Shown: positions 1 to 61,685 of the stretch, piece by piece | How the letters are laid out: each line of letters begins with the position of its first letter | Numbering within the stretch: the stretch's first letter is position 1 | Assembly: GCF_000687145.1 (NCBI RefSeq) | Contig: NZ_JMFG01000035.1 | Coordinates: forward strand, 18,982-80,666 | From: Thermoanaerobaculum aquaticum | Lineage (GTDB): Bacteria; Acidobacteriota; Thermoanaerobaculia; Thermoanaerobaculales; Thermoanaerobaculaceae | Reading direction: 5' to 3' | Length of the DNA: 61,685 nucleotides | The notes under the pieces: generated by a model | The model's database searches: none | Seen by the model: only the letters and a program-made list of their open reading frames with translations | Told to the model about the DNA's origin: nothing | Program-made: the position numbers and the translations under genes

Positions 1-2
1 CG

Positions 3-19
3 GGAGCGGCGGCCCCACA
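3..19 (+). repeat. Copy of GGAGCGSCGGCCCCACA intergenic element
   Basis: This 17-nt segment matches two copies at the other end of the window (61578 and 61648) with one mismatch. It lies in non-coding DNA after the end of the S9 peptidase gene. The rest of 1..107 holds the hairpin at 49..75 and no gene I can support. Confidence 0.5.
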
Positions 20-48
20 TTATTCCCGGCGGTACCCCATTAATTGTG

Positions 49-75
49 GAGGCCCCGCATTTTCCGCGGGGCCTC
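49..75. other. GC-rich intergenic hairpin
   Basis: GAGGCCCCGC (49-58) and GCGGGGCCTC (66-75) form a perfect 10-bp stem around a 7-nt loop. It lies just past the stop codon of the leftward peptidase gene, but no T-run follows on that strand, so it is a weak terminator candidate. It may belong to the repeat element next to it. Confidence 0.5.
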
Positions 76-107
76 ACATTTCTTGCGGTAAGCGGAAATT
101 TGCTGCG

Positions 108-2156
108 CTACCGCTTCAACCACTGGTCAAGCCAGCCGAGGACCGTTTCGTGCCAGAGGATGGAGTTGTGGGGCTTCAAGACCCAGTGGTTTTCGTCCGG
201 GAAGTACAAGAATTTCGAGGGAATGCCCTTGCGCTGCAACAGGGTGAAGGTGGAAATTCCCTGGGTATCAACGACCCGGTAGTCTCTTCCGCCGTGAATG
301 ACCAGCATGGGCGTTTTCCAGTTGGCGGCCAGCTCAATGGGGTTGTGCTTGCGGTAGCTCTCGGGGTTTTCCCAGGGTGTGCCGCGGTGGTCCCACTCGG
401 GAAACCACAGCTCCTCGGTGTCAAAGTAGGCCATGCGCTCGTCCAGGTTGCCGTCGTGGCACACCAGGCACTTGAAGCGATCGGGAGCCTTGCCGGCAAT
501 CCAGTTGATCATGTAACCGCCATAGGACGCACCGAGAGCACCCACGCGGTTTCCATCCAGAAAAGGGTACTTTTTAAGCGCAAAATCCAGGCCAATCATG
601 AGGTCTTCAAAAGGCTTGCCGCCCCAATCGTCGTTGATGGAGTCGGTAAACGCCTGGCCGTAACCGGTGGAACCGTGAAAGTCAATCATCACCGCGGCGT
701 AACCGGCACCGGCGTAGGCCTGGGGGTTCCAGCGGTAGTGGAAGTCGTTGCCAAAGGAGCCCTGGGGCCCGCCGTGAATCAGGAAGGCAACCGGGTATTT
801 CTTGTTGGGGTCAAAGTCCACGGGGTACACGATGTAGCCGTAAACCTCATCGCCGTTGGCCCCGGTGAACTTGAACTGCTCCGGTTTGCCGAAACGGGCC
901 TTGGCAACTTTGGCGTCGTTGAGGCGTGTAACCCTCTGAATATCGCTGCCGTCGGCTTTTACGGTGTAAAGCTCGGTGGGACCCAAAAGCGAGTTCATGC
1001 CGTAAAGCAGACGGCCATTGCCCAGATCTTGAACATCGGAACAGGTGCCCTCCCCCACCACGATGCGGCTTTGCCCGGTGAGGATGTCCACGGCAAAAAC
1101 AGCCTTTTGCCCCAGGTGATCGGCGGTGCAGTACAGGGTGCGGCCGTCCCTGGACCAGCGAAGCTCAGCCGGGGAGCGATCGCCCCGGGGTGTGTCGTCC
1201 ACCCGCACCACGATGCGCTTTTCCCGCTGCGTGACCAGATCCCGCAGCACAATGTCGAAGCGATCGGCTTCGTAGCCCGCCCGGCTCATGGCCAGGTAAG
1301 CCAGGGCCTTGCCGTGAGGGGCAAAGCGGGGCTGGGTATCCCACGCCGGATTGGTGGTGATTTTCTTGGGCTTGCCAGGGTTGGCCAGGTCAACCCAGAA
1401 GAGGTCAAAGTTGGTGGACCAGGCTTCTTCCCGACCCACGTCCTTGGCTGAAAACACCAGCACCTTGCCGTCGGGGGAAATCGCGAATTCTTCGCTGCCC
1501 CCAAAGGGGCGGGATGGGCAGTCGGCGTCCATGTCCTTCATGACATCCCAAAGCGACCCATCCGCCAGCCGGTAGACGAAAAGGTGGTTGCGGCGACCAT
1601 CCTCCCAGGAATCCCAGTGACGGATGAACAGGCGATCAAAGATCATGCCGGTGGCTTTTCGCTTTTCCTTTTCCTCCAGGCGCTTTTGGGTTTCTTCCGG
1701 CGTGGTGCCCGGAAACACCATCATGGAAAACACCAGAAAATCGCCGGTGGGGGAAACCTCCAGGGCGTCCACATCCAAAGGCGCGTTGGTCACCTGCTCG
1801 GCCTCCCCGCCCTCCACCGAGATCTTCCAAACCTGCTGGGAGCCCGATCGCGAGGAGACAAAGTAAATCCACTTGCCGTCGGGGCTCCACCGCGGTTGGC
1901 TGTCAGACGCGGGATGGGTGGTGAGCCGCCGGTGAAAGGTGCCGTCAGTGGCGGCCAGATGAATATCCGTGCGACGCTTGTTGTTTTCCAGGTCGGTGAC
2001 GGAAACGGTGAAGGCCACGAGCCGCCCATCCGGGGAAACTCGCGGATCGGAAATGCGATCCATGGCGAGCATGTCGTGAACCGAAAAAGGATGCGTGGCT
2101 TCAGCGCTTGCCATGGTCACCCCCAGGGTTGCCGCAAACAAGAGTCCCAGCCACAT
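108..2156 (-). CDS. S9 family secreted prolyl oligopeptidase-like peptidase
   Basis: Serine peptidase of the acylaminoacyl-peptidase/DPP-like S9 group, 682 aa, probably exported and cleaving peptides. An N-terminal signal peptide ends near ASAEA. It is followed by a WD40-like beta-propeller with repeated S-P-D-G and W-S-x-D-G-x blades (about 25-420) and a C-terminal alpha/beta hydrolase. The catalytic triad is visible as Ser544 in GASYGGY, Asp625 in HGGRDYR and His657 in DENHW. I start at 2156 rather than the longer frame to 2219 because GGGAGGTG lies directly upstream and a signal peptide follows at once. It diverges from the metallophosphoesterase gene. The exact substrate is not readable; family membership is very likely. 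Confidence 0.93.
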   Translation of the reverse strand: MWLGLLFAATLGVTMASAEATHPFSVHDMLAMDRISDPRVSPDGRLVAFTVSVTDLENNKRRTDIHLAATDGTFHRRLTTHPASDSQPRWSPDGKWIYFVSSRSGSQQVWKISVEGGEAEQVTNAPLDVDALEVSPTGDFLVFSMMVFPGTTPEETQKRLEEKEKRKATGMIFDRLFIRHWDSWEDGRRNHLFVYRLADGSLWDVMKDMDADCPSRPFGGSEEFAISPDGKVLVFSAKDVGREEAWSTNFDLFWVDLANPGKPKKITTNPAWDTQPRFAPHGKALAYLAMSRAGYEADRFDIVLRDLVTQREKRIVVRVDDTPRGDRSPAELRWSRDGRTLYCTADHLGQKAVFAVDILTGQSRIVVGEGTCSDVQDLGNGRLLYGMNSLLGPTELYTVKADGSDIQRVTRLNDAKVAKARFGKPEQFKFTGANGDEVYGYIVYPVDFDPNKKYPVAFLIHGGPQGSFGNDFHYRWNPQAYAGAGYAAVMIDFHGSTGYGQAFTDSINDDWGGKPFEDLMIGLDFALKKYPFLDGNRVGALGASYGGYMINWIAGKAPDRFKCLVCHDGNLDERMAYFDTEELWFPEWDHRGTPWENPESYRKHNPIELAANWKTPMLVIHGGRDYRVVDTQGISTFTLLQRKGIPSKFLYFPDENHWVLKPHNSILWHETVLGWLDQWLKR

Positions 2157-2235
2157 GAACACCTCCCGCCCGCTGTGGGGCGTCTCCATCCTAGCGCAGG
2201 GAGGGGTGAAGCGGAACACTCAAGTATGCGGCCCG

Positions 2236-2241
2236 TAAGAT
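2236..2241 (+). promoter_or_regulatory. Putative -10 for leaderless metallophosphoesterase mRNA
   Basis: TAAGAT lies 7 nt before the ATG at 2249 and there is no convincing Shine-Dalgarno. Transcription would begin at or next to the start codon. No good -35 is visible. Confidence 0.4.
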
Positions 2242-2248
2242 AGGGCGT

Positions 2249-3373
2249 ATGACGAGCGGGAGGATTGCCGTGTTTTTGCTGACGGTTTTGACGGTCTGGA
2301 GCTTCATGCACCTTTACACCTTCTGGCGGCTGGCCAAGCTGCCGTGGCTGGCCACGGTCCCCCGTTGGGCCTGGTGGGCGGCCGGTTTGCTCCTCTGGTT
2401 TTCCTACCCCTTTGCCCGTTACCTGGACCGCAACGGCATGAGCTCGGAGTTTGCCCGCCTTCTGGAGCTTTCGGGCGCGGTGTGGCTGGGAACGCTTTTC
2501 TTGCTGGTCACCGCGCTTTTGGCCAGCGAGCTCCTCACGGCCTTTGGCCTGTGGAAGGCGGCGGTGGTGCCGGTCCGCACCGGATCTCTGGCGCTTGCGG
2601 CACTGCTTTCGGTGGTGGGTATCGTGCAGGGAAACCGCACGCCCCGGGTGGAAAGCCTGGAGGTGCAGTTACCCCAGCTTCCGCGAGAGCTGGATGGGCT
2701 GCGGGTGGTGCAGCTTTCCGATTTGCATTTGGGAACCATCCTGCGGGAGGGCTGGCTTTCCGCTCGTCTGGCGCAAGTCCAGGCGCTCAAACCCGACCTG
2801 GTGGTGGTAACCGGCGATCTCATTGACGGCAACGCCCGGCACGTGGAGCGTCTCCTGCCGCTTTTGAAAGAACTCAAGGCTCCTCTGGGCGTGTACGCGG
2901 TGACAGGCAACCACGAGTTTTACGCGGGGCTTGAAGCGAGCGTTCAGCTCTTCCGGGATGCGGGTTTTACCGTGCTCCGCGACCAAAACGTGGAGGTACG
3001 GCCGGGCCTGGTGGTGGCCGGTGTGGACGATCTCACCGCCCGCCGCCAGTACGGCATTAACCATCGTGCTGTGGAAAAGGCGTTGGCGGGGCGACCGCCG
3101 GGAGCGTGCGTTTTTCTTTCCCATACGCCCTGGCAGGTGGAGGAAGCCGCGCGTCTGGGCGCCGGGCTCATGCTTTCGGGTCACACCCACGACGGGCAGA
3201 TCTGGCCGTTTTCTTACCTGGTGCGGCTTTCCTACCCTTACGTGGGCGGCACCTACCAGGTGAAGGGGCTCACCCTTCACGTCAGCCGCGGCACCGGCAC
3301 ATGGGGGCCCCGGCTTCGCCTGTGGAAGCCCGGGGAGATCACGCTCATAACCCTGCGTTCGCCCTCCAGCTAG
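2249..3373 (+). CDS. Membrane-anchored metallophosphoesterase (YkuE/YaeI-like)
   Basis: Calcineurin-like phosphoesterase of 374 aa, tethered by three or four N-terminal transmembrane helices (about 5-130). The dimetal-site motifs appear in family order: SDLHLG (Asp158, His160), GDLIDG (Asp190), GNHE (Asn221, His222), an LSHTPW histidine, and GHTHDGQ (His312, His314). Relatives with this layout act on lipid-linked or nucleotide phosphodiesters (for example UDP-diacylglucosamine or phosphodiester headgroups); the substrate here is unknown. Its stop codon interlocks with that of tpx on the other strand (CTAG at 3370-3373). The start has no clear Shine-Dalgarno, only a -10-like hexamer 7 nt upstream. 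Confidence 0.88.
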   Translation: MTSGRIAVFLLTVLTVWSFMHLYTFWRLAKLPWLATVPRWAWWAAGLLLWFSYPFARYLDRNGMSSEFARLLELSGAVWLGTLFLLVTALLASELLTAFGLWKAAVVPVRTGSLALAALLSVVGIVQGNRTPRVESLEVQLPQLPRELDGLRVVQLSDLHLGTILREGWLSARLAQVQALKPDLVVVTGDLIDGNARHVERLLPLLKELKAPLGVYAVTGNHEFYAGLEASVQLFRDAGFTVLRDQNVEVRPGLVVAGVDDLTARRQYGINHRAVEKALAGRPPGACVFLSHTPWQVEEAARLGAGLMLSGHTHDGQIWPFSYLVRLSYPYVGGTYQVKGLTLHVSRGTGTWGPRLRLWKPGEITLITLRSPSS

Positions 3374-3894
3374 GAAGCCAGAGCCCGACGGGCGGCTTCT
3401 AACGCCGCGTCGTAGTTGGGTTCGTGGCTGGTGTCGGGCACGAGCTCCTGATAGACGATGTCCCCATGGCGGTTGATAACCAAAACCGCCCGCGCCAAAA
3501 GCCGCGTTTCCTTGACCAGCAAGCCGTAAGCCAAGCCGAAGCTGGCATCGCGGTGGTCGGATAGGACCTCGAGGTTGGCAATGCCCTCGGTGGTGCAAAA
3601 GCGGCTCTGGGCAAAGGGCAGGTCCATGGAAATCACCAGGATCCTGGCGTCTTCCCCCAGCTCGCTGGCCCGCTGGTTGAAGGTGCGCGCTTGCGTGGCG
3701 CACACCGAGGTGTCGAGAGAGGGCACCGAATTGATGACCACCACCTTGCCGGCCACATCCCGCAAGCTAAAGGGGCTTAAATCCCGGCGGAGAACCGTGA
3801 AGTCCGGGGCCTTTTCCCCCACCTGAACGCGATGTCCAAGCAAGGTTAAAGGTTTGCCTCTCGATGTAATCAAGCCAACGTGTTCTTCTGCCAT
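3370..3894 (-). CDS. tpx: Thiol peroxidase (atypical 2-Cys peroxiredoxin Tpx)
   Basis: Reduces hydrogen and alkyl peroxides with thioredoxin as electron donor. The protein is 174 aa, normal for Tpx. The peroxidatic Cys65 sits in the family signature S-L-D-T-S-V-C, and the resolving Cys100 in SRFCTTEG lies 35 residues on, the spacing expected for Tpx. The start at 3894 is chosen because GGAGGAGCTGCC precedes the ATG; the open frame extends to 4128 without conserved sequence. It converges on the metallophosphoesterase and diverges from sdhC. Peroxide defence beside a respiratory operon is sensible but not specific. Confidence 0.95.
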   Translation of the reverse strand: MAEEHVGLITSRGKPLTLLGHRVQVGEKAPDFTVLRRDLSPFSLRDVAGKVVVINSVPSLDTSVCATQARTFNQRASELGEDARILVISMDLPFAQSRFCTTEGIANLEVLSDHRDASFGLAYGLLVKETRLLARAVLVINRHGDIVYQELVPDTSHEPNYDAALEAARRALAS

Positions 3895-4043
3895 GGCAGC
3901 TCCTCCGCTATTAAGTCTACCCACTCCAAGACGCACAACCCGTCCCCGCCAACGGTTCATTCCTTGGCGCTGCCAACGCAAAACCTTGGACAAGGAACCC
4001 GGGGCTTCGTGGCGCGCTGCTGACGGTGCACTTGTGAAAGTTC

Positions 4044-4071
4044 TTGCTTTGTCGTGGAAGCGGGCTATACT
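4044..4071 (+). promoter_or_regulatory. Promoter of the sdhCAB operon
   Basis: TTGCTT (4044-4049), 16-nt spacer, TATACT (4066-4071). Predicted transcription start is near 4078, giving a leader of about 80 nt before the sdhC Shine-Dalgarno. It sits in the 266-bp gap between tpx and sdhC, which holds no other gene I can support. Confidence 0.55.
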
Positions 4072-4160
4072 GTACGGCCATGCGGGGAACCGCGTCTCCC
4101 ACCATTCCAAACAACGTCGTATCGGCACCCTCTGCGCTGGGGGCTGAGGAAGGAGCCATC

Positions 4161-4814
4161 ATGAAGGTCTTGAGCTTTTACTCCACCACCGTGGGCAAAA
4201 AGCTGGTCATGGCCGTCACCGGGCTCATCCTGGCCGTGTTTGTGCTGGGTCACATGGCCGGGAACCTGCAAATCTATCAGGGCCCGGAGAAGCTCAACCA
4301 CTACGCCCAGCTCTTGCGCGTGTCCATGCCGTTGCTGTGGACCGTGCGTTTGATCCTGCTGGTGTCGGTGGTGCTCCATATTGTGGCCGCGGTGCAAGTC
4401 ACGCTGCAGAATTGGCGCTCCCGGCCGCAAAAGTACGCGGTGAGCGCCTACCAAGAGGCCGACATCGCCTCACGAACGATGATCTGGGGCGGATTGGTGG
4501 TGGCGGCGTTTGTGGTGTACCACCTCCTGCACCTAACTTTTGGAACGGCGCACGGTGATTTCAAACCGGGAGACGTCTACCACAACGTGGTGAGCGGCTT
4601 CCAGGTGCCCTTGGTGTCGCTTTTTTACATTCTGGCCAATATCTTCTTGGCCCTCCATCTCTACCACGGCATGTGGAGCTGGTTCCAAACGCTGGGGTTT
4701 TCCCACCCCAAGTACAACCGTGCCCGCCGCGTGTTTGCCACGGTTTACGCGGTGGTGATTGCGGTGGGCAACATTTCCATCCCGGTTTCGGTGCTGGCCG
4801 GCTGGGTGAAGTGA
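4161..4814 (+). CDS. sdhC: Succinate dehydrogenase cytochrome b subunit (b558 type)
   Basis: Single membrane anchor of a B. subtilis-type succinate:quinone oxidoreductase, 217 aa with five predicted transmembrane helices. This type carries both hemes on one polypeptide, so no sdhD is needed, and none is present. Candidate heme ligands sit in the helices: His31 (GHMAGN), His73 (VLHIVAA), His121/124 (YHLLHL) and His166/169 (LHLYHGMW). The start at 4161 follows AGGAAGGAG; the open frame runs back to 4044 across the promoter and lacks conservation. First gene of sdhCAB, 13 nt before sdhA. Confidence 0.94.
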
Positions 4815-4827
4815 GGGAGGCACTGCC

Positions 4828-6741
4828 ATGAAACTGGATCCGCGCATTCCCGCAGGACCCCTGGAACAAAAATGGACCCGTTACAAGAACACCTGCAAGC
4901 TGGTAAGCCCGGCCAACAAGCGCAAGTACTCCATCATCGTGGTGGGAACCGGGCTGGCTGGCGCTTCCGCGGCCGCTTCTTTGGCCGAGCTTGGGTACAA
5001 CGTTAAGGCCTTCTGCTACCAGGACTCCCCCCGCCGCGCCCACTCCATTGCCGCTCAGGGTGGCATCAACGCCGCCAAGAACTACCAAAACGACGGGGAC
5101 AGCGTCTATCGGCTGTTTTACGAAACCATCAAAGGCGGCGACTTCCGCTCCCGGGAAGCCAACGTTTACCGCCTGGCTGAGGTTTCGGCCAACATCATTG
5201 ACCAGTGCGTGGCGCAAGGGGTGCCTTTTGCCCGGGAGTACTCGGGGTACCTGGCCAACCGCTCTTTTGGTGGTGCTCTGGTGTCCCGCACCTTTTACGC
5301 CCGCGGGCAAACCGGCCAGCAGCTCCTGTTAGGCGCCTATTCCGCCTTGATGCGGCAGGTGGGTCTGGGGCAAGTCAAGCTTTACCCCCGCACCGAGATG
5401 CTCGATTTAGTGGTGGTCAACGGCCAGGCCCGGGGCATCATCGTTCGCGATTTGGTAACCGGAGAGATTTCCGCCCACGCCGCCGATGCGGTAATTTTGG
5501 CCACCGGCGGCTATGCCAACGTGTTTTACCTTTCCACCAACGCCAAGGGAAGCAACGCCACCGCCATCTGGCGGGCCTACAAGCGCGGGGCCGGCTTTGC
5601 CAACCCCTGCTTCATGCAGATTCACCCCACCTGCATTCCGCAATCGGGGGAATACCAGTCCAAGCTGGTGCTGATGTCGGAATCGCTGCGCAACGATGGT
5701 CGCGTTTGGGTTCCCAAAAAGAAAGGCGACACCAGAAAACCTGCGGATATCCCCGAAGACGAGCGCGATTACTACCTGGAGCGCATGTACCCCTCCTACG
5801 GTAACTTAGCCCCCCGGGACATCGCCTCCCGGGCCGCCAAACGCATGTGCGATGAGGGCTACGGCGTGGGCCCCGGCGGTCGCGGGGTTTATCTGGACTT
5901 TTCCGATTCCATCCGCCGGTTGGGCAAGCACGTGATTGAAGAGCGCTACGGTAACCTCTTCGAAATGTACGAGCGCATTACCGGCGAAAACGCCTACGAA
6001 ACCCCCATGCGCATTTACCCGGCGCCCCACTACACCATGGGTGGGTTGTGGGTGGACTACGAGCTGATGTCCACCATTCCCGGCTTGTTTGTGGGCGGCG
6101 AGGCCAACTTCTCCGACCACGGGGCCAACCGCTTGGGTGCTTCCGCGCTCATGCAGGGTTTGGCCGATGGCTACTTCATCCTCCCCTACACCGTGGGCAA
6201 CTACCTGGCCAACACCAAGCTGGAAAAGGTAGACACCTCGCACCCGGCTTTCCGCGACGTGCAAAAAGAGGTGGAAGAGCGCGTCAAGAAGCTCCTGGCG
6301 GTCAACGGCAAGCGCACCGTGGATGAGTTCCACCGCGCTCTGGGCAAGATCATGTGGGACCTGGTGGGGATGTCCCGTAATGAAGCTGGCCTCAAGGAAG
6401 CCCTGGTGAAGATCCGGGCCCTGCGGGAGGAGTTCTGGCAGGACGTGCGGGTACCCGGGGATGCGGCCGATCTCAACCAGGAGCTGGAAAAGGCCGGCCG
6501 GGTGGCCGATTTCTTTGAGCTCGCGGAGCTCATTGCCCTGGACGCCCTGGAACGGCGGGAGTCCTGCGGTGGCCACTTCCGCGAGGAGTTCCAAACCCCA
6601 GACGGCGAAGCGCAACGGGATGACGCCAACTTCGCCCACGTGGCGGTTTGGGAGTTCACCGGTGATGACAAGCCCCCACTTCGCCACACCGAGCCCTTGG
6701 TGTTTGAGGTGGTGGAGCCGGCGCAGCGCAGCTACAAGTGA
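4828..6741 (+). CDS. sdhA: Succinate dehydrogenase flavoprotein subunit
   Basis: Catalytic subunit that oxidises succinate to fumarate and passes electrons to SdhB; 637 aa, as in the non-proteobacterial SdhA/FrdA group. The N-terminal FAD dinucleotide motif is [12 protein letters not shown] (about 38-50). His72 in [11 protein letters not shown] is the expected site of covalent FAD attachment. Substrate-site segments HPTCIP, the SESLRNDGR stretch, PAPHYTMGG and the flavin-binding [16 protein letters not shown] follow in order. GTGAGGGAGG precedes the ATG. Direction (succinate oxidation or fumarate reduction) cannot be fixed from sequence, but the TCA neighbours favour oxidation. Confidence 0.96.
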
Positions 6742-6755
6742 GGGAGGGAGGTACC

Positions 6756-7547
6756 ATGAAGCTCATCTTGCACGTTTGGCGACAGAAGGGACCAAACCAG
6801 CCTGGAAAGTTCGAAAAGTACGAGCTTGACGATGTCAACGAGCACATGAGTTTTCTGGAAATGCTCGATGTGTTGAACCAAAAGCTCATTGCCCAGGGGC
6901 AGAAGCCAGTTGCTTTTGATCACGACTGCCGGGAGGGCATTTGCGGGGCCTGCAGCATGGTCATCAACGGCATTGCCCATGGACCGCAGCGGGCCACCAC
7001 CACCTGCCAGCTCCACATGCGCCACTTCAAAGACGGCGACGTGATTTACATTGAGCCCTGGCGCGCCAAAGCCTTCCCCATCATCAAGGACCTCATCGTG
7101 GACCGCTCGGCCTTTGACCGCATCATTTCCGCCGGCGGCTTTATTTCCGTACGCACTGGCTCCGCTCCCGAGGCCAACAGCGTTCCCGTGCCCAAGGATG
7201 TGGCGGAGCTGGCCATGGATGCCGCCGAGTGCATTGGCTGCGGTGCCTGTGTCGCCGCCTGCCCCAACGGCGCCGCCATGCTGTTCGTGGCCGCCAAGGT
7301 TTCCCACCTGAACTTGCTGCCCCAGGGGCAACCGGAGCGCTTCACCCGCGTAAAGGCCATGGTGGAAGCCATGGAGCGCGAGCAGTTTGGTTCCTGCTCC
7401 AACCACCGGGAGTGCGAAGCCGCCTGCCCCAAGGGCATTTCCATTTCCTTCATTGCCCGCATGAACCGCGACTACCGCAAAGCCCTGTGGAAGACCGTGG
7501 AGCACCAGGGGGGAAAGGCCGAGGGCATTTCGCAATTTCGGGGCTAA
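6756..7547 (+). CDS. sdhB: Succinate dehydrogenase iron-sulfur subunit
   Basis: Electron-transfer subunit linking SdhA to the heme/quinone site in SdhC; 263 aa. The [2Fe-2S] ligands are Cys58, Cys63, Cys66 (CREGICGAC) and Cys84. A ferredoxin-like domain carries [12 protein letters not shown] (Cys159, 162, 165, 169) and [14 protein letters not shown] (Cys214, 220, 224), giving the [4Fe-4S] and [3Fe-4S] clusters. The start at 6756 has GGGAGGGAGG directly upstream, 14 nt after sdhA; the upstream in-frame ATG at 6738 overlaps the sdhA stop and lacks a site. Last gene of the operon. Confidence 0.96.
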
Positions 7548-7575
7548 AGCTTTTTCGGCAAAGCGATGCGTTCGC

Positions 7576-7608
7576 AAAGCACCGGTCCACCATCGGGCCG
7601 GTGCTTTT
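7576..7608 (+). terminator. Rho-independent terminator of sdhCAB
   Basis: AAAGCACCGG (7576-7585) pairs perfectly with CCGGTGCTTT (7598-7607), and TTTT runs through the 3' side. It lies 28 nt after sdhB and ends next to the stop of the convergent gene at 7610, so it could act in both directions. Confidence 0.8.
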
Positions 7609-7609
7609 G

Positions 7610-9592
7610 CTAAGGGCCTTCCCCATGCCTGGGACGTAAGAGCCTGCGGGGTGGGTTGGCAAGCGAAAGCTCAAAAACACCTCCACCCTCCGTGGCAGCC
7701 AGGAGGGAGAGAGGCCGTTGCGGCTCAGCCAAGAGCTTTTTGACGTTCCGGCAAGTCAAACCCGCGTTCAGGCCCACCCAGGTTTGCCCGCCATCGAAGC
7801 TGATCGCTACCCCGGCGTCAAAAGTGCCGACCACAACCAGCTCTCCGCGATTGCCTGCCAAAACCACCGAGCTCAAGCGGGCGTTTCCCAGGCCCGGCAC
7901 CAGGGTAAAGCTCTGGCCACCGTCGTTGCTGACCCAAAGCCCCCAAGCTGTGGCCGCGTAAATCCGCTCGGGGTCTTCTGGGCTAAAAACGATAGAGCTC
8001 ACCGCGCCCCGCTCCCCGGGCAACTGCGCGGCAATCCAACTGCTCCCGCCGTTGGTGCTGCGAAAGATCTCACCGTTGGTACCGCCGGCAAGCAACAGGT
8101 GTGGCCTCTGGGGGTGGACGGCCAGCACGCTAACCTCCGGGACCAATGGGCCACCTTCGTACCACTCCAGTGGCACCTCCGAAAGCTCCACCCAGCTCTC
8201 GCCGCCATCGCCACTGGCGAAAAGGGTCATTCCCCGGGCCAGGTACACCTTGTTCCCATCCTGCGGGTCCAGGGCCGCAGCGGTGATGTGGACAAACTCC
8301 GCCGGGGTCTTGATAGACCAGGAGCTACCGCCATCCACGCTTTTCAGGAGGCCAAGCCCCTGCACCGCAGCGTAAATCGTGCGGCTGTTGTCCGGATCCA
8401 GCAGCAATTCCACGCCTGTCCGTTGCCAGTCCAACGGCCGAACTGGGGTCCACGACCGTCCGCGATCGTCGGTCTTCCAAATCGCTCCTTTACCGTAAGG
8501 GTCTTCCCGGGCGATGCAGTAAATCGTCTGGGGGTTCTGGGGGTCCACCGCCACCGCATCCACTGTGGTCGCCGACAGGCCTTCAACGGCCAGTGTCCAG
8601 GACTTCCCGCCGTTGGTGGTTCGATAGAAGCCCGTTTGGGTGCCCGCATAAACGGTATCCGGCCGCCCAGGGTCCACCGCTAGCGCTTTTACCCAAATGC
8701 CTTGCATCCCCAGGTTGGCCCGCTGCCAGTAGCTCCCCGCGTTTTCCGTCTTGTAAACGCCTCGCACTGTTCCGGCGTAAAGGATGTCCGGTTTTTTGGG
8801 GCTTTGCGCCAGACACCAGACGGTCTCCCAGCCCAGACCATCGGTGGCAGCAAACCAGGTTTGGCCGCCATCGGTGGACTTCTTCACCCCGCTGTACCCC
8901 CCAACGTAAACCACATTGGCGTTCCTCGGATCCACTACCAAAGCCCAATTGGCCGGGCTGGTCAGCGCTGTAATTTGCCAGCTCCACCCGCCGTCCACGC
9001 TTTTCGCCACCCCGCTCACGCTTGCGGCGTACACCACCCGGGGGTCCGAGGGTGCAAACGCGAGCCCTTCCAATGACCACCACTGAAACCAACTGGGGAC
9101 CTTCAGCCAGGAGGCGCCAGCGTCGTTGCTCCAAAAGATACCGGTATTGTTACCGGCAAGAAGGTGGGCGCTTTGCCATGGATCCACCGCCACCGCATCG
9201 ATCGCCTCCCGGCCTAAGCCTTCGCCAACGGAAAACCAGGTTTTGCCCCCATCGGCAGACTTGAAAAGCCCCGCCACGGTGGCTGCGTACATAACCCCGG
9301 GGTTCTCGGGATCGAAAACCAAACCTCGGATGTTCCCGGCCTCAAGCCCAGAGGAGGAAGGTCGCCACGAACGGCCCCCATCCACGCTTTTGAAGATGCC
9401 GCCGTTCTCGGTGCCGGCAAAGACCACCTGGGGGTTCCACGGATCCACGGCCACCGTCGTCACCACCCCACCAAAGGGCCCCAGGGGTTTCCACTGGGGC
9501 GAGGCAGCGAAAGCCCCCTGGCAAGCTGCCAGAAAGCACAAGGGAGAAAGCCAGCTTTTCGTCCAGCGAGCAGCCAGGTTTCGCGTCACCAT
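7610..9592 (-). CDS. Secreted BNR/Asp-box repeat (sortilin/YCF48-like) beta-propeller protein
   Basis: Exported protein of 660 aa. A signal peptide (CFLAACQGAFA) is followed by about 13 Asp-box repeats of the form S-x-D-G-G-x-(S/T)-W, one every 45-50 residues, alternating with V-D-P-x-N-P and V-Y-A-G strands. This predicts one or two multi-bladed beta-propellers, as in the Vps10/sortilin-like and photosynthesis-assembly-like families. No enzymatic residues are recognisable, so the role (binding, glycan recognition or scaffolding) is open. The start at 9592 places the signal peptide at the N-terminus; upstream GTG codons in the same frame are possible. It appears monocistronic. Confidence 0.8.
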   Translation of the reverse strand: MVTRNLAARWTKSWLSPLCFLAACQGAFAASPQWKPLGPFGGVVTTVAVDPWNPQVVFAGTENGGIFKSVDGGRSWRPSSSGLEAGNIRGLVFDPENPGVMYAATVAGLFKSADGGKTWFSVGEGLGREAIDAVAVDPWQSAHLLAGNNTGIFWSNDAGASWLKVPSWFQWWSLEGLAFAPSDPRVVYAASVSGVAKSVDGGWSWQITALTSPANWALVVDPRNANVVYVGGYSGVKKSTDGGQTWFAATDGLGWETVWCLAQSPKKPDILYAGTVRGVYKTENAGSYWQRANLGMQGIWVKALAVDPGRPDTVYAGTQTGFYRTTNGGKSWTLAVEGLSATTVDAVAVDPQNPQTIYCIAREDPYGKGAIWKTDDRGRSWTPVRPLDWQRTGVELLLDPDNSRTIYAAVQGLGLLKSVDGGSSWSIKTPAEFVHITAAALDPQDGNKVYLARGMTLFASGDGGESWVELSEVPLEWYEGGPLVPEVSVLAVHPQRPHLLLAGGTNGEIFRSTNGGSSWIAAQLPGERGAVSSIVFSPEDPERIYAATAWGLWVSNDGGQSFTLVPGLGNARLSSVVLAGNRGELVVVGTFDAGVAISFDGGQTWVGLNAGLTCRNVKKLLAEPQRPLSLLAATEGGGVFELSLANPPRRLLRPRHGEGP

Positions 9593-9768
9593 CGGCGTCC
9601 CCAACCTCACTGGATGTACGACCGAAACCCGCGGCTCGTTTATCCCCGCAGCGTGCACGTACTAAGCGCGCCCCGCGGAGATGCATCCGCACAGGGGTTT
9701 TTATTGCCCCTGGATCACGGCCTGCCAAGACCCAACGCGCAGTCTTTCGGGCTTTCTCAGTCAGGGAC

Positions 9769-10251
9769 TTACTGGTAAATCATGGCCACCAGGCGGGAGA
9801 GCCACTCCCCGTCCACCTCGTCGAAGTTCGCGGGTTTCCAGGAGTCCACATCCAGGACCCCCACCACCCGGCCGCTTCCGTCGCGGAGCGGCACCACGAT
9901 TTCCGACCGGGAACGCGGGTCGCAGGCAATGTGTCCGGGAAAGGCGTGAACATCGGGAACAATGACCACCTCCCCGCGATCCACCCCGGCCCAGCATACC
10001 CCCTGATGAGGGGGAAGCCAGAGGCAGGCCAGGGGGCCCTGATAGGGGCCTACCACCAGGTCCGGTTCAGCTCCAGGCTGCTGGGGCTCGCGCAGCAGGT
10101 AAAAGCCGGTCCAGGAAAAACCGGGCATCTTGTGGTGTACCAGAGCCACCAAAGTGGCCATCCGGGCAATGGGGTCTTTGGTTTTAACGAAAAGCTCGGA
10201 AAGCTGCTGAGCGATGCGGCGGTAGCGTTTTTCCTTGCTCTCTGCGTCCAT
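9769..10251 (-). CDS. msrC: Free methionine-(R)-sulfoxide reductase (GAF-fold MsrC)
   Basis: A GAF-domain enzyme that reduces free Met-(R)-O using thioredoxin; 160 aa, one domain, cytosolic. The three redox cysteines of the E. coli YebR family are all present with identical spacing: Cys76 (LACLWLP), Cys86 (QGVCWAG) and Cys110 (GHIACD), 10 and 24 residues apart. The SEIVVPL and GVLDVDS segments also match. GGGAGGGACGG precedes the ATG. It diverges from lpdA by 80 bp. With Tpx it gives the region an oxidative-repair flavour. A non-catalytic GAF sensor is unlikely given the complete cysteine set. Confidence 0.92.
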   Translation of the reverse strand: MDAESKEKRYRRIAQQLSELFVKTKDPIARMATLVALVHHKMPGFSWTGFYLLREPQQPGAEPDLVVGPYQGPLACLWLPPHQGVCWAGVDRGEVVIVPDVHAFPGHIACDPRSRSEIVVPLRDGSGRVVGVLDVDSWKPANFDEVDGEWLSRLVAMIYQ

Positions 10252-10331
10252 CCGTCCCTCCCGACACCGAGTCTCAAGGCCTGTTAGAATACCTTGCCTC
10301 CGCCGGAAGCGGAAGGTGGAAGGAGACGGTT

Positions 10332-11735
10332 ATGCCTGAAGGCTCGTGGGACGTGGTGGTCATTGGGGCAGGACCGGGGGGTTACGTGGCAGCCATTCGC
10401 GCCGCCCAGCTCGGCTTAAAAACCCTAGTGGTGGAAAAGGACCCGTTTCTGGGCGGTACCTGCCTGCATCGCGGTTGCATCCCCACCAAAGCCCTGCTCC
10501 ACACCGCCGATCTCCTGCAAAAGGCGCGAGAAGGGGAAAGCTTTGGCGTGCGCTGCCAAAACGTGGAGCTGGACCTGGGCGCCGCCCACGCCCACAAGCG
10601 CAAGGTGGTGAGCAAAAACGCCAAAGGCATTGAAGGGCTCTTCAAGAAAAACCGCGTGCAATGGGTGCAGGGCACCGGCAAGATCCTGGGGCCGGGTCGG
10701 GTGGAGGTGCAAAAGGGAGACGGCAGCAGGGAAACCCTGGAAAGCCGCTTCGTTCTGCTGGCCACCGGCTCCCGCTGTGGCGATCTTCCCCACGTGAAGG
10801 CCGACGGCGAGCGCATCATCAACTCCGACCACGCCCTGGAGCTCGCCGAGGTTCCCGCGAGGCTCCTGGTGCTGGGTGCCGGCGCGGTCGGCATGGAGTT
10901 CGCTTCGATTTTTTCCCGTTTTGGTTCAAAGGTCACGGTCATCGAGCTTCTGGATAGGGTCCTGCCCCTGGAAGACCCCGATGTTTCCAAGGAAGTGGAG
11001 CGGGCCTTCCGCAAGCAAGGCATTGCCTGCCATACCGCCACCCGCGTGGAAGCCGTGGAGACCGGCGAGTTTGGTGTGCGCCTGTGGGCTAAGAACGCTG
11101 CCGGTGAAGAGGTTCAGTTTGAAGGGGACAAGCTGCTCCTGGCCGTGGGCCGCCAAGCGGTCATTGACGGTGTGGGTCTGGAAAACACCCAGGCCAAAGT
11201 GGAAAAGGGCCGCGTGCAGGTTGATGCTTACTATCGGGCGGATGCCCCCTGGCTTTACGCCATTGGCGACTTGATCCCTACCCCCTGGCTGGCGCACGTG
11301 GCTTCCATGGAAGGGGTGCTGGCGGTGGAGCACATGGCCGGGAAAAACCCGCCCACCATCAACTACAACCAGGTCCCCAGCTGCACCTACTGCTACCCGG
11401 AAGTGGGCTCCATTGGCCTCACTGAACCACAGGCCAGGGAAAAGGGCTACGAGGTGCGGGTGGGCCGTTTCCCCTTTAGCGCTTCGGGCAAGGCCGCCAT
11501 TCTCGGGGAGAGCCTCGGCTTTGTGAAGATCGTGGCCGATGCGCGCTACGATGAGATCCTCGGCGTGCACATCGTGGGTCCCCACGCCACCGAGCTCATC
11601 GCTGAAGCTGAAGCGGCGCTCCGTGGTGAGCTCACCGCCGAGGAGCTGGCCTGGACCATCCACGCCCACCCCACCCTGCACGAAGCCATTCACGAGGCCG
11701 CCGAGGGGGTCCACGGAATGACGATTCACATTTAG
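10332..11735 (+). CDS. lpdA: Dihydrolipoyl dehydrogenase (E3)
   Basis: Reoxidises dihydrolipoamide on E2 (or glycine-cleavage H protein) and makes NADH; 467 aa, typical length. The N-terminal FAD motif GAGPGGYVAA leads to the redox disulfide Cys44-Cys49 in GGTCLHRGC. The NAD motif GAGAVGMEFA lies near 180, and the C-terminal dimer domain ends with His446-Glu451 (HAHPTLHE), the catalytic base pair. AAGGAGA precedes the ATG. Followed 36 nt later by the E2 gene, so the two are probably cotranscribed. The E1 subunits needed to complete the complex are not in this window. Confidence 0.96.
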   Translation: MPEGSWDVVVIGAGPGGYVAAIRAAQLGLKTLVVEKDPFLGGTCLHRGCIPTKALLHTADLLQKAREGESFGVRCQNVELDLGAAHAHKRKVVSKNAKGIEGLFKKNRVQWVQGTGKILGPGRVEVQKGDGSRETLESRFVLLATGSRCGDLPHVKADGERIINSDHALELAEVPARLLVLGAGAVGMEFASIFSRFGSKVTVIELLDRVLPLEDPDVSKEVERAFRKQGIACHTATRVEAVETGEFGVRLWAKNAAGEEVQFEGDKLLLAVGRQAVIDGVGLENTQAKVEKGRVQVDAYYRADAPWLYAIGDLIPTPWLAHVASMEGVLAVEHMAGKNPPTINYNQVPSCTYCYPEVGSIGLTEPQAREKGYEVRVGRFPFSASGKAAILGESLGFVKIVADARYDEILGVHIVGPHATELIAEAEAALRGELTAEELAWTIHAHPTLHEAIHEAAEGVHGMTIHI

Positions 11736-11771
11736 GGGTTTGGGCAGAGGGGCAAAAAACGGGAGGTTTGT

Positions 11772-13175
11772 ATGCCGGTCAACGTCGTCATGCCACAAAT
11801 GGGCGAATCCATTGCCGAAGGAACCATCGTGAAGTGGTTCAAAAACGAAGGCGAGCCCGTCAAAAAGGACGAGCCGCTTCTGGAGATATCCACCGACAAG
11901 GTGGACGCCGAAGTTCCAGCGCCAGCGAGCGGCGTCCTGGCCAAAATTCACTACGGTCCCGGTGCCACCGTCCCGGTGGAAACGGTGATTGCCGAAATTG
12001 CCGCGGAAGGTGAGGCGGTGGCTGCTACCCCGCAGCCTGCGGCTGCCCCTGAGGCAACGCCAGCGGCAGTGCCGAAAGCCCAAGCTGAAGCTCCCGCCCC
12101 TGCGCCACCGGCTGAAGAGCCCTTTGCCCGCGAGCTAACACCGGCCCCTGCGGCCCCAGAAGGGGAGGTTTTCCCGGCAGCAGCGCCGGTTCCGGCTGAG
12201 CCGGAAGCCAGCGAGGCCGCGCTTTTGCGCCGTCGCTCCTCGCCGCTGGTTCGGCGCATTGCCGCGGAGCACGGCATTGATCTGGCCCAGGTCCCAGGAA
12301 CGGGCCTACACGGTCGGGTCACCAAGGAGGACATCCTCAGCTACATCGAAAAGCAAAAGGCAAAGCCAGCCGCGCCTCCGGCTCCACCGGCGGCAGCACC
12401 CACACCGGCGCCCGCCCCGGCCGCTCCCCGTCCGGCTCCCACCGTACCCGCCGCACCCACCTTTGCCGGCGAGGAGTACCGCGAGCCCATGAGCATCATG
12501 CGCCAGCGCATTGCCGAGCACATGGTGGCCTCCCGCCGCACTTCGGCCCACGTGCAAACGGTGTTTGAGGTGGACGTGAGCCACATCGTGCGGCTGCGGG
12601 AAAAGTACAAGGACGAGTGGGAACGGCAGTACGGGGTCAAGCTTACCTACACGCCGTTCTTCCTGGAAGCGGCCATTGATGCCCTCAAAGCCTTCCCCGT
12701 TTTGAACGCCTCCATTGACGGCAACGACATCGTTTACCACCGGCACATCAACCTGGGCGTGGCCGTGGCTCTGCCCCACGGGCTGATCGTTCCGGTGATT
12801 AAGCACGCCGAGGAGCTCTCGCTGTTGGGTTTGCAGCGGGCCCTGACCGATCTTGCCACCCGCGCTCGCAACAAGCAGCTCAAGCCCGAAGAGGTGCAGG
12901 GCTCCACCTTTTCCGTCACCAACCCCGGTCCTTACGGCAACCTCTTCGGCTTGCCCATCATCAACCAGCCCAACGTGGCCATTCTCTCCATCGGCAACAT
13001 CCAGCGCCGACCGGTGGTAATTCGCGATGCCATGGGGCGTGAGGGTATCGGTATTTCCGATGTGGTTTACCTCGCCCTGTCCTTCGACCATCGGCTCATT
13101 GACGGGGCCGTGGCGGACCAGTTCATGGCACACATCAAGGCCTTCATCCAGGAGGGCAGGTTCTCGCTGGCGTAA
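11772..13175 (+). CDS. 2-oxo acid dehydrogenase E2 (dihydrolipoyl acyltransferase)
   Basis: Core acyltransferase of a pyruvate-, 2-oxoglutarate- or branched-chain dehydrogenase complex, 467 aa. Domain order: one lipoyl domain (1-80, Lys43 in STDKVDA), an Ala/Pro linker, a peripheral subunit-binding domain (about 155-195, RRIAAEHGIDL), a second Ala/Pro linker, then the catalytic CAT domain with His440 and Asp444 in DHRLIDG. GGGAGG precedes the ATG. Pairing with lpdA suits sucB or bkdB equally. Without E1 I cannot decide between 2-oxoglutarate and branched-chain specificity, so no symbol is given. Confidence 0.93.
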   Translation: MPVNVVMPQMGESIAEGTIVKWFKNEGEPVKKDEPLLEISTDKVDAEVPAPASGVLAKIHYGPGATVPVETVIAEIAAEGEAVAATPQPAAAPEATPAAVPKAQAEAPAPAPPAEEPFARELTPAPAAPEGEVFPAAAPVPAEPEASEAALLRRRSSPLVRRIAAEHGIDLAQVPGTGLHGRVTKEDILSYIEKQKAKPAAPPAPPAAAPTPAPAPAAPRPAPTVPAAPTFAGEEYREPMSIMRQRIAEHMVASRRTSAHVQTVFEVDVSHIVRLREKYKDEWERQYGVKLTYTPFFLEAAIDALKAFPVLNASIDGNDIVYHRHINLGVAVALPHGLIVPVIKHAEELSLLGLQRALTDLATRARNKQLKPEEVQGSTFSVTNPGPYGNLFGLPIINQPNVAILSIGNIQRRPVVIRDAMGREGIGISDVVYLALSFDHRLIDGAVADQFMAHIKAFIQEGRFSLA

Positions 13176-13236
13176 AGGGGGTCAGGACTCTGCCGGAACG
13201 CCAGGAAGGGCTTGCCCTCAGCCCTGGCCAGAGGCA

Positions 13237-13276
13237 CCGGGTGGGCGCCGGAAGGGCAGCGGTTACGCCCACCTGG
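13237..13276. other. Stem-loop in the gap after E2
   Basis: An 11-bp stem (13237-13247 with 13266-13276, one G-T pair) surrounds an 18-nt loop within the 156-bp gap between E2 and the nucleotidyltransferase. No T-run follows, so it is not a standard terminator. Confidence 0.35.
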
Positions 13277-13331
13277 AGCCGAGTAACCTCTGAAAGGCGC
13301 CCGAGCAAGTAAAAAAAGCGTTGGCCTTGGC

Positions 13332-13802
13332 TTAGCGTGACGGCTTTTTGGGGCCCTGTCTTTGCAGCAAGCGCTCTAACCGCTTAAGGTCCGGCAGGTC
13401 TTTGTCCGCGCGCCCCGTGGCTCTTTTCATGGCAACAAGGTCCTCCACGCTAGCAAAGAACGTGGGCACACCTGCAAAAGTGCCGGGTACTTTGCGCGCG
13501 AAGACCTCCTCCCAGCTTACTCCAGGCACCCTGGAATGGACTTCCACTCGCAAAAGGCCACCAAAGGAAAAGATATCGCCGCTTATAAGCTCTTCGGGGG
13601 AAAACTCGCAGCGAAACCCGCCCCATTTTTCCAGGGCCCTGTGAACCTTTTGCGCGTTTTCCAGCGTAGGCTCGATAAGCACGTCAATGTCACGGGTGGT
13701 CCGGTACGGCACGTGAAAAACCACGGCCATGCCGCCGATGACCACGTAAGCCGCGCCTTCGCTGTTGAGCGCAGCCAGGAAATCGGCAAAGTCTTGCACC
13801 AT
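13332..13802 (-). CDS. Small nucleotidyltransferase (MNT/AbiEii-like fold)
   Basis: A 156-aa protein with the minimal nucleotidyltransferase signature: G-G-M-A near residue 24 followed by T-R-D-I-D-V-L, the paired aspartates that bind metal. A third acidic position (R-V-E-V-H) follows about 50 residues later, as in proteins of this fold. Such stand-alone NTases often belong to toxin-antitoxin or resistance-type modules. It lies downstream of, and overlaps by 113 nt, a small helical gene on the same strand, which fits a two-gene module. AGAGGA lies about 9 nt before the ATG. Substrate and function are unknown. Confidence 0.8.
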   Translation of the reverse strand: MVQDFADFLAALNSEGAAYVVIGGMAVVFHVPYRTTRDIDVLIEPTLENAQKVHRALEKWGGFRCEFSPEELISGDIFSFGGLLRVEVHSRVPGVSWEEVFARKVPGTFAGVPTFFASVEDLVAMKRATGRADKDLPDLKRLERLLQRQGPKKPSR

Positions 13803-13995
13803 CGGCGAATCCTCTTTCCACCCAGAGTTGCCACACCGCCTGGCAGAGGGCTAAAGCCGCTGCCATCCGTTCCTCAGGCCCGGCATTGAGGGCATCTTCA
13901 ACCTCCCGGTTGATGATTTCCTCCTCGCTGGTCTCCAGCGCAAAACGCCGCTGACCAGCTCGAAGAGAAGCTTTCCCCGTCGGATCAGTGGCCAT
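13690..13995 (-). CDS. Small helical protein overlapping the nucleotidyltransferase
   Basis: A 101-aa open frame; I do not recognise the family. The first 65 residues look like a real protein (E-E-E-I-I-N-R-E-V-E-D-A-L, then a helix A-L-A-L-C-Q-A-V-W-Q-L-W). The last 37 residues are Arg/Gly-rich and are simply the alternative frame of the downstream NTase. The native protein may therefore be shorter, or the two frames may once have been one gene split by a frameshift (they differ by one frame). A TAACGT hexamer lies 6 nt before the ATG and no Shine-Dalgarno is visible. It may be the partner in a toxin-antitoxin-like pair; that is inference from arrangement. Confidence 0.5.
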   Translation of the reverse strand: MATDPTGKASLRAGQRRFALETSEEEIINREVEDALNAGPEERMAAALALCQAVWQLWVERGFADGARLCRFPGCAQQRRRGLRGHRRHGRGFSRAVPDHP

Positions 13996-14001
13996 ACGGG
14001 T

Positions 14002-14007
14002 ACGTTA
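14002..14007 (-). promoter_or_regulatory. Putative -10 for leaderless small gene and NTase
   Basis: TAACGT on the minus strand, 6 nt before the ATG at 13995. The match to TATAAT is weak, but the position equals that of other leaderless candidates in this window. Confidence 0.3.
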
Positions 14008-14099
14008 CCACAGGAGCGGGGGTTTCGCTGCCCTGCGAAAACCGCATCCCCGCAAGCCCGCGTGAAAAGCTCGCGGTAAACTTCAACGCCATTTCAGCG

Positions 14100-14105
14100 C
14101 ATAAT
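14100..14105 (+). promoter_or_regulatory. Putative -10 for leaderless WYL regulator mRNA
   Basis: CATAAT lies exactly 6 nt before the GTG at 14112, which has no Shine-Dalgarno. Transcription would start at the start codon. No clear -35 is present. Confidence 0.5.
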
Positions 14106-14111
14106 AGCGCC

Positions 14112-15095
14112 GTGGTGTTTGCCGATGCGCTGAGCAAAGCCTCCCGCCTGGTGGAGCTGCAAATCCTCTTTGCCCGCTCCCCGCAAAAGACCTTCCGTAC
14201 CAAAGAGCTCGCGGGCCGGTTAGGGGTGGCCCCCCGCACCGTGCGCCAGTACCTCACCGAGCTTTCCACCACCGGTAAGCTACCCATCTTCCACGACGGC
14301 CGTGGCTGGCGCCTGGTACCCCACGCCCGCCTGGAGGTGGGGCCGCTGAAGTTTGAGCTTTCCGAGGCCACCGCCGTGTACCTGGCGGCGCGCTTGCTCC
14401 TCCGGCACAGCGATGAGCCCAACCCGGCGGTGCGGGAAGCGGTGCGAAGGCTTTCGGTGGTGGTTCCCGAAGATCTCGGCCGCTTCATGGAACACCTGGC
14501 GGAACGGACCTCCGCCGACCCCCAGCACCCCTTTGCCGCGGCTTTCCGGGCTTTCGCGTACGGTTGGGCGCTGCGACGGGTGGTGGACTGCGTGTACCAC
14601 CCGCTGGGTCGTCCAGAGCCCTTCCGCTGCCGTTTTCACCCCTACCTTCTGGAACCGGCCCTTTGGGGCCTTTCCCTTTACGCTGTGGGCTTTTCCGAGC
14701 TGCACGGGGCCATCCGCATCTTCAAGCTGGAAAGAGTTCAGGCTGCCACCGTTACGGAGGAGAACTTCCCCACCGTGGAAATGAAGGCGCTTTTGGACAA
14801 GCTGGAGCAATCCTGGGACGTCTGGCTTGCCGATGAAAGCGACGTGGTGGTGAGGCTCCGCTTCGATCCCGAGGTTTCCCGGATCGTCGAGGAAACCCGC
14901 TGGCATCCCAGCCAGGAAAACCGCCTGCTCCCCGACGGCTCGGTGGAGGTGAGCTTCTTCCTCACGCCTTCGGTGCCGTTTGTGAACTGGATCCTCTCCT
15001 GGGGTGCCCACTGCCAGGTCCTGGAGCCTCCAAGCCTGCGAGAGGAACTCGCCAGCACCCTCCGCCAGGCCGCCAAGCTCTACGAAGCCCCGTAA
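14112..15095 (+). CDS. WYL-domain transcriptional regulator
   Basis: DNA-binding regulator of 327 aa. An N-terminal winged helix-turn-helix (about 10-60, T-K-E-L-A-G-R-L-G-V-A-P-R-T-V-R-Q-Y-L) is followed by a WYL domain (about 150-235) and a C-terminal WCX-like extension. In the WYL segment the usual W-Y-L is replaced by L-S-L-Y-A-V-G-F, so the match is divergent. WYL regulators bind nucleic-acid or nucleotide ligands and often control DNA-damage or defence genes. It stands alone, 116 bp from the divergent nucleotidyltransferase pair, which it might regulate (inference). The GTG start lacks a Shine-Dalgarno; see the -10 at 14100. Confidence 0.82.
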   Translation: MVFADALSKASRLVELQILFARSPQKTFRTKELAGRLGVAPRTVRQYLTELSTTGKLPIFHDGRGWRLVPHARLEVGPLKFELSEATAVYLAARLLLRHSDEPNPAVREAVRRLSVVVPEDLGRFMEHLAERTSADPQHPFAAAFRAFAYGWALRRVVDCVYHPLGRPEPFRCRFHPYLLEPALWGLSLYAVGFSELHGAIRIFKLERVQAATVTEENFPTVEMKALLDKLEQSWDVWLADESDVVVRLRFDPEVSRIVEETRWHPSQENRLLPDGSVEVSFFLTPSVPFVNWILSWGAHCQVLEPPSLREELASTLRQAAKLYEAP

Positions 15096-15210
15096 CAGGG
15101 CATTCCCCTGCCCTCCCCAATCTGTCTTCAAGCTGAACGCCAACACCGAAGAAACCGGGCACGTATTATGCCCCGCCTGCGCTCACATTAACACCCGAAA
15201 GGAGGGCAGC

Positions 15211-16131
15211 ATGAGAGCTTACGGCCGTTTCCTTTGCTTGCTTTTTTCCCTTTCCCCGGGCCTTCTCGCCAGCACCAGCCTGGCGAGCACCTACCTTTTC
15301 AATTTCCACTATTTCCCCATTGTCGCCTTCGGGGCGGGGAAAGGCGGCAGTCAGTGGGTCACGGAGGTGAGCATCACCAACCCGCAAAGGGTGCCCATCA
15401 CCGTGGCTCATCGCCTGTCCTACAACGGTTACTACTACGAGCGGTTTGATACCGTGCCGGCGGGCAAAACCGTCCGATGGGATAACTACCTCCAGCAGTT
15501 CTGGGGCCTTACCGGGAACGCCGGCTTGTACCTCAAGGCCGACCCTAGCTTCAACGGCAACCTAGATTCCGACTGCTTGGCCTTTGCCGCTTCGGTGAAG
15601 ATCTCCAACGTTGGCAGCCCCAGCGGCTCGTTCAACATGGACGTTCCTTCGGTGGACGTGCTGGCGGATTTCCTGGGCAGGTGGGTGGCGTATTTTTCCG
15701 GCATCCGCCACTTCGGACAAGCCGGAGTAAGCGGGTACCGAACCAACGTGGGCATCTGGAACATCGGTTCCACTGCAACCCTCAGGGCCACCCTTTACGA
15801 CAACGAAGGCAACATGCGGTGGCAGCAGTACATCACCGCCGAACGCCATAAGTCGTTGCTCATTCCCCTGCCCGACGGCATCAGCCTGGATTCCGGGACC
15901 CTGGTGGTAGATCCCATGGGGCAGTTTGTGGACGCGGTGGTGTACGTTTCGGTGGTGGACAACAAGACCTCCGACGGCCTGGTCCGCACCCCTCAGACCC
16001 AAAGCCCCGATGACATAGCTAAGTGTGGGGGCGTACGACTGCAGTCGCTGGCAACAGGTCCCGAACGCCCCACAACTCCAGCGGAAGCCGACCGGCGTTT
16101 GGAAGCCGTGTTCTTCTTCGGAAATCCGTAA
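15211..16131 (+). CDS. Exported protein of unknown function
   Basis: A 306-aa protein with a clear signal peptide (hydrophobic core L-C-L-L-F-S-L-S-P-G-L-L, cleavage near SLAS). The mature part is rich in beta-forming and aromatic residues, with W-V-T-E-V-S-I-T-N-P and T-N-V-G-I-W-N-I-G segments. These resemble paired Ig-like or jelly-roll strands that describe secreted structural or adhesion proteins. I see no catalytic motif and do not recognise the family. The start at 15211 follows AAAGGAGGG; the longer open frame upstream lies inside the WYL gene. A TATTAT (15164-15169) could be its -10. It ends at a strong terminator. Confidence 0.75.
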   Translation: MRAYGRFLCLLFSLSPGLLASTSLASTYLFNFHYFPIVAFGAGKGGSQWVTEVSITNPQRVPITVAHRLSYNGYYYERFDTVPAGKTVRWDNYLQQFWGLTGNAGLYLKADPSFNGNLDSDCLAFAASVKISNVGSPSGSFNMDVPSVDVLADFLGRWVAYFSGIRHFGQAGVSGYRTNVGIWNIGSTATLRATLYDNEGNMRWQQYITAERHKSLLIPLPDGISLDSGTLVVDPMGQFVDAVVYVSVVDNKTSDGLVRTPQTQSPDDIAKCGGVRLQSLATGPERPTTPAEADRRLEAVFFFGNP

Positions 16132-16156
16132 GGCGCTAACACGTCAGGGCAACCCG

Positions 16157-16193
16157 CGGGGAGGTGGAGGCACAACACCTCCCCGGTTTTTTT
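16157..16193 (+). terminator. Rho-independent terminator
   Basis: GGGGAGGTG (16158-16166) pairs with CACCTCCCC (16176-16184), with an added C-G pair, and is followed by seven T residues (16187-16193). It ends the exported-protein gene 26 nt after its stop. Confidence 0.85.
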
Positions 16194-16213
16194 CATCGCA
16201 GAAAAAAGCGGTT

Positions 16214-17461
16214 TCAGCGTAAAGTTGCAGCCAAGGGTAGCCACGCCTCGGGAAGCTCCGGCTCCTTCCCCGTCCACCTCCAGCTCCAGGAGCTCCCCGC
16301 CTGCGTGACCTCCAGGGGCAGGCCACGGCAGGGCCCGCGGTCAAACGTTATCGTGCCCGCCGCTGGCCTTTTTCGCCCCAGGCGCGCCAGGAGCACCTCC
16401 CGGGTGAGGCTGGCGTGGACGTGGAGGGCTTGCAGACGGGTCAGGGCGCTCCGGAGGTTGGGGACAAACCAGGTGGATTCGGGATTTTCCATCCAGCCGG
16501 GTGCACGCAAAGGCTCTTCCGCCTGAGACCCGCCTAAGCAGGGCTTTTCACGAGCGATCCTGGCAAAGGCCAGAAAAAGCTGGCTGCCCTGGGCGCAACG
16601 GGATTTTTGCCAGGGGTCAAAGAAGCTTTTCCGTTCCTCTTCCGGGAACGGCGGGCACCTGAAGGCAAAAAGGTACGCCTCGGAGACGAAGGATCGCTCC
16701 AGCTTGGGCGCGACGTCGAGCCCTTCAAGCCAGTCCAACCAGGAAGTATCGGGGTTGGCTAGCTGGCGAATGCCGGTGACCACCAGGCGGGTCATGTGCA
16801 TGCCCACGAGCACCGAAATGAGCTCCGAACGGTCAATGAGCGTTTGCGCCAGCCGCCGCACGGCCAGAAGATCCTGTTGCGCCACGGTTTGGTTGTTTTG
16901 CTGGATGTTCCACAACACATCGGCAGCCAGAATGCGGACCACCGCCAGCGAGGTGAGCAGGTTGGGCACCGGTGCCGCCCAGCCGGCGGATAGGTCCTCT
17001 TCCCAATGGGGAGCGGGGTCGTTCAACAGCAGATGGCGAAGCGTGGCGATGTGGTCTTGATGGCTTTGCAGAAAAGCCGCCACCTCTTGGGGCGCAACCC
17101 CCTCATCACCCCGAGAAGCCCCCAGCTGCTTTTCCACCCATTTTGAAAGCGCGGGCCGTACCGCCGAAAACTGCTTTTCTGCTTCTTCAGGAATGCTCTT
17201 CGCAAGCTCCGAAAAGCGTGGAGAGCTCTTGGGAGCCCAGTTGAGCCCCAAAAGCGCCGCTTCCCTTTCAAGCTTTAAAGCGGTTTCGTTGGCCGGCGAG
17301 GCCAATCGCCTGGACATTTCGCCCGCCAACTGTGGGTAGGCTTCGAGCCAGGCACGCCGGGCTTTGGAAAGCTGCCAGGAGCTCCAAATCCACCAGCAAA
17401 CCACGGCTCCCACCAGCAAAACCAACAAAACCGTTGCAATCCACCGCAAGCTCCGTGTCAT
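16214..17461 (-). CDS. Membrane-anchored protein of unknown function
   Basis: A 415-aa protein with one N-terminal transmembrane helix (about 7-30, Trp-rich at its outer edge: C-W-W-I-W-S-S-W). It is followed by a long mostly helical periplasmic part with many Leu, Glu and Arg residues. No known domain or catalytic motif is recognisable. The start at 17461 follows AAAGGAGAAGAGG; the reading frame extends 36 nt further without a better site. Gene and downstream terminator converge, so it appears monocistronic. The 261 bp upstream (17462-17722) hold no gene I can support. Confidence 0.75.
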   Translation of the reverse strand: MTRSLRWIATVLLVLLVGAVVCWWIWSSWQLSKARRAWLEAYPQLAGEMSRRLASPANETALKLEREAALLGLNWAPKSSPRFSELAKSIPEEAEKQFSAVRPALSKWVEKQLGASRGDEGVAPQEVAAFLQSHQDHIATLRHLLLNDPAPHWEEDLSAGWAAPVPNLLTSLAVVRILAADVLWNIQQNNQTVAQQDLLAVRRLAQTLIDRSELISVLVGMHMTRLVVTGIRQLANPDTSWLDWLEGLDVAPKLERSFVSEAYLFAFRCPPFPEEERKSFFDPWQKSRCAQGSQLFLAFARIAREKPCLGGSQAEEPLRAPGWMENPESTWFVPNLRSALTRLQALHVHASLTREVLLARLGRKRPAAGTITFDRGPCRGLPLEVTQAGSSWSWRWTGKEPELPEAWLPLAATLR

Positions 17462-17722
17462 CCTCTTCTCCTTTCCCGTTTTTCGCCTTTCCTTCACGAG
17501 CAGCTGCTCTTGCCAAAGATTTTACTGGTGCCAGCGTCAATCCGTTGGTCAGCGGGACTTTGAGGGCCTACGGGTCGGGGGCTGCAGGGAGACGGGCTTC
17601 ATCAAAAAAGGACCACCCGCTTGACCCGGACGGGCAGTTGCGTTTGGCCTGGCCCGCCGTAAAAAACCGTCCGGTTGCTTCTGGACGTCAGGAACCCGCG
17701 GAGAAAGGAGTGGCGAAAACCC

Positions 17723-18043
17723 CTAGCGAGCGCCCTTGGCGAGGAGGCGGGGGTCGTCCCGCCACCCCCCGGGCAGGCTGGTGGGGGCGTCCCAGCGGGG
17801 GTGCAGCTTGCCCTGGGCGTCGCGGTGGCAGGAAAAGCAGTCGTCGCGCAACGGGTGGTCCTCGGGACGGGGGTGTTTTTGTCCGTAGCCGTGGCAGGAA
17901 AGACAGCGGATCTCGGGCAGGTCTATCCCGTGATCGGGGTCGCTGGGCATTTTGGGCGCGCGGTCGGAAGCCAGCAGCAACACCGCAAAGACTCCCAAAA
18001 GCCCTAAAAACAACGCCAGACCCCAGCGTCCGCGCTCAGGCAT
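17723..18043 (-). CDS. Membrane-anchored diheme c-type cytochrome
   Basis: A 106-aa protein: one N-terminal transmembrane anchor (about 8-26) and a short periplasmic tail with two CXXCH heme sites, CLSCH (Cys47, Cys50, His51) and CFSCH (Cys69, Cys72, His73), 22 residues apart. Additional histidines (His39, His57, His63) could serve as distal ligands. It resembles small NapC/NirT- or cytochrome c7-like electron carriers but is too short to assign. GGGAGAGG precedes the ATG. Only 17 bp separate its start from the divergent rhodanese-like gene, so the two are probably controlled together with the MauE-like gene. Confidence 0.8.
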   Translation of the reverse strand: MPERGRWGLALFLGLLGVFAVLLLASDRAPKMPSDPDHGIDLPEIRCLSCHGYGQKHPRPEDHPLRDDCFSCHRDAQGKLHPRWDAPTSLPGGWRDDPRLLAKGAR

Positions 18044-18047
18044 GTGC

Positions 18048-18053
18048 TAACCT
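18048..18053 (+). promoter_or_regulatory. Putative -10 for rhodanese-mauE mRNA
   Basis: TAACCT lies 7 nt before the ATG at 18061, which has no Shine-Dalgarno. It sits in the 17-bp spacer between two divergent start codons, so any -35 lies inside the cytochrome gene. Confidence 0.3.
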
Positions 18054-18060
18054 CTCCCCC

Positions 18061-18540
18061 ATGCGACGGGTGTTGCGGGAAGCAGCCTTGATTCTGGCGG
18101 CGGTGGCGGTGGTGGGCACCGTGGCAAACCTCCTCCCCGCCCGGCGTATCGCCTGGTGGGGCCAAGGGCAAGAACCACCCCGCGCCGGCCAAGATTTCCA
18201 GCTGCTCGATGTGGACAGCGCCCACGTCATGTGGGAAAGCTTACCCGGAGTGCTTTTCGTGGATACCCGCACGCCAGCGGAGTTCCAGGCCGGGCATCTC
18301 CCTGGGGCCGTTCGGCTGGAGCTCACGTCGCTTAAGGAGATGTTGACCCCCGAGCTCCGGGAGAAGCTTTCGCAAGCGCAAGCGGTAATCCTCTACGGAA
18401 GCTCGGCGGAAGCCGACATCGAGCAGCTTTTGGCCCAGGCGTTGCGCCGGGAGCTGCCTTCCCTGCCGGTTCCTTACGTGCTTACTGGCGGCTTTCCGCT
18501 TTGGCAGGCGGCCGGTTTCCCAGTGGAGGAAGGGTCATGA
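18061..18540 (+). CDS. Membrane-anchored rhodanese-like protein lacking the active cysteine
   Basis: A 159-aa protein with an N-terminal transmembrane helix (about 8-26) and a single rhodanese domain. The entry motifs V-D-T-R-T-P-A-E-F and G-H-L-P-G-A are intact. The active-site loop reads I-L-Y-G-S-S-A-E-A-D, with Gly113 where the sulfur-carrying Cys belongs, so sulfurtransferase activity is not expected. It overlaps the next gene by ATGA (18537-18540), implying translational coupling with the MauE/DoxX-like protein. A binding or structural role in thiol-redox chemistry is the most likely reading. Confidence 0.8.
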   Translation: MRRVLREAALILAAVAVVGTVANLLPARRIAWWGQGQEPPRAGQDFQLLDVDSAHVMWESLPGVLFVDTRTPAEFQAGHLPGAVRLELTSLKEMLTPELREKLSQAQAVILYGSSAEADIEQLLAQALRRELPSLPVPYVLTGGFPLWQAAGFPVEEGS

Positions 18541-19001
18541 GGTTTTTCCGAAACCCCTGGGTTCACCGTGTTCTCGCTTGGGTTTTGGGGGGGATTTTTC
18601 TTTACGCGGCGGTGCCCAAGGTGCTGGACCCCCGCCCGTTGCTCACGATCATTTGGGGTTACCGCATTCTCCCGGCCGGGCCCATTAACCTCGTGGCCAT
18701 TTACATGCCGTGGCTGGAGCTTTTTGTGGGGCTGGGGCTTTTGACGGGCTTTTTGCGGCGAGGGGCGGCGTTCTGGGCGTTTTTCCTGCTTTCGCTTTTT
18801 GAAGTGGCGCTTTTGGTGAACGCCTTTCGCGGCGTGAACGTGGCCTGCGGCTGCTTTTCCCAATCGGCCGAGGACGTGCACAACGCCTGGTTTCTGGTGC
18901 TGCGCGACCTCCCCATGTGGCTTGCCGCTGGGGTTTTGCTCTTTTTCGAGCCAAAAGCCAGCGAATCACCGGCAACGGCCGAAGGCCAATTGGCCGGCTA
19001 A
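18537..19001 (+). CDS. MauE/DoxX-like integral membrane protein
   Basis: A four-helix membrane protein of 154 aa with the family motif A-C-G-C-F (Cys104, Cys106) in the loop before helix 4. MauE-type proteins are thought to carry reducing equivalents across the membrane for disulfide handling of periplasmic proteins, much like a minimal DsbD. The start overlaps the rhodanese stop (ATGA); AGGAAGGGTC lies upstream. Together with the divergent diheme cytochrome this makes a compact membrane redox cluster. Specific partners are not in the window. Confidence 0.82.
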   Translation: MRFFRNPWVHRVLAWVLGGIFLYAAVPKVLDPRPLLTIIWGYRILPAGPINLVAIYMPWLELFVGLGLLTGFLRRGAAFWAFFLLSLFEVALLVNAFRGVNVACGCFSQSAEDVHNAWFLVLRDLPMWLAAGVLLFFEPKASESPATAEGQLAG

Positions 19002-19052
19002 AAAGGCCGGAACGGAAATTTCAAAGCTCGAAAAGCCCACCGTGGAGGGCAG

Positions 19053-20630
19053 CTAAATGAGCCGGCGGTAGTCCTTCCGCTGCAGCCGCCATACGGGAAT
19101 CCCGCAGAAACGATCCCCCTCCGGGCAAATGGGGGTTTTGCCGGCGGCTTTGCGAACCGCACAGGGTGGCAAAAGGAAGCGGCCAATTTCCGGGTCCACC
19201 GCGGCAATTTGCTCCGCTTCCTCCCACGAAGCTTGCCAGATTTCCTCCTGGGCGTTGTAGCAGAGGCGCATGCGGTGCTTGTGGTGGAGGTTTAAGAGAT
19301 CGGCAGACTCCACAAAGCGGATGGCCAGGGCGTTGGGCAAAAGGTAAAGCGCGTGCTCACGGCTTGCCCCCGCCCGCAAGAGCTTTTGCGCACCTTCCCA
19401 GGCGCGGCTGACGGCATCCTCAAAGAGGGAAAGAGCCTTCCCCCCAGCGTGCTGCACGAGCTTGGGCACCACCACATCCGGTTCTTCATCCACCACAGCC
19501 CAGAGCAGCGGGCGGGCGGCGGGCGTCATGCGATGGCGCTGGTCCTGGGAGTCGGCGGCGTGGGAGAGCTTCTTGGCAAAGGTGTAATGGGCGTGGTGCA
19601 GGGCCCGGGAGAGCTTGGAAAGCGTGGTGAGGTTCAGCTCCTCGCCCAGCAAGGTGTTGCGGCTGGGGTCCAGCACCAGGCGGATGGCCTCCGTGGTGGG
19701 AAGCTGCGCTTCCGTAACCCCCAGCACCGCCCGCACCGCAGCCGCTACGGCTTCCTGGTTTCGCTGTCCCCAGCTCATCAGGCGGGAGGAAAGCCCGCCC
19801 AGCTGGCGGTCAAACTCCTCCCGAAACGCCGCCGGTTGCGGGCTTGCGCTGTGAAACTCCAAAAAGCAGCGGTACTCCGGGGTTTCTTCCAGGGCAATGG
19901 GCTCCTGGAAAAGCTTCTCCAGTGTGGGATCCCACCGGAGGGCTTCCGCCACCATGGCTTCAACCACCGCGCGGGTTTCCTCCGGGACATCGGCCTGGGC
20001 GCACAGGCGGCGGTAGCGGAACAACGTAAGGCAGGAAATGGTGTGGTAAAGCGAGGTGAGGGTGGCCAGGGGCAAAACCGCCCGCGCCACCTCCTGGGCT
20101 TTCCGCTGGGTTTGCCGGGCTAGCCTCTCCGGGTGTCGCTTCCAAGTGGGAAAGCGGGCGAGAAGCTCTGCTTCGGCAATGGGCGAAAGCGCTTCCACCA
20201 GCTGCCGGTAAGCCGCATGCAGGTGGGCCACGGTGCTCTGGTATTCGGCTTTGGCATTTTCCGGCAGCGTGGGCGGCTCGTAAACTGCGTCCTCCGCCAC
20301 CGGCACGTACCTCTGGGACACCTGCTCGGAGTTGGCAAAGGGATGGGCGTGCAGGAAGGACCACACGAACTGCCGGGAAACCCCTTCAATGGCAAACAAG
20401 AAGTGCGCGTGCTGAAAGGTGGTGTGGTGGCCGGCCAGGTAAAGGGATTGGGCCAGCTTGTCCCGCCGGGCTAACGCCGCCTGCCGGGCCTCTTCCTCGG
20501 CCAGGTGCTCCCCGGGCACTTTTGCCGGCGGCACCAGCTGCGGCGAGTAGCAACTGCGAGCCGCCGCCACCGCCACATCCACAGGACGGGGGAACGCGGC
20601 CACCAACCTCACTTGCGCGGGTATCGGCAC
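19053..20630 (-). CDS. thyX: Tandem-domain ThyX-family flavin-dependent thymidylate synthase
   Basis: Predicted to make dTMP from dUMP using methylene-THF, FAD and NADPH. The protein is 525 aa, about twice a normal ThyX, with two ThyX-like halves. Half 1 has HHTTFQHAHFLFAIEGVSR and ends in S-Q-R-Y, but the signature R-H-R is replaced by H-A-H. Half 2 has HHAHYTFAKKL then D-Q-R-H-R-M-T-P, keeping R-H-R but losing S-x-R-Y. Both halves also carry the C-terminal ThyX helix (A-V-L-P...T and L-P-N-A...A-Q-E-E-I). I start at GTG 20630, where TACAAT sits 6 nt upstream; a TTG at 20645 is possible. No thyA is seen here. Confidence 0.8.
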   Translation of the reverse strand: MPIPAQVRLVAAFPRPVDVAVAAARSCYSPQLVPPAKVPGEHLAEEEARQAALARRDKLAQSLYLAGHHTTFQHAHFLFAIEGVSRQFVWSFLHAHPFANSEQVSQRYVPVAEDAVYEPPTLPENAKAEYQSTVAHLHAAYRQLVEALSPIAEAELLARFPTWKRHPERLARQTQRKAQEVARAVLPLATLTSLYHTISCLTLFRYRRLCAQADVPEETRAVVEAMVAEALRWDPTLEKLFQEPIALEETPEYRCFLEFHSASPQPAAFREEFDRQLGGLSSRLMSWGQRNQEAVAAAVRAVLGVTEAQLPTTEAIRLVLDPSRNTLLGEELNLTTLSKLSRALHHAHYTFAKKLSHAADSQDQRHRMTPAARPLLWAVVDEEPDVVVPKLVQHAGGKALSLFEDAVSRAWEGAQKLLRAGASREHALYLLPNALAIRFVESADLLNLHHKHRMRLCYNAQEEIWQASWEEAEQIAAVDPEIGRFLLPPCAVRKAAGKTPICPEGDRFCGIPVWRLQRKDYRRLI

Positions 20631-20636
20631 CGGCGG

Positions 20637-20642
20637 ATTGTA
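20637..20642 (-). promoter_or_regulatory. Putative -10 for leaderless thyX mRNA
   Basis: TACAAT on the minus strand lies exactly 6 nt before the GTG at 20630. If correct, the in-frame TTG at 20645 lies upstream of the transcript and cannot be the start. Confidence 0.5.
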
Positions 20643-20739
20643 CAACGCTCCCCGAGGTACCCGCTCAAACTTTCGTTTCCAGGGAAAAGCCGTGCTTGTT
20701 CGGCAATCTTCACAAATAGTTCGGAAACAATACCTGTGT

Positions 20740-20768
20740 TTGACACCACTTGGCTAGCTTCGTAAACT
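20740..20768 (+). promoter_or_regulatory. Sigma-70-like promoter of the ferritin-like gene
   Basis: TTGACA (20740-20745), 17-nt spacer, TAAACT (20763-20768): the best consensus promoter in the window. Predicted start near 20775 gives a leader of about 15 nt containing GGGAGGGG before the ATG at 20790. Confidence 0.75.
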
Positions 20769-20789
20769 CCAATCGGGAGGGGTCGTTTC

Positions 20790-21302
20790 ATGGAGCTGGA
20801 ACAGGCTTTGGCCGTCGCGATTGACTACGAAACCAGGGTGCGAGACCACTACGCCAATGGGGAAAAGGAAATTATGAGCCCCGAAGGCAAGAAGATCTTC
20901 CGGGTGATGGCGGCGGAGGAGCAGCGGCACCTGGAGTATTTGCTTTCCCGCCTGGAGGAATGGAAGAAAACCGGCCACATTGCCAGCCCCGAGCTTTCCA
21001 CCGATATCCCCTCGCTGGACATCCTCGAACAGGCGAAGATGAAGCTTGCCAGCGCGCAAAAAGGGCACGTGGCCACCCAGGGCGAGCTTGAGCTATTGAA
21101 AACGGCTCTGGAGCTGGAAAGAACCACCTCCGGTTTTTACCAGGACCTGGTCGCCAAGCTTCCACCGCAGTACCAGCCGCTGTTTTCGCGGTTTCTGGAT
21201 ATCGAGCGCGGGCATCTGGCCATCGTGCAGGCGGAAATTGACGCCATTGCCGGTCACGGCCACTGGTTCGACTTTATGGAGTTCGATCTGGAAGCGGGAT
21301 AG
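20790..21302 (+). CDS. Ferritin-like diiron protein (rubrerythrin-type erythrin domain)
   Basis: A 170-aa four-helix-bundle protein with two ExxH half-sites, Glu44-x-x-His47 (A-E-E-Q-R-H) and Glu139-x-x-His142 (D-I-E-R-G-H), plus Glu14 and a glutamate near 108-110, the usual diiron ligands. The C-terminal rubredoxin domain of true rubrerythrin is absent, so electron delivery must come from elsewhere. Likely roles are peroxide reduction or iron handling. A near-consensus promoter and a GGGAGGGG site suggest strong expression. It stands alone and ends at a terminator. Confidence 0.85.
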   Translation: MELEQALAVAIDYETRVRDHYANGEKEIMSPEGKKIFRVMAAEEQRHLEYLLSRLEEWKKTGHIASPELSTDIPSLDILEQAKMKLASAQKGHVATQGELELLKTALELERTTSGFYQDLVAKLPPQYQPLFSRFLDIERGHLAIVQAEIDAIAGHGHWFDFMEFDLEAG

Positions 21303-21327
21303 TTTTCGTTTTTTCTGCCAAAAGACC

Positions 21328-21355
21328 AAAGGCCCGCGGGCAGCGCGGGCCTTTT
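21328..21355. terminator. Bidirectional rho-independent terminator
   Basis: AAAGGCCCGCG (21328-21338) pairs with CGCGGGCCTTT (21344-21354) around a 5-nt loop, with T-rich ends on both strands. It separates the ferritin-like gene from the convergent PLP-enzyme gene at 21380. Confidence 0.8.
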
Positions 21356-21379
21356 GCTTGCGGTCAAGGCGTTGCTTGC

Positions 21380-22768
21380 TTAAACCCGCGCTAACGCCTG
21401 GTCCAAATCGGCAATGATGTCGTCCGGGTGCTCGGCCCCCACCGAAAGGCGGATGAGGTTGTCGGGGATGGAGGCCAGCTTGCGGCCTTCCTCCCCCTGC
21501 TGCTGGTGGGTGGAGATGGCAGGGATGGTGGCCACCGACTTAATTCGCCCCAGGTCCGTGGCCCGGAAGATGCGCTGCAAACCGTCCAGAACCCGCCGTG
21601 CCGCCTCATGGCCCCCTTTCACGCAGAAGGAAAGCAGGTGACCGTAGCGGTTGACCTTTTCCCGGTAGCGCTGATCGTGCTCGCTGTCCACCAGCCACAT
21701 GTAGCGCCGGGCCAGGTGGTGCAGCGGGTAGGACTTAAGCCCGGGGTAGCTGACCTTTTCCACTTTCGGATGGCTCTCCAGGAACTCCGCCACCAAAAGC
21801 GCGTTTTCGGACAGCATATCCATGCGGCTGCGCAGCGTGCGGAGGTCGTTCAGGGTGAGTGCCGCCTGCATGGGCGAAAGGTTGGGGCCGTTGTCGCGGT
21901 TGGGCAAAAACTTGATGTAGCTGGCGAAGTCCTCGCGCAACTGCTCGTTGGGGATGTTGGTGACGATGGGCTTTCGGGCAATGACCGCGCCGGCAATGCC
22001 GAACCCCGAGGCGGTCATGCTCTTGGTCACCGAGTGCACCACGATATCGGCCCCGTGTTGCAGAGGGCGCAGCAACGCTGGCGTGGCCACTGTGGAGTCC
22101 ACGATGAGAGGGATTTGATGTTTGTGCGCCAGCTCAGCCACCGCAGCAATGTCGAAAAACGCCAGGGTGGGGTTTGAGGGGAGCTCCCCGTACAAGAAGC
22201 GCGTGTGCTCATCAATGAGCTCGGCCCATTCCTCCACCCGCTCCGGGTGCTGCACCCACCGCACCTCGATGCCCTTTTCCCTTTGGCGCACCGAAAACTG
22301 CTGGAACGTGCCCCCGTACACGTGAGCGGAGGCCACGAAGTTGATGGGCTCACTTTCCTTTCCCGGCAAACGCACCAAAAACGGTTCAATGGCGGACATG
22401 ATCGCCGACATGCCGGAAGAGGTGGCACAGCAGGCCGTTTCAAAATCGCAGCCGTACCCTTCCAGAAGCGCCAGCGTCCATTCCAGGTAGTAAACCGAAG
22501 GGTTGGCAATGCGCGCGTAGCACCAGGTGGGGATCAGGTACGCCAGGGCCGCTTCCAGCTCGTCGCTGTCGCGGTAGGCCTGGGAAGTGGCGAGGTAAAT
22601 GGGCTCGATAATTGCCCCCTGGTTGCGCTGGATGGCCTCTTCCACCGTGTAAAGCCCGTGCACCGCCACGGTGTCGAAACGCCATTTCTTGGCTTCCTGC
22701 CAGGCCCGCCGCCGCGCTGCTTGCTCCTCGTGGGCCATTGCCACGTACCGTGCCACACCGTCACGCAT
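21380..22768 (-). CDS. Cys/Met-metabolism PLP enzyme (trans-sulfuration family)
   Basis: Fold-type I PLP enzyme, 462 aa, of the cystathionine gamma-synthase / methionine gamma-lyase / O-acetylhomoserine sulfhydrylase family. Lys249 in HSVTKSMTASG is the cofactor lysine and Asp224 in I-V-D-S-T pairs with the pyridine nitrogen. A phosphate-binding S-S-G-M motif (about 117-120) and the active-site Y-A-R-I-x-N-P segment (85-90) are present. It carries a 35-residue N-terminal extension and an insertion compared with typical 380-400-aa members. AGGGAGGGC precedes the ATG. Whether it synthesises or degrades sulfur amino acids cannot be read from sequence. Confidence 0.88.
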   Translation of the reverse strand: MRDGVARYVAMAHEEQAARRRAWQEAKKWRFDTVAVHGLYTVEEAIQRNQGAIIEPIYLATSQAYRDSDELEAALAYLIPTWCYARIANPSVYYLEWTLALLEGYGCDFETACCATSSGMSAIMSAIEPFLVRLPGKESEPINFVASAHVYGGTFQQFSVRQREKGIEVRWVQHPERVEEWAELIDEHTRFLYGELPSNPTLAFFDIAAVAELAHKHQIPLIVDSTVATPALLRPLQHGADIVVHSVTKSMTASGFGIAGAVIARKPIVTNIPNEQLREDFASYIKFLPNRDNGPNLSPMQAALTLNDLRTLRSRMDMLSENALLVAEFLESHPKVEKVSYPGLKSYPLHHLARRYMWLVDSEHDQRYREKVNRYGHLLSFCVKGGHEAARRVLDGLQRIFRATDLGRIKSVATIPAISTHQQQGEEGRKLASIPDNLIRLSVGAEHPDDIIADLDQALARV

Positions 22769-23004
22769 GGTTTTGCCCTCCCTGACAACTCTTTTACCCG
22801 GCCACGGAAATACTACCAGAAGAAGGGCAGCGGTGGCACCAACTCAAAATCTTTTTCGGAAAACGCTTGTTAGTGCCTTCAGTTTTTTGCTATGTGAAGC
22901 ATTTCACGTGATTTTGGCTAAAAACCCTCAGGTGCGCTCACACCTCCCGTGTCAGCTGACGCAGCTAGAATTACGGCGAAAGGCGAAAGCCGAGGAGGTG
23001 CCCC

Positions 23005-23493
23005 GTGCCGATCTTCGAGTACCTTTGCGCCCATTGCAATCGCATTTACAGCTTTCTCTCTTTTTCGCTCACCCCCAAGCGCCAGCCCACCTGCCCCAAA
23101 TGCGGAAGCCAGGAATTGACCCGCGTGCCTTCGTCTTTTGCCGTGGCGGGAACAGCCCGGAAGAGCCAGGAGAGCGAAGAAAAAGCGTCTGAGCCCACGC
23201 CCGATATTCCCCCGGGTTTGGAGCGGGAACTGGAGAGCCTGGCGGAAAACCTGGACGAAAAGGACATGGAGGACCCCAGGACCATGGGCCGTCTCATGCG
23301 CCGGCTGGCGGAGGCCTCGGGAGAGCCCATGCCCCCCACCCTGGAGGAAATGATCCGCCGGATGGAAGCGGGAGAGGACCCGGAAAAGCTGGAAGAGGAG
23401 CTCGGTGACCAGCTGGAAGAAGAGCTGGGGGCGGAGGAAGAGGGCGGAGAATCCCCAACGCCCGAGAGAGACCCCGGCCTTTACAGCTTTTAA
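23005..23493 (+). CDS. FmdB-type zinc-ribbon protein with acidic tail
   Basis: A 162-aa protein: the first 40 residues are an FmdB-family zinc ribbon (M-P-I-F-E-Y-L-C, with Cys8, Cys11, Cys30, Cys33), the rest is a Glu-rich, probably helical and partly disordered tail. FmdB-like ribbons are putative regulators or protein-interaction modules; none has a settled biochemical role. GTG start with GGAGGTG upstream. A TAGAAT about 40 nt upstream may be the -10. Neighbours on both sides run the other way, so it is monocistronic. Confidence 0.82.
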   Translation: MPIFEYLCAHCNRIYSFLSFSLTPKRQPTCPKCGSQELTRVPSSFAVAGTARKSQESEEKASEPTPDIPPGLERELESLAENLDEKDMEDPRTMGRLMRRLAEASGEPMPPTLEEMIRRMEAGEDPEKLEEELGDQLEEELGAEEEGGESPTPERDPGLYSF

Positions 23494-23574
23494 GCGGGAT
23501 CGCAGGACCGCTTTGTTACGCGCCCTGCGGAGGCGCAGCCAAGACCATTTCCCGAGCCCGGCAGGCAAGCTTGG

Positions 23575-24450
23575 CTAAACCGGGTCGGTGTCCACCATGA
23601 CCTGGGTGTCGGGGCCGTGTTTGTCGCGGATGCGCTTGATGGCCTCTTCGGCAATTTCGTGGGAGCGCTCGAAGGACGTACTGCGGTCCACCAAAAGGCG
23701 AAACTCAAAAAACGGCACCCGCCCGGCCCGGCGGGAGCGGAAGGCCCGGTACCCGCGGACCTCCGGCGCCAGGTTGCTGATCATGGCTTTGACTTCCTCC
23801 TCCACCTGGCGGGGAAGCCCTCGATCCAAAAGCTCGTCAGCGGCATCGCGGTAAATGCCCCAAACACCGCGGAGGATGAGCAGGGCAATCACCACGGTAG
23901 CCAGAGGGTCGGCGGCATGCCAATCAAAGACCTCAAAGGCCAGGATCCCCAGTGCGGCCACACCGTTGGAGGCCAGGTCGGTGGCGTAGTGGAAAGCATC
24001 GGCGCGGAGCGCCACAGAGTGGGTGGCTTCCGCCTCCCGCCGCAGAAAGGCCGTGAGGGCCAGGGAAACCACCAGCGATACCGCCATCATGGCCAGCGCC
24101 ACTGCGGTTTTCTCCAGGGGCTTGGGGAACAAAAGGCGCTCCACCGACTTACCTATGAGCCAAAGCCCACCCATGGCCACCACCGTGGCTTGAATGACCG
24201 CGGAAAGCGCTTCCGCTTTGCCATGACCAAAGGCGTGTTTTTCGTCCGGTGGTTCCGAGGCCATCCGCAGGTACACGGCGTTGAGCCCCGAGCAAAAGAG
24301 GTCCATGAGCGAGTCCACAGCGGCGGCCAGCACCGCCAGCGAATGGGTTTGCCAGCCCACAACCGCCTTGGCCACCGCCAGGAGGCCAGCGGCTCCGGCA
24401 GCCAGGCGGGCCGCCCGAACCTTGCGCCGATCCTCCCCTACCCTCGCCAA
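23575..24450 (-). CDS. Cation diffusion facilitator (FieF/YiiP-like divalent-metal exporter)
   Basis: Proton-coupled exporter of Zn2+, Fe2+ or similar ions, 291 aa, six transmembrane helices and a C-terminal metallochaperone-like domain (about 205-290). The transport site of YiiP is fully conserved: Asp46, Asp50 (DSLMD) and His154, Asp158 (DAFHYATD), each one residue from the E. coli numbering. K-H-A-F-G-H-G-K-A-E matches the loop after TM2. The start is TTG at 24450, preceded by AAGGAGGGAAGGG and overlapping the upstream gene by 13 nt, so the two are coupled. Which metal it prefers is not determined by sequence. Confidence 0.92.
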   Translation of the reverse strand: MARVGEDRRKVRAARLAAGAAGLLAVAKAVVGWQTHSLAVLAAAVDSLMDLFCSGLNAVYLRMASEPPDEKHAFGHGKAEALSAVIQATVVAMGGLWLIGKSVERLLFPKPLEKTAVALAMMAVSLVVSLALTAFLRREAEATHSVALRADAFHYATDLASNGVAALGILAFEVFDWHAADPLATVVIALLILRGVWGIYRDAADELLDRGLPRQVEEEVKAMISNLAPEVRGYRAFRSRRAGRVPFFEFRLLVDRSTSFERSHEIAEEAIKRIRDKHGPDTQVMVDTDPV

Positions 24451-25049
24451 CCCTTCCCTCCTTCAATCATGAGGTTTTCCGAGGGCAGCGAAGGTTCCCT
24501 GCCCTCCGGGTAAAAGGCAAAGCCGACCCGGGCTTCCAGCAGCTGGCGCTCTTCGGGGGCCAGGGTTTTGCGCTCGATGCCGTCTATCACCTGCGCCACC
24601 ACTTGCGCCGCCGCCGGATCCCGACGCAGGAGGCCCTCCTGCACGGTGCGGGCTACAGCTTTCAGGCAGCGGTGACGGAAAGCCGAAAAGCTCTCGTCAA
24701 AAGCCGAAACCAAACCCAAAGCCGGCTGGTGGTACATCTCCCCGGGCAAAAGCTCCATGACTTCCCGCACCACGCTCTCGGCCTCAGCAACACTCAGAGA
24801 GACCTCATCCACGCCCTCGGGCATTCCCGAAAGGGCCGCCCACCGCCCGGGCTCAAAGCGTCGCCAGGCGAGCCCTGCGGTTTTCCCCTCCCAGGGCGCC
24901 GCCCAGTGGGCAAAGGCCAGCTCCTCCATGCCCCACTCCGGCAGGGAGAGCCGAAGCACAAGCGTCACCTCCAGCCAACAGGACAGGTTTTGCCGCGCTC
25001 CCTCGCCACTGGGGGCAACGGTTCGCGGGGGCAACAACACGACCTTCAC
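24438..25049 (-). CDS. Protein of unknown function upstream of the CDF exporter
   Basis: A 203-aa cytoplasmic-looking protein; I do not recognise the family. Early beta-rich residues (W-L-E-V-T-L-V-L-R-L-S-L-P) precede a helical middle with acidic patches (E-A-E-S-V-V-R-E-V-M-E-L-L) and a C-terminal helix (L-A-P-E-E-R-Q-L-L-E-A-R). No metal-binding cysteines or enzyme motifs are evident. GTG start at 25049 with no Shine-Dalgarno; TACCAT sits 8 nt upstream. Overlap with the CDF gene suggests a shared transcript, but a role in metal export is only inference. Confidence 0.65.
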   Translation of the reverse strand: MKVVLLPPRTVAPSGEGARQNLSCWLEVTLVLRLSLPEWGMEELAFAHWAAPWEGKTAGLAWRRFEPGRWAALSGMPEGVDEVSLSVAEAESVVREVMELLPGEMYHQPALGLVSAFDESFSAFRHRCLKAVARTVQEGLLRRDPAAAQVVAQVIDGIERKTLAPEERQLLEARVGFAFYPEGREPSLPSENLMIEGGKGWRG

Positions 25050-25057
25050 GCTTGCCG

Positions 25058-25067
25058 ATGGTACACT
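25058..25067. promoter_or_regulatory. Overlapping divergent -10 elements
   Basis: On the minus strand TACCAT (25063-25058) lies 8 nt before GTG 25049. On the plus strand TACACT (25062-25067) lies 9 nt before GTG 25077. The two hexamers share two bases, so only one polymerase could bind at a time. Confidence 0.35.
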
Positions 25068-25076
25068 AGCTCACCA

Positions 25077-25694
25077 GTGGAGGCACACTTGTCGGGCAAT
25101 CAGGAAACCTGGGATGGACAGCTGGGGCTTTTTGAAGACCCCTCCCTCCGGGAAGCGCCGGTGGGCCGACCGGTTTTGGTTTTCGATTTGGAAACCCAGA
25201 AGAGCTTCGAAGAAGTGGCCGGGAGAAATACCCGGCAGCTGGGGATGTCGGTGGGTGTGGTGTACTCCTTTGCCGACGACCGTTTTCACGTTTTTTACGA
25301 AAACGAGGTGCACCGCCTCATTGACACCCTGGCCAACGCCGAGCTGGTGGTTGGCTACAACCTCTTAAGTTTCGACTATGAGGTGCTCCGGGGGTACGGG
25401 GAGTTCCCCAAGGGAACGCCGCACACCCTGGACATCATGGTGGAGCTGCAGCAGAAGCTTTCCTTCCGCCCCAAGCTGGAATCGGTGGTGCAGGCGACCT
25501 TAGGTGAGGGCAAGATCGGAGACGGGTTGCAGGCGCTCCGCTGGTACCGGGAGGGACGGCTGGACGAGATTGCCAAGTACTGCCAGGAGGACGTGCGGCT
25601 TACGCGCGACCTTTACCTTTACGGCAAGCGCAACCGCCACGTGTTGGTGGCGCGCTATTCCGGCTCTCCCATCAAGGTGGAAGTGGACTGGTAG
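25077..25694 (+). CDS. RNase H-fold DEDD exonuclease-like protein
   Basis: A 205-aa protein with a 3'-5' exonuclease (DEDD/YprB-like) fold. Acidic motifs: V-F-D-L-E-T (Asp and Glu, ExoI), V-G-Y-N-L-L-S-F-D-Y (ExoII) and Y-C-Q-E-D-V-R-L-T-R-D (ExoIII). The start is uncertain: GTG 25077 may be leaderless, while TTG 25089 has GGAGG five nt upstream. The open frame extends far upstream over the divergent gene and is not conserved there. It is followed 36 nt later by glk. A nucleic-acid role is likely; the substrate is unknown. Confidence 0.75.
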   Translation: MEAHLSGNQETWDGQLGLFEDPSLREAPVGRPVLVFDLETQKSFEEVAGRNTRQLGMSVGVVYSFADDRFHVFYENEVHRLIDTLANAELVVGYNLLSFDYEVLRGYGEFPKGTPHTLDIMVELQQKLSFRPKLESVVQATLGEGKIGDGLQALRWYREGRLDEIAKYCQEDVRLTRDLYLYGKRNRHVLVARYSGSPIKVEVDW

Positions 25695-25730
25695 CTTCCC
25701 GGGAAAGCCACCAAAACCCGAGGTCACCCC

Positions 25731-26735
25731 ATGCCTTCGCCCCCCTCCACCCTGCTGGTTGGCGACGTGGGCGGCACCAAAACCGTGCTGGCCCTGGCTT
25801 CCGTGGGTCCCCAGGGCGTTGAGCTCCACCGGGAAAGCGTTGCCCGCCTGGAAAGCCCCGCGTTCCCCCACCTTCGCGAGTTGGTGGCCCACTACCTGGC
25901 TACCCAATCTGGTCCTCGACCCCAGGGGGCTTGCTTTGGGGTTCCCGGACCGGTGCTGGGAGGGTCCTGCCGAACCACCAACCTCCCCTGGGAGCTCGAA
26001 CCCGGTGAGCTTGCGGCCTCCTTGGGCCTGGAGAAGGTGCTCCTCATCAACGACGTGGCCGCCCTGGCCTGGGCCCTGGCGCGGCCACCCCTGCCCTCCC
26101 ACCGCGTGCTGCGGCCGGGAAGCCCCATGGCCGGCACTCCCAAGCTGGTGGCGGCGGTGGGCACCGGGCTCGGCGCTGCCGTGGTGGCGGAAGGGCCAGA
26201 GGGCCCGGTTGTCCTTCCCACCGAGGCGGGTCACTGCGATTTTTCCCCTAAGACCCCCGAGGACTGGGAACTTGCCGTCTGGCTTCGCGCCCAGGTGGGC
26301 AACGTCAGCTACGAGCACCTGGTTTCCGGGCCGGGGTTGAGCCGGCTTTACCGCTACCTCGCCGGGGAAAGCCCGGACCCTGGCTTTGTTCAAGCGCCGG
26401 ACCCGGCCGCCTGGGTGGTCCACCGCGCCGACCGCGATCCCACTTGTGACCGAGCGGTGCGCTTGGGCGTGCGGTACTTGGGCTCCGCTCTGGGCGACCT
26501 GGCGCTGGTAAGCCTGCCGCTTTCCGGGGTTTTCCTGGCCGGGTCGGTGGCTTCCGGCCTGGCTCCATGGCTTGGGTCGCCGCAGTTTTCCCAGGCTTTC
26601 CAGGAAAAAGGCGCCCATCAGGAGCTTCTCGCCCGGGTTCCCGTGTATTTGCTGGAAGATCCCCTGGCACCCCTGCTGGGGTGCGCTTACGCTTGGCTGT
26701 TTGGTGAAACGGCCTCTACTGCAGAACGACCGTAA
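25731..26735 (+). CDS. glk: Glucokinase
   Basis: ATP-dependent phosphorylation of glucose at entry to glycolysis; 334 aa, the length of proteobacterial Glk-family enzymes. Conserved segments: phosphate-1 G-D-V-G-G-T-K-T (11-18), T-N-L-P-W-E-L, catalytic Asp108 in I-N-D-V-A-A-L-A, phosphate-2 G-T-G-L-G-A-A, and E-A-G-H-C-D-F. The four-cysteine ROK zinc motif is absent, placing it in the Glk rather than the ROK group. GAGGT lies 6 nt before the ATG. Its last 20 bp overlap the convergent lipoprotein gene. pfkA lies about 9 kb away in a separate operon. Confidence 0.93.
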   Translation: MPSPPSTLLVGDVGGTKTVLALASVGPQGVELHRESVARLESPAFPHLRELVAHYLATQSGPRPQGACFGVPGPVLGGSCRTTNLPWELEPGELAASLGLEKVLLINDVAALAWALARPPLPSHRVLRPGSPMAGTPKLVAAVGTGLGAAVVAEGPEGPVVLPTEAGHCDFSPKTPEDWELAVWLRAQVGNVSYEHLVSGPGLSRLYRYLAGESPDPGFVQAPDPAAWVVHRADRDPTCDRAVRLGVRYLGSALGDLALVSLPLSGVFLAGSVASGLAPWLGSPQFSQAFQEKGAHQELLARVPVYLLEDPLAPLLGCAYAWLFGETASTAERP

Positions 26736-27144
26736 CTTCGAAGCTCCCGTCGTTGTTTTCGGCGTCCAGGTCGTTGATCCCCAGGTAAAGCTCGCCCCCG
26801 CGCACGGTGGTGCCGGAAAACTCCTTCCCCACCAGGAACGGATCGCCGTCCTCACCCACCTTGCCGATGACCGCCAGGTGCGGCCACTCCGGCACCAGGC
26901 TGTAGCGGGCCCACTCGGGGTGCTCGGCGGTTCCCTCGGGACCAAAGAGCCACTGTCCCCCGCGCAGCTCACCCCGCACCGTAAGACTCAACTTTTGCCC
27001 GGGTTTGACGACGATGTCTGTTTTAGTCCACGTTACCGAGCACGGCAGCTTGACCGTCTTGCCGCTCTTCTCCTTCTTTCCGCCACAGCCCCCGAGAACC
27101 AGCAAAGCAATAAAAGCACACGCCAGCGTTCCCTTTCGGCTCAT
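26716..27144 (-). CDS. Lipoprotein with lectin-like beta-sandwich domain
   Basis: A 142-aa lipoprotein: signal peptide with lipobox L-V-L-G-G-C (Cys20). The mature part is a short linker plus a single beta-rich domain ending in G-G-E-L-Y-L-G-I-N-D-L-D-A-E-N-N-D-G-S. That last stretch, L-G-I-N-D (x)n N-D-G-S-F, matches the calcium-site region of PA-IL/LecA-like carbohydrate-binding domains. Ligand and metal are inference. ATGA overlap with the upstream gene (27141-27144) shows coupling; GGAGGGAGG precedes the ATG. Last gene of the hbd-proS operon. Confidence 0.78.
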   Translation of the reverse strand: MSRKGTLACAFIALLVLGGCGGKKEKSGKTVKLPCSVTWTKTDIVVKPGQKLSLTVRGELRGGQWLFGPEGTAEHPEWARYSLVPEWPHLAVIGKVGEDGDPFLVGKEFSGTTVRGGELYLGINDLDAENNDGSFEVTVVLQ

Positions 27145-27692
27145 GGGGTACCTCCCTCCGCCAGCTCCTTGGCCAGCTGGCCCGCCAGGTCAAGAGCGGT
27201 TTGCCGCAGGAACTGATCCTGCGCTGGCCCTACCCGCAAAAAAAGCCCCCCCAGGTCCTCGAAGCGCTCCCGGCCAAAGGCCTTCAGCTCCCCCAGCTGC
27301 CGTTGGCACTCGGCTTTGGCCTCCTCGCAGGGGGCACAGGCCAGCTCCCCGGAGGCGGTGGTGTCTTCGATGATGTCCACAGCAGGAGCCTGGGGTTTGG
27401 CTTCTTCTTTTTCTGCCCCTCCCGGCCACTGGGGGGAAAGCTTGAGCCTGCGGGAAAAGCGAGCTGCCACCGCCCATCCGGTGGTGGTTTTCCCGGTGGC
27501 GATGGGCACCGCCACCACCTCCAGACAAACCGGCGTTTCCCGGCAGCTCCAGCGGGTTTCGGGACCCAGCTGCCTTTCCAGGCTCTCGCGCAGGACCAAT
27601 CGGGCTCCCGGGTCGTCCACCGCCAAGATCACCCCCACCTGCGGGGTTGCGGTGGCCACGGCGGTTTGCAGCAGCACCAGCGCCAGAACCAC
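27141..27692 (-). CDS. Exported protein of unknown function
   Basis: A 183-aa protein with a short signal peptide (V-L-A-L-V-L-L-Q-T-A-V-A-T-A). The mature region begins with G-V-I-L-A-V-D-D-P-G-A-R-L-V-L and has two Cys in R-E-T-P-V-C and in R-W-S-C, then two in C-A-P-C, which could form disulfides. The C-terminus is a helix rich in Leu, Ala and Glu. I do not recognise the family. The GTG start (27690-27692) shares one base with the proS stop (TAGTG), so translation is coupled to proS, and its own stop overlaps the lipoprotein start. Confidence 0.7.
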   Translation of the reverse strand: MVLALVLLQTAVATATPQVGVILAVDDPGARLVLRESLERQLGPETRWSCRETPVCLEVVAVPIATGKTTTGWAVAARFSRRLKLSPQWPGGAEKEEAKPQAPAVDIIEDTTASGELACAPCEEAKAECQRQLGELKAFGRERFEDLGGLFLRVGPAQDQFLRQTALDLAGQLAKELAEGGTP

Positions 27693-29413
27693 TACCGCAC
27701 CTCGCCGCGGGCCAAGATCTCCCGCACTGTGCCACAGGCCTCGGCAATGCCCACGGCCCGGCGGCTTTTGTCCCGCCGCAGAGAGATCTCCACCCGCCCT
27801 TGCTCAACGCCCTTTTTGCCCACCACAACCCGCACCGGAAAGCCAATGAGGTCCGCGTCCTTGAACTTCACACCGCCGCGCTCGTCGCGGTCGTCGTAAA
27901 GCACCTCCACCCCTGCGGCCAAAAGCTCACCGTATAGCCTTTCCGCCACCTCGCCCACCTGCGGCAGGTCGGGGTTCACGTTGAGCACCTCCACGGCGTA
28001 AGGGGCTAGCGGCAGCGGCCAAATGATGCCGTCCTCGTCGTGGTTTTGCTCCACCGCTGCGGCCACCGTGCGGCCAATCCCCAGACCGTAACACCCCATG
28101 ATCATGGGTTGCTCCTCACCCTTTTCGTCCAGGTAGGTGCACCCCATGGGTTTGGAGTACTTGGTGCCCAGCTTGAAGATGTGCCCCACCTCGATGCCCC
28201 GCTTGACCTCCAGGGGCTTGTGGCAGCGCGGACAGGGGTCTTGCGCCCGCACCAGGCGAATGTCAGCCACCAAATCGGGGTTGAAGTCCCGCCCCGGTAC
28301 CACACCCACCAGGTGGAAATCGTCCCGGTTGGCGCCGGTGGCGGCCACGGTAAGCCTCATGACCTCGGGATCGGCCACCACCCGCACACCGGAAAGGCCC
28401 ACCGGACCGGCAAAGCCCACGGTGGCGTGGGTCACCCGCTGCACCTTTTCTGCGGAGGCCAGCTGCAAATGGGTGGCACCTAAAGCGTTCTTGAGCTTCA
28501 CCTCGTTGAGCTCATCATCCCCGCGCACCAAGGCCACGGCAAACTCCCGATCGGTTTCCACCACCATGGTCTTGACGAAGTGCGCAGGCAGAAGGCCGAG
28601 AAAAGCCGCCACTTCCGGCACAGAGGTGAGCCCCGGGGTATGCACCGCTTGCGGTTTTTCCGGCACCTGCCCCGGCCAGGGGGGAGCCTCCGGGAGGCGC
28701 CCCGCTTCGGCCTTTTCCACGTTGGCCCCGTACCCGCAGGCGCAGGCCACCACCGCATCCTCGCCGGTTTCGGCCAACACCATGAACTCGTGGGATTCGC
28801 TGCCGCCGATGTTTCCGGTATCCGCTTCCACGGCGGTGAAGGAAAGCCCGCAGCGTTCAAAGATGCGGCGGTAGGCTTGCTCCATGGCGCGGTACGCTTC
28901 GTCCAAGCTCTCGTAAGACGAGTGGAAGGAGTAGGCGTCCTTCATGAGAAACTCGCGGCCCCGCATGAGGCCGAAGCGCGGACGGATTTCGTCCCGGAAC
29001 TTGGTCTGGATTTGGAAGAGGTTCACCGGCAGCTGACGGTAGGAGTTCACCCGCCGCCGAACCACATCGGTGATGACCTCCTCGTGGGTGGGCCCAAAGC
29101 AGAAGTCCCGCTCGTGCCGGTCCTTAAACCGCAGGAGCTCCTTACCGTAGGCAAACCACCGCCCCGACTCCTGCCACAGCTCCGCCGGCTGTACGCACGG
29201 CATGGCCAGCTCCACCGAGCCGGCCCGCGCCATTTCCTCCCGCACGATGGTGCAGAGCTTTTCGATGCTCCGCCAGCCCAACGGGAGGTACGTGTAAATG
29301 CCCGCCGCCAGCTTGTCAATCATCCCCGCCCGGGCCATGAGCTTGTGGGAGATGACTTCGGCGTCTTGGGGGTTTTCCCGCAGTGTGTAAATGAACGCTT
29401 GAGAAAAACGCAT
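27692..29413 (-). CDS. proS: Prolyl-tRNA synthetase (bacterial type, with editing domain)
   Basis: Charges tRNA-Pro with proline; 573 aa, the normal length for the bacterial type. Class II motif 1 lies near residues 45-70, motif 2 is F-R-D-E-I-R-P-R-F-G-L-M-R-G-R-E-F (about 137-155), an INS/YbaK editing domain occupies about 225-385, motif 3 G-I-G-R-T-V-A-A-A-V-E-Q lies near 440, and an anticodon-binding domain ends the protein. GGAGGAG precedes the ATG, only 3 nt after the TPR gene stop. It is embedded in the leftward hbd operon. Confidence 0.97.
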   Translation of the reverse strand: MRFSQAFIYTLRENPQDAEVISHKLMARAGMIDKLAAGIYTYLPLGWRSIEKLCTIVREEMARAGSVELAMPCVQPAELWQESGRWFAYGKELLRFKDRHERDFCFGPTHEEVITDVVRRRVNSYRQLPVNLFQIQTKFRDEIRPRFGLMRGREFLMKDAYSFHSSYESLDEAYRAMEQAYRRIFERCGLSFTAVEADTGNIGGSESHEFMVLAETGEDAVVACACGYGANVEKAEAGRLPEAPPWPGQVPEKPQAVHTPGLTSVPEVAAFLGLLPAHFVKTMVVETDREFAVALVRGDDELNEVKLKNALGATHLQLASAEKVQRVTHATVGFAGPVGLSGVRVVADPEVMRLTVAATGANRDDFHLVGVVPGRDFNPDLVADIRLVRAQDPCPRCHKPLEVKRGIEVGHIFKLGTKYSKPMGCTYLDEKGEEQPMIMGCYGLGIGRTVAAAVEQNHDEDGIIWPLPLAPYAVEVLNVNPDLPQVGEVAERLYGELLAAGVEVLYDDRDERGGVKFKDADLIGFPVRVVVGKKGVEQGRVEISLRRDKSRRAVGIAEACGTVREILARGEVR

Positions 29414-29416
29414 GCT

Positions 29417-31306
29417 TTAGCTCCTCCGCGTGGACAGCCACGCCACCCGCACCAGGTGGTCCAGGACGTCGGTCTTCAAATCCGCGCCCCCCTCCACCCG
29501 CGCCCTTTGCAGCACCTGGCGCGCGTGCTGCTTTTCCCCCACCCCCAGCAAAGCCAACCCCAACTGCGTGAGGATTTGCGGGGAAGGAGCAGCCGAGGCT
29601 GCCGGTTGCAGGTAGTCTAGCGCATCCTGGTAGCGCTCCTGGGCCAGGTAAACCCTTCCCACCGCAGCTTGGGCGTAGGGTTGCAGCTCCGAAGGGAACA
29701 AGACCAAAGCCTGGTGGGCCAGCTCCTCCGCCTGTTGCATGTCCCGGCCCTGCTCCACCAGGGCCAGGGCCAGCTCGTAGGCGGCCAGCCCCCTTTCCAA
29801 GCTGCTTTCGCCGGCGGAAAGGAGGTTGCGCGCCAGCTTTTGCAAAACCCCATACCTCCCCTTGCCCCGGAGGGTTTCCAAAAGCGCCGTCCAGGCGGCA
29901 ATGCGCGGTGGCCCGCCAATGTCTTGTTTCAAAACCTGGCGGGCCCACCGCACCGCTTCCCGGCCCTTGCCCAGCGCTGAGGCCACCAGTGCCGCAGCCG
30001 CCTGCAGGCTGGGGTGAGGGTGGGCCGAGCAGGCCTGGGACAGGGCCTCCCAGGCAGCTGTGAGCTCCCCCCGCTCGGACGCCGATGCCGCCTGATCCAA
30101 AGCGCGGGAAACCTCGGGGGGAAGCTTGAGCGGGGGCTTTCCCCCCACCAGCAGGCGGACCGCCTCCTGGTACCGCAGCCGCTGGGGGTCAAGCTCCAGC
30201 ACCTGGCGGAAACACGACAGAGCTTTGCGGGTGTAACCCCGCTCCAGGTACGCCAGGCCCAGGGTGTAAATGGCTTCCTCCAAATCAGGGGCCAGCTCCA
30301 CCGCCCTTTCCAAAAGCTTGATGGCCTTTGCTGGCCGTCCCAGCCGCAGCTCCACCAAGCCTAAGAGAAAAAGCGGCACAGGAGCTTCCTCGCGGTTTAC
30401 GGCCCGCAGCAAATGCTTGCGGGCCGCCAGAAGGTCGTCCTGGGCGATCTTCAAGGCCCCCAGGGCAAAGCTGGGGAGGAAGCTTTCCTTGGCCACCCGG
30501 GTGGCTTTCCGCAGGAGCCGCTCCGCTTCCCGCATTTGCCCCTCGTCGGCCAAAAGCGTGGCCAGGGAAACCAAGCCGTCGGCATCGCTGGGGTCCAGGG
30601 CCACCAGGATTTGAAACGCCTCCCGGGCCATGGCCAGCTCCCCTTGCTCCATGGCCAGCTCACCCACCAGCTTGGCCATTTCCGGGTGCCGGGGGTAGCG
30701 CTTCAGCACCGCGAAGAGCTTGCCGATGGCCTGTCGCACCTTGCCCGAGGCCAGAAGCAGCTCGGCGGTGTCCAGAGCGCGCTCAAAGGCGCGGGCGGCC
30801 CGGCTCCCCAGGGTGCGCGCCCGGGCCAGAAGCAGCTCCCGCCGGGAGTTGAGGTCCTCCACCACCTCGTGACGGGCCGCCTCTTCCGCCGCCTCCCGCT
30901 CCCAGGCGGCAAAAAGCTCGGCCTCTCGCACCACCTTGCGCCGGTCCAAAAGCTGGGACAGGGCACGAAGCCCGGCGTCCACAATGGCCACCGAGCCTTC
31001 CAGCTCCCCAACCCGCTCCCGCAGCTCCTGCAACGCTTCTTGCAGCTTGGCAATTTGCTTTTCCTGCAGGGTGAGGCGCTCCAGGACGTCCTCAGAAAAC
31101 GCACCGGCAAGCTGCTCCGCCTTTTCCAGCTCCTCTTCCGGGGTGATTTCCTCGCCCACTTCCGCCAGGCCGGAAACCACCAGAAGCGGCGAGCCGCAAC
31201 GGGCGCACACCTCGCTCCCTTCGGGGTTGATCGCCCCGCACCACTGGCACAGGACTTTCGCGCCTGGCCCGTTGTTACTGGTTGTACTGGTAGAACCCTC
31301 GCCCAC
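29417..31306 (-). CDS. Zinc-ribbon, coiled-coil and TPR-repeat protein
   Basis: A 629-aa cytoplasmic-looking protein. The N-terminus has a zinc ribbon, [11 protein letters not shown] (x) C-A-R-C-G (Cys at about 20, 23, 34, 37). A coiled coil follows (about 75-125), then ten or more TPR-like 34-residue helical repeats (for example [16 protein letters not shown]). Such proteins scaffold complexes; no enzyme motif is present. GTG start inside the end of hbd (32-nt overlap) with a weak GGGGCG site; the exact start is uncertain. It lies between hbd and proS on one transcript. Confidence 0.8.
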
Positions 31307-32129
31307 TCTTACGCCCCAACCACCCCGCGTCCACCATCTTCACCAGCAGCGGACAGGGCCGGTACTTGGGATCGCCAAACCCCTCGTACAGCACCTTGAG
31401 GATGGCAAGACAGGTATCCAGCCCAATGAAATCGGCAAGCTGCAACGGGCCCATGGGGTGGTTCATCCCCAGCTTCATCACCGCGTCCACCGCTTCCGGG
31501 GTTGCCACGCCTTCGTAAACCGCGTAAATGGCCTCGTTAATCATGGGCATGAGCACGCGGTTGGAAACAAAGCCCGGGAAATCGTTCACCTCCACCGGCG
31601 TCTTTCCCATCCTCTTGGCCAGCGCTTCCACGGTTTGGAAGGTCTCCGCCGATGTGGCAATCCCCCGCACGATTTCCACCAGCTGCATCACCGGTACCGG
31701 GTTGAAGAAGTGCATGCCAATGAAGCGGTCCGGTCGGCCCGTGACCCCAGCCAGTTTGGTTATAGAAATGGAGGAGGTATTGGACGCGAGAATGGCCGAT
31801 TCCGGAAGCAAGCCATCCAGCTTGCGGAACACCTCGGCCTTGACCGCAAAGTCCTCCACCACTGCTTCCACCACCAGTTGACAGCCGGCAAAAGCCTCCA
31901 GGCTCGTGGTGGTGGTGATACGAGCCAGAGCTTCGTCCTTTTGGGCCGCCGAAACGGTGCCTTTGGCCACCTGGCGGTCCATGTTTTTGGCAATGGTGGC
32001 CATGGCCTTTTGCAGGACCCCTTCCGCCACGTCGGAAAGCACCACCTCCAGGCCGGCCAATGCCGCCACATGGGCGATGCCGTTCCCCATTTGCCCCGCA
32101 CCCACCACACCAAACTTAGTAACCTCCAT
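31275..32129 (-). CDS. hbd: 3-hydroxybutyryl-CoA dehydrogenase
   Basis: NAD(P)-dependent oxidation of 3-hydroxyacyl-CoA in fatty-acid or butyrate metabolism; 284 aa, the usual stand-alone length. The Rossmann motif is [13 protein letters not shown] (7-19). Ser119 (A-S-N-T-S-S), His140 (G-M-H-F-F-N-P-V-P), Glu152 and Asn190 (F-V-S-N-R) are the active-site residues of this family. The start at 32129 follows GGGAGGTTGCT; the frame extends 36 nt upstream without a site. First gene of the leftward hbd-TPR-proS operon. Confidence 0.95.
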
Positions 32130-32252
32130 AGCAACCTCCCATCGGCGCGAGACTAAGAACCGCAAGCACCGCTGTCAAGGCGTAAAGACCACCCGGGGGC
32201 CTTGCGAAAACCCAAAAGCCCACCGGCGCGTAGCATACTCGCGGAGGGAGCC

Positions 32253-34388
32253 ATGAAGCGACGGGATTGCCTCGGACTTGTTTTGCTTTTGGTTGTTGCT
32301 CTTTCGTGCCGCAGCGCGGCGGTTGCCCCAAAGAAGGCAGCGTTTTCCTACCCCCAGACCAAAAAAGTGGCGGTGGTGGAGGACTACCACGGGGTCAAGG
32401 TGGCGGATCCCTACCGCTGGCTGGAGGATTTGGACTCGGCCGAGACCAAAGCCTGGGTGGAAGCGCAAAACCGCGTGACTTTTGCTTTTCTGGAGCAAAT
32501 CCCCGCACGGCAGAGGATTTACCGTCGGCTTCAAGAGCTGTGGGATTACGAGAAGTACTCGGTTCCCTTTGCCCGCGGCAGCCACTACTTCTTTTTCCAC
32601 AACTCCGGGCTGCAGCCGCAAAGCGTTCTTTACGTCACCACCAACCTGCGCGGCGAGCGGCGGGTTCTCATTGACCCTAACAGGCTTTCCGCCGACGGAA
32701 CGGTGGCGCTTTCCGGGGTTTCCCCCTCCTTCGATGGCCGCTTCCTGGCGTATTCCCTTTCGGAAGCCGGCTCCGACTGGCAAACCTGGAAGGTGCGTCG
32801 GGTGGATACCGGCGAGGATTTGCCGGACACCATCCGCTGGGCCAAGTTCACCTCCGCCGCCTGGCTTCCCGATGCTTCAGGGTTTTACTACGGCCGCTAC
32901 GACGAGCCCGAGCCGGGCAAAGAAAAAGTGGCTGCCAACTACAACCAAAAGCTGTTCTTCCACAAGCTGGGCACGCCCCAGGAAGCGGATACCCTGGTTT
33001 ACGCTCGACCGGACCACCCGGATTGGAGCTTCGCCCCGGAAGTCACCGACGACGGCGCCTATCTGGTCATTTCCGTGCGGGTGGGGACCGACCGCCGCAA
33101 CCGCATTTACTACCAGGACCTGAAAAAGCCCGGCAGTGAGGTGACCCCGCTTCTGGACGCCTTCGACGCTTCTTACGAGTTTGTGGACAACCAAGGGGAT
33201 ACCTTCTTCTTCCTCACCGACAAGGATGCCCCCCGCGGGCGGGTGGTGGCCGTAAAGCTGGGCAACCCCGCCCCTGAACATTGGCAAACGGTCATTCCGG
33301 AAGCCAGCGAAAGCCTGCAAAACGTCACAAGGGTGGGTGATTTCCTCTTTGCCCGCTACCTCAAGGACGTGGTCACCCAGGTCAAGGTCTTCACCCTCCA
33401 GGGAGAGCTGGTGAAGGTGCTGGCCTTGCCAGGGCTGGGAACGGCCAGCGGGTTTGGTGGCGACCGCTTCCAAAAGGAAACCTTCTTTTCCTTCACCTCC
33501 TTCCTCACCCCCGGCACCGTGTACCGGCTGGACCTGGCCACCCTGGAGCCGGAAAAGCTGTTTGAACCCAAGCTGGCTTTTGACGCTTCCCGCTTTACCG
33601 CTCAGCAGGTGTTTGTAACCTCCAAAGACGGCACGAAGGTGCCGATGTTTTTGGTACACAGGAAAGAGCTCCGCCGGAACGGCCAGAACCCCACGCTTTT
33701 GTACGGCTACGGCGGCTTCAACATTGCGGTAACGCCCAGCTTTTCCCCGCGCACCGTTGCTTGGCTGGAGCTGGGTGGTGTGTATGCGGTGGCCAACCTG
33801 CGGGGGGGCAGCGAGTACGGCGAAGCGTGGCACCAGGCGGGGATGCTCAAAAACAAGCAAAACGTTTTCGATGACTTCATTGCCTGTGCGCAGTGGCTCA
33901 TTGCCAACGGCTACACCTCTCCCGCCCGGCTCGCCATCAACGGCGGCTCCAACGGCGGTTTGCTGGTGGGGGCAGCCATGACGCAAAGGCCTGACCTCTT
34001 TGCCGCGGCGGTACCGGCGGTAGGGGTCATGGACATGCTGCGCTTCCACAAGTTCACCATTGGCTGGGCGTGGGTTTCCGAGTACGGCAGCGCCGACGAT
34101 CCCGACATGTTCCCCGTGCTCTACCGCTATTCCCCCTTGCACAACCTCAAGGACGGGGTGTGCTACCCCGCCACCCTGGTCACCACCGCCGACCACGACG
34201 ACCGGGTGGTGCCTTCCCACTCCTTCAAGTTTGCCGCCAGTTTGCAGGAAGCCCGGGGCTGCGACAAACCGGCACTCATCCGCATCGAAACCCGCGCCGG
34301 CCACGGAGCGGGCAAGCCCACCACCAAGCAAATCGAGGAAACCACCGACGTGCTGGCGTTCCTGGTGAAGGTACTGGGCATGAGCTAA
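32253..34388 (+). CDS. Prolyl oligopeptidase (S9A) lipoprotein
   Basis: Cleaves proline-containing peptides; 711 aa, as in classical POP. A lipoprotein signal with V-A-L-S-C (Cys19) anchors it outside the cytoplasmic membrane. The seven-bladed propeller (about 85-430) precedes the hydrolase domain, whose triad is Ser566 (G-G-S-N-G-G), Asp650 (D-H-D-D-R-V-V-P) and His684 (R-A-G-H-G-A-G). The start at 32253 follows GGAGGGAG. Gene stands alone, divergent from hbd. Together with the S9 peptidase at the left edge it supports a peptide-scavenging lifestyle. Confidence 0.95.
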   Translation: MKRRDCLGLVLLLVVALSCRSAAVAPKKAAFSYPQTKKVAVVEDYHGVKVADPYRWLEDLDSAETKAWVEAQNRVTFAFLEQIPARQRIYRRLQELWDYEKYSVPFARGSHYFFFHNSGLQPQSVLYVTTNLRGERRVLIDPNRLSADGTVALSGVSPSFDGRFLAYSLSEAGSDWQTWKVRRVDTGEDLPDTIRWAKFTSAAWLPDASGFYYGRYDEPEPGKEKVAANYNQKLFFHKLGTPQEADTLVYARPDHPDWSFAPEVTDDGAYLVISVRVGTDRRNRIYYQDLKKPGSEVTPLLDAFDASYEFVDNQGDTFFFLTDKDAPRGRVVAVKLGNPAPEHWQTVIPEASESLQNVTRVGDFLFARYLKDVVTQVKVFTLQGELVKVLALPGLGTASGFGGDRFQKETFFSFTSFLTPGTVYRLDLATLEPEKLFEPKLAFDASRFTAQQVFVTSKDGTKVPMFLVHRKELRRNGQNPTLLYGYGGFNIAVTPSFSPRTVAWLELGGVYAVANLRGGSEYGEAWHQAGMLKNKQNVFDDFIACAQWLIANGYTSPARLAINGGSNGGLLVGAAMTQRPDLFAAAVPAVGVMDMLRFHKFTIGWAWVSEYGSADDPDMFPVLYRYSPLHNLKDGVCYPATLVTTADHDDRVVPSHSFKFAASLQEARGCDKPALIRIETRAGHGAGKPTTKQIEETTDVLAFLVKVLGMS

Positions 34389-34441
34389 TGGAGTTGCCTG
34401 GCAAAAGCAGGCGAAGCCGCAAAAAACCAGGCAAAATGCGG

Positions 34442-34447
34442 TAAAAT
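34442..34447 (+). promoter_or_regulatory. Putative -10 for leaderless small ORF
   Basis: TAAAAT lies exactly 6 nt before the GTG at 34454, which has no Shine-Dalgarno. The sequence between 34389 and 34441 contains repeated GGCAAAA words but no recognisable -35. Confidence 0.5.
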
Positions 34448-34453
34448 TCAAGC

Positions 34454-34678
34454 GTGCGTAGCGAACAAAGGCGGAAGCTGGCAAGGAAACGCTGGCCCAT
34501 CCGGCGGTACGCGCTGGGTGAAGAACCCGGGGAGGATTTGAGCGCAACAACCACGCCGGAGGAGAGGGTGGCCATGATGTGGGAGCTCGCGGCCACCGCC
34601 TGGCGTCTTTCCGGCAAGAAGTTTCCCAACTACCCCCGGCGGAAGGCGCCGATCAAGATCATCCGCCTCCCCCGGTGA
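34454..34678 (+). CDS. Small basic protein of unknown function
   Basis: A 74-aa protein: Arg/Lys-rich ends flank a central acidic-to-hydrophobic helix, T-T-P-E-E-R-V-A-M-M-W-E-L-A-A-T-A-W. I cannot name the family. No TM or signal is present. It starts with GTG placed 6 nt after a TAAAAT hexamer and lacks a Shine-Dalgarno, like other leaderless candidates here. Its reading frame is uninterrupted and unlike random frames (few Pro/Gly runs). It lies alone between the prolyl oligopeptidase and convergent trmB. Confidence 0.6.
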   Translation: MRSEQRRKLARKRWPIRRYALGEEPGEDLSATTTPEERVAMMWELAATAWRLSGKKFPNYPRRKAPIKIIRLPR

Positions 34679-34691
34679 GGCTCTTGCAGGC

Positions 34692-35315
34692 TTAAAACTG
34701 CGATACCCGCCGCCAGGCCATGAGGTGCACCGGTCGCCCCTGCCCCTGGTACTTGATTTCGAAATGGGTGGGCGGGACCTCGGCAAACGCCTCGGGAGCG
34801 GACACCGGAACAAAGCGCCTATCGGCGCCCACCACCTCCCGGATCACCTGCGCGTACTCCGGGTGGTCGGTTTTCACCCGTAAAAGCGCCCCCTCCTCCA
34901 TGACCTCGGCCAGGCGCGAAACGTTTTCCGGGCGAAAGAAACGGCGCTTGTGGTGGCGTTTCTTGGGCCAGGGATCGGGGAAGTAAACGTGCACGGCTGC
35001 CAGCGAGCCCTCCCGCAAGCAACGGAACAGCAAATCCTCGGCGGTGGTGTGCACCAACCGCAAGTTGCTTACCCCCGCCCGGGCTGCCCGCAGGGCCGCA
35101 AGCTCCAGGTACTTGCGGGCCCGTTCCACACCAAGAAGGCCAATTTCTGGGTGGGCCTGAGCCCAGGCAATGGCAAAGCGCCCTTTGCCCACGCCCAGTT
35201 CCAGCTCGAAAGGACACCGCCGGCCAAAAAGAGCTTCGGCGGTAAGCGGTAGCGGCACCTCGTCCAGCGCCACCACGAGGCTTTCCGGGCGGGGCACGGT
35301 GAGCACCTGGCTCAT
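34692..35315 (-). CDS. trmB: tRNA (guanine-N7-)-methyltransferase
   Basis: SAM-dependent m7G46 methylation of tRNA; 207 aa, typical. SAM-binding motif I is E-L-E-L-G-V-G-K-G-R-F, and the family hallmark F-P-D-P-W-P-K-K-R-H-H-K-R-R is present, as is a T-x-F-E motif near the end (P-T-H-F-E-I-K-Y). The start at 35315 is 4 nt downstream of the pfkA stop and preceded by AAGGGTGAGG; the frame extends to 35375 inside pfkA. Third gene of the dCMP deaminase-pfkA-trmB operon. Confidence 0.95.
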   Translation of the reverse strand: MSQVLTVPRPESLVVALDEVPLPLTAEALFGRRCPFELELGVGKGRFAIAWAQAHPEIGLLGVERARKYLELAALRAARAGVSNLRLVHTTAEDLLFRCLREGSLAAVHVYFPDPWPKKRHHKRRFFRPENVSRLAEVMEEGALLRVKTDHPEYAQVIREVVGADRRFVPVSAPEAFAEVPPTHFEIKYQGQGRPVHLMAWRRVSQF

Positions 35316-35319
35316 GGCC

Positions 35320-36444
35320 TCACCCTTCCGAGGCTTCCACCATTTCGGGGTCCTCGTCGCCGAAGACGATGCCAATGGCGCGGGCGGCCTTAACCAGCTG
35401 CGAGTTTACGGGTACCCGCTTGAGGTGGCCCACCGCTTCCGAAAGCGGCACCGAAACGATTTCCCCACACTGCAACGCCACCATGGTGCCAAACTGCCCC
35501 TCCACGGCCAGGCGGGTGGCCTCCACGCCAAAGCGGGTGGCCAAGATGCGGTCCACGGGCACAGGCGAGCCGCCCCGCTGGATGTGGCCCAGCACCGTGA
35601 CCCGCACTTCGTACCCCGAGCGCTCGGCAATTTCCTGCGCCACCAGGTAGGAAATCCCGCCCAATCGCTTCCAACCGGTGACCTTGTCCTCCGCCTGAAA
35701 CACCTGTGAGCCGCCCTGGGGCGCTGCGCCTTCCGCCACCACCACCAGGGAAAACGGTCGTCCCCGGCGTTCCCGGGCCCGGAATTTGGCAATCACCGGT
35801 TCAAAGCGGAAGGGGATCTCCGGGATGAGGATCACATCGGCGCCGCCGGCAAGGCCAGCGTGAAGGGCAATCCAACCGGCATCCCGGCCCATCACCTCCA
35901 GGAGCATGACCCGATGGTGGGCCTCGGCGGTGGTGTGGAGGCGGTCCAAAGCGTCGGCGGCGGCCTCCATGGCGGTGGCAAAGCCAAAGGTCACCTCGGT
36001 GGCGGAGATGTCGTTGTCAATGGTCTTGGGCACCCCCACCACCGGCAGCCCCAGCTCCCGGTGCATGCGCTCGGCAATGGCCAGCGAGCCGTCACCGCCA
36101 ATGACCACCAAGGCATCCAAACCCAGCTTTTCAAAGTTGCGTACCACCGCCTGGGAGGCGTCCACGATTTCCTCCACCCCGTCCGGTCGCCGGAAGGGGT
36201 AGCGGAAGGGGTTGTGGCGGTTGGTGGTGCCCAGGATCGTGCCGCCCCGGGGCAGGATGCCCCAAATGTCGTCCAGCTCCAGCTCTTTGGCCTTCCCTTC
36301 CACCAAACCGGAAAAGCCATCGTAAATGCCCACCGGCGTCACCCGGTGGGAAAACAAGCAGCTCTTGACCACCGCGCGGATCACCGCGTTAAGCCCCGGG
36401 GCGTCCCCGCCACCGGTCAAAACCCCTAAGCGTCGAACCTTCAC
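35320..36444 (-). CDS. pfkA: 6-phosphofructokinase
   Basis: Phosphorylates fructose-6-phosphate; 374 aa, longer than E. coli PfkA (320), matching the group III/clade X enzymes. G-G-G-D-A-P-G-L-N (near the N-terminus) and G-G-D-G-S (nucleotide site) are present. The catalytic loop reads P-K-T-I-D-N-D-I, with Asp as general base. The Gly in G-G-D-G-S normally marks ATP use, while the Lys before T-I-D-N-D is typical of the PPi-type lineage; together they suggest an ATP-dependent member of that lineage (inference). The start is GTG 36444, GGAGG upstream and GTGA overlap with the deaminase stop. Confidence 0.93.
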   Translation of the reverse strand: MKVRRLGVLTGGGDAPGLNAVIRAVVKSCLFSHRVTPVGIYDGFSGLVEGKAKELELDDIWGILPRGGTILGTTNRHNPFRYPFRRPDGVEEIVDASQAVVRNFEKLGLDALVVIGGDGSLAIAERMHRELGLPVVGVPKTIDNDISATEVTFGFATAMEAAADALDRLHTTAEAHHRVMLLEVMGRDAGWIALHAGLAGGADVILIPEIPFRFEPVIAKFRARERRGRPFSLVVVAEGAAPQGGSQVFQAEDKVTGWKRLGGISYLVAQEIAERSGYEVRVTVLGHIQRGGSPVPVDRILATRFGVEATRLAVEGQFGTMVALQCGEIVSVPLSEAVGHLKRVPVNSQLVKAARAIGIVFGDEDPEMVEASEG

Positions 36445-36872
36445 CTTGCGTCCTCCCAACCCAGCTCCACGAGCTCAATGCCCGCTTGCCGGGCAAACTC
36501 CCAAATCTTCTCATCCCGGTAAAACTCGGCAAAGACGATGCGGCGAACCCCAGCGTTGGCCAGAAGCTTGAAGCAGTCCCAGCAGGGAGAGGCGGTCACG
36601 TAGCAGTCCGCCCCCTCAATGCGCACCCCGTGACGGGCCGCCTGGATGAGGGCGTTGGCCTCGGCGTGCACGGTGCGCACGCAGTGGCCGTTTTCGATCA
36701 TACACCCCACCTCGGTGCAATGGGCAAGCCCCCTGATGGAACCGTTGTAGCCGGTGGCCAGCACCGCTTTATCCCGTACTAGCACCGCTCCTACCGCCTT
36801 TCGCGGGCAGGTGGAGCGGGTGGCCGCTTCCCTCGCCAAGTTCATGAAGTAGCGGTCCCAGGAAACCCTCAT
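36441..36872 (-). CDS. dCMP/cytidine-type deaminase
   Basis: Zinc-dependent deaminase of 143 aa, matching dCMP deaminase/ComEB in length and motifs. The zinc ligands and proton shuttle are His69-Ala-Glu71 (V-H-A-E-A-N-A) and Cys97/Cys100 (S-P-C-W-D-C). It would supply dUMP for ThyX. The gene heads an operon with pfkA (GTGA overlap) and trmB. No strong Shine-Dalgarno: GTGGG only, with TATACT 8 nt before the ATG at 36872, so the leader is at most a few nucleotides. Other substrates of this fold (for example tRNA adenosine) are less likely at this length. Confidence 0.9.
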   Translation of the reverse strand: MRVSWDRYFMNLAREAATRSTCPRKAVGAVLVRDKAVLATGYNGSIRGLAHCTEVGCMIENGHCVRTVHAEANALIQAARHGVRIEGADCYVTASPCWDCFKLLANAGVRRIVFAEFYRDEKIWEFARQAGIELVELGWEDAR

Positions 36873-36880
36873 GGCCCACG

Positions 36881-36886
36881 AGTATA
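36881..36886 (-). promoter_or_regulatory. Putative -10 for deaminase-pfkA-trmB operon
   Basis: TATACT on the minus strand, 8 nt before the ATG at 36872, implying a near-leaderless transcript. It lies in the 92-bp gap shared with divergent ispG. Confidence 0.5.
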
Positions 36887-36964
36887 CCGCCCCGCTTCTG
36901 TGGAGTACCCTTGGGAACGGGCATAGGCCGCCCGCTTGGTGCGTTTTGGCCTTGGGAGGGTAAG

Positions 36965-38218
36965 GTGACGGCTTTTGCGAGAAAACCCACGGTTGGTGTG
37001 AAGGTCGGTTCGCTCACCATTGGCGGTGGGGCACCCATCGTGGTGCAAGCCATGACCAACACCGACACCACCGATGCTGCAGCCACGGCCCAGCAAATCC
37101 TCGAGCTTTGGCAAGCTGGCGCCGAGTTGGTGCGGATTACCGTCAATAACGATCAGGCCGCTAAAGCCGTGCCGGAAATCCGGGCACGCTTGCACGATGC
37201 CGGCTGTACGGTGCCGCTGGTGGGCGACTTTCATTTCAACGGCCACCTGCTCTTGACCCGTTATCCCCAGTGCGCGGAAGTTTTGGACAAGTACCGCATC
37301 AACCCCGGAAACGTGGGGCGCGGGGAAAAGAAGGACGAAAACTTCCTGACCTTTTGCCGGCTGGCCCGGGACCTGGGGAAGGCCATCCGCATTGGCGTCA
37401 ACGCCGGCTCGTTGGATCCCGAGCTGGTGATGGCCAAGATGCAGGAAAACACCGCGAAAAACTTGGGGCTTTCCTCCGAGGAGGTGATTTCCCAGTGCAT
37501 GGTGGTTTCCGCCCTGAAGTCTTTGGAGCTTGCCGTAAGCTCCGGGCTTGGCGAGGACCGCATCGTGATTTCCTGCAAGATCTCGCGCCCCCCTGAGCTC
37601 ATCAAGGTGTACAGGAGGCTTGCGGAACTTACCCGTCAGCCGTTGCACCTGGGCCTTACCGAGGCCGGCATGGGCCGCCGCGGCATCGTTTGGTCCACCG
37701 CCGCCATGGCGGTGCTGCTGGCGGAAGGCATTGGTGACACCATTCGCGTTTCCCTCACGCCCTCCCCGGGGGGCGATCGCCGGGAAGAGGTGTGGATAGC
37801 CTGCGAGATGCTGCAAGCTTTGGGCATCCGCTCCTTTGCCCCGTCGGTTACCGCTTGCCCGGGTTGCGGCCGCACCACCTCCACCACCTTCCAGGAGCTG
37901 GCCCAGCGGGTGGACAGCTACCTCAAGGAGCGGCTCCCCCAGTGGCGAAAGGAGTTCCCCGGGGTGGAGGAGCTCAAGGTGGCGGTCATGGGGTGCGTGG
38001 TGAACGGGCCTGGGGAGTCCAAAGCCGCCAACATTGGCATTTCTCTGCCGGGCACGGGGGAAGCGCCGGCCTGCCCGGTGTACGTGGACGGGGTGCAGGT
38101 GGCCACCCTCAAGGGGACACCCGAGGAGCTCGCCGAAGCGTTCTTGTCGTTGGTGGAAAATTACGTGGTCACACGCTACGGCAAGAGGGAGGAGCGCTTA
38201 CTGGAGCCGGCCTCGTAG
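36965..38218 (+). CDS. ispG: 4-hydroxy-3-methylbut-2-enyl diphosphate synthase
   Basis: Seventh enzyme of the non-mevalonate pathway, converting MEcPP to HMBPP using a [4Fe-4S] cluster; 417 aa. The cluster ligands are visible: Cys298 and Cys301 (C-P-G-C-G-R-T) and Cys344 (M-G-C-V-V-N-G-P-G-E). An N-terminal TIM-barrel segment V-Q-A-M-T-N-T-D-T-T matches the family start. The start is GTG 36965 after GGGAGGG; the longer frame from 36911 has no conserved sequence. It diverges from the deaminase operon and overlaps the convergent GGDEF/EAL gene by 21 bp. Confidence 0.95.
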   Translation: MTAFARKPTVGVKVGSLTIGGGAPIVVQAMTNTDTTDAAATAQQILELWQAGAELVRITVNNDQAAKAVPEIRARLHDAGCTVPLVGDFHFNGHLLLTRYPQCAEVLDKYRINPGNVGRGEKKDENFLTFCRLARDLGKAIRIGVNAGSLDPELVMAKMQENTAKNLGLSSEEVISQCMVVSALKSLELAVSSGLGEDRIVISCKISRPPELIKVYRRLAELTRQPLHLGLTEAGMGRRGIVWSTAAMAVLLAEGIGDTIRVSLTPSPGGDRREEVWIACEMLQALGIRSFAPSVTACPGCGRTTSTTFQELAQRVDSYLKERLPQWRKEFPGVEELKVAVMGCVVNGPGESKAANIGISLPGTGEAPACPVYVDGVQVATLKGTPEELAEAFLSLVENYVVTRYGKREERLLEPAS

Positions 38219-40414
38219 CTGCTGCCAGCGCTCGTCTTCTTCGGGAAGCGCCGGACAGAACTTGAACCCCTGCACAAAGTCGCAGCCAATGCGACGCACC
38301 AGATCAAACTCCCGGGGGCTTTCCACACCTTCCGCCACCACCTTCACCCCCAGCCGGTGGGCCAGGTCCACGATCCCCTGTAGCAGCGCTTCCCCTCGCT
38401 GGTCCCCGGTGGCCACACCCACAAAGGAAGCATCGAGCTTCACCAGGTCCGCGGGGACATCGCGCAAAAGCGCCAGAGAGGAATAGCCGGTGCCGAAGTC
38501 GTCCAGCGCCACGTGCACGCCGAGAGCACGGGCTTGACGGAGCTTGGCCGCAGCCTCCTCCACTTCCGGCACCAGCGCCGACTCGGTAATTTCCAGCCAC
38601 AGGAACTTCGGGGGAAGGTCGTGGGCGCTCAGCAGGTCCTTCAGCTTTTCCACAAAGGCATCCATCTGCAGGGTTGGCGCCGCCACGTTGACGCTCACCG
38701 GAATCCCAAGGCGACGGGCGGCCCCTGCCGCCACCCTGAGGGCCAAGGCATCCAGCTCCGGCAAACGCCCCAGCTCCTGGAGCAGGGGCACAAAGTGCCC
38801 CGCGGGCAGCACCTGGTCGGCCACCACCAGACTGGCCAGCGTTTCCGCCAGCACCAGCTCGCCGGTATCCGTCGTCAGGATGGGCTGAAAGTAAAAGACG
38901 ATCCCTTCCGAATGCAGGGCCCGCTTGAGCTGCTCCAAAAAGGCCAGACGGGCGCGGGAGTAGCGGTCCATTTCCGGGGAGTAAAAGGCAAAACCCGAAC
39001 GCGCCGCCTTGGCCCGGTACATGGCCACGTCCGCCGCCCGCATGAGCTCGTCCAGGCTGTCGCCATCCCCGGGGAAAACAGCAATGCCCAGAGAAGCCTC
39101 CACCGAAATCACCTCTTGGCGTACGGAAAAAGGTTGCTGGAAGCACTCCAAAACCCTACTGGCAGCAATGCGGGCGCCTTCATGGCCGGTTTGCGGCCAC
39201 AGGATGGCGAACTCATCGCCACCCAAGCGGGCTACGGTATCGGTCTCCCGGGCCACACGGGCCAGCCTCACGGCCACCGCCTGCAAAAGCTCATCCCCGG
39301 CATCGTGACCTAAGGTGTCGTTGACTTCCTTGAAGCGGTCCAGGTCCAGGTAGCCCAGGGCCACCGGAAACTTATGCCGTCGAGCCAGCGCCAAAAGCTG
39401 CTCGGCCCGCTCCCGCAAGAGGCGGCGGTTGGGCAGGTCGGTGAGCCCGTCGTGGTAGGCCAGGTGCTGAATTTGCTCCAGCCACCGGCGCCGCTCCCCT
39501 AAATCCCGCAGTACCGAGATGATGACCTTGCGCTTGCCCAACCACATGGGCACCGAACGGGTTTCCGCCAGAAAAACCGAGCCATCGGCGCGGGTATAGG
39601 CCAGCTCGATGGTGGGAGCGGGCTCCTCCTTTTCCAGCATGGCGTTCACCCGCTGCTCCACCAGGGCCCACGCGCTGCCGTGCACCAGCTCCCTCCCCGC
39701 CTTGCCCAAAAGCCCCTGGGGCGTGTTGATGCCAAAAAGCGTGTGGGCTGCCGGGTTGGCGTAAAGCACCTGGGTGCCGTTGTGCACGATGATGGCATCC
39801 GGCACGCGCTCCAAGAAGTTCCGCCAGCGCTCCTCCGCTTGCTCCAGTTCCATCCGGGTCTCCCGTTGGGCCAGTTGATCTCCCAAGGCTGCCGCCACCG
39901 TTTGCAGGACTTCCTGCTCCTGGGCCTGCCAGAGCCGAGCTTCCCTCACCGAATCAAAGCCCACAAAGCCCCAAAGCTGGTCGGCGCGGAAAATCGGGGC
40001 CACCAGAATGGATTGGATCCCCTGCGCTTGCAGAAGCGGCCTTTCCTCCTGCGGAAACTCCGCAACCAAACCCACAATGGGCCTTCCCGCTGAAAGCTCC
40101 ACCACCCAGCGGCCGAATCCAGCTTTCTCAATTTCGAGATTTTGCAGCGCGGGGTTGTCAATTTGCGGTTCCACCCCGGAGCGGCACCACTCCCAGAGCT
40201 GGCTACAGGCCGGGACCCCGCTTTCGGGATGGGGGTGGACGGAAAAGACGTAAACCCGGTCAACCCCTGTGGCCTCCCCTAAAAGCCCCAGGGTCTCGTC
40301 CACCGAGCCCCCGGCCAGAAGCCGGGAAAGGGCCTTCAGGACCCCGTTCCAATCTAAATTGGCACAAACTTTCCCTTGCGCTTTACGAGATTGCGGTGCC
40401 ACCTTGCCCCTCAC
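38198..40414 (-). CDS. GAF-PAS-GGDEF-EAL cyclic-di-GMP signalling protein
   Basis: A 738-aa soluble signalling protein: GAF (about 20-190), PAS (about 195-315), GGDEF (about 330-490, intact R-L-G-G-D-E-F near 398) and EAL (about 500-735). The diguanylate cyclase site looks active. In the phosphodiesterase domain the E-A-L tripeptide is E-T-L and the following Arg is Ser, but S-V-N-V, L-E-I-T-E-S, D-D-F-G-T-G-Y, the K of V-K-L-D and A-E-G-V-E are kept, so activity is uncertain. GTGA overlap with the upstream gene; an in-frame GTG at 40402 has a better Shine-Dalgarno (GAGGGG). Last gene of the nfeD operon. Confidence 0.92.
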   Translation of the reverse strand: MRGKVAPQSRKAQGKVCANLDWNGVLKALSRLLAGGSVDETLGLLGEATGVDRVYVFSVHPHPESGVPACSQLWEWCRSGVEPQIDNPALQNLEIEKAGFGRWVVELSAGRPIVGLVAEFPQEERPLLQAQGIQSILVAPIFRADQLWGFVGFDSVREARLWQAQEQEVLQTVAAALGDQLAQRETRMELEQAEERWRNFLERVPDAIIVHNGTQVLYANPAAHTLFGINTPQGLLGKAGRELVHGSAWALVEQRVNAMLEKEEPAPTIELAYTRADGSVFLAETRSVPMWLGKRKVIISVLRDLGERRRWLEQIQHLAYHDGLTDLPNRRLLRERAEQLLALARRHKFPVALGYLDLDRFKEVNDTLGHDAGDELLQAVAVRLARVARETDTVARLGGDEFAILWPQTGHEGARIAASRVLECFQQPFSVRQEVISVEASLGIAVFPGDGDSLDELMRAADVAMYRAKAARSGFAFYSPEMDRYSRARLAFLEQLKRALHSEGIVFYFQPILTTDTGELVLAETLASLVVADQVLPAGHFVPLLQELGRLPELDALALRVAAGAARRLGIPVSVNVAAPTLQMDAFVEKLKDLLSAHDLPPKFLWLEITESALVPEVEEAAAKLRQARALGVHVALDDFGTGYSSLALLRDVPADLVKLDASFVGVATGDQRGEALLQGIVDLAHRLGVKVVAEGVESPREFDLVRRIGCDFVQGFKFCPALPEEDERWQQLRGRLQ

Positions 40415-41391
40415 CCTAACACGTAGGCAAAAATGAGGGGCGCAACGATGGTGGCGTCCGACTCGATGATGAAACGGGGCGTATCAGGCCCCAGCTTTTC
40501 CCAGGTAATTTTCTCGTTGGGCACTGCCCCCGAGTAGGATCCGTAGCTTGTGGTGGAGTCGGAAATCTGGCAGAAATACCCCCAAAGTGGAATGTCTTTC
40601 CACTGCAAATCCTGGCGCATCATGGGCACCGCGCAAATGGCAAAATCGCCAGCAATGCCGCCACCAATTTGGAAAAATCCCACCTTGGTTCCATCTTGCG
40701 TTTGCTTCTTGTACCACTGCGCCAGCTCCATCATGTACTGGATTCCGCCTTTCACCGTATGCACGTTTTTGATGTCACCGGCGATGCAGTGGGCCGCGTA
40801 AATGTTGCCGGTGGTGGAGTCCTCCCACCCGGGAACGAAAATCGGGAGGTCCGCCTCCATGGCTGCGTACACCCAGCTATCCCTGGGATCAATTTGGAAG
40901 TACTTATCGAGCTTACCGGAGCGCAAAACCCGGTAGAAAAACTCGTGGGGGAAGTACGACTCGCCGTTACGATCGGCGGCCAGCCACTCCTCCATCACCG
41001 CGCCCTCAATGCGGCGGATAGCTTCCTCTTCGGGAATGCAGGTATCGGTGACCCGGTTGAGGTGCCGCTTCCACAGCGCCACCTCGTCATCGGCGGTGAG
41101 GCTTCGCCAGTGGGGGACACGCACGTAAAAATCGTGGGCCACCAAGTTGTAGATGTCCTCTTCCAGGTTGGCACCGGTGCAGCTAATGGCGTGCACCTTG
41201 CCCTGACGAATCATTTCCGCCAGGGAAATGCCCAGCTCTGCGGTGCTCATGGCCCCGGCCATGGCCACCAGCATCTTGTTGCCGGATTCCACAAACTGGC
41301 GAAAGCTCTCCGCAGCGTCCACCACCACGGCAGCGTTGAAATGGCGAAAATGATGACGGATAAACTCCCGAACTTCCCGGGCGTACTGCAT
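40411..41391 (-). CDS. Deoxyhypusine synthase-like protein
   Basis: A 326-aa protein of the deoxyhypusine/homospermidine synthase superfamily. Conserved segments include L-V-A-M-A-G-A-M-S-T-A, C-T-G-A-N-L-E-E-D, the K-N-V-H-T-V-K-G-G stretch, and near the C-terminus D-S-T-T-S-Y-G-S-Y-S-G-A followed by N-E-K-I-T-W-E-K-L, where the catalytic lysine of the eukaryotic enzyme aligns. Bacteria lack eIF5A, so it more likely makes or modifies a polyamine such as homospermidine (inference). GGGAGGGAACG precedes the ATG; it lies 21 nt after lipA and overlaps the GGDEF/EAL gene by GTGA. Confidence 0.85.
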   Translation of the reverse strand: MQYAREVREFIRHHFRHFNAAVVVDAAESFRQFVESGNKMLVAMAGAMSTAELGISLAEMIRQGKVHAISCTGANLEEDIYNLVAHDFYVRVPHWRSLTADDEVALWKRHLNRVTDTCIPEEEAIRRIEGAVMEEWLAADRNGESYFPHEFFYRVLRSGKLDKYFQIDPRDSWVYAAMEADLPIFVPGWEDSTTGNIYAAHCIAGDIKNVHTVKGGIQYMMELAQWYKKQTQDGTKVGFFQIGGGIAGDFAICAVPMMRQDLQWKDIPLWGYFCQISDSTTSYGSYSGAVPNEKITWEKLGPDTPRFIIESDATIVAPLIFAYVLG

Positions 41392-41412
41392 CGTTCCCTC
41401 CCGGCGGGGATT

Positions 41413-42297
41413 TTATCGCAAAACCACGGGTTTTTTTTCGCCTTTGCGAACGTTGAGGAAGGCCTCCTCCGCGTGGTAGGAGGAACGGACGAACGGCCCG
41501 GCAATCACCTCCAGCCCCAGGGACGCCCCGTATTCGGCGATTTCGTCGAACTCCTGGGGGTGCCAGTAGCGCGCCACCGGCACCTGTTTGCCGGTGGGCT
41601 GCAGGTACTGACCCACCGTCACCACCTGACAGTTAACGGCCCGCAAGTCCCGTAAGACCTGCTGCACTTCTTCCTTGGTCTCCCCAAGACCCACCATGAT
41701 GCCCGACTTCCGCACCATCTTTGGGGCCTTTTCCGCCACCCGCGCCAGCACCGCAAGCGCCCACTGGTAGCGGCCCTGGCGGCGCACCTGGGGGTAAAGG
41801 CGAGGAACCGTTTCCACGTTGTGGTTGTAAACATCGGGTCCAGCGGCAATCACCGTGTCCACCGCTGAGAGAAGACCACGAAAATCGGGGGTCAAAACCT
41901 CCACCGTCACCGGCGGCTCCAGCTCCCGCAGAGCGGCAATGACTCTGGCAAAGTGGGAGGCTCCCCCATCGGGCAAATCGTCGCGGTCCACGGAGGTCAC
42001 CACCACGTGGCGCAGCCCCAGCTCGCGGGCCGCTTGCGCCAACCGCCTGGGCTCCTCTGGATCCAGCGGGAGCGGCTTGCCATGGGCGATGGAACAGTAC
42101 CGGCAGTTGCGGGTGCAGGTGTCCCCCATGATCAGGAAGGTAGCGGTGCGGCGGGAAAAGCACTCGCTGCGGTTGGGGCAGCGAGCCTCGTCGCACACCG
42201 TGTGCAGGCCTCCGGCACTCATCACCTGCCGGACCTCCCGCAAGCTGGCAAGGGAAAGCTTGCGCTCGGCAATCCACGTGGGTAAACGCACGCTCAT
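41413..42297 (-). CDS. lipA: Lipoyl synthase
   Basis: Radical SAM enzyme inserting two sulfurs into octanoyl groups on lipoyl domains such as that of the E2 at 11.8 kb; 294 aa. The auxiliary cluster is C-D-E-A-R-C-P-N-R-S-E-C (Cys35, Cys40, Cys46) and the radical SAM cluster is C-T-R-N-C-R-Y-C (Cys61, Cys65, Cys68). The C-terminal R-S-S-Y-H-A-E-E supplies the conserved serine ligand. The start overlaps the SPOR gene stop (ATGA). lipB is not in the window. Confidence 0.97.
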   Translation of the reverse strand: MSVRLPTWIAERKLSLASLREVRQVMSAGGLHTVCDEARCPNRSECFSRRTATFLIMGDTCTRNCRYCSIAHGKPLPLDPEEPRRLAQAARELGLRHVVVTSVDRDDLPDGGASHFARVIAALRELEPPVTVEVLTPDFRGLLSAVDTVIAAGPDVYNHNVETVPRLYPQVRRQGRYQWALAVLARVAEKAPKMVRKSGIMVGLGETKEEVQQVLRDLRAVNCQVVTVGQYLQPTGKQVPVARYWHPQEFDEIAEYGASLGLEVIAGPFVRSSYHAEEAFLNVRKGEKKPVVLR

Positions 42298-42878
42298 TGG
42301 CTCACCACAAAGGCTTCTCGGAAGCCCCCCTCTCGTAAACGGGCCACCACCCGCGACCCGCTTTCCCTGTCTGGGAACGGTCCCACCCGCACCCGATATT
42401 TCCCGAAGCCTGCCGACAGCACCTTGACCTGCTCGGGCCGGAAACCCAGGGCCACCACCCGGTGCCGCACGCCGTCGGCATCGGCTTTGCTGCTAAATGC
42501 CCCCACCTGCACCCAAACCCCGGCGGAAATCGGCGCCGTTACCGGGGATGGTCGGGGCGTGGGGCGTGGGGTGGGCGTGGGTGCCGCAGTAGGCGCAGGC
42601 ATCACGGTGGGCGTGGGCGGAACCGTTGGCTCGGCCACCACCACTTCCGGCATGGGTGACGGCGGAGGAGTCGGTGTAGCCGGTGGGGGTTCCGTGGGGA
42701 TGGGCGTTGGCAGCGGTTCGCTGGGCTTGGCGCTCCACGCCGCCTGCTCCAGCTGCTGCTGTCTTTCCGCAAGCCCTACGTTTAAACCCACCAAAAAAGC
42801 CACCAGAAGAAGCCCAGCAATGGCAAAGATAAAAAGGGCAAGCTGGCGCCCTGAGGCCACCAGCTGGTAATACCGCAC
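42294..42878 (-). CDS. Membrane-anchored SPOR-domain protein
   Basis: A 194-aa protein: one N-terminal transmembrane helix (about 12-34), a Pro/Thr-rich linker of some 65 residues, and a C-terminal SPOR domain (about 120-194, V-W-V-Q-V-G-A-F-S ... F-V-V-S-Q). SPOR domains bind denuded glycan strands of peptidoglycan at division sites. GTG start preceded by AGGGAGGGCGC. It sits between slipin (10 nt upstream) and lipA (ATGA overlap) in one leftward operon. Confidence 0.9.
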   Translation of the reverse strand: MRYYQLVASGRQLALFIFAIAGLLLVAFLVGLNVGLAERQQQLEQAAWSAKPSEPLPTPIPTEPPPATPTPPPSPMPEVVVAEPTVPPTPTVMPAPTAAPTPTPRPTPRPSPVTAPISAGVWVQVGAFSSKADADGVRHRVVALGFRPEQVKVLSAGFGKYRVRVGPFPDRESGSRVVARLREGGFREAFVVSQ

Positions 42879-42888
42879 CGCGCCCTCC

Positions 42889-43659
42889 CTAGCCCTTCTT
42901 TTCCACCAGGTTCAGAAACGGCTTGATGGTGTCAATGGGGAGCGGGAACACGATGGTGGAGTTCTTTTCGGTGGCGATTTCCGTGAGGGTTTGCAGGTAG
43001 CGAAGCTGCAAAGCCGCTGGCTCCTTTTGCATAACCGCCGCCGCTTCCGCCAAACGCTGGGCTGCCTGGAACTCGCCTTCGGCGTGGATGATCTTGGCCC
43101 GCTTTTCCCGTTCCGCTTCGGCCTGTCTCGCCATGGCCCGCTGCATCTCCTGCGGCAGGTCCACGTGCTTGACCTCCACCAGGGAAACCTTGACCCCCCA
43201 AGGGTCGGTGTGGCGGTCAATGATCTCCTGCAGCTTCTGGTTGAGCTTTTCCCGCTCAGCCAAAAGCTCATCCAGCTCCACCTCGCCCAGCACCGATCGC
43301 AGCGTAGTTTGCGCCAGCTGCGAGGTGGCGTAAATGTAGTTTTCCACCTCGCAGATGGCCTTCACCGGGTTCAACGCCCGGAAGTACACAACGGCGTTGA
43401 CCTTTACCGAAACGTTGTCGCGGGTGATCACGTCCTGGGGTGGGATGTCCAGCACCACCGTGCGCAGGCTCACCACCACCATCCGCTGCACCGGCCAAAA
43501 CACAAACACCAAACCCGGGCCCCGGGGGTTGGGGTCCACCCGGCCCAGGGTGAACACCACGCCCCGCTCGTACTCCTTCAGGATGTTGATCCAGCGGAAG
43601 ACAATGACCAGCAGGATGATCCCTGCCAAAATCCAGCCAAAAGAAACCTGTGGACTCAT
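42889..43659 (-). CDS. Slipin (SPFH/stomatin-family membrane protein)
   Basis: A 256-aa SPFH protein with one N-terminal membrane helix (about 8-25) and the band-7 domain (about 28-215). [12 protein letters not shown] and [13 protein letters not shown] match bacterial slipins. A helical C-terminal part follows. SPFH proteins form membrane rings with partner NfeD-type proteases; the cognate nfeD lies 2 nt upstream, the standard arrangement. AAGGAGCG precedes the ATG at 43659; the upstream frame is GC-rich noise. Confidence 0.93.
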
Positions 43660-43661
43660 GG

Positions 43662-44957
43662 CTACGCTCCTTTCCCCCCTTCCGGGGGAACCGGTTCCAC
43701 TTCCAGCTTGCTGCCCCGCACCGCCACCACCCGCACCGGCGTACCACTGGGAACGGGCTGCGAGGCGATGGCTTCCCAGTACTCTCCGTGCACGAAAACC
43801 TTGCCCTGGGGCGAAAGATCGCTCACTGCCGTGCCCTGCTCCCCCAGCATCCCTTCGATGCCGGTCACGGGCTTCACCCGGTGGGCGGAAAGCACCCGGG
43901 ACAAAAGGAAAATCACCACCGCCGCCACCACAAAGGCGGTGGGCAAAATGACCCCCCACCCCACCCGCAGCGAAGGCAGCGGCGCATCAATAAGCATGGC
44001 GGAACCCAAGATAAAACACACCAGTCCTGCCACGGTTAAAAGCCCGTAGCTGGTCACCTTCACCTCCGCAATGAAAAAGCCAATGGCCAAGAGGATGAGC
44101 AGCACCCCTACGTAGTTCACCGGCAAAACCGACAGCGCAAAAAACGCCAACAATAAGCTGATGGCTCCCAAAACCCCGGGGAAAATGGCCCCAGGGTGGG
44201 AAAGCTCAAAGTAAAGGCCCAGGATCCCCAAAAGCAAAAGCAGGTACGCAATGTTGGGGTGGGCAATGGCGGAAAGCAGCTTGTCCCCGGGCGAAGGGGT
44301 CACCAGCTTGATTTCCGGGTGAGTGAGCACGAGCTTTTCCACTGCCCCCGAAAAGCGCTTGATCTCCATGCCGTTGAGCTTGGCAAGCAGCTCGTTGCGG
44401 TCCGCCGCCACCAGCTCAATGAGTTTTTTGTCCAAAGCCTCCCGCTCGGTAAAGGACACCGACTCCCGCACCGCCTTTTCCGCCCATTCCACCGGCCTTC
44501 CCCGCTGGGCGGCCAAAGAACGAATGAGAGCTGCAGCGTCGTTGGTGACCTTTTCGGCAATGGTTTTCTCGAGGTCTTCCCCCTGCCCCCCCACCGGGTG
44601 AGCCGCACCGGCGTTGGTGCCGGGGGCCATGGCCGCCACATCCGCGGCCATGAGCAGGAAAAACCCGGCAGAGGCCGCCTGCGCCCCCGAGGGGGTGACG
44701 TACACCACCACCGGTCTTGGCGAGGTGGTAATGGCGGTGGTCATTTGCCGCAGCGAGGTTAAAAGCCCGCCCGGGGTATTGAGCTCCAAAACAACGACCT
44801 GGGCGTTTTCGGCGGCCGCCGTGCGCAGGCCCCGTTGCAGGTAGCGCATGGAGGCGGGCTGGATGGTATCTTCAAGGCGCATGACCACCACCGTTTCCGC
44901 TCCAGCGGCAGCGGTGTAGGCGAGGCAAAGGCAGGAAAAAACAATGCGCGAAAGCAC
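43662..44957 (-). CDS. NfeD-family membrane serine protease (long form)
   Basis: A 431-aa protein: signal peptide ([11 protein letters not shown]), ClpP-like protease domain (about 22-215), four or five transmembrane helices and a C-terminal OB-fold NfeD domain. The catalytic Ser96 (G-A-Q-A-A-S-A-G) and Lys136 (A-E-K-V-T-N-D) dyad matches archaeal STOPP proteases. I place the start at GTG 44957, where TTGCCC-N17-TATCAT lies 7 nt upstream; the open frame to 45053 runs antisense through the PAP2 gene and adds no conserved sequence. First gene of a six-gene operon. Confidence 0.9.
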
Positions 44958-45849
44958 AACTCCAATGATAGAAGCTTTACCACTGGCGGGCAAGGGTCGT
45001 CTTCGGGTCGGCGAGCAAGCTTTGGCGGTGGCCCTCTTTGCCATGGCCATCATCGCCTGGTTTCACCCCCAGGAGCTTGCCCTTTCGGTGCGCGCTTCTC
45101 TGGCCACCGTGGCCCTCCTTTACCTGGTAGCGGCGGTGGCGCTGGCCCGGACAACCCAGCCCATGCTGGCGCTGGTCCGTGAGTTCCTCCCGGTGCCGGT
45201 GGTGCCGTTTATCTTTCTGCACCTTGGGCTTTTGATCCCCCTGGTGCACCCCGCCCACTACGACCGCCAGCTGGAAGCGCTGGACCGCCTCATCCTCGGA
45301 GCGGAAGCGCAGGCGGCCCTGTACAGCCTGTCAATCCCCGCCTGGCTTGCTGATGTCCTCACGCTGGCTTACTCCACGTTTTTCTTCCTGCCCATCGTGC
45401 TGCTGGTGGCGCTGGTTCGTGCGGGTGACCCGTACCTGCCGCGGGTAACTTCCACGGTGGTGCTCACGTTTCTGGTTTCCTACGCCGGCTACTTTCTGGT
45501 GCCGGCTTACGGTCCCCGGGCGGGCGTAGCCAAGGAACGGTACGCTTCCCTCCCCGCAGGGGTGGTGGGGGCCCCCATCCGCGAGCTTTTGGATCACTGG
45601 GAAAAGACCAAAACCGATGCGTTTCCCTCCGGCCACACCATGGTCACCCTTGCGGTGCTTTACTGCGCCCGCCGTCGAACCCCGCGCCTTTACACGGCTC
45701 TCCTGCCGGTGGGGGCTTTGCTCATTGCTGCCACCGTGCTGCTCACCTACCACTACGTGGTGGACGTTCTGGCCGCTATTCCCTTTTTGCTTTTGAGCCT
45801 GGGGCTGGCCCGCTGGTGGTGTGGCCCACTTCCCGCAAAGGCCTCCTGA
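44944..45849 (+). CDS. PAP2-superfamily membrane phosphatase
   Basis: A 301-aa integral membrane protein with about eight helices, related to the inositol-phosphorylceramide-synthase-like branch of PAP2 phosphatases. The core motifs are A-F-P-S-G-H (motif 2) and T-Y-H-Y-V-V-D (motif 3, His and Asp); motif 1 is reduced to G-Y-F-L-V-P-A-Y-G-P-R. It would hydrolyse or transfer a lipid phosphate head group. ATG 44944 has AGGCAGGA upstream, ATG 44965 is an alternative. It starts inside the divergent nfeD region and its last 74 bp overlap the convergent transglutaminase gene. Confidence 0.82.
   Translation: MRESTTPMIEALPLAGKGRLRVGEQALAVALFAMAIIAWFHPQELALSVRASLATVALLYLVAAVALARTTQPMLALVREFLPVPVVPFIFLHLGLLIPLVHPAHYDRQLEALDRLILGAEAQAALYSLSIPAWLADVLTLAYSTFFFLPIVLLVALVRAGDPYLPRVTSTVVLTFLVSYAGYFLVPAYGPRAGVAKERYASLPAGVVGAPIRELLDHWEKTKTDAFPSGHTMVTLAVLYCARRRTPRLYTALLPVGALLIAATVLLTYHYVVDVLAAIPFLLLSLGLARWWCGPLPAKAS
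44965..44993 (-). promoter_or_regulatory. Promoter of the nfeD-slipin-SPOR-lipA-DHS-GGDEF operon
   Basis: On the minus strand TTGCCC (44993-44988), 17-nt spacer, TATCAT (44970-44965), then 7 nt to GTG 44957. The transcript would be leaderless. The elements lie inside the first codons of the divergent PAP2 gene. Confidence 0.55.
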
Positions 45850-47752
45850 GCTCCCGCAGCACCTCCCGGAAGCTCGCCCACACCCGCCGGCGGGGAGGGG
45901 TGGCGCCGGCAGCGTACAAGGCACGCTCGTGGGCCTGGAAAAGCCAGAGACAGGCTTCCCGCGAGCTGGAAAGCCTGGGAAGAAGCGAGTCCAGCACCTG
46001 GGAAGGTGTGGCCCGCGCCAACGATTCCTCATCCCACCCCGCCTCCTGTGCCAACCGCCAGAGGAGGACACCCAATTCCGATGGGGCAGCCCTTCGCTTT
46101 TGCCTTCCCCTTTGCCGCCACAAGAGCCATGCGGCAGCCACCACCAGCAGAGCCACGGCAAGCAAGGCCAGCCATCGTCCGGCGCTGCGGACGGCGCTCC
46201 AGAGGGAAACCAGCACCTCCAGTTGATCCGCCAGGGAAAAGGTAATCACCCAGCGGTCCCAGAAGCCCTCCAGGTTGGCCCACAGCGCCCGGAGGCTAAC
46301 CGCTTCGGTACCAGACTCGGTACCGGGTCTTCCCTCCGGCGGTGTGGGGTCAAAGATCCACCAGCGATCGCCGATATACGCCAAAACCCAGGCGTGGGCG
46401 TTGGCGTCCCGCAGCAGGAACTCGCCCCCTCCCAGGTCCTGACCCCCGGCAAAGCCCGTTTGCAACCGGGCGGGAATCCCCTCGGCGCGCAAGAGCAAAA
46501 CCATGGCGGAAGCGAAAAACTCGCAATGCCCCTCCCGGGCGGTGAACAAAAACCACTCCACGGGATCGGCCCGCAACGGTACCGCGGTGCTAGTGCTGTA
46601 GCGGTAGCGCCTCTGCAGGTACTCTTCCAGAGCTTGCGCTCGACGCAGGGGATCGCGGGCGTTGCCCATGGCTTCCCGCGCCACGCGGCGTAAGGCTTGG
46701 CGGCTCACGGTAACCGCCAGGTCCTCCGGCCCGGGGGGACGGGTGTTCACCACACCAGGGTCAAAGCTCACCCGGAAGCTGATGGGCGGCTCTAAAGAAC
46801 GGGGGATGCGCACCGCCCCGGCACCGTCCACCCACACCTCGGCATCCGGCGGTACCACCTGACGGGTGCCGGGAGGCAGAAACAGCCGATCGCTGGACTG
46901 CTCCAGGGTAATTTCCGCTTTCACCGGTCCTTCCGGCCCCGCGAAGAAGTTCACCTCTTCCCCGGCCCGCTGCTTGCGGCTTTCCAGCCACCGCCCGGCG
47001 CGGTAATGGGACAGCGTGGCGCCGGCAAAGCGCAGCCAGTGAGGCTGCACCTGGTCGGCCTTTAAAAACCTCACGCGCAGCATGGGACGCCGGGAGATCT
47101 TGATGTCCCCCAGCTGGTGCAGGCTCACCGCTTCCCGAAAGCCGCTCACCGGCCGCGCCCCGAGCCCTGAGGCCGCAAAGGGCGAGCGCAAGCGGGGGAA
47201 AAGCACGAAAAGAGGTGCAGCCACCAAGAAAGCCAGCACCGTGGTGCCCGCCACCAGCCTGGCCGGCGGTAAACCTCGCGGGGAGCCACCCCCAAAGCGC
47301 TGGCCCAACTCCAGAGGAACCAGCTGGCCAGCGGCCACCACCACCCCCACTAGCAACGCCACCAAATAGCCCACCAGCGCCGGATGGGTGGAGGAAGCAA
47401 TGCCTGCCGCGTTGAGCATTGCAAGGAGCAGCAGCACCGTGGCCCGCCGCGTTTTTTCGGCACCGCCCCACAGGCGAACGGCGGTGAGCAGCACCAGCAG
47501 GTTGGCCACCGGACGCATGACCCCAAAGCGCAGACCTCCTCCCGCCGCTACCGCCGCCACGATGACCAGCGCCAAGAGGTTTTCAAGCCAGGAAGGCAGG
47601 GGCTTAAGGGGGCGTGGCTTCGCGATGAGAACCAGCGCCACCACCAGCATAGGGAGCACAAACGGCAGAGCCACAGCGCCGGCCAAGCTCAACAGCAAAG
47701 CCACCGCCAGCGCTCCAACCCCGAACCACCGTTGCCACAGCACCTGCGGCAT
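45776..47752 (-). CDS. Transglutaminase-like membrane protein (TgpA/DUF3488 family)
   Basis: A 658-aa protein: several N-terminal transmembrane helices (about 10-190), a periplasmic transglutaminase core with the triad Cys410 (E-G-H-C-E-F-F), His453 (N-A-H-A-W-V) and Asp468 (F-D-P-T-P), then a further TM helix (about 530) and a cytoplasmic tail. It belongs to the MoxR-DUF58-TGase triad found across bacteria, with roles in cell-envelope and stress functions. TGATG overlap with DUF58; its 3' end runs 74 bp antisense into the PAP2 gene. Last gene of a seven-gene operon. Confidence 0.92.
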   Translation of the reverse strand: MPQVLWQRWFGVGALAVALLLSLAGAVALPFVLPMLVVALVLIAKPRPLKPLPSWLENLLALVIVAAVAAGGGLRFGVMRPVANLLVLLTAVRLWGGAEKTRRATVLLLLAMLNAAGIASSTHPALVGYLVALLVGVVVAAGQLVPLELGQRFGGGSPRGLPPARLVAGTTVLAFLVAAPLFVLFPRLRSPFAASGLGARPVSGFREAVSLHQLGDIKISRRPMLRVRFLKADQVQPHWLRFAGATLSHYRAGRWLESRKQRAGEEVNFFAGPEGPVKAEITLEQSSDRLFLPPGTRQVVPPDAEVWVDGAGAVRIPRSLEPPISFRVSFDPGVVNTRPPGPEDLAVTVSRQALRRVAREAMGNARDPLRRAQALEEYLQRRYRYSTSTAVPLRADPVEWFLFTAREGHCEFFASAMVLLLRAEGIPARLQTGFAGGQDLGGGEFLLRDANAHAWVLAYIGDRWWIFDPTPPEGRPGTESGTEAVSLRALWANLEGFWDRWVITFSLADQLEVLVSLWSAVRSAGRWLALLAVALLVVAAAWLLWRQRGRQKRRAAPSELGVLLWRLAQEAGWDEESLARATPSQVLDSLLPRLSSSREACLWLFQAHERALYAAGATPPRRRVWASFREVLRELRRPLREVGHTTSGPAPGSKAKRE

Positions 47753-48762
47753 CAGGAGCTCCCCGCCAGGCGGTACACCGCCTGCTCCCCCTGGGTCAAA
47801 AAGATCGTGCCCGCCGCGCCGCGCACCGGCTGCACCAGGGCCAGAAGCGTGAGCACCTTGCGGAGGTGCTCGGGCCCCCAGGCTGGGGGCAGCACCCGCT
47901 CTCCCACCACCAACCCCACCGCCTGCCCGGTATGCACCAGCTTGCGGGCCACCGACGCCACCTCCGCCACCAGGTCCTCAAAACGCCGACGGGTTTCTGG
48001 GTCCTCGGGATCGCGCACGTGGGGATCCAGCACCAAAAACCGCAAGCTGCGCTCCCGTTCCCGCCTTTCCATGACGATGACCCTCCCCTGGCGAGCCGTT
48101 TGCTTCCAGTGCACATCCCGGAGGTCATCCCCCGGGCGGAACTCCCGCAGGAGCTCCACCTCACCGCCCCGCTGCAGACGCGCCGTTCCTCGCTCTTGAA
48201 TACCCTGAGGTGGGCCGGAAAAACGGGGCAGGGCAGCCGCCACCAGGCGGGGGTAAACCAGAAGCTCGCCAGGTTGGGAGATGTTCAGCGACTTCACAAA
48301 AAACCCCAGCGGCAGCCGCACCTCCAGCGTCAGGTGCGGCCGGGGAAAAAGCCCCCTGGCCGGAAAGCGGGTCAAAAGCGGCACCGTGACCTTCCCCCTG
48401 GGGGGCACCAAAGGTAAAACCAACCCTCCCGGAAGCCCCGAAAGCCGGCACACCACGCCCCAGGCGGGGAGGAAGCGGGAGGTGTTGTGCACCACCACCT
48501 GCACGCGGGTGGCCGCCGAAGCCCACACCTCGGCAGGCCACAGGGTTTCGCCCTGCAAATGACCCAGGGTATGCCGGGAAAGCACCCCCGAGGCCACGAA
48601 CGCCCCCAGGCTCAGGGCCAGCAGCATGTACAGCGCGTTGTTGCCGGTGTTGAGGGCCGAAACCCCAAGCACCGCCACCCAAACCAGAAACCACCAGAAG
48701 GCCCGGGTGGGAGTCAGGGAAAAGCCAGGAAAGCGCCATTCCAGCGCGGAAATCCAGCCCAT
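47752..48762 (-). CDS. DUF58 domain membrane protein
   Basis: A 336-aa protein with two N-terminal transmembrane helices (about 22-62) and a DUF58 domain whose hallmark R-E-F-R-P-G-D-D-L-R-D-V-H-W-K lies near residues 205-220, preceding a VWA-like region. DUF58 proteins partner MoxR ATPases, possibly as assembly or chaperone clients. Start ATG 48762 is 2 nt after the MoxR stop. Stop overlaps the transglutaminase start. Confidence 0.92.
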   Translation of the reverse strand: MGWISALEWRFPGFSLTPTRAFWWFLVWVAVLGVSALNTGNNALYMLLALSLGAFVASGVLSRHTLGHLQGETLWPAEVWASAATRVQVVVHNTSRFLPAWGVVCRLSGLPGGLVLPLVPPRGKVTVPLLTRFPARGLFPRPHLTLEVRLPLGFFVKSLNISQPGELLVYPRLVAAALPRFSGPPQGIQERGTARLQRGGEVELLREFRPGDDLRDVHWKQTARQGRVIVMERRERERSLRFLVLDPHVRDPEDPETRRRFEDLVAEVASVARKLVHTGQAVGLVVGERVLPPAWGPEHLRKVLTLLALVQPVRGAAGTIFLTQGEQAVYRLAGSS

Positions 48763-48764
48763 GG

Positions 48765-49709
48765 TTACCAGGGCACCGGGGTGGTCGCCACGATTTCCTG
48801 GATGATGGCCCTCTCCGCCTCGCTTTGCGAGGCCCCGGAGCCGTCGGAGCCGGAGAGGATCACCCGGTGGGCCATCACCGGCACCGCCGCCCGCACCACA
48901 TCATCGGGGATGGCGTAATCCCTCCCCTCCAAGAGCGCCAGCGCCTGTGCCGCCCGTTGCAGGCTCAACGCGCCGCGGGTGGAAACCCCCAGCGCCAGGG
49001 AGGGGTGCTTTCGGGTGCGCTGCACCAGCTCCAAAAGGTAGCGGAGCAAAGGCTCGGCCACCCTCACCCGCCGCACCTCGGCTTGCAGCTCCACCACCTC
49101 GTCGGACCCCAACACCGGCCGCACCGCCTCCAGCTCCTCCTCCACCCCGCCCCTGGCCAGAAGCGCCAGCTCCTCATCAGGTGCGGGGTAGCCCAGGTGC
49201 AGCCGCATCAGGAAGCGGTCCAGTTGCGATTCGGGGAGCTGGTAGGTTCCCAGGTACTCCACGGGGTTTTGGGTGGCCAGCACCAGGAAGGGCTCCCGCA
49301 GCCGGTAGCGGGTCTTGTCCACGGTGACCGTGCGCTCGTTCATGGCTTCCAGAAGGGCGGCCTGGGTTTTGGGGGTGGCGCGGTTAATCTCGTCGGCCAA
49401 AAGCACGTTGGTGAAAATGGGGCCGGGCAAAAACTCAAACTCGCCCTTTTCTGCCCGCCAGAGGGAAACGCCGATGACATCCGAGGGCAGCGTGTCGGAG
49501 GTAAACTGGATGCGCGAAAACGTGAGGTTCAGCGAGCGCGCCAGAGCTTGCGCCAGCGTGGTCTTCCCCACGCCGGGGACGTCCTCCAAAAGCACGTGAC
49601 CCCGGGCCAAGAGCGCGGCAATCACGAAATCAATGACGTCTTCCTTACCGCGGATGACCCGTCCCACCGATTGCCGCAAAGCCTGGAGCTTTTCCCGGGT
49701 ATCGGTCAT
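48765..49709 (-). CDS. MoxR-family AAA+ ATPase
   Basis: A 314-aa AAA+ chaperone-like ATPase. Walker A is G-V-G-K-T-T (Lys49), Walker B L-L-A-D-E-I-N-R (Asp106, Glu107), sensor 1 lies in A-T-Q-N-P, and the G-T-Y-x-L-P-E-S-Q-L-D-R-F motif typical of MoxR follows. AAGGAGAACCT precedes the ATG. Sits between a small unknown protein and DUF58 in a leftward operon; the three downstream genes make the known MoxR-DUF58-TGase set. Confidence 0.95.
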   Translation of the reverse strand: MTDTREKLQALRQSVGRVIRGKEDVIDFVIAALLARGHVLLEDVPGVGKTTLAQALARSLNLTFSRIQFTSDTLPSDVIGVSLWRAEKGEFEFLPGPIFTNVLLADEINRATPKTQAALLEAMNERTVTVDKTRYRLREPFLVLATQNPVEYLGTYQLPESQLDRFLMRLHLGYPAPDEELALLARGGVEEELEAVRPVLGSDEVVELQAEVRRVRVAEPLLRYLLELVQRTRKHPSLALGVSTRGALSLQRAAQALALLEGRDYAIPDDVVRAAVPVMAHRVILSGSDGSGASQSEAERAIIQEIVATTPVPW

Positions 49710-49718
49710 AGGTTCTCC

Positions 49719-50129
49719 TTACCCGGAAAGCCGGTTGGCCGCCTCGGGGTCCAGAAGCCCCACCAGCTGTTTCTTGGCCGCCAGAGCCGCCCGCAGGAGC
49801 TCCCCCAAGCGCGGGGCATCCGCCGCTGCCACCAAAAGATCCACATTGGCCAGAAAGGCCCGCCAGCCATCGCCGGTTTGGGCTCCCGGGTTCACCAAAA
49901 CCAAAAGGCACCCCCGCCGCAGGGCTGCGGGCATGGCCAAAAGCGGCTGGGCATCAGGTCCCCCCCAGGCGGGTGCCTCGGGACACACCACCACCGCCAC
50001 CGCTCCCGCTTCCACCTCCATGCGCGCCTGGCGGTAGGAGGGCACCGTCACCGCTTCAAAACCCGAAGCTGCCAGGGCGCCCTGGTAGGCTTGGGCCTGG
50101 TTTCCGCTCACCAGCACCACCCGTCGCAT
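49719..50129 (-). CDS. Small protein, receiver-like fold, unknown function
   Basis: A 136-aa protein with alternating strands and helices: V-V-L-V-S-G-N-Q, then A-V-A-V-V-V-C-P-E-A-P, then C-L-L-V-L-V-N-P-G and L-L-V-A-A-A-D-A-P. The pattern and length resemble a response-regulator receiver domain, but the phospho-acceptor Asp after strand 3 is replaced (V-V-V-C-P) and the acidic pair after strand 1 is absent. Family not recognised. It lies 3 nt after the PilT-like gene and 9 nt before moxR. Confidence 0.6.
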   Translation of the reverse strand: MRRVVLVSGNQAQAYQGALAASGFEAVTVPSYRQARMEVEAGAVAVVVCPEAPAWGGPDAQPLLAMPAALRRGCLLVLVNPGAQTGDGWRAFLANVDLLVAAADAPRLGELLRAALAAKKQLVGLLDPEAANRLSG

Positions 50130-50132
50130 GCC

Positions 50133-51263
50133 TCATGCCCCCTTAAGGTCCAGAAGCCGCAGCTCCAACTGCCGCGGCAGCACCGCGTACTCCAGGGCCA
50201 CCGCCGCGTCCAGCTCGCCCCTGCGCACCTTGCGCTCCAGCTCGCGATCGAATGCCTGTTGCCCTTCGTTTTCGCCGTCCCGCAGGAAATCGCTTACCGT
50301 AGCCGAATCCAGGCGCCCCTGGGCGAGGAACTCGGCAGCGGCCACAGTCTGCCGGAACACCTCAAAAACCGGGCGCCGCTTGCCGTCGCGGTGGGGCAAG
50401 AGCCTTTGCGTGAAGCAAAAGCGCAGCACCCGGGAAAGCCGCAGGCGCGCCTCCGGCCGCTCTTCGGGTGGGAAAAGCGAGAGGAAGCGAGAAAGCGCCG
50501 AAGCGGTGTCATAACCGCGCAAGGAGGTGAGCAGGAGGTGCCCGGTCTCCGCAAGCTCCAGGACCGCCCGGGCTTCGTCGGGGGTGCGCACCTCCGAGGC
50601 CATGATGACCTCCGCCCCGGCTGCCGCCGCATCCACAAGCCCCTGGCTTAAGGAAGGCGTGTCAATGCCCACCTCCCGCTGGAAAATTGCCGCCTTTTCG
50701 TGCTTGTGCAGGAACTCAATGGGTTCCTCCACGGTCATTACGTGGCAGGCACGGGTGCGGTTGATCTCGCCCACCAGCGCCGCCAGGGTGGTGGTGCGCC
50801 CGGAACCCGCGGGACCGTTCACCAGCACCACCCCAGTGCGCTCCTGGGTGGCTTCCGCCACCGCTGGCACAAGCTCCAGCTCCGCCAGGCTAGGAACCCG
50901 GTCCGGGATCGAGCGGAGGGTTACCCCGAAGCTCCCCCGTTGCTGGAAAACCGCCACCCGAAAGCGGTTCACGCCGGGGATGGAGTAAGCAAAAGCCGCA
51001 GCGCCTTTTTTCTGGACCTTTTCCGCAGCGGCCGCCGGTGCCGAGGCCAGGAGGTTCAAAACCACCGCCTCGGTTTGGTACGGGGAAAGCCGGGGAAGCC
51101 CCGGGATTTCCACCCGTTGCAGCTCCCCGTCTGTGAGGACACAGGGGGGCAGGCCCACCCCCAGGAGCACGTCACCACCCTGGCCGGCCCGCCGCCCCAC
51201 CTCGCTTAAAAAACCGGGCAAGTCGAAGTTCAGCACAGGACCAGTATAGCCACCCGGGGTCAC
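50133..51263 (-). CDS. PilT/secretion-ATPase-like protein with degenerate Walker A
   Basis: A 376-aa protein of the PilT/GspE-type RecA fold. The P-loop reads G-P-A-G-S-G-R-T-T-T-L, with Arg in place of the catalytic Lys. The Asp box is M-T-V-E-E-P-I-E-F; Walker B is V-I-M-A-S-E-V-R-T rather than the usual V-G-E-M-R-D; and the His box T-L-H-T is S-L-R-G. ATP hydrolysis is therefore doubtful. GTGA overlap with rsmD supports GTG 51263; a second start, GTG 51236, has TATACT exactly 6 nt upstream. The protein sits between rsmD and the small protein-MoxR cluster; no pilus genes are present. Confidence 0.85.
   Translation of the reverse strand: MTPGGYTGPVLNFDLPGFLSEVGRRAGQGGDVLLGVGLPPCVLTDGELQRVEIPGLPRLSPYQTEAVVLNLLASAPAAAAEKVQKKGAAAFAYSIPGVNRFRVAVFQQRGSFGVTLRSIPDRVPSLAELELVPAVAEATQERTGVVLVNGPAGSGRTTTLAALVGEINRTRACHVMTVEEPIEFLHKHEKAAIFQREVGIDTPSLSQGLVDAAAAGAEVIMASEVRTPDEARAVLELAETGHLLLTSLRGYDTASALSRFLSLFPPEERPEARLRLSRVLRFCFTQRLLPHRDGKRRPVFEVFRQTVAAAEFLAQGRLDSATVSDFLRDGENEGQQAFDRELERKVRRGELDAAVALEYAVLPRQLELRLLDLKGA
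51243..51248 (-). promoter_or_regulatory. Putative internal -10 before PilT-like gene
   Basis: TATACT on the minus strand lies exactly 6 nt before GTG 51236. It would allow the PilT-like-MoxR part of the operon to be transcribed without rsmD. Confidence 0.4.
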
Positions 51264-51853
51264 CAGCCGGAGCTGGCCGGACCTTGGGGCTCAGCTTGAC
51301 CACCGCCCTTCCCCAGGAAACGCAACAAAACCGCACCCCGCAGCGCCCGAAGCGGGGAAAAACCCGGCAGCTCCCAGCTGGCCTTGGGAGGATGCTCCAA
51401 AACCAAAAGCCCCCCGGCCACCAGGATCCCCCGCTCACCCACCGCTGCCACCGCCGGCAGGTGCTGGGCAAAGCGGGCAAAGGGCGGGTCCGCCCAAAGG
51501 ATGTTCACCTTTTCGCCTCTGGCAGCCAACCAGCTCACGGCTTCCTCTGCGGGCTTCGGGACCACCAGGACGCGATGGGGCTCCACCTTCAGAAGCTCCA
51601 GGTTGCGGCGCAGCAGGGCAAGGGCCTGCGGGTGGGGCTCCACCAGGATGGCGCGGGCTGCCCCGCGGGAAAGCGCCTCCAGGGAAACCACTCCGGTGCC
51701 GGCAAAGAGGTCCAGGAAAACCGCATCAGAAAGCTCCCCCGCCAGCACCGAGAAGGCCTGCTCCCGCAACGCATCGGGAGTGGGCCGCAACGGCCACCCC
51801 GGAGGCGGCCCAAAAACCTTCCGCGAGGCCCAAATCCCACCGGTGATCCTCAC
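51260..51853 (-). CDS. rsmD: 16S rRNA (guanine-N2)-methyltransferase RsmD
   Basis: SAM-dependent m2G966 methylation of 16S rRNA; 197 aa, typical. Motif I is F-L-D-L-F-A-G-T-G (about 46-54) and the N-methyltransferase motif IV reads A-D-P-P-F (usually D-P-P-Y). M-R-I-T-G-G-x-W matches the family N-terminus. GTG start overlaps the stop of the DHH-CBS-NTase gene (GTGA), and its own stop overlaps the PilT-like start. Confidence 0.93.
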   Translation of the reverse strand: MRITGGIWASRKVFGPPPGWPLRPTPDALREQAFSVLAGELSDAVFLDLFAGTGVVSLEALSRGAARAILVEPHPQALALLRRNLELLKVEPHRVLVVPKPAEEAVSWLAARGEKVNILWADPPFARFAQHLPAVAAVGERGILVAGGLLVLEHPPKASWELPGFSPLRALRGAVLLRFLGKGGGQAEPQGPASSGW

Positions 51854-54480
51854 CGCCCCTCCTGGCGAAAGCGTCCGCAGAGCTCGAGAGCGTAGGCAAG
51901 AGCTTGCTCCGGTGCCACCTCACCGTCCAGAACCGCCGCCCGTGTCGCCCGCACCGCCCGGCCCACCCACGGGCCCTCGGGAACCCCTTGCGCCACCAGC
52001 TCCCCGCCGCGAACCGGCAACGGCCGGCGCAGCCAATCGGTGAGCGCCTGCCGCAACACCTGCCGCTGGCTCTGGGACGCCAAAACCATGGCCAACACCC
52101 ACCACACCGGCGGGGTGTGCTCCAGGCTTTCCACCAGCCGGCTGGGTTTGTGGCCGTTGGCGGCTTGCGCCAGGAGCTTTTCCACGCCCTCCCGGGCCCT
52201 GGCCACCACCTCCCGGGCCTCCCCCGCCAGGCTCAAGCGGGAAGCCAGCACGTCCCCTGCCCTTTCCCCACCCCGCAAGGCCAAAGCGGCCAGGTACACC
52301 AGCGGCTTTGGGCCGTCAAAGACCTTTTCCACGGTGGCCCACAAAAGCATGGCCTCGACCTGCCGCAAAAAGCGCCCGGTGGCCGGTCCCCAGGCAAGCT
52401 CAGGGAAAAGGGCCAAAGAAACCCCCAAACGGTCCAGCTCCAAAAGCCCCTCCACCGGATGCTCCTCGGAAAGCAAGAGGAAAACCTCATCCCGCAGCCT
52501 CTCCCCGGAAAGCCGGGCCAAAACCCCTTCCTCCAGCGCCACCCGCGCCAAACGCTCGGTGTCCGGAGCCAGGCTAAAGCCCAGGCGGGTGGCAAAGCGC
52601 ACGCCCCGCACCAGGCGGGTGGGGTCCTCAATGAAAGAAAGCGAGTGGAGCACGCGGATGAGCCTTTGCTCCAGGTCCCTCTGGCCGCCAAAAAAGTCCA
52701 CCAGCTGCCCTAAGACCTCGGGGTTGAGGGCAATGGCCATGGCGTTGATGGTGAAGTCCCGGCGGTACAGGTCCTGGCGCAGGGCGGAACGCTCCACCTC
52801 CGGCAGGGCTGCCGGGTGGGGGTAAAACTCGGTGCGGGCGGTGGCCACGTCCAGCCGAAAGCCGTCGGGGAAGGTCACAACGGCGGTGAGAAAGGGCTCG
52901 TGGACGTGGAGGCGCGCCCCGGCTTCCCGCGCCAGGGCCCGCGCCACCTCCACCCCGTTGCCCTCCACCACCACGTCCATGTCCTCGGGGGGGCGGGCCA
53001 AAAGCACGTCCCGCACCGCCCCGCCCACCAGGTAGGCCCGCATCCCCATGCGGGAGGCCACCTCCCCCACCCTTTGCAACAGGCCTAAAGGGGCTTCCCC
53101 CACCTGCTCCCGCAAGCGTGGGAGCACGTTCAGCACCACCGGCCGGCCACCGCTCAAACGGTGGCTCACCACAAGGCTTTGCTGGGTTTGCCTTTCGTAA
53201 AGACGGCGGAAGAGGTCCATGCGGGTGATGACGCCGTAGCCGGATGGGCGCTCCACCAGCACCAGACGTTCCCGCTCCTCCACAAACAGATGCTCCAGCT
53301 CCTCCAGGGGCGTCTCCCCCGAAACCACCGGCACCGAAGGCCGCATCACCGTGACCACCGCCCGCTCGCCCAAGCCGTGGGTTTGGGCGTTGTCCAGGAT
53401 TTGCCTGGTGACCAAACCCACCGGTCGCCCCTGGCTGAACACCGGCATGGCGTTGATGCGCAAGCGCACCATGCGTTCCTTGGCCTCGTTCACCGAAGCG
53501 GTGGCCTCCACGGCAAAGACCGTGGGGGAAGCCACATCAGAGGCCCTAAGGCCACCCCCCAGTTGCCGTTTGACCGCGGCCAAAAGCTCCTCGGCCACCT
53601 CCACCGCCGAACGGCCCTTGATGCGGGCTGCCGCGGCAGTGGCGTGCCCACCCCCTCCCAGCGGCGCCAGCAGCTGGCCGGCGTGCAGGCGGGGGTGGGA
53701 GGAGCGGGCGATGACCACCAATTGAGGCGGGACCTCCAGGACTGCCAGCACCACCGGCAACGCAAAGATCTCGGCGTAGCGGTGCACCACGTACGCTGCT
53801 TCCTCCACCCGCTCCGAGGGGCGCGCCACGCTCACCACCACCCGCACTCCGGCCACGTTGTGCTCCACCGCCCCGGCCACTAGGGTGTTCAAAAGCTCCA
53901 GCTGCTCGGGCTCCAGCGGCCGCAACACGTAAGCCCGCACCCACTCCAGACGACCCCCGCACTCCAAAAGCCAGGCCACAATTTGCGCATCGGCGGGGCG
54001 GGTGTCGGCGTAGGTAAGGCCGCCGGTGTCCTCGTAAATGCCCAAGAGCAAAAGCGAAGCGGTGAGCGGGTCCGGCTGGATACCCCGTTGCTTCAGCTCC
54101 CAACCCACCACGGTGCAGGTAGCGCCGGCACCGCCCGGGGGCAAGGGGAGCACCTGGGCGCTGGGGATGGGGTCTTCCGGCTCCGGGTGGTGGTCCACCA
54201 CCGTCACCGGACAGCCGGCACGGAGGATGAGCTCCCCCACCTCCCCTAACCGCCGCAGCGATGAGCAGTCCGCCACCCAAGCGGCCTCAATGCGGGCGCG
54301 TCGCAGCTCTTTAAGCCGCAGCTCCGGCAGGGGAGGCCTTTCCTGCTGCAAAAAACGACGAACGCCGGCTTCCTGCGAGCCTGAGAAAACGATCTTCGCC
54401 TGGGGGTCCAGAAGCAAAAGGCCGGCCATGGCCCCCAGGGCGTCAAAATCGGCACCCAGATGCGTGGTCACAATGCGCAC
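51850..54480 (-). CDS. DHH-CBS-tRNA nucleotidyltransferase fusion
   Basis: An 876-aa protein combining three modules: an N-terminal DHH/DHHA1 phosphoesterase (about 1-300, A-D-F-D-A-L-G near the start and V-V-D-H-H-P-E near 95), paired CBS domains (about 315-440), and a class II CCA-adding/poly(A)-polymerase domain (about 465-870, G-G-A-V-R-D near 486, D-M-D-V-V-V, R-R-D-F-T-I-N-A-M-A). This known architecture may couple RNA or nucleotide hydrolysis with CCA repair of tRNA. GTG start with TACACT 6 nt upstream and no Shine-Dalgarno. First gene of a seven-gene leftward operon. Confidence 0.93.
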   Translation of the reverse strand: MRIVTTHLGADFDALGAMAGLLLLDPQAKIVFSGSQEAGVRRFLQQERPPLPELRLKELRRARIEAAWVADCSSLRRLGEVGELILRAGCPVTVVDHHPEPEDPIPSAQVLPLPPGGAGATCTVVGWELKQRGIQPDPLTASLLLLGIYEDTGGLTYADTRPADAQIVAWLLECGGRLEWVRAYVLRPLEPEQLELLNTLVAGAVEHNVAGVRVVVSVARPSERVEEAAYVVHRYAEIFALPVVLAVLEVPPQLVVIARSSHPRLHAGQLLAPLGGGGHATAAAARIKGRSAVEVAEELLAAVKRQLGGGLRASDVASPTVFAVEATASVNEAKERMVRLRINAMPVFSQGRPVGLVTRQILDNAQTHGLGERAVVTVMRPSVPVVSGETPLEELEHLFVEERERLVLVERPSGYGVITRMDLFRRLYERQTQQSLVVSHRLSGGRPVVLNVLPRLREQVGEAPLGLLQRVGEVASRMGMRAYLVGGAVRDVLLARPPEDMDVVVEGNGVEVARALAREAGARLHVHEPFLTAVVTFPDGFRLDVATARTEFYPHPAALPEVERSALRQDLYRRDFTINAMAIALNPEVLGQLVDFFGGQRDLEQRLIRVLHSLSFIEDPTRLVRGVRFATRLGFSLAPDTERLARVALEEGVLARLSGERLRDEVFLLLSEEHPVEGLLELDRLGVSLALFPELAWGPATGRFLRQVEAMLLWATVEKVFDGPKPLVYLAALALRGGERAGDVLASRLSLAGEAREVVARAREGVEKLLAQAANGHKPSRLVESLEHTPPVWWVLAMVLASQSQRQVLRQALTDWLRRPLPVRGGELVAQGVPEGPWVGRAVRATRAAVLDGEVAPEQALAYALELCGRFRQEGR

Positions 54481-54486
54481 GACCTC

Positions 54487-54492
54487 AGTGTA
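54487..54492 (-). promoter_or_regulatory. Putative -10 for the DHH-CBS-NTase operon
   Basis: TACACT on the minus strand, exactly 6 nt before GTG 54480. No Shine-Dalgarno is present at a workable distance, so a leaderless transcript is likely. Confidence 0.5.
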
Positions 54493-54543
54493 GCGCCGGC
54501 CTCCCGGGAATAATCGGAGTGTGCTATTTTCTTAATAACGCCA

Positions 54544-54578
54544 GGGGTGTTAAGCCCCCACCGAGGGTTGGCCCTCGG
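54544..54578 (+). promoter_or_regulatory. Two-hairpin leader of the cytochrome-kinase operon
   Basis: GGGG-TGTTAAG-CCCC (54544-54558) is followed by CCGAGGG-TTGG-CCCTCGG (54561-54578), a perfect 7-bp stem with a 4-nt loop. A run of A residues and AGGGAGGG before the ATG follow. It could tune access to the ribosome site. I could not match it to a riboswitch class. Confidence 0.35.
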
Positions 54579-54595
54579 CTAAAAAGGGAGGGATG

Positions 54596-54979
54596 ATGCG
54601 GGTTGGCGCGTTGGCTTTTATTGGGGTCTTGGGCACAGCCCTGGCATTCTCGCAAGTACCTCGCTCGTACAAAGCGGATGTAGAGCCGATTTTTGTCAAA
54701 GAGTGCGGCGATTGTCACAGCAGCGACCGCCCCAAGAAGGGCCTGGACCTTTCTGCTGACAAAGGTTATGCCAACTTAGTGGGCAAAAAATCGCAGGAGG
54801 TTCCCGAGCTCTTGCTGGTAGCTCCGGGAGACCCGGAAAACTCCTACCTCTGGCACAAGCTGCAGCACACCGCCAAGGAAGGCAAGGGGATGCCCCGCGG
54901 GATCTTCTCCTCCCGGAAGCTTGCCGAACAGGACCTGCAGGTCATTCGGGAGTGGATCGAACAGGGGGCCAAACCGTAA
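54596..54979 (+). CDS. Exported monoheme cytochrome c
   Basis: A 127-aa periplasmic cytochrome c with signal peptide (G-V-L-G-T-A-L-A-F-S) and one CXXCH site, E-C-G-D-C-H (Cys37, Cys40, His41). A Met in G-K-G-M-P is the likely axial ligand. The V-E-P-I-F-V-K-E-C-G-D-C-H-S and G-L-D-L-S pattern matches planctomycete-type cytochrome c domains. AGGGAGGG precedes two ATG codons (54593, 54596); I prefer the second. Its stop lies 2 nt before the hybrid kinase gene, suggesting the cytochrome and kinase work together. Confidence 0.85.
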   Translation: MRVGALAFIGVLGTALAFSQVPRSYKADVEPIFVKECGDCHSSDRPKKGLDLSADKGYANLVGKKSQEVPELLLVAPGDPENSYLWHKLQHTAKEGKGMPRGIFSSRKLAEQDLQVIREWIEQGAKP

Positions 54980-54981
54980 CC

Positions 54982-57396
54982 ATGCGTATTTCCGGCCAGG
55001 TCCCCCCGCTGCCGGCGGTGCCGCTCTTTCCCTGGAAACAGGCCCCGTTTTCTTTAAAGGCAGGGCTGGCAGGTTTAGGGCTTTTGGGCTTTTTCCTGGC
55101 AGTGGGGGGAACCATCTCCCTGCCCGTAGGAGGAGCGGTTTCCCAGCTATGGCCGTCGGTGGCGGTGCAGTTCCTCCTAGCACTTTGGTTCGGTTGGACA
55201 GGCGTGGCGGTCGGGGTGCTGTTCCCGCTCCTGTCCAACTTGCTGGTGGCGGATCCGCTCACGGCTTTGGCTTTTACCCCCGCCAACTTCATGCAGGGTG
55301 CGTTGCCCTTATTGCTCTTCCGCGCTTTTCGGGGCAGCCCGTTTCTTCAAAGCACTAAAGACGTTGGGCTTTTGGCGGCATCCTCGGCGGTGGCGTCGGT
55401 CACAGCTGCAGTGACCGGCGTATCCCTGCAACAGCTCCTCGGCGCAGGGGGCGAAAGCGATCCGCAAACCTTAGCCGTTACCTGGGCCATCACCAACTCC
55501 GTCTGCGGTTTTGCCTTAAGCTGGCCAATGCTGCGCTGGGTCTCCCCGGTGTTTTGGGAAGCCAGCCTGGCCTCCAAGCAGGGACGCGGTATGCCCTTTG
55601 GCTTTCACCTTTTGGGTGCGGCGTTCACCTTGGCGGGTGGAGCGGTAGCCGTAGCTATTGCTTTTCACGCTTTAGTGGCCAAGGGGGTCCCGCTGCCTGA
55701 GTCGAGCGTAGCGGGCATCCTCGGAGTATTGCTGCTGCCGGCCTGCGCTCTTGGGGCGCACCTTTTGTGGCGCTTTTTGGCCGAGCCGTTGGATGCCCTG
55801 TTGCGGGACACCGAACAGGCATTTACGGCTCCTTTTCCGGAGACCTTTCCGGGACCCGAAGTTGCCGAGTTTGCCTTGCTTCGCCGTCGTTTTGCTGGGG
55901 TGCTGGCCACCCTGAGGGAACAGGAGCGTCGTTTTCGCAGCTTGTTTGAAACCGTGGGGGAGCCCATCCTGCTGGTGGACCCCCAAGGGCGGCTTTTAGA
56001 TGCCAACCCCGCCTTCCAGCGGGTGTTTGGCGTTCCTGTGGAGCGAGCCCGGGGAAGAAACGTTGTGGCCTTTAACGATCCTGAAGCCAAAAGGCGACTG
56101 AAACAGCTTCTCGCTGGCCCACCACCGCCAGAGCCGGTAAGCCTACGAGCGCGGGTCCGCTTGGCCGGGAAAGGGTTTCGGCAGGTCCACATGACGGCCG
56201 CTCCCTGGTGGGATGCCCACGGCAATTTTGCGGGCTATTGCGTGATCACCGCCGATATCACCCGCGAGGAGGAGCGGCAACAACGCCTAGAGATGGCCAG
56301 CCGCTTGATCTCCCTGCAACACCTCTTGGCCGGCCTGGCCCACGAGGGCAACAACATCCTTCAGGTGGAAGTGAGTGCCCTGGAAAACCTGGCCCGAACG
56401 CACCCCGATTTGGTTCCTGAGCTTCGCCCGCTGTGGGCCGCTCAGGAGCGGCAACGGGCCCTGATCCAGCGGGTGGCCCTCCTGGCGGGGTCGGAAAGGC
56501 AAATCCAAAGCGAGAGCTTTTCGGCTGGCGATCTGGTGGCGGGCATTTCTGCCGCCTCCCGTCTGCACCCCGAAGGCTCTCTGCACGTGGAAACCCCTGC
56601 TCGCTTTCCCGTTATTCGGGGCAACCGACTCACCCTCCAGGAAGCGGTTGAAGCCGTGGTATGCAACGCCTTTGAAGCCAGCCGCCGGGGCGCAACCGTA
56701 GAAGTGCGCTTTTTTGAGGCGCAAATCCCGGGCGCACCGGATGCCCCGGATCTCCCCCCCGGGACCTACTTGGTGGTGGAGGTGGCCGATAGCGGTCACG
56801 GTATTAGCCGGCAACACCTCCCCTTCGTCTTTGACCCCTTCTTCACCACCCGCGACCGCACGGCTCACCAGGGCGTCGGGCTCACTTTGGCCAAAGCGGC
56901 GGCCACCCACGCCGGTGGCACGGTTACGGTGGACAGCACCCCCGGTGTGGGCACCACCGTGCGGTTGTGGCTGCCGGTGGCTTCGGAGGAAGCTCCCAAA
57001 GGCGAGCTCCCCGCGGTGAGCAAACGCATCCTCCTGGTGGACGACGACCCCCAGGTGCGGGAGGGGCTGGAGCAGGCCCTTTCCGCCTTGGGCATGGAGG
57101 CCGTTTCCGCAAGCTCCGGCTCCCAGGCCCTCCGCCTGGTGGAGGAGGGCTTGCCGGTGGATGCCGTCATTTTGGACCTGCTCATGCCCGAGGTTTCGGG
57201 CTTTGAGGTGCTGGAAGCCGTTCGCCAGCGCCACCCGGATTTGCCGGTAATCCTTTCCTCCGGCTTTGCCCCCGATGAGCGGGTGAGCAAGGCCCTGGAA
57301 CAACCCCACACCTTTTACCTGCAAAAGCCCTACACGCTGGCGCAGTTGCAGGAGACCCTGGCAAAAGCGTTAAGCCAGGGCGAGGGCAAGCCCTAA
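54982..57396 (+). CDS. Membrane hybrid sensor histidine kinase
   Basis: An 804-aa hybrid kinase: about eight N-terminal membrane helices (about 25-265) in a MASE1-like arrangement, PAS domain (about 315-435), HisKA with phospho-acceptor His454 (L-A-H-E-G-N-N), HATPase (G-V-G-L-T-L-A-K-A and the N-box V-V-C-N-A-F-E-A), then a receiver with D-D-D near 685, phospho-acceptor Asp732 (L-D-L-L-M-P) and Lys782 (Q-K-P-Y). There is no DNA-binding output, so the phosphate goes to another protein. Start ATG 54982 lies 2 nt after the cytochrome gene, implying a shared transcript. Confidence 0.92.
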   Translation: MRISGQVPPLPAVPLFPWKQAPFSLKAGLAGLGLLGFFLAVGGTISLPVGGAVSQLWPSVAVQFLLALWFGWTGVAVGVLFPLLSNLLVADPLTALAFTPANFMQGALPLLLFRAFRGSPFLQSTKDVGLLAASSAVASVTAAVTGVSLQQLLGAGGESDPQTLAVTWAITNSVCGFALSWPMLRWVSPVFWEASLASKQGRGMPFGFHLLGAAFTLAGGAVAVAIAFHALVAKGVPLPESSVAGILGVLLLPACALGAHLLWRFLAEPLDALLRDTEQAFTAPFPETFPGPEVAEFALLRRRFAGVLATLREQERRFRSLFETVGEPILLVDPQGRLLDANPAFQRVFGVPVERARGRNVVAFNDPEAKRRLKQLLAGPPPPEPVSLRARVRLAGKGFRQVHMTAAPWWDAHGNFAGYCVITADITREEERQQRLEMASRLISLQHLLAGLAHEGNNILQVEVSALENLARTHPDLVPELRPLWAAQERQRALIQRVALLAGSERQIQSESFSAGDLVAGISAASRLHPEGSLHVETPARFPVIRGNRLTLQEAVEAVVCNAFEASRRGATVEVRFFEAQIPGAPDAPDLPPGTYLVVEVADSGHGISRQHLPFVFDPFFTTRDRTAHQGVGLTLAKAAATHAGGTVTVDSTPGVGTTVRLWLPVASEEAPKGELPAVSKRILLVDDDPQVREGLEQALSALGMEAVSASSGSQALRLVEEGLPVDAVILDLLMPEVSGFEVLEAVRQRHPDLPVILSSGFAPDERVSKALEQPHTFYLQKPYTLAQLQETLAKALSQGEGKP

Positions 57397-57424
57397 GGGA
57401 ATACCGGGCTTCCCCCGGTTGTCC

Positions 57425-57453
57425 ATGACCATTGCAGGGGGGTGTCGTACCAT
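57425..57453 (+). promoter_or_regulatory. Promoter of leaderless radical SAM gene
   Basis: ATGACC (57425-57430), 17-nt spacer, TACCAT (57448-57453), then exactly 6 nt to GTG 57460. It lies in the short gap after the hybrid kinase gene. Confidence 0.5.
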
Positions 57454-57459
57454 GGGGGT

Positions 57460-60012
57460 GTGCTGGTGAACGACCTTCGCGCAAAGCTCGAGCGGATGTT
57501 GCCGCGGGTGACCAAGCCAGGACGCTATTTGGGCCTGGAGAAAAACCTCGTCCGCAAGAACTGGAATGACGTTTCCGTGCGCCTGCTTTTGGCCTTCCCC
57601 GACACCTACGAAATTGGCATGTCGCACCAGGGAACCCGCATCCTTTACCACATCGCCAACCGCCGGGCCGACACCCTCTGCGAGCGCACCTTTGCCCCCT
57701 GGCCGGACATGGCACAGGCCATGCGCGAGCAGGGCATCCCGCTTTACTCGCTGGAGTCCTACCGCCCCGCTTTCGAGTTCGACATCATCGGCATCACCCT
57801 GCAAACCGAGCTCAACTACATCAACGTCCCCTACCTTCTGGACCTGGCGGGCATCCCCCGTTTTGCCACAGAGCGGGACGAGCGCCACCCCCTTATCGTG
57901 GGCGGTGGACCCTGCATGGCCAATCCCGAACCGGTGGCGGATTTCTTCGACGCTTTTGCCATTGGCGACGGTGAGGTGCTGCTTCCCGCGCTTCTGGACC
58001 TGGTCAAGCAGAGCAAAGAACAAGCCTGGAGCCGGCAGGAGCTCCTCCTGCGCCTGGCGCAGGTGGAGGGCTGGTACGTCCCCCGCTTTTACCGCTGGGA
58101 AGCGGCCGACCACCCGGCCCTGGGGGGGCGCTGGGAAGCCCTTGACCCCCGGGTCCCCTTCCCTGTGAAGCGGGTCTTTGTGCCCCAGCTTTCCCCCGAA
58201 GATGTGCCCAATCCGCCGCTGGTGCCGGTGGTGGAGGTGGTGCAGGACCGCCTGGGCATGGAGGTGGTGCGGGGGTGCACCCAGGGGTGCCGGTTCTGCC
58301 AGGCGGGGTACTGGTACCGCCCGGTGCGGGAGCACGACCCCGCCACCGTGCTGGCCACCCTGGAAGCCCACGTGGACGCCACCGGCTATCCGGAGGTGGG
58401 GCTTTTGTCGCTTTCCACCGCTGACTACTCGCAAATTGAGCCTCTGGCCTGGCATCTGGCCGAGCGTTTGAAAAATCGAAGGGTCGGGGTTTCCCTTCCA
58501 TCCCTGCGCGCCGAGTCCTTTTCCGTGGCGCTGGCCGATGCCGTAAGCCGGGTGCGCAAATCGGGGTTTACCTTTGCTCCGGAAACCGGTTCCGACCGCT
58601 TGCGGCGGGTCATCAACAAGACCTTCACCAACGCCGACATGATTGCCGCCGCAGAAGTGGCCTTTGCCAAAGGGTGGAACCTCATCAAGGTGTACGCCAT
58701 GATTGGGCTGCCCACGGAAACCGACGAGGACGTGCTGGAGCTGGCCCGTCTGGCCCGGGAGATCCTGCAAGCGGCCCGCCGGGTGGGCAACCACCACGCC
58801 GAGGTGAAGGTTTCGGTGGGACCTTTCGTGCCCAAGCCGGTGACGCCTTTCCAGTGGGAGCCCTTTGGCCCCGTCCCCCTGTTGCAGCAACGCATTGAGC
58901 TGCTCAAGAAAGCCTTTCGCCCCATCCGCTGGGCCAAGCTCACCTGGGTGGAGCCGGAAGAAGCGGCCCTGGAGGCGCTTTTGTCCCGGGGGGACCGCCG
59001 TCTTTCCCGGGTCATTGCCCGCGCCCACGACCTGGGGGCGGTGTTCGACGGCTGGGGGGAGTGGCTCAACCTGGACGCCTGGCGACAGGCGGTGGCCGAG
59101 GCAGGGCTTTCCTGGGAGGCGGAGCTGGGGCCCCGGGACCTGGGGGCCACCCTCCCCTGGGATGTCATTGATCCCCTGGTGCGCAAGGGCTACCTCAAGG
59201 CGGAAAGGCGGCGGGCCTACCTGGAAGCCGCCACCCCCGACTGCCGGTGGGGCGACTGCATGCGTTGCGGCGTCCCCGGCGATGGGGTGGATACCCAGCT
59301 GGCCAAACCCACGCTGCCGGTGGTGGGGGAAGAAGCACCGGCTCTTGCCCGGGCCCGCAACGCCGCCTACCGCTTGCGCCCGGTGCCGCGCATCCCCCCG
59401 CCTTCCGAACCCCCTCAGCAGCCGGAAAAAACCGCCCGCTACCGCTTTACCTTTCAAAAGCTGGGCGAAGCTCGCTGGCTTTCCCATCGGCAGGTCATGG
59501 ACCTTCTGGAACGGGCCCTGCGGGCTTCCGGCGCTCCGGTGCGCTTCACCGAGGGGTTCAACCCCCACATCCGCCTCTCCATGGGCCCCGCCCTCCCCGT
59601 GGGCATGGAAGCCCTGGCCGAGCTTTTTGACGTGGACTGCACCGGCCCCATCACCCCGGAGCTGGTGGAAAAGATCAACCACACCCTTCCCGATGGCCTG
59701 CGCATCACCCACGTGGAAGCCCTCGCCCCGCAAACCCCCTCCCTGGGCAAATCGGTTCGCGGCTGCGCCTACCTGGTGTGGTTCCCCCGCCCCTTACCCC
59801 GCCCCGATCACCCCGGCATTGTGGCCTGGGAATGGAAGGACGGCGCAGCCCACATCGTGCTCGCCGCCGAAAGCCAACCCGATAGCCTCACCCTTCGTCA
59901 GGCCCTTTCGCTGGCGGGAGCTTCCGAAGAGGAAATCCTGGAATGCCGAAGCGTGCGGCAGGCCGTGCTCCTGGAAACTCCGGAGCTTAAGCAAGCCGCT
60001 CTGGCCACTTAA
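57460..60012 (+). CDS. TIGR03960-type B12-binding radical SAM protein with C-terminal DUF2344
   Basis: An 850-aa protein: a B12-binding-like N-terminal region (about 1-245), a radical SAM core with R-G-C-T-Q-G-C-R-F-C near 262-271, and a C-terminal DUF2344 domain (about 660-840, R-Y-R-F-T-F-Q-K-L-G and G-F-N-P-H-I-R-L-S-M-G). This fused form combines the TIGR03960 and TIGR03936 families, which elsewhere lie beside RNase G and ribosomal protein genes; the reaction is unknown, perhaps an RNA or protein modification. Start GTG 57460 rather than upstream GTG 57442, because TACCAT sits 6 nt before it. Confidence 0.9.
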   Translation: MLVNDLRAKLERMLPRVTKPGRYLGLEKNLVRKNWNDVSVRLLLAFPDTYEIGMSHQGTRILYHIANRRADTLCERTFAPWPDMAQAMREQGIPLYSLESYRPAFEFDIIGITLQTELNYINVPYLLDLAGIPRFATERDERHPLIVGGGPCMANPEPVADFFDAFAIGDGEVLLPALLDLVKQSKEQAWSRQELLLRLAQVEGWYVPRFYRWEAADHPALGGRWEALDPRVPFPVKRVFVPQLSPEDVPNPPLVPVVEVVQDRLGMEVVRGCTQGCRFCQAGYWYRPVREHDPATVLATLEAHVDATGYPEVGLLSLSTADYSQIEPLAWHLAERLKNRRVGVSLPSLRAESFSVALADAVSRVRKSGFTFAPETGSDRLRRVINKTFTNADMIAAAEVAFAKGWNLIKVYAMIGLPTETDEDVLELARLAREILQAARRVGNHHAEVKVSVGPFVPKPVTPFQWEPFGPVPLLQQRIELLKKAFRPIRWAKLTWVEPEEAALEALLSRGDRRLSRVIARAHDLGAVFDGWGEWLNLDAWRQAVAEAGLSWEAELGPRDLGATLPWDVIDPLVRKGYLKAERRRAYLEAATPDCRWGDCMRCGVPGDGVDTQLAKPTLPVVGEEAPALARARNAAYRLRPVPRIPPPSEPPQQPEKTARYRFTFQKLGEARWLSHRQVMDLLERALRASGAPVRFTEGFNPHIRLSMGPALPVGMEALAELFDVDCTGPITPELVEKINHTLPDGLRITHVEALAPQTPSLGKSVRGCAYLVWFPRPLPRPDHPGIVAWEWKDGAAHIVLAAESQPDSLTLRQALSLAGASEEEILECRSVRQAVLLETPELKQAALAT

Positions 60013-60039
60013 AAAAAACGCGCCCCGAAGGGCGCGTTT
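60011..60039 (-). terminator. Rho-independent terminator of gltA (UUCG loop)
   Basis: On the minus strand AAACGCGCCC-TTCG-GGGCGCGTTT forms a perfect 10-bp stem with a stable UUCG tetraloop, followed by a T-run (the A-run at 60011-60018). It lies just after the citrate synthase stop and may also end the convergent radical SAM gene. Confidence 0.9.
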
Positions 60040-60060
60040 CGAAAGGAAAAAGGAGGACCG

Positions 60061-61392
60061 CTACTCGGAACCCAAATCCTCGGGCTTGATCTTGCCCGAA
60101 GCCACGTCTTCCAGCATTTGCGTGGTCACCGACTTGGGCCGCTCGATGGGGTAGCCCAAAGCCCGGTCCCAGGTGATGTTGGCCAGCACGCCCACCGCCC
60201 GGCCCACACCAAACAGCACGGTGTAGAAGTCCCACTCCCGCAAGCCGTAGTGCCACTGGATGACGCCGGAGTGCGCATCCACGTTGGGCCAGGGGTTCTT
60301 GGCCTTGCCGTGCTCCATGAGCACCTGCGGCGCCACTTTGTAGATGAGCTTCACCAGCTTGAACAGCGGATCGTCGGGCATGTGCTTGTCGGCAAACTCC
60401 ATCTGTGCGGTAAAGCGCGGGTCGGTCTTGCGCAGCACCGCGTGGCCGTAGCCGGGGATCACCTGGCCTGAACGCAGGGTTTCCCACAGCGCCTCGCGCA
60501 CCGTTTCCTCGGTGGGCTCTTGGCCGCCAAACTTGGCCTGGAAGTTCTGGATCCAGCGCAGGACCTCCTGGTTGGCCAAGCCGTGGAGCGGGCCGGCCAG
60601 GCCGTTGATGCCGGCGGAAAGCGCGTAGTAGGCGTCGGAAAGCGCCGAAGCCACCAGGTGCACGGTGTGGGCGGAGACGTTCCCCGACTCGTGGTCGGAG
60701 TGGAGGATGAAGTACATCCTGGCCACGTCGTCGTAGGGCTTGGCAAAGCCCATCTGGTGCGCGAAGTTGCCGGCCCAGTCGAGGTTCGGATCGGGTGGGA
60801 TGTGCTCGTCGCCCTTGTACTTCATGCGGTAAATGTAGGCGGCGATGGAGGGGAGCTTGGCCAGGAGGTTGGTGCAGTCTTCAAACATAGGCTCCCAGTA
60901 CTCGTCCTTCTTCATCCCCTGGGCGTAGCGCTTGGCAAAGACCGACTCCCGCTGCATGGCGAGGATGGCCGCGGAAAACATGGTCATGGGGTGGGTGTCC
61001 CGGGGCATGGCGCGGAGCAGGTCAATGACGTACTGGGGGATGGTGCGGCGGGCCTGCCAGTCCTTCACCACCTCCATGACCTCGTCGTAGGTGGGAACCT
61101 CGCCGGTGAGCAGGAACCACCAGTGGGCCTCCACAAACGGGTACTCGCACCCTTCAGGTTTGGGCAGCGCCGCGAGCGTTTCCGGGATGGTCTTCCCGCG
61201 AAAGCGGATGCCCTCGAAGGGATCCAGGTAGGAAATGTCGGTGACCAGGCACCGCACACCCCGGGCCCCACCGATGGCCTGGGCAATGGTCACCTCGCCG
61301 ATCTTTACGTCCCCGTGCTCCTTTAAGAGCTTTTGCGTGCGGGGGCGATGCTCGGCGATCTTTTGGGCCAGAAGCTCCTTGAGTTTAGCCAT
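60061..61392 (-). CDS. gltA: Citrate synthase (mitochondrial-type)
   Basis: Condenses oxaloacetate and acetyl-CoA; 443 aa, resembling the eukaryotic mitochondrial enzyme rather than the hexameric GltA of E. coli. The catalytic triad is His270 (A-G-P-L-H-G), His317 (G-Y-G-H-A-V-L) and Asp372 (N-V-D-A-H-S-G), matching pig-enzyme spacing. GGGAGGTAACC precedes the ATG. Monocistronic, with its own promoter and terminator; together with sdhCAB, lpdA and E2 it marks an oxidative TCA cycle. Confidence 0.96.
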   Translation of the reverse strand: MAKLKELLAQKIAEHRPRTQKLLKEHGDVKIGEVTIAQAIGGARGVRCLVTDISYLDPFEGIRFRGKTIPETLAALPKPEGCEYPFVEAHWWFLLTGEVPTYDEVMEVVKDWQARRTIPQYVIDLLRAMPRDTHPMTMFSAAILAMQRESVFAKRYAQGMKKDEYWEPMFEDCTNLLAKLPSIAAYIYRMKYKGDEHIPPDPNLDWAGNFAHQMGFAKPYDDVARMYFILHSDHESGNVSAHTVHLVASALSDAYYALSAGINGLAGPLHGLANQEVLRWIQNFQAKFGGQEPTEETVREALWETLRSGQVIPGYGHAVLRKTDPRFTAQMEFADKHMPDDPLFKLVKLIYKVAPQVLMEHGKAKNPWPNVDAHSGVIQWHYGLREWDFYTVLFGVGRAVGVLANITWDRALGYPIERPKSVTTQMLEDVASGKIKPEDLGSE

Positions 61393-61407
61393 GGTTACCT
61401 CCCTCTT

Positions 61408-61423
61408 TGCCGGCGCGCCGGCA
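61408..61423. promoter_or_regulatory. Perfect 16-bp palindrome in the gltA leader
   Basis: TGCCGGCGCGCCGGCA is fully self-complementary and lies just upstream of the gltA Shine-Dalgarno, about 40-56 nt after the predicted transcription start. It could be an operator or a cruciform-forming leader element. Confidence 0.45.
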
Positions 61424-61470
61424 GGTTGTCGAGATTAAGTGAAAAGGAAAACCCCGTTCCCACATTCACA

Positions 61471-61499
61471 AGCATAACGTCACCAAACCGTCTTGGCAA
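61471..61499 (-). promoter_or_regulatory. Promoter of gltA
   Basis: On the minus strand TTGCCA (61499-61494), 17-nt spacer, TATGCT (61476-61471). Predicted start near 61464 gives a leader of about 70 nt containing the 16-bp palindrome. Confidence 0.65.
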
Positions 61500-61568
61500 G
61501 TGCGGAGCTTCTTCGCGGGGAGGTCCTGGCAGACCTGAAAAACCAGCATCTCCGGTCTCGTCAGCCAA

Positions 61569-61617
61569 GCCGGCGCAGGAGCGCCGGCCCCACAAAAAGA
61601 TGTGGGACCCGCGCTCC
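61569..61617. repeat. GC-rich inverted-repeat element (copy 1 of the right end)
   Basis: Contains GCCGGCGC-AGGA-GCGCCGGC (61569-61588, perfect 8-bp stem) and the core GGAGCGCCGGCCCCACA (61578-61594). The core is followed by its near-inverse TGTGGGACCCGCGCTCC (61601-61617), giving an approximately 17-bp imperfect stem with a short A-rich loop. Related cores lie at 61648 and at 3..19. Confidence 0.6.
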
Positions 61618-61633
61618 GTCGCGGGTCTTTTTT
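61606..61633 (+). terminator. Rho-independent terminator-like hairpin in the repeat element
   Basis: GACCCGCG (61606-61613) pairs perfectly with CGCGGGTC (61620-61627) and a T-run follows (61626-61633). No rightward gene precedes it, so it may be part of the repeat or serve an antisense transcript. Confidence 0.5.
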
Positions 61634-61647
61634 CTGTTTGCCGCCGC

Positions 61648-61664
61648 GGAGCGCCGGCCCCACA
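61648..61664 (+). repeat. GGAGCGCCGGCCCCACA repeat core (copy 2 of the right end)
   Basis: Identical to the core at 61578-61594, in the same orientation and exactly 70 bp further on. The rest of 61393..61685 (293 bp) carries no gene I can support. Confidence 0.55.
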
Positions 61665-61685
61665 CCTGACGCGGGGGGCCGCTCG

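Follow-up and report, generated by a model that had tools for sequence, protein, structure and literature searches.

Tandem ThyX of Thermoanaerobaculum aquaticum: catalytic residues divided between two fused domains that probably complete each other's active sites

How could a thymidylate synthase of the ThyX type work when the two halves of its signature motif lie on different domains? This question is raised by a gene in the window, that is, the whole stretch of 61,685 nucleotides of Thermoanaerobaculum aquaticum DNA analysed here. The gene and its two domains are laid out as follows:

19053..20645, minus: tandem thyX open reading frame, 530 aa from a TTG start (open reading frame reading, Pfam and TIGR02170 matches)
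19860..20615, minus: domain 1 (D1), residues ~11-262, ThyX fold, keeping the dUMP/folate-side residues (Pfam 13-241; model against T. maritima ThyX, Z about 13.5)
19206..19805, minus: domain 2 (D2), residues ~281-480, ThyX fold, keeping the FAD/RHR-side residues (second Thy1 match; model of 281-525 against T. maritima ThyX, Z 13.0)

The true start is likely the GTG at 20630, which the original prediction had used, or a codon slightly downstream of it, since relatives align only from about residue 11-12 of the 530-residue protein. Two Thy1 stretches (Pfam PF02511) were found in this protein, with a whole-protein E of 5e-54 and 183.4 bits against a cut-off of 24.8, and D1 scored higher than D2. 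The curated cut-off of the NCBIfam family TIGR02170 (thyX) was also exceeded (115.1 against 87.9 bits). In the AF2 model, which was built from an alignment of 70 family members (mean pLDDT 88.3, pTM 0.85), each domain separately aligns to solved ThyX with a Z of about 13-14, and a fold search with the model returned ThyX as the sole family at high Z. Both halves have thus stayed ThyX-like, as had been claimed. A sequence search of solved structures found no tandem form among them.

The gene lies between a MauE-like membrane protein (18501-19001, plus) and a rubrerythrin/ferritin-like protein (20790-21302, plus), followed by a PLP enzyme of Cys/Met metabolism (21380-22768, minus). We saw no sign, among these three flanking genes, of an operon linking them to the tandem thyX.

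The residues that matter for catalysis are distributed over the two domains as listed here, with their conservation in a set of 99 tandem proteins of the same class (class 1):

20421..20429, minus: H73-H74-T75 in D1, counterparts of H53 (stacking with folate/flavin) and of T55 (FAD phosphate) in T. maritima ThyX; H73 and T75 99/99, H74 98/99 (roles from PMC11940539, PMC6514825)
20343..20351, minus: H99-A100-H101 in D1, at the place of the canonical R-H-R; H99 99/99, H101 95/99, A100 variable
20307..20318, minus: S110-Q111-R112-Y113 in D1, the S-x-R-Y dUMP loop; S, Q and R 99/99, Y 98/99 and F 1/99
20082..20084, minus: R188 in D1, counterpart of R147 (dUMP phosphate; from the subunit that gives S-x-R-Y); 99/99 (role from Arg166' of PMC5003785)
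19530..19547, minus: Q367-D-Q-R370-H371-R372 in D2, equivalents of Q75 and R78-H79-R80; Q367, Q369, R370, H371 and R372 all 99/99
19266..19268, minus: R460 in D2, equivalent of R174 (activates dUMP); 99/99 (role from PMC8316439)

The sequence agrees with what had first been noticed, namely H-A-H followed by S-Q-R-Y in D1, and R370-H371-R372-M-T-P in D2 (RHR codons at 19530-19538, minus strand) with no S-x-R-Y downstream. Across the 99 class-1 proteins, H73, T75, R91, H99, S110, Q111, R112 and R188 of D1 are invariant, as are Q367, Q369, R370, H371, R372 and R460 of D2, while A100 of the HAH is replaced among S, A and N. Because these motif residues are invariant or nearly so, comparison of the relatives tells us that the split did not arise by chance. 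By regular-expression count, S-x-R-Y in the first half with RHR in the second half alone was found in 120 of 122 tandem proteins from four classes. The two exceptions are one protein with SQRF and one with an extra S-T-R-Y in its D2, lying 12 residues past the RHR instead of the usual 10.

Canonical ThyX (TIGR02170, PF02511; T. maritima TM0449, M. tuberculosis ThyX) resembles the tandem protein in domain fold, in almost every key residue once D1 and D2 are pooled, and in genomic role. However, it is a single-domain homotetramer with four identical sites and a contiguous RHR/S-x-R-Y motif. Since the tandem protein has its RHR in D2 and its S-x-R-Y in D1, and so carries the two contiguously in neither domain, its sequence makes it a ThyX variant rather than a canonical ThyX.

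We mapped both domains onto ThyX of known structure, numbering canonical residues after T. maritima ThyX; the reference agreed with PDB entry 1kq4 from end to end except for one residue near the C-terminus, where the PDB letter was adopted. In a MAFFT alignment, class-1 D1 has the equivalents of H53, T55, S88, R90 and R147 at 100% and of Y91 in 98 of 99 proteins, and it lacks those of Q75, R78, R80 and R174. Conversely, class-1 D2 has Q75, R78, H79, R80 and R174 at 100% and nothing of the D1 set, and its abandoned S88, R90 and R147 columns are variable, no single residue exceeding 29% in any of them. Owing to a one-residue indel, the MAFFT alignment puts an H of D1, namely H99, in the H79 column; when aligned to M. 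tuberculosis ThyX, H99 stands at the first R of RHR, a placement uncertain by one residue. R91 of D1 is the counterpart of M. tuberculosis Arg87, from the same subunit as the S-x-R-Y dUMP loop. The split therefore extends past the motifs originally described, with R174 and Q75 going with RHR in D2, and R147 and H53/T55 with S-x-R-Y in D1. Over the whole enzyme, the equivalents of H53, T55, Q75, R78-R80, S88, R90, Y91, R147 and R174 are each present once.

This division can be compared with the published geometry of canonical ThyX, where each active site joins the RHR of one subunit to the S-x-R-Y of another (PMC6514825, PMC3498832, PMC5003785). Besides holding the flavin, the RHR subunit supplies R174 (R199 in M. 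tuberculosis) (PMC6514825) and, in PBCV-1 ThyX, the Q75 equivalent (PMC3498832). S88, R90 and Y91 of the dUMP loop come from another subunit than RHR (PMC3498832, PMC6514825), and the R147 equivalent, Arg166' in PolB, from the same subunit as that loop (PMC5003785). The T55 equivalent, Ser71 in M. tuberculosis, belongs to a third subunit (PMC6514825), and H53 is supplied by "monomer 3" (PMC11940539); across the labels of these two papers, we infer that both describe one role. D2 holds exactly the set of the RHR subunit (RHR, Q75, R174), and D1 holds the sets of the second and third subunits. On the other hand, the equivalent of R165, a third-subunit FAD contact, is missing from both class-1 domains, which counts against complementation between them.

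We then considered which thymidylate synthases are available to cells that carry the tandem gene. In the T. aquaticum genome (95.8% complete), this gene gives the only Thy1 match, and both ThyA and DHFR are absent. Had a second complete thyX or thyA been found together with lost conservation here, the original prediction would have been in difficulty; the outcome was in its favour, since the genome holds neither gene and the residues are invariant. This genome does encode a thymidine kinase, so the status of sole enzyme does not prove that the tandem ThyX is essential. None of 50 tandem-bearing genomes from many phyla has a full-length ThyA (weak partial matches to the ThyA family only, in 4 of the 50), and the Thy1 matches above cut-off in each are just the two inside the tandem gene. 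Of 197 Acidobacteriota genomes, ThyX occurs in 143 and full-length ThyA in 44; the two were never found together, and 10 genomes lack both. The ThyX profile matched twice in 101 of the 143 ThyX-bearing genomes, and the double-match genes whose sequence was retrieved were nearly all tandem, a few being phage-type ThyX or single ThyX split by an apparent intein. From this genomic pattern, tandem ThyX would be the thymidylate synthase of cells that lack ThyA.

The ten Acidobacteriota genomes with neither Thy1 nor full-length ThyA (G034, G075, G100, G108, G140, G187 and G195, of one genus, and G161, G171 and G196) are 93-100% complete, and most of them show a weak, partial match to the ThyA family only. 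A class-4 profile, in a search that had no positive control, matched no divergent tandem ThyX in them.

Considering all the above results, we propose with a probability of about 85% that the product of the gene is a flavin-dependent thymidylate synthase in which two fused, unequal ThyX domains complete each other, assembled as a (D1-D2)2 pseudo-tetramer where two sites are complete and two are lost. The proposal starts from the observed domains, residue split, conservation and lack of another thymidylate synthase, takes its fold from the model, and extends to assembly, number of sites and activity. D2 would hold the flavin through its RHR and also give the Q75 and R174 equivalents, while D1 would give the dUMP loop, made of S-x-R-Y and the R147 equivalent, together with the counterparts of H53/T55 on the folate side. 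By analogy with the homotetrameric ThyX relatives, two chains may pair like an ordinary ThyX tetramer to form (D1-D2)2. Given the three twofold axes of such a tetramer, a D2 that plays the RHR part would meet the two D1s, one as second and one as third partner, and D2' as fourth, and each complete site would consist of one D2 and the D1 domains of both chains, that is, three domains from two chains. Because both D2s would have complete surroundings and neither D1 would, two complete and two abandoned sites would be expected per two chains. The chemistry would be that of the usual ThyX, turning dUMP, CH2-THF and NADPH into dTMP via FAD. The original prediction had envisaged a fused heterodimer with one composite site per pair, the halves complementing each other across subunits. 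The complementation is supported by the published placing of RHR and S-x-R-Y on different subunits, and the pairing is refined, in that one D2 would work with the D1 of each chain and two chains would share two sites.

Complementation might instead take place inside one chain, D1-D2 being a self-contained unit with one site and no need of a second chain. Two subunits indeed suffice for the dUMP contacts (PMC3498832, PMC5003785). However, the flavin pocket of solved ThyX needs a third subunit, the source of H53/T55 (PMC6514825, PMC11940539), and since the second- and third-subunit residues are both in D1, each site would call for two copies of D1. We therefore regard a one-chain site as unlikely. 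We give even less credence, the least of any reading considered, to one working domain accompanied by a degenerate partner with a structural or regulatory part, with no complementation at all. Many tandem enzymes do carry one dead copy, and the better Thy1 score of D1 would fit such a history, but a simple dead-copy model predicts one complete domain, whereas here the residue set is incomplete in both domains, and the part retained by each has stayed essentially unchanged.

Scarcely more probable is a uracil methylase derived from ThyX that uses another substrate, with thymidylate coming from thymidine kinase salvage alone. PolB, a UMP/dUMP C5-methylase, is a precedent for such a change of substrate among ThyX relatives (PMC5003785), and the kinase gene that salvage would require is there. 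PolB shares with the tandem ThyX the fold and a substrate site built from two monomers (PMC5003785); it is, unlike the tandem protein, a single-domain homotetramer with an altered substrate preference and no duplication (PMC5003785). Against a change of substrate stand the retained dUMP-contacting residues, the lack of any other thymidylate synthase here and in 50 further tandem genomes, the absence of overlap between ThyX and full-length ThyA in the 197 genomes, and the absence of DHFR, which is expected for some ThyX users.

The tandem ThyX is not confined to T. aquaticum. The best 80 of 169 relatives from a scan of genome contigs are mostly about 50% identical over the full length, and their record titles name Acidobacteria, Planctomycetes, Nitrospirae, Myxococcales, Ignavibacteria, Verrucomicrobia, Sumerlaeota, Gemmatimonadales, Armatimonadetes and others. 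The tandem ThyX is a large, old and widespread family across many phyla. No tandem ThyX was seen in phage records; nine of these, archaeal virus ThyX included, gave a match to a single domain or a fraction of one.

Three further tandem classes (2-4) are found in Acidobacteriota, so divergent that the class-1 profile gives them only about 26-77 bits or no match. They show the same split in the same order: their D1 has S-x-R-Y plus the R147 equivalent, and their D2 has RHR along with the R174 equivalent, the latter at 83-100%. Class 4 carries D, in one case G, where H53 would be, and D takes the place of Q75 in classes 3 and 4. In classes 2-4, an Arg lies at or adjoining the R174 position of D1, so that R174 may not be lost there; the last R of RHR is often kept too. 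The replacements of H53 and Q75, like the doubtful loss of R174 from D1, weigh against the proposed complementation. In domain trees, the D1s of the four classes form one group and the D2s another (SH-aLRT 91/88; 85/62 without the motif columns), and this grouping favours one duplication behind all four classes. A tree with class-1 D1 and D2 forced as sisters, as in an independent class-1 duplication, was not rejected (p-AU 0.68) and its score was slightly higher.

Apparent inteins were met in several ThyX genes. In one tandem ThyX (L115/L155; genome G009, contig C2 near 97139), it lies directly before the S-V-A-E-H of D1. In a single-domain ThyX (L145; G174, contig C34 near 103495), it has an HNH-like segment and lies just before S-E-F-N-E-I-S-G-R-Y, and L144 (G086) is probably an intein-split single-domain ThyX of the same kind.

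Class 1 also has four invariant cysteines towards its C-terminus:

19056..19175, minus: C-terminal tail, residues 491-530, with C495, C507 and C514, each 99/99 in class 1
19260-19262, minus: C462, the fourth invariant Cys, 99/99 in class 1

The C495/C507/C514 tail belongs to class 1 only and was not seen in classes 2-4. It is possible that C462, C495, C507 and C514 make up a site for zinc or another metal. We can also imagine, more speculatively, an obligately asymmetric half-of-sites enzyme, in which the second pair of sites was given up or reused and a four-Cys metal site of class 1, beside the flavin domain, helps to regulate or reduce the flavin. One pointer to such reuse is that class-1 D1 keeps an invariant H99 and a nearly invariant H101 at the place of RHR.

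A domain-duplicated ThyX of Chloroflexi was remarked on as uncharacterised in 2009 (Biol Direct, PMC3224940), so the duplication itself was already known. Our likening of the two goes by that description, and the passages on it give no residue analysis or site model. The split active site appears to be unreported in the open literature, subscription papers having been mostly outside the search.

If our reading is true, nature has carried out, very widely, an experiment on which ThyX residue must come from which subunit. The enzyme would have two sites instead of four, and each catalytic role could be mutated alone, which is impossible in a homotetrameric ThyX. The building of ThyX alignments, inhibitors and trees of thymidylate synthases would be affected as well. 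Finally, the sole thymidylate synthase of many uncultured bacteria would be an asymmetric form that is annotated plainly as ThyX.
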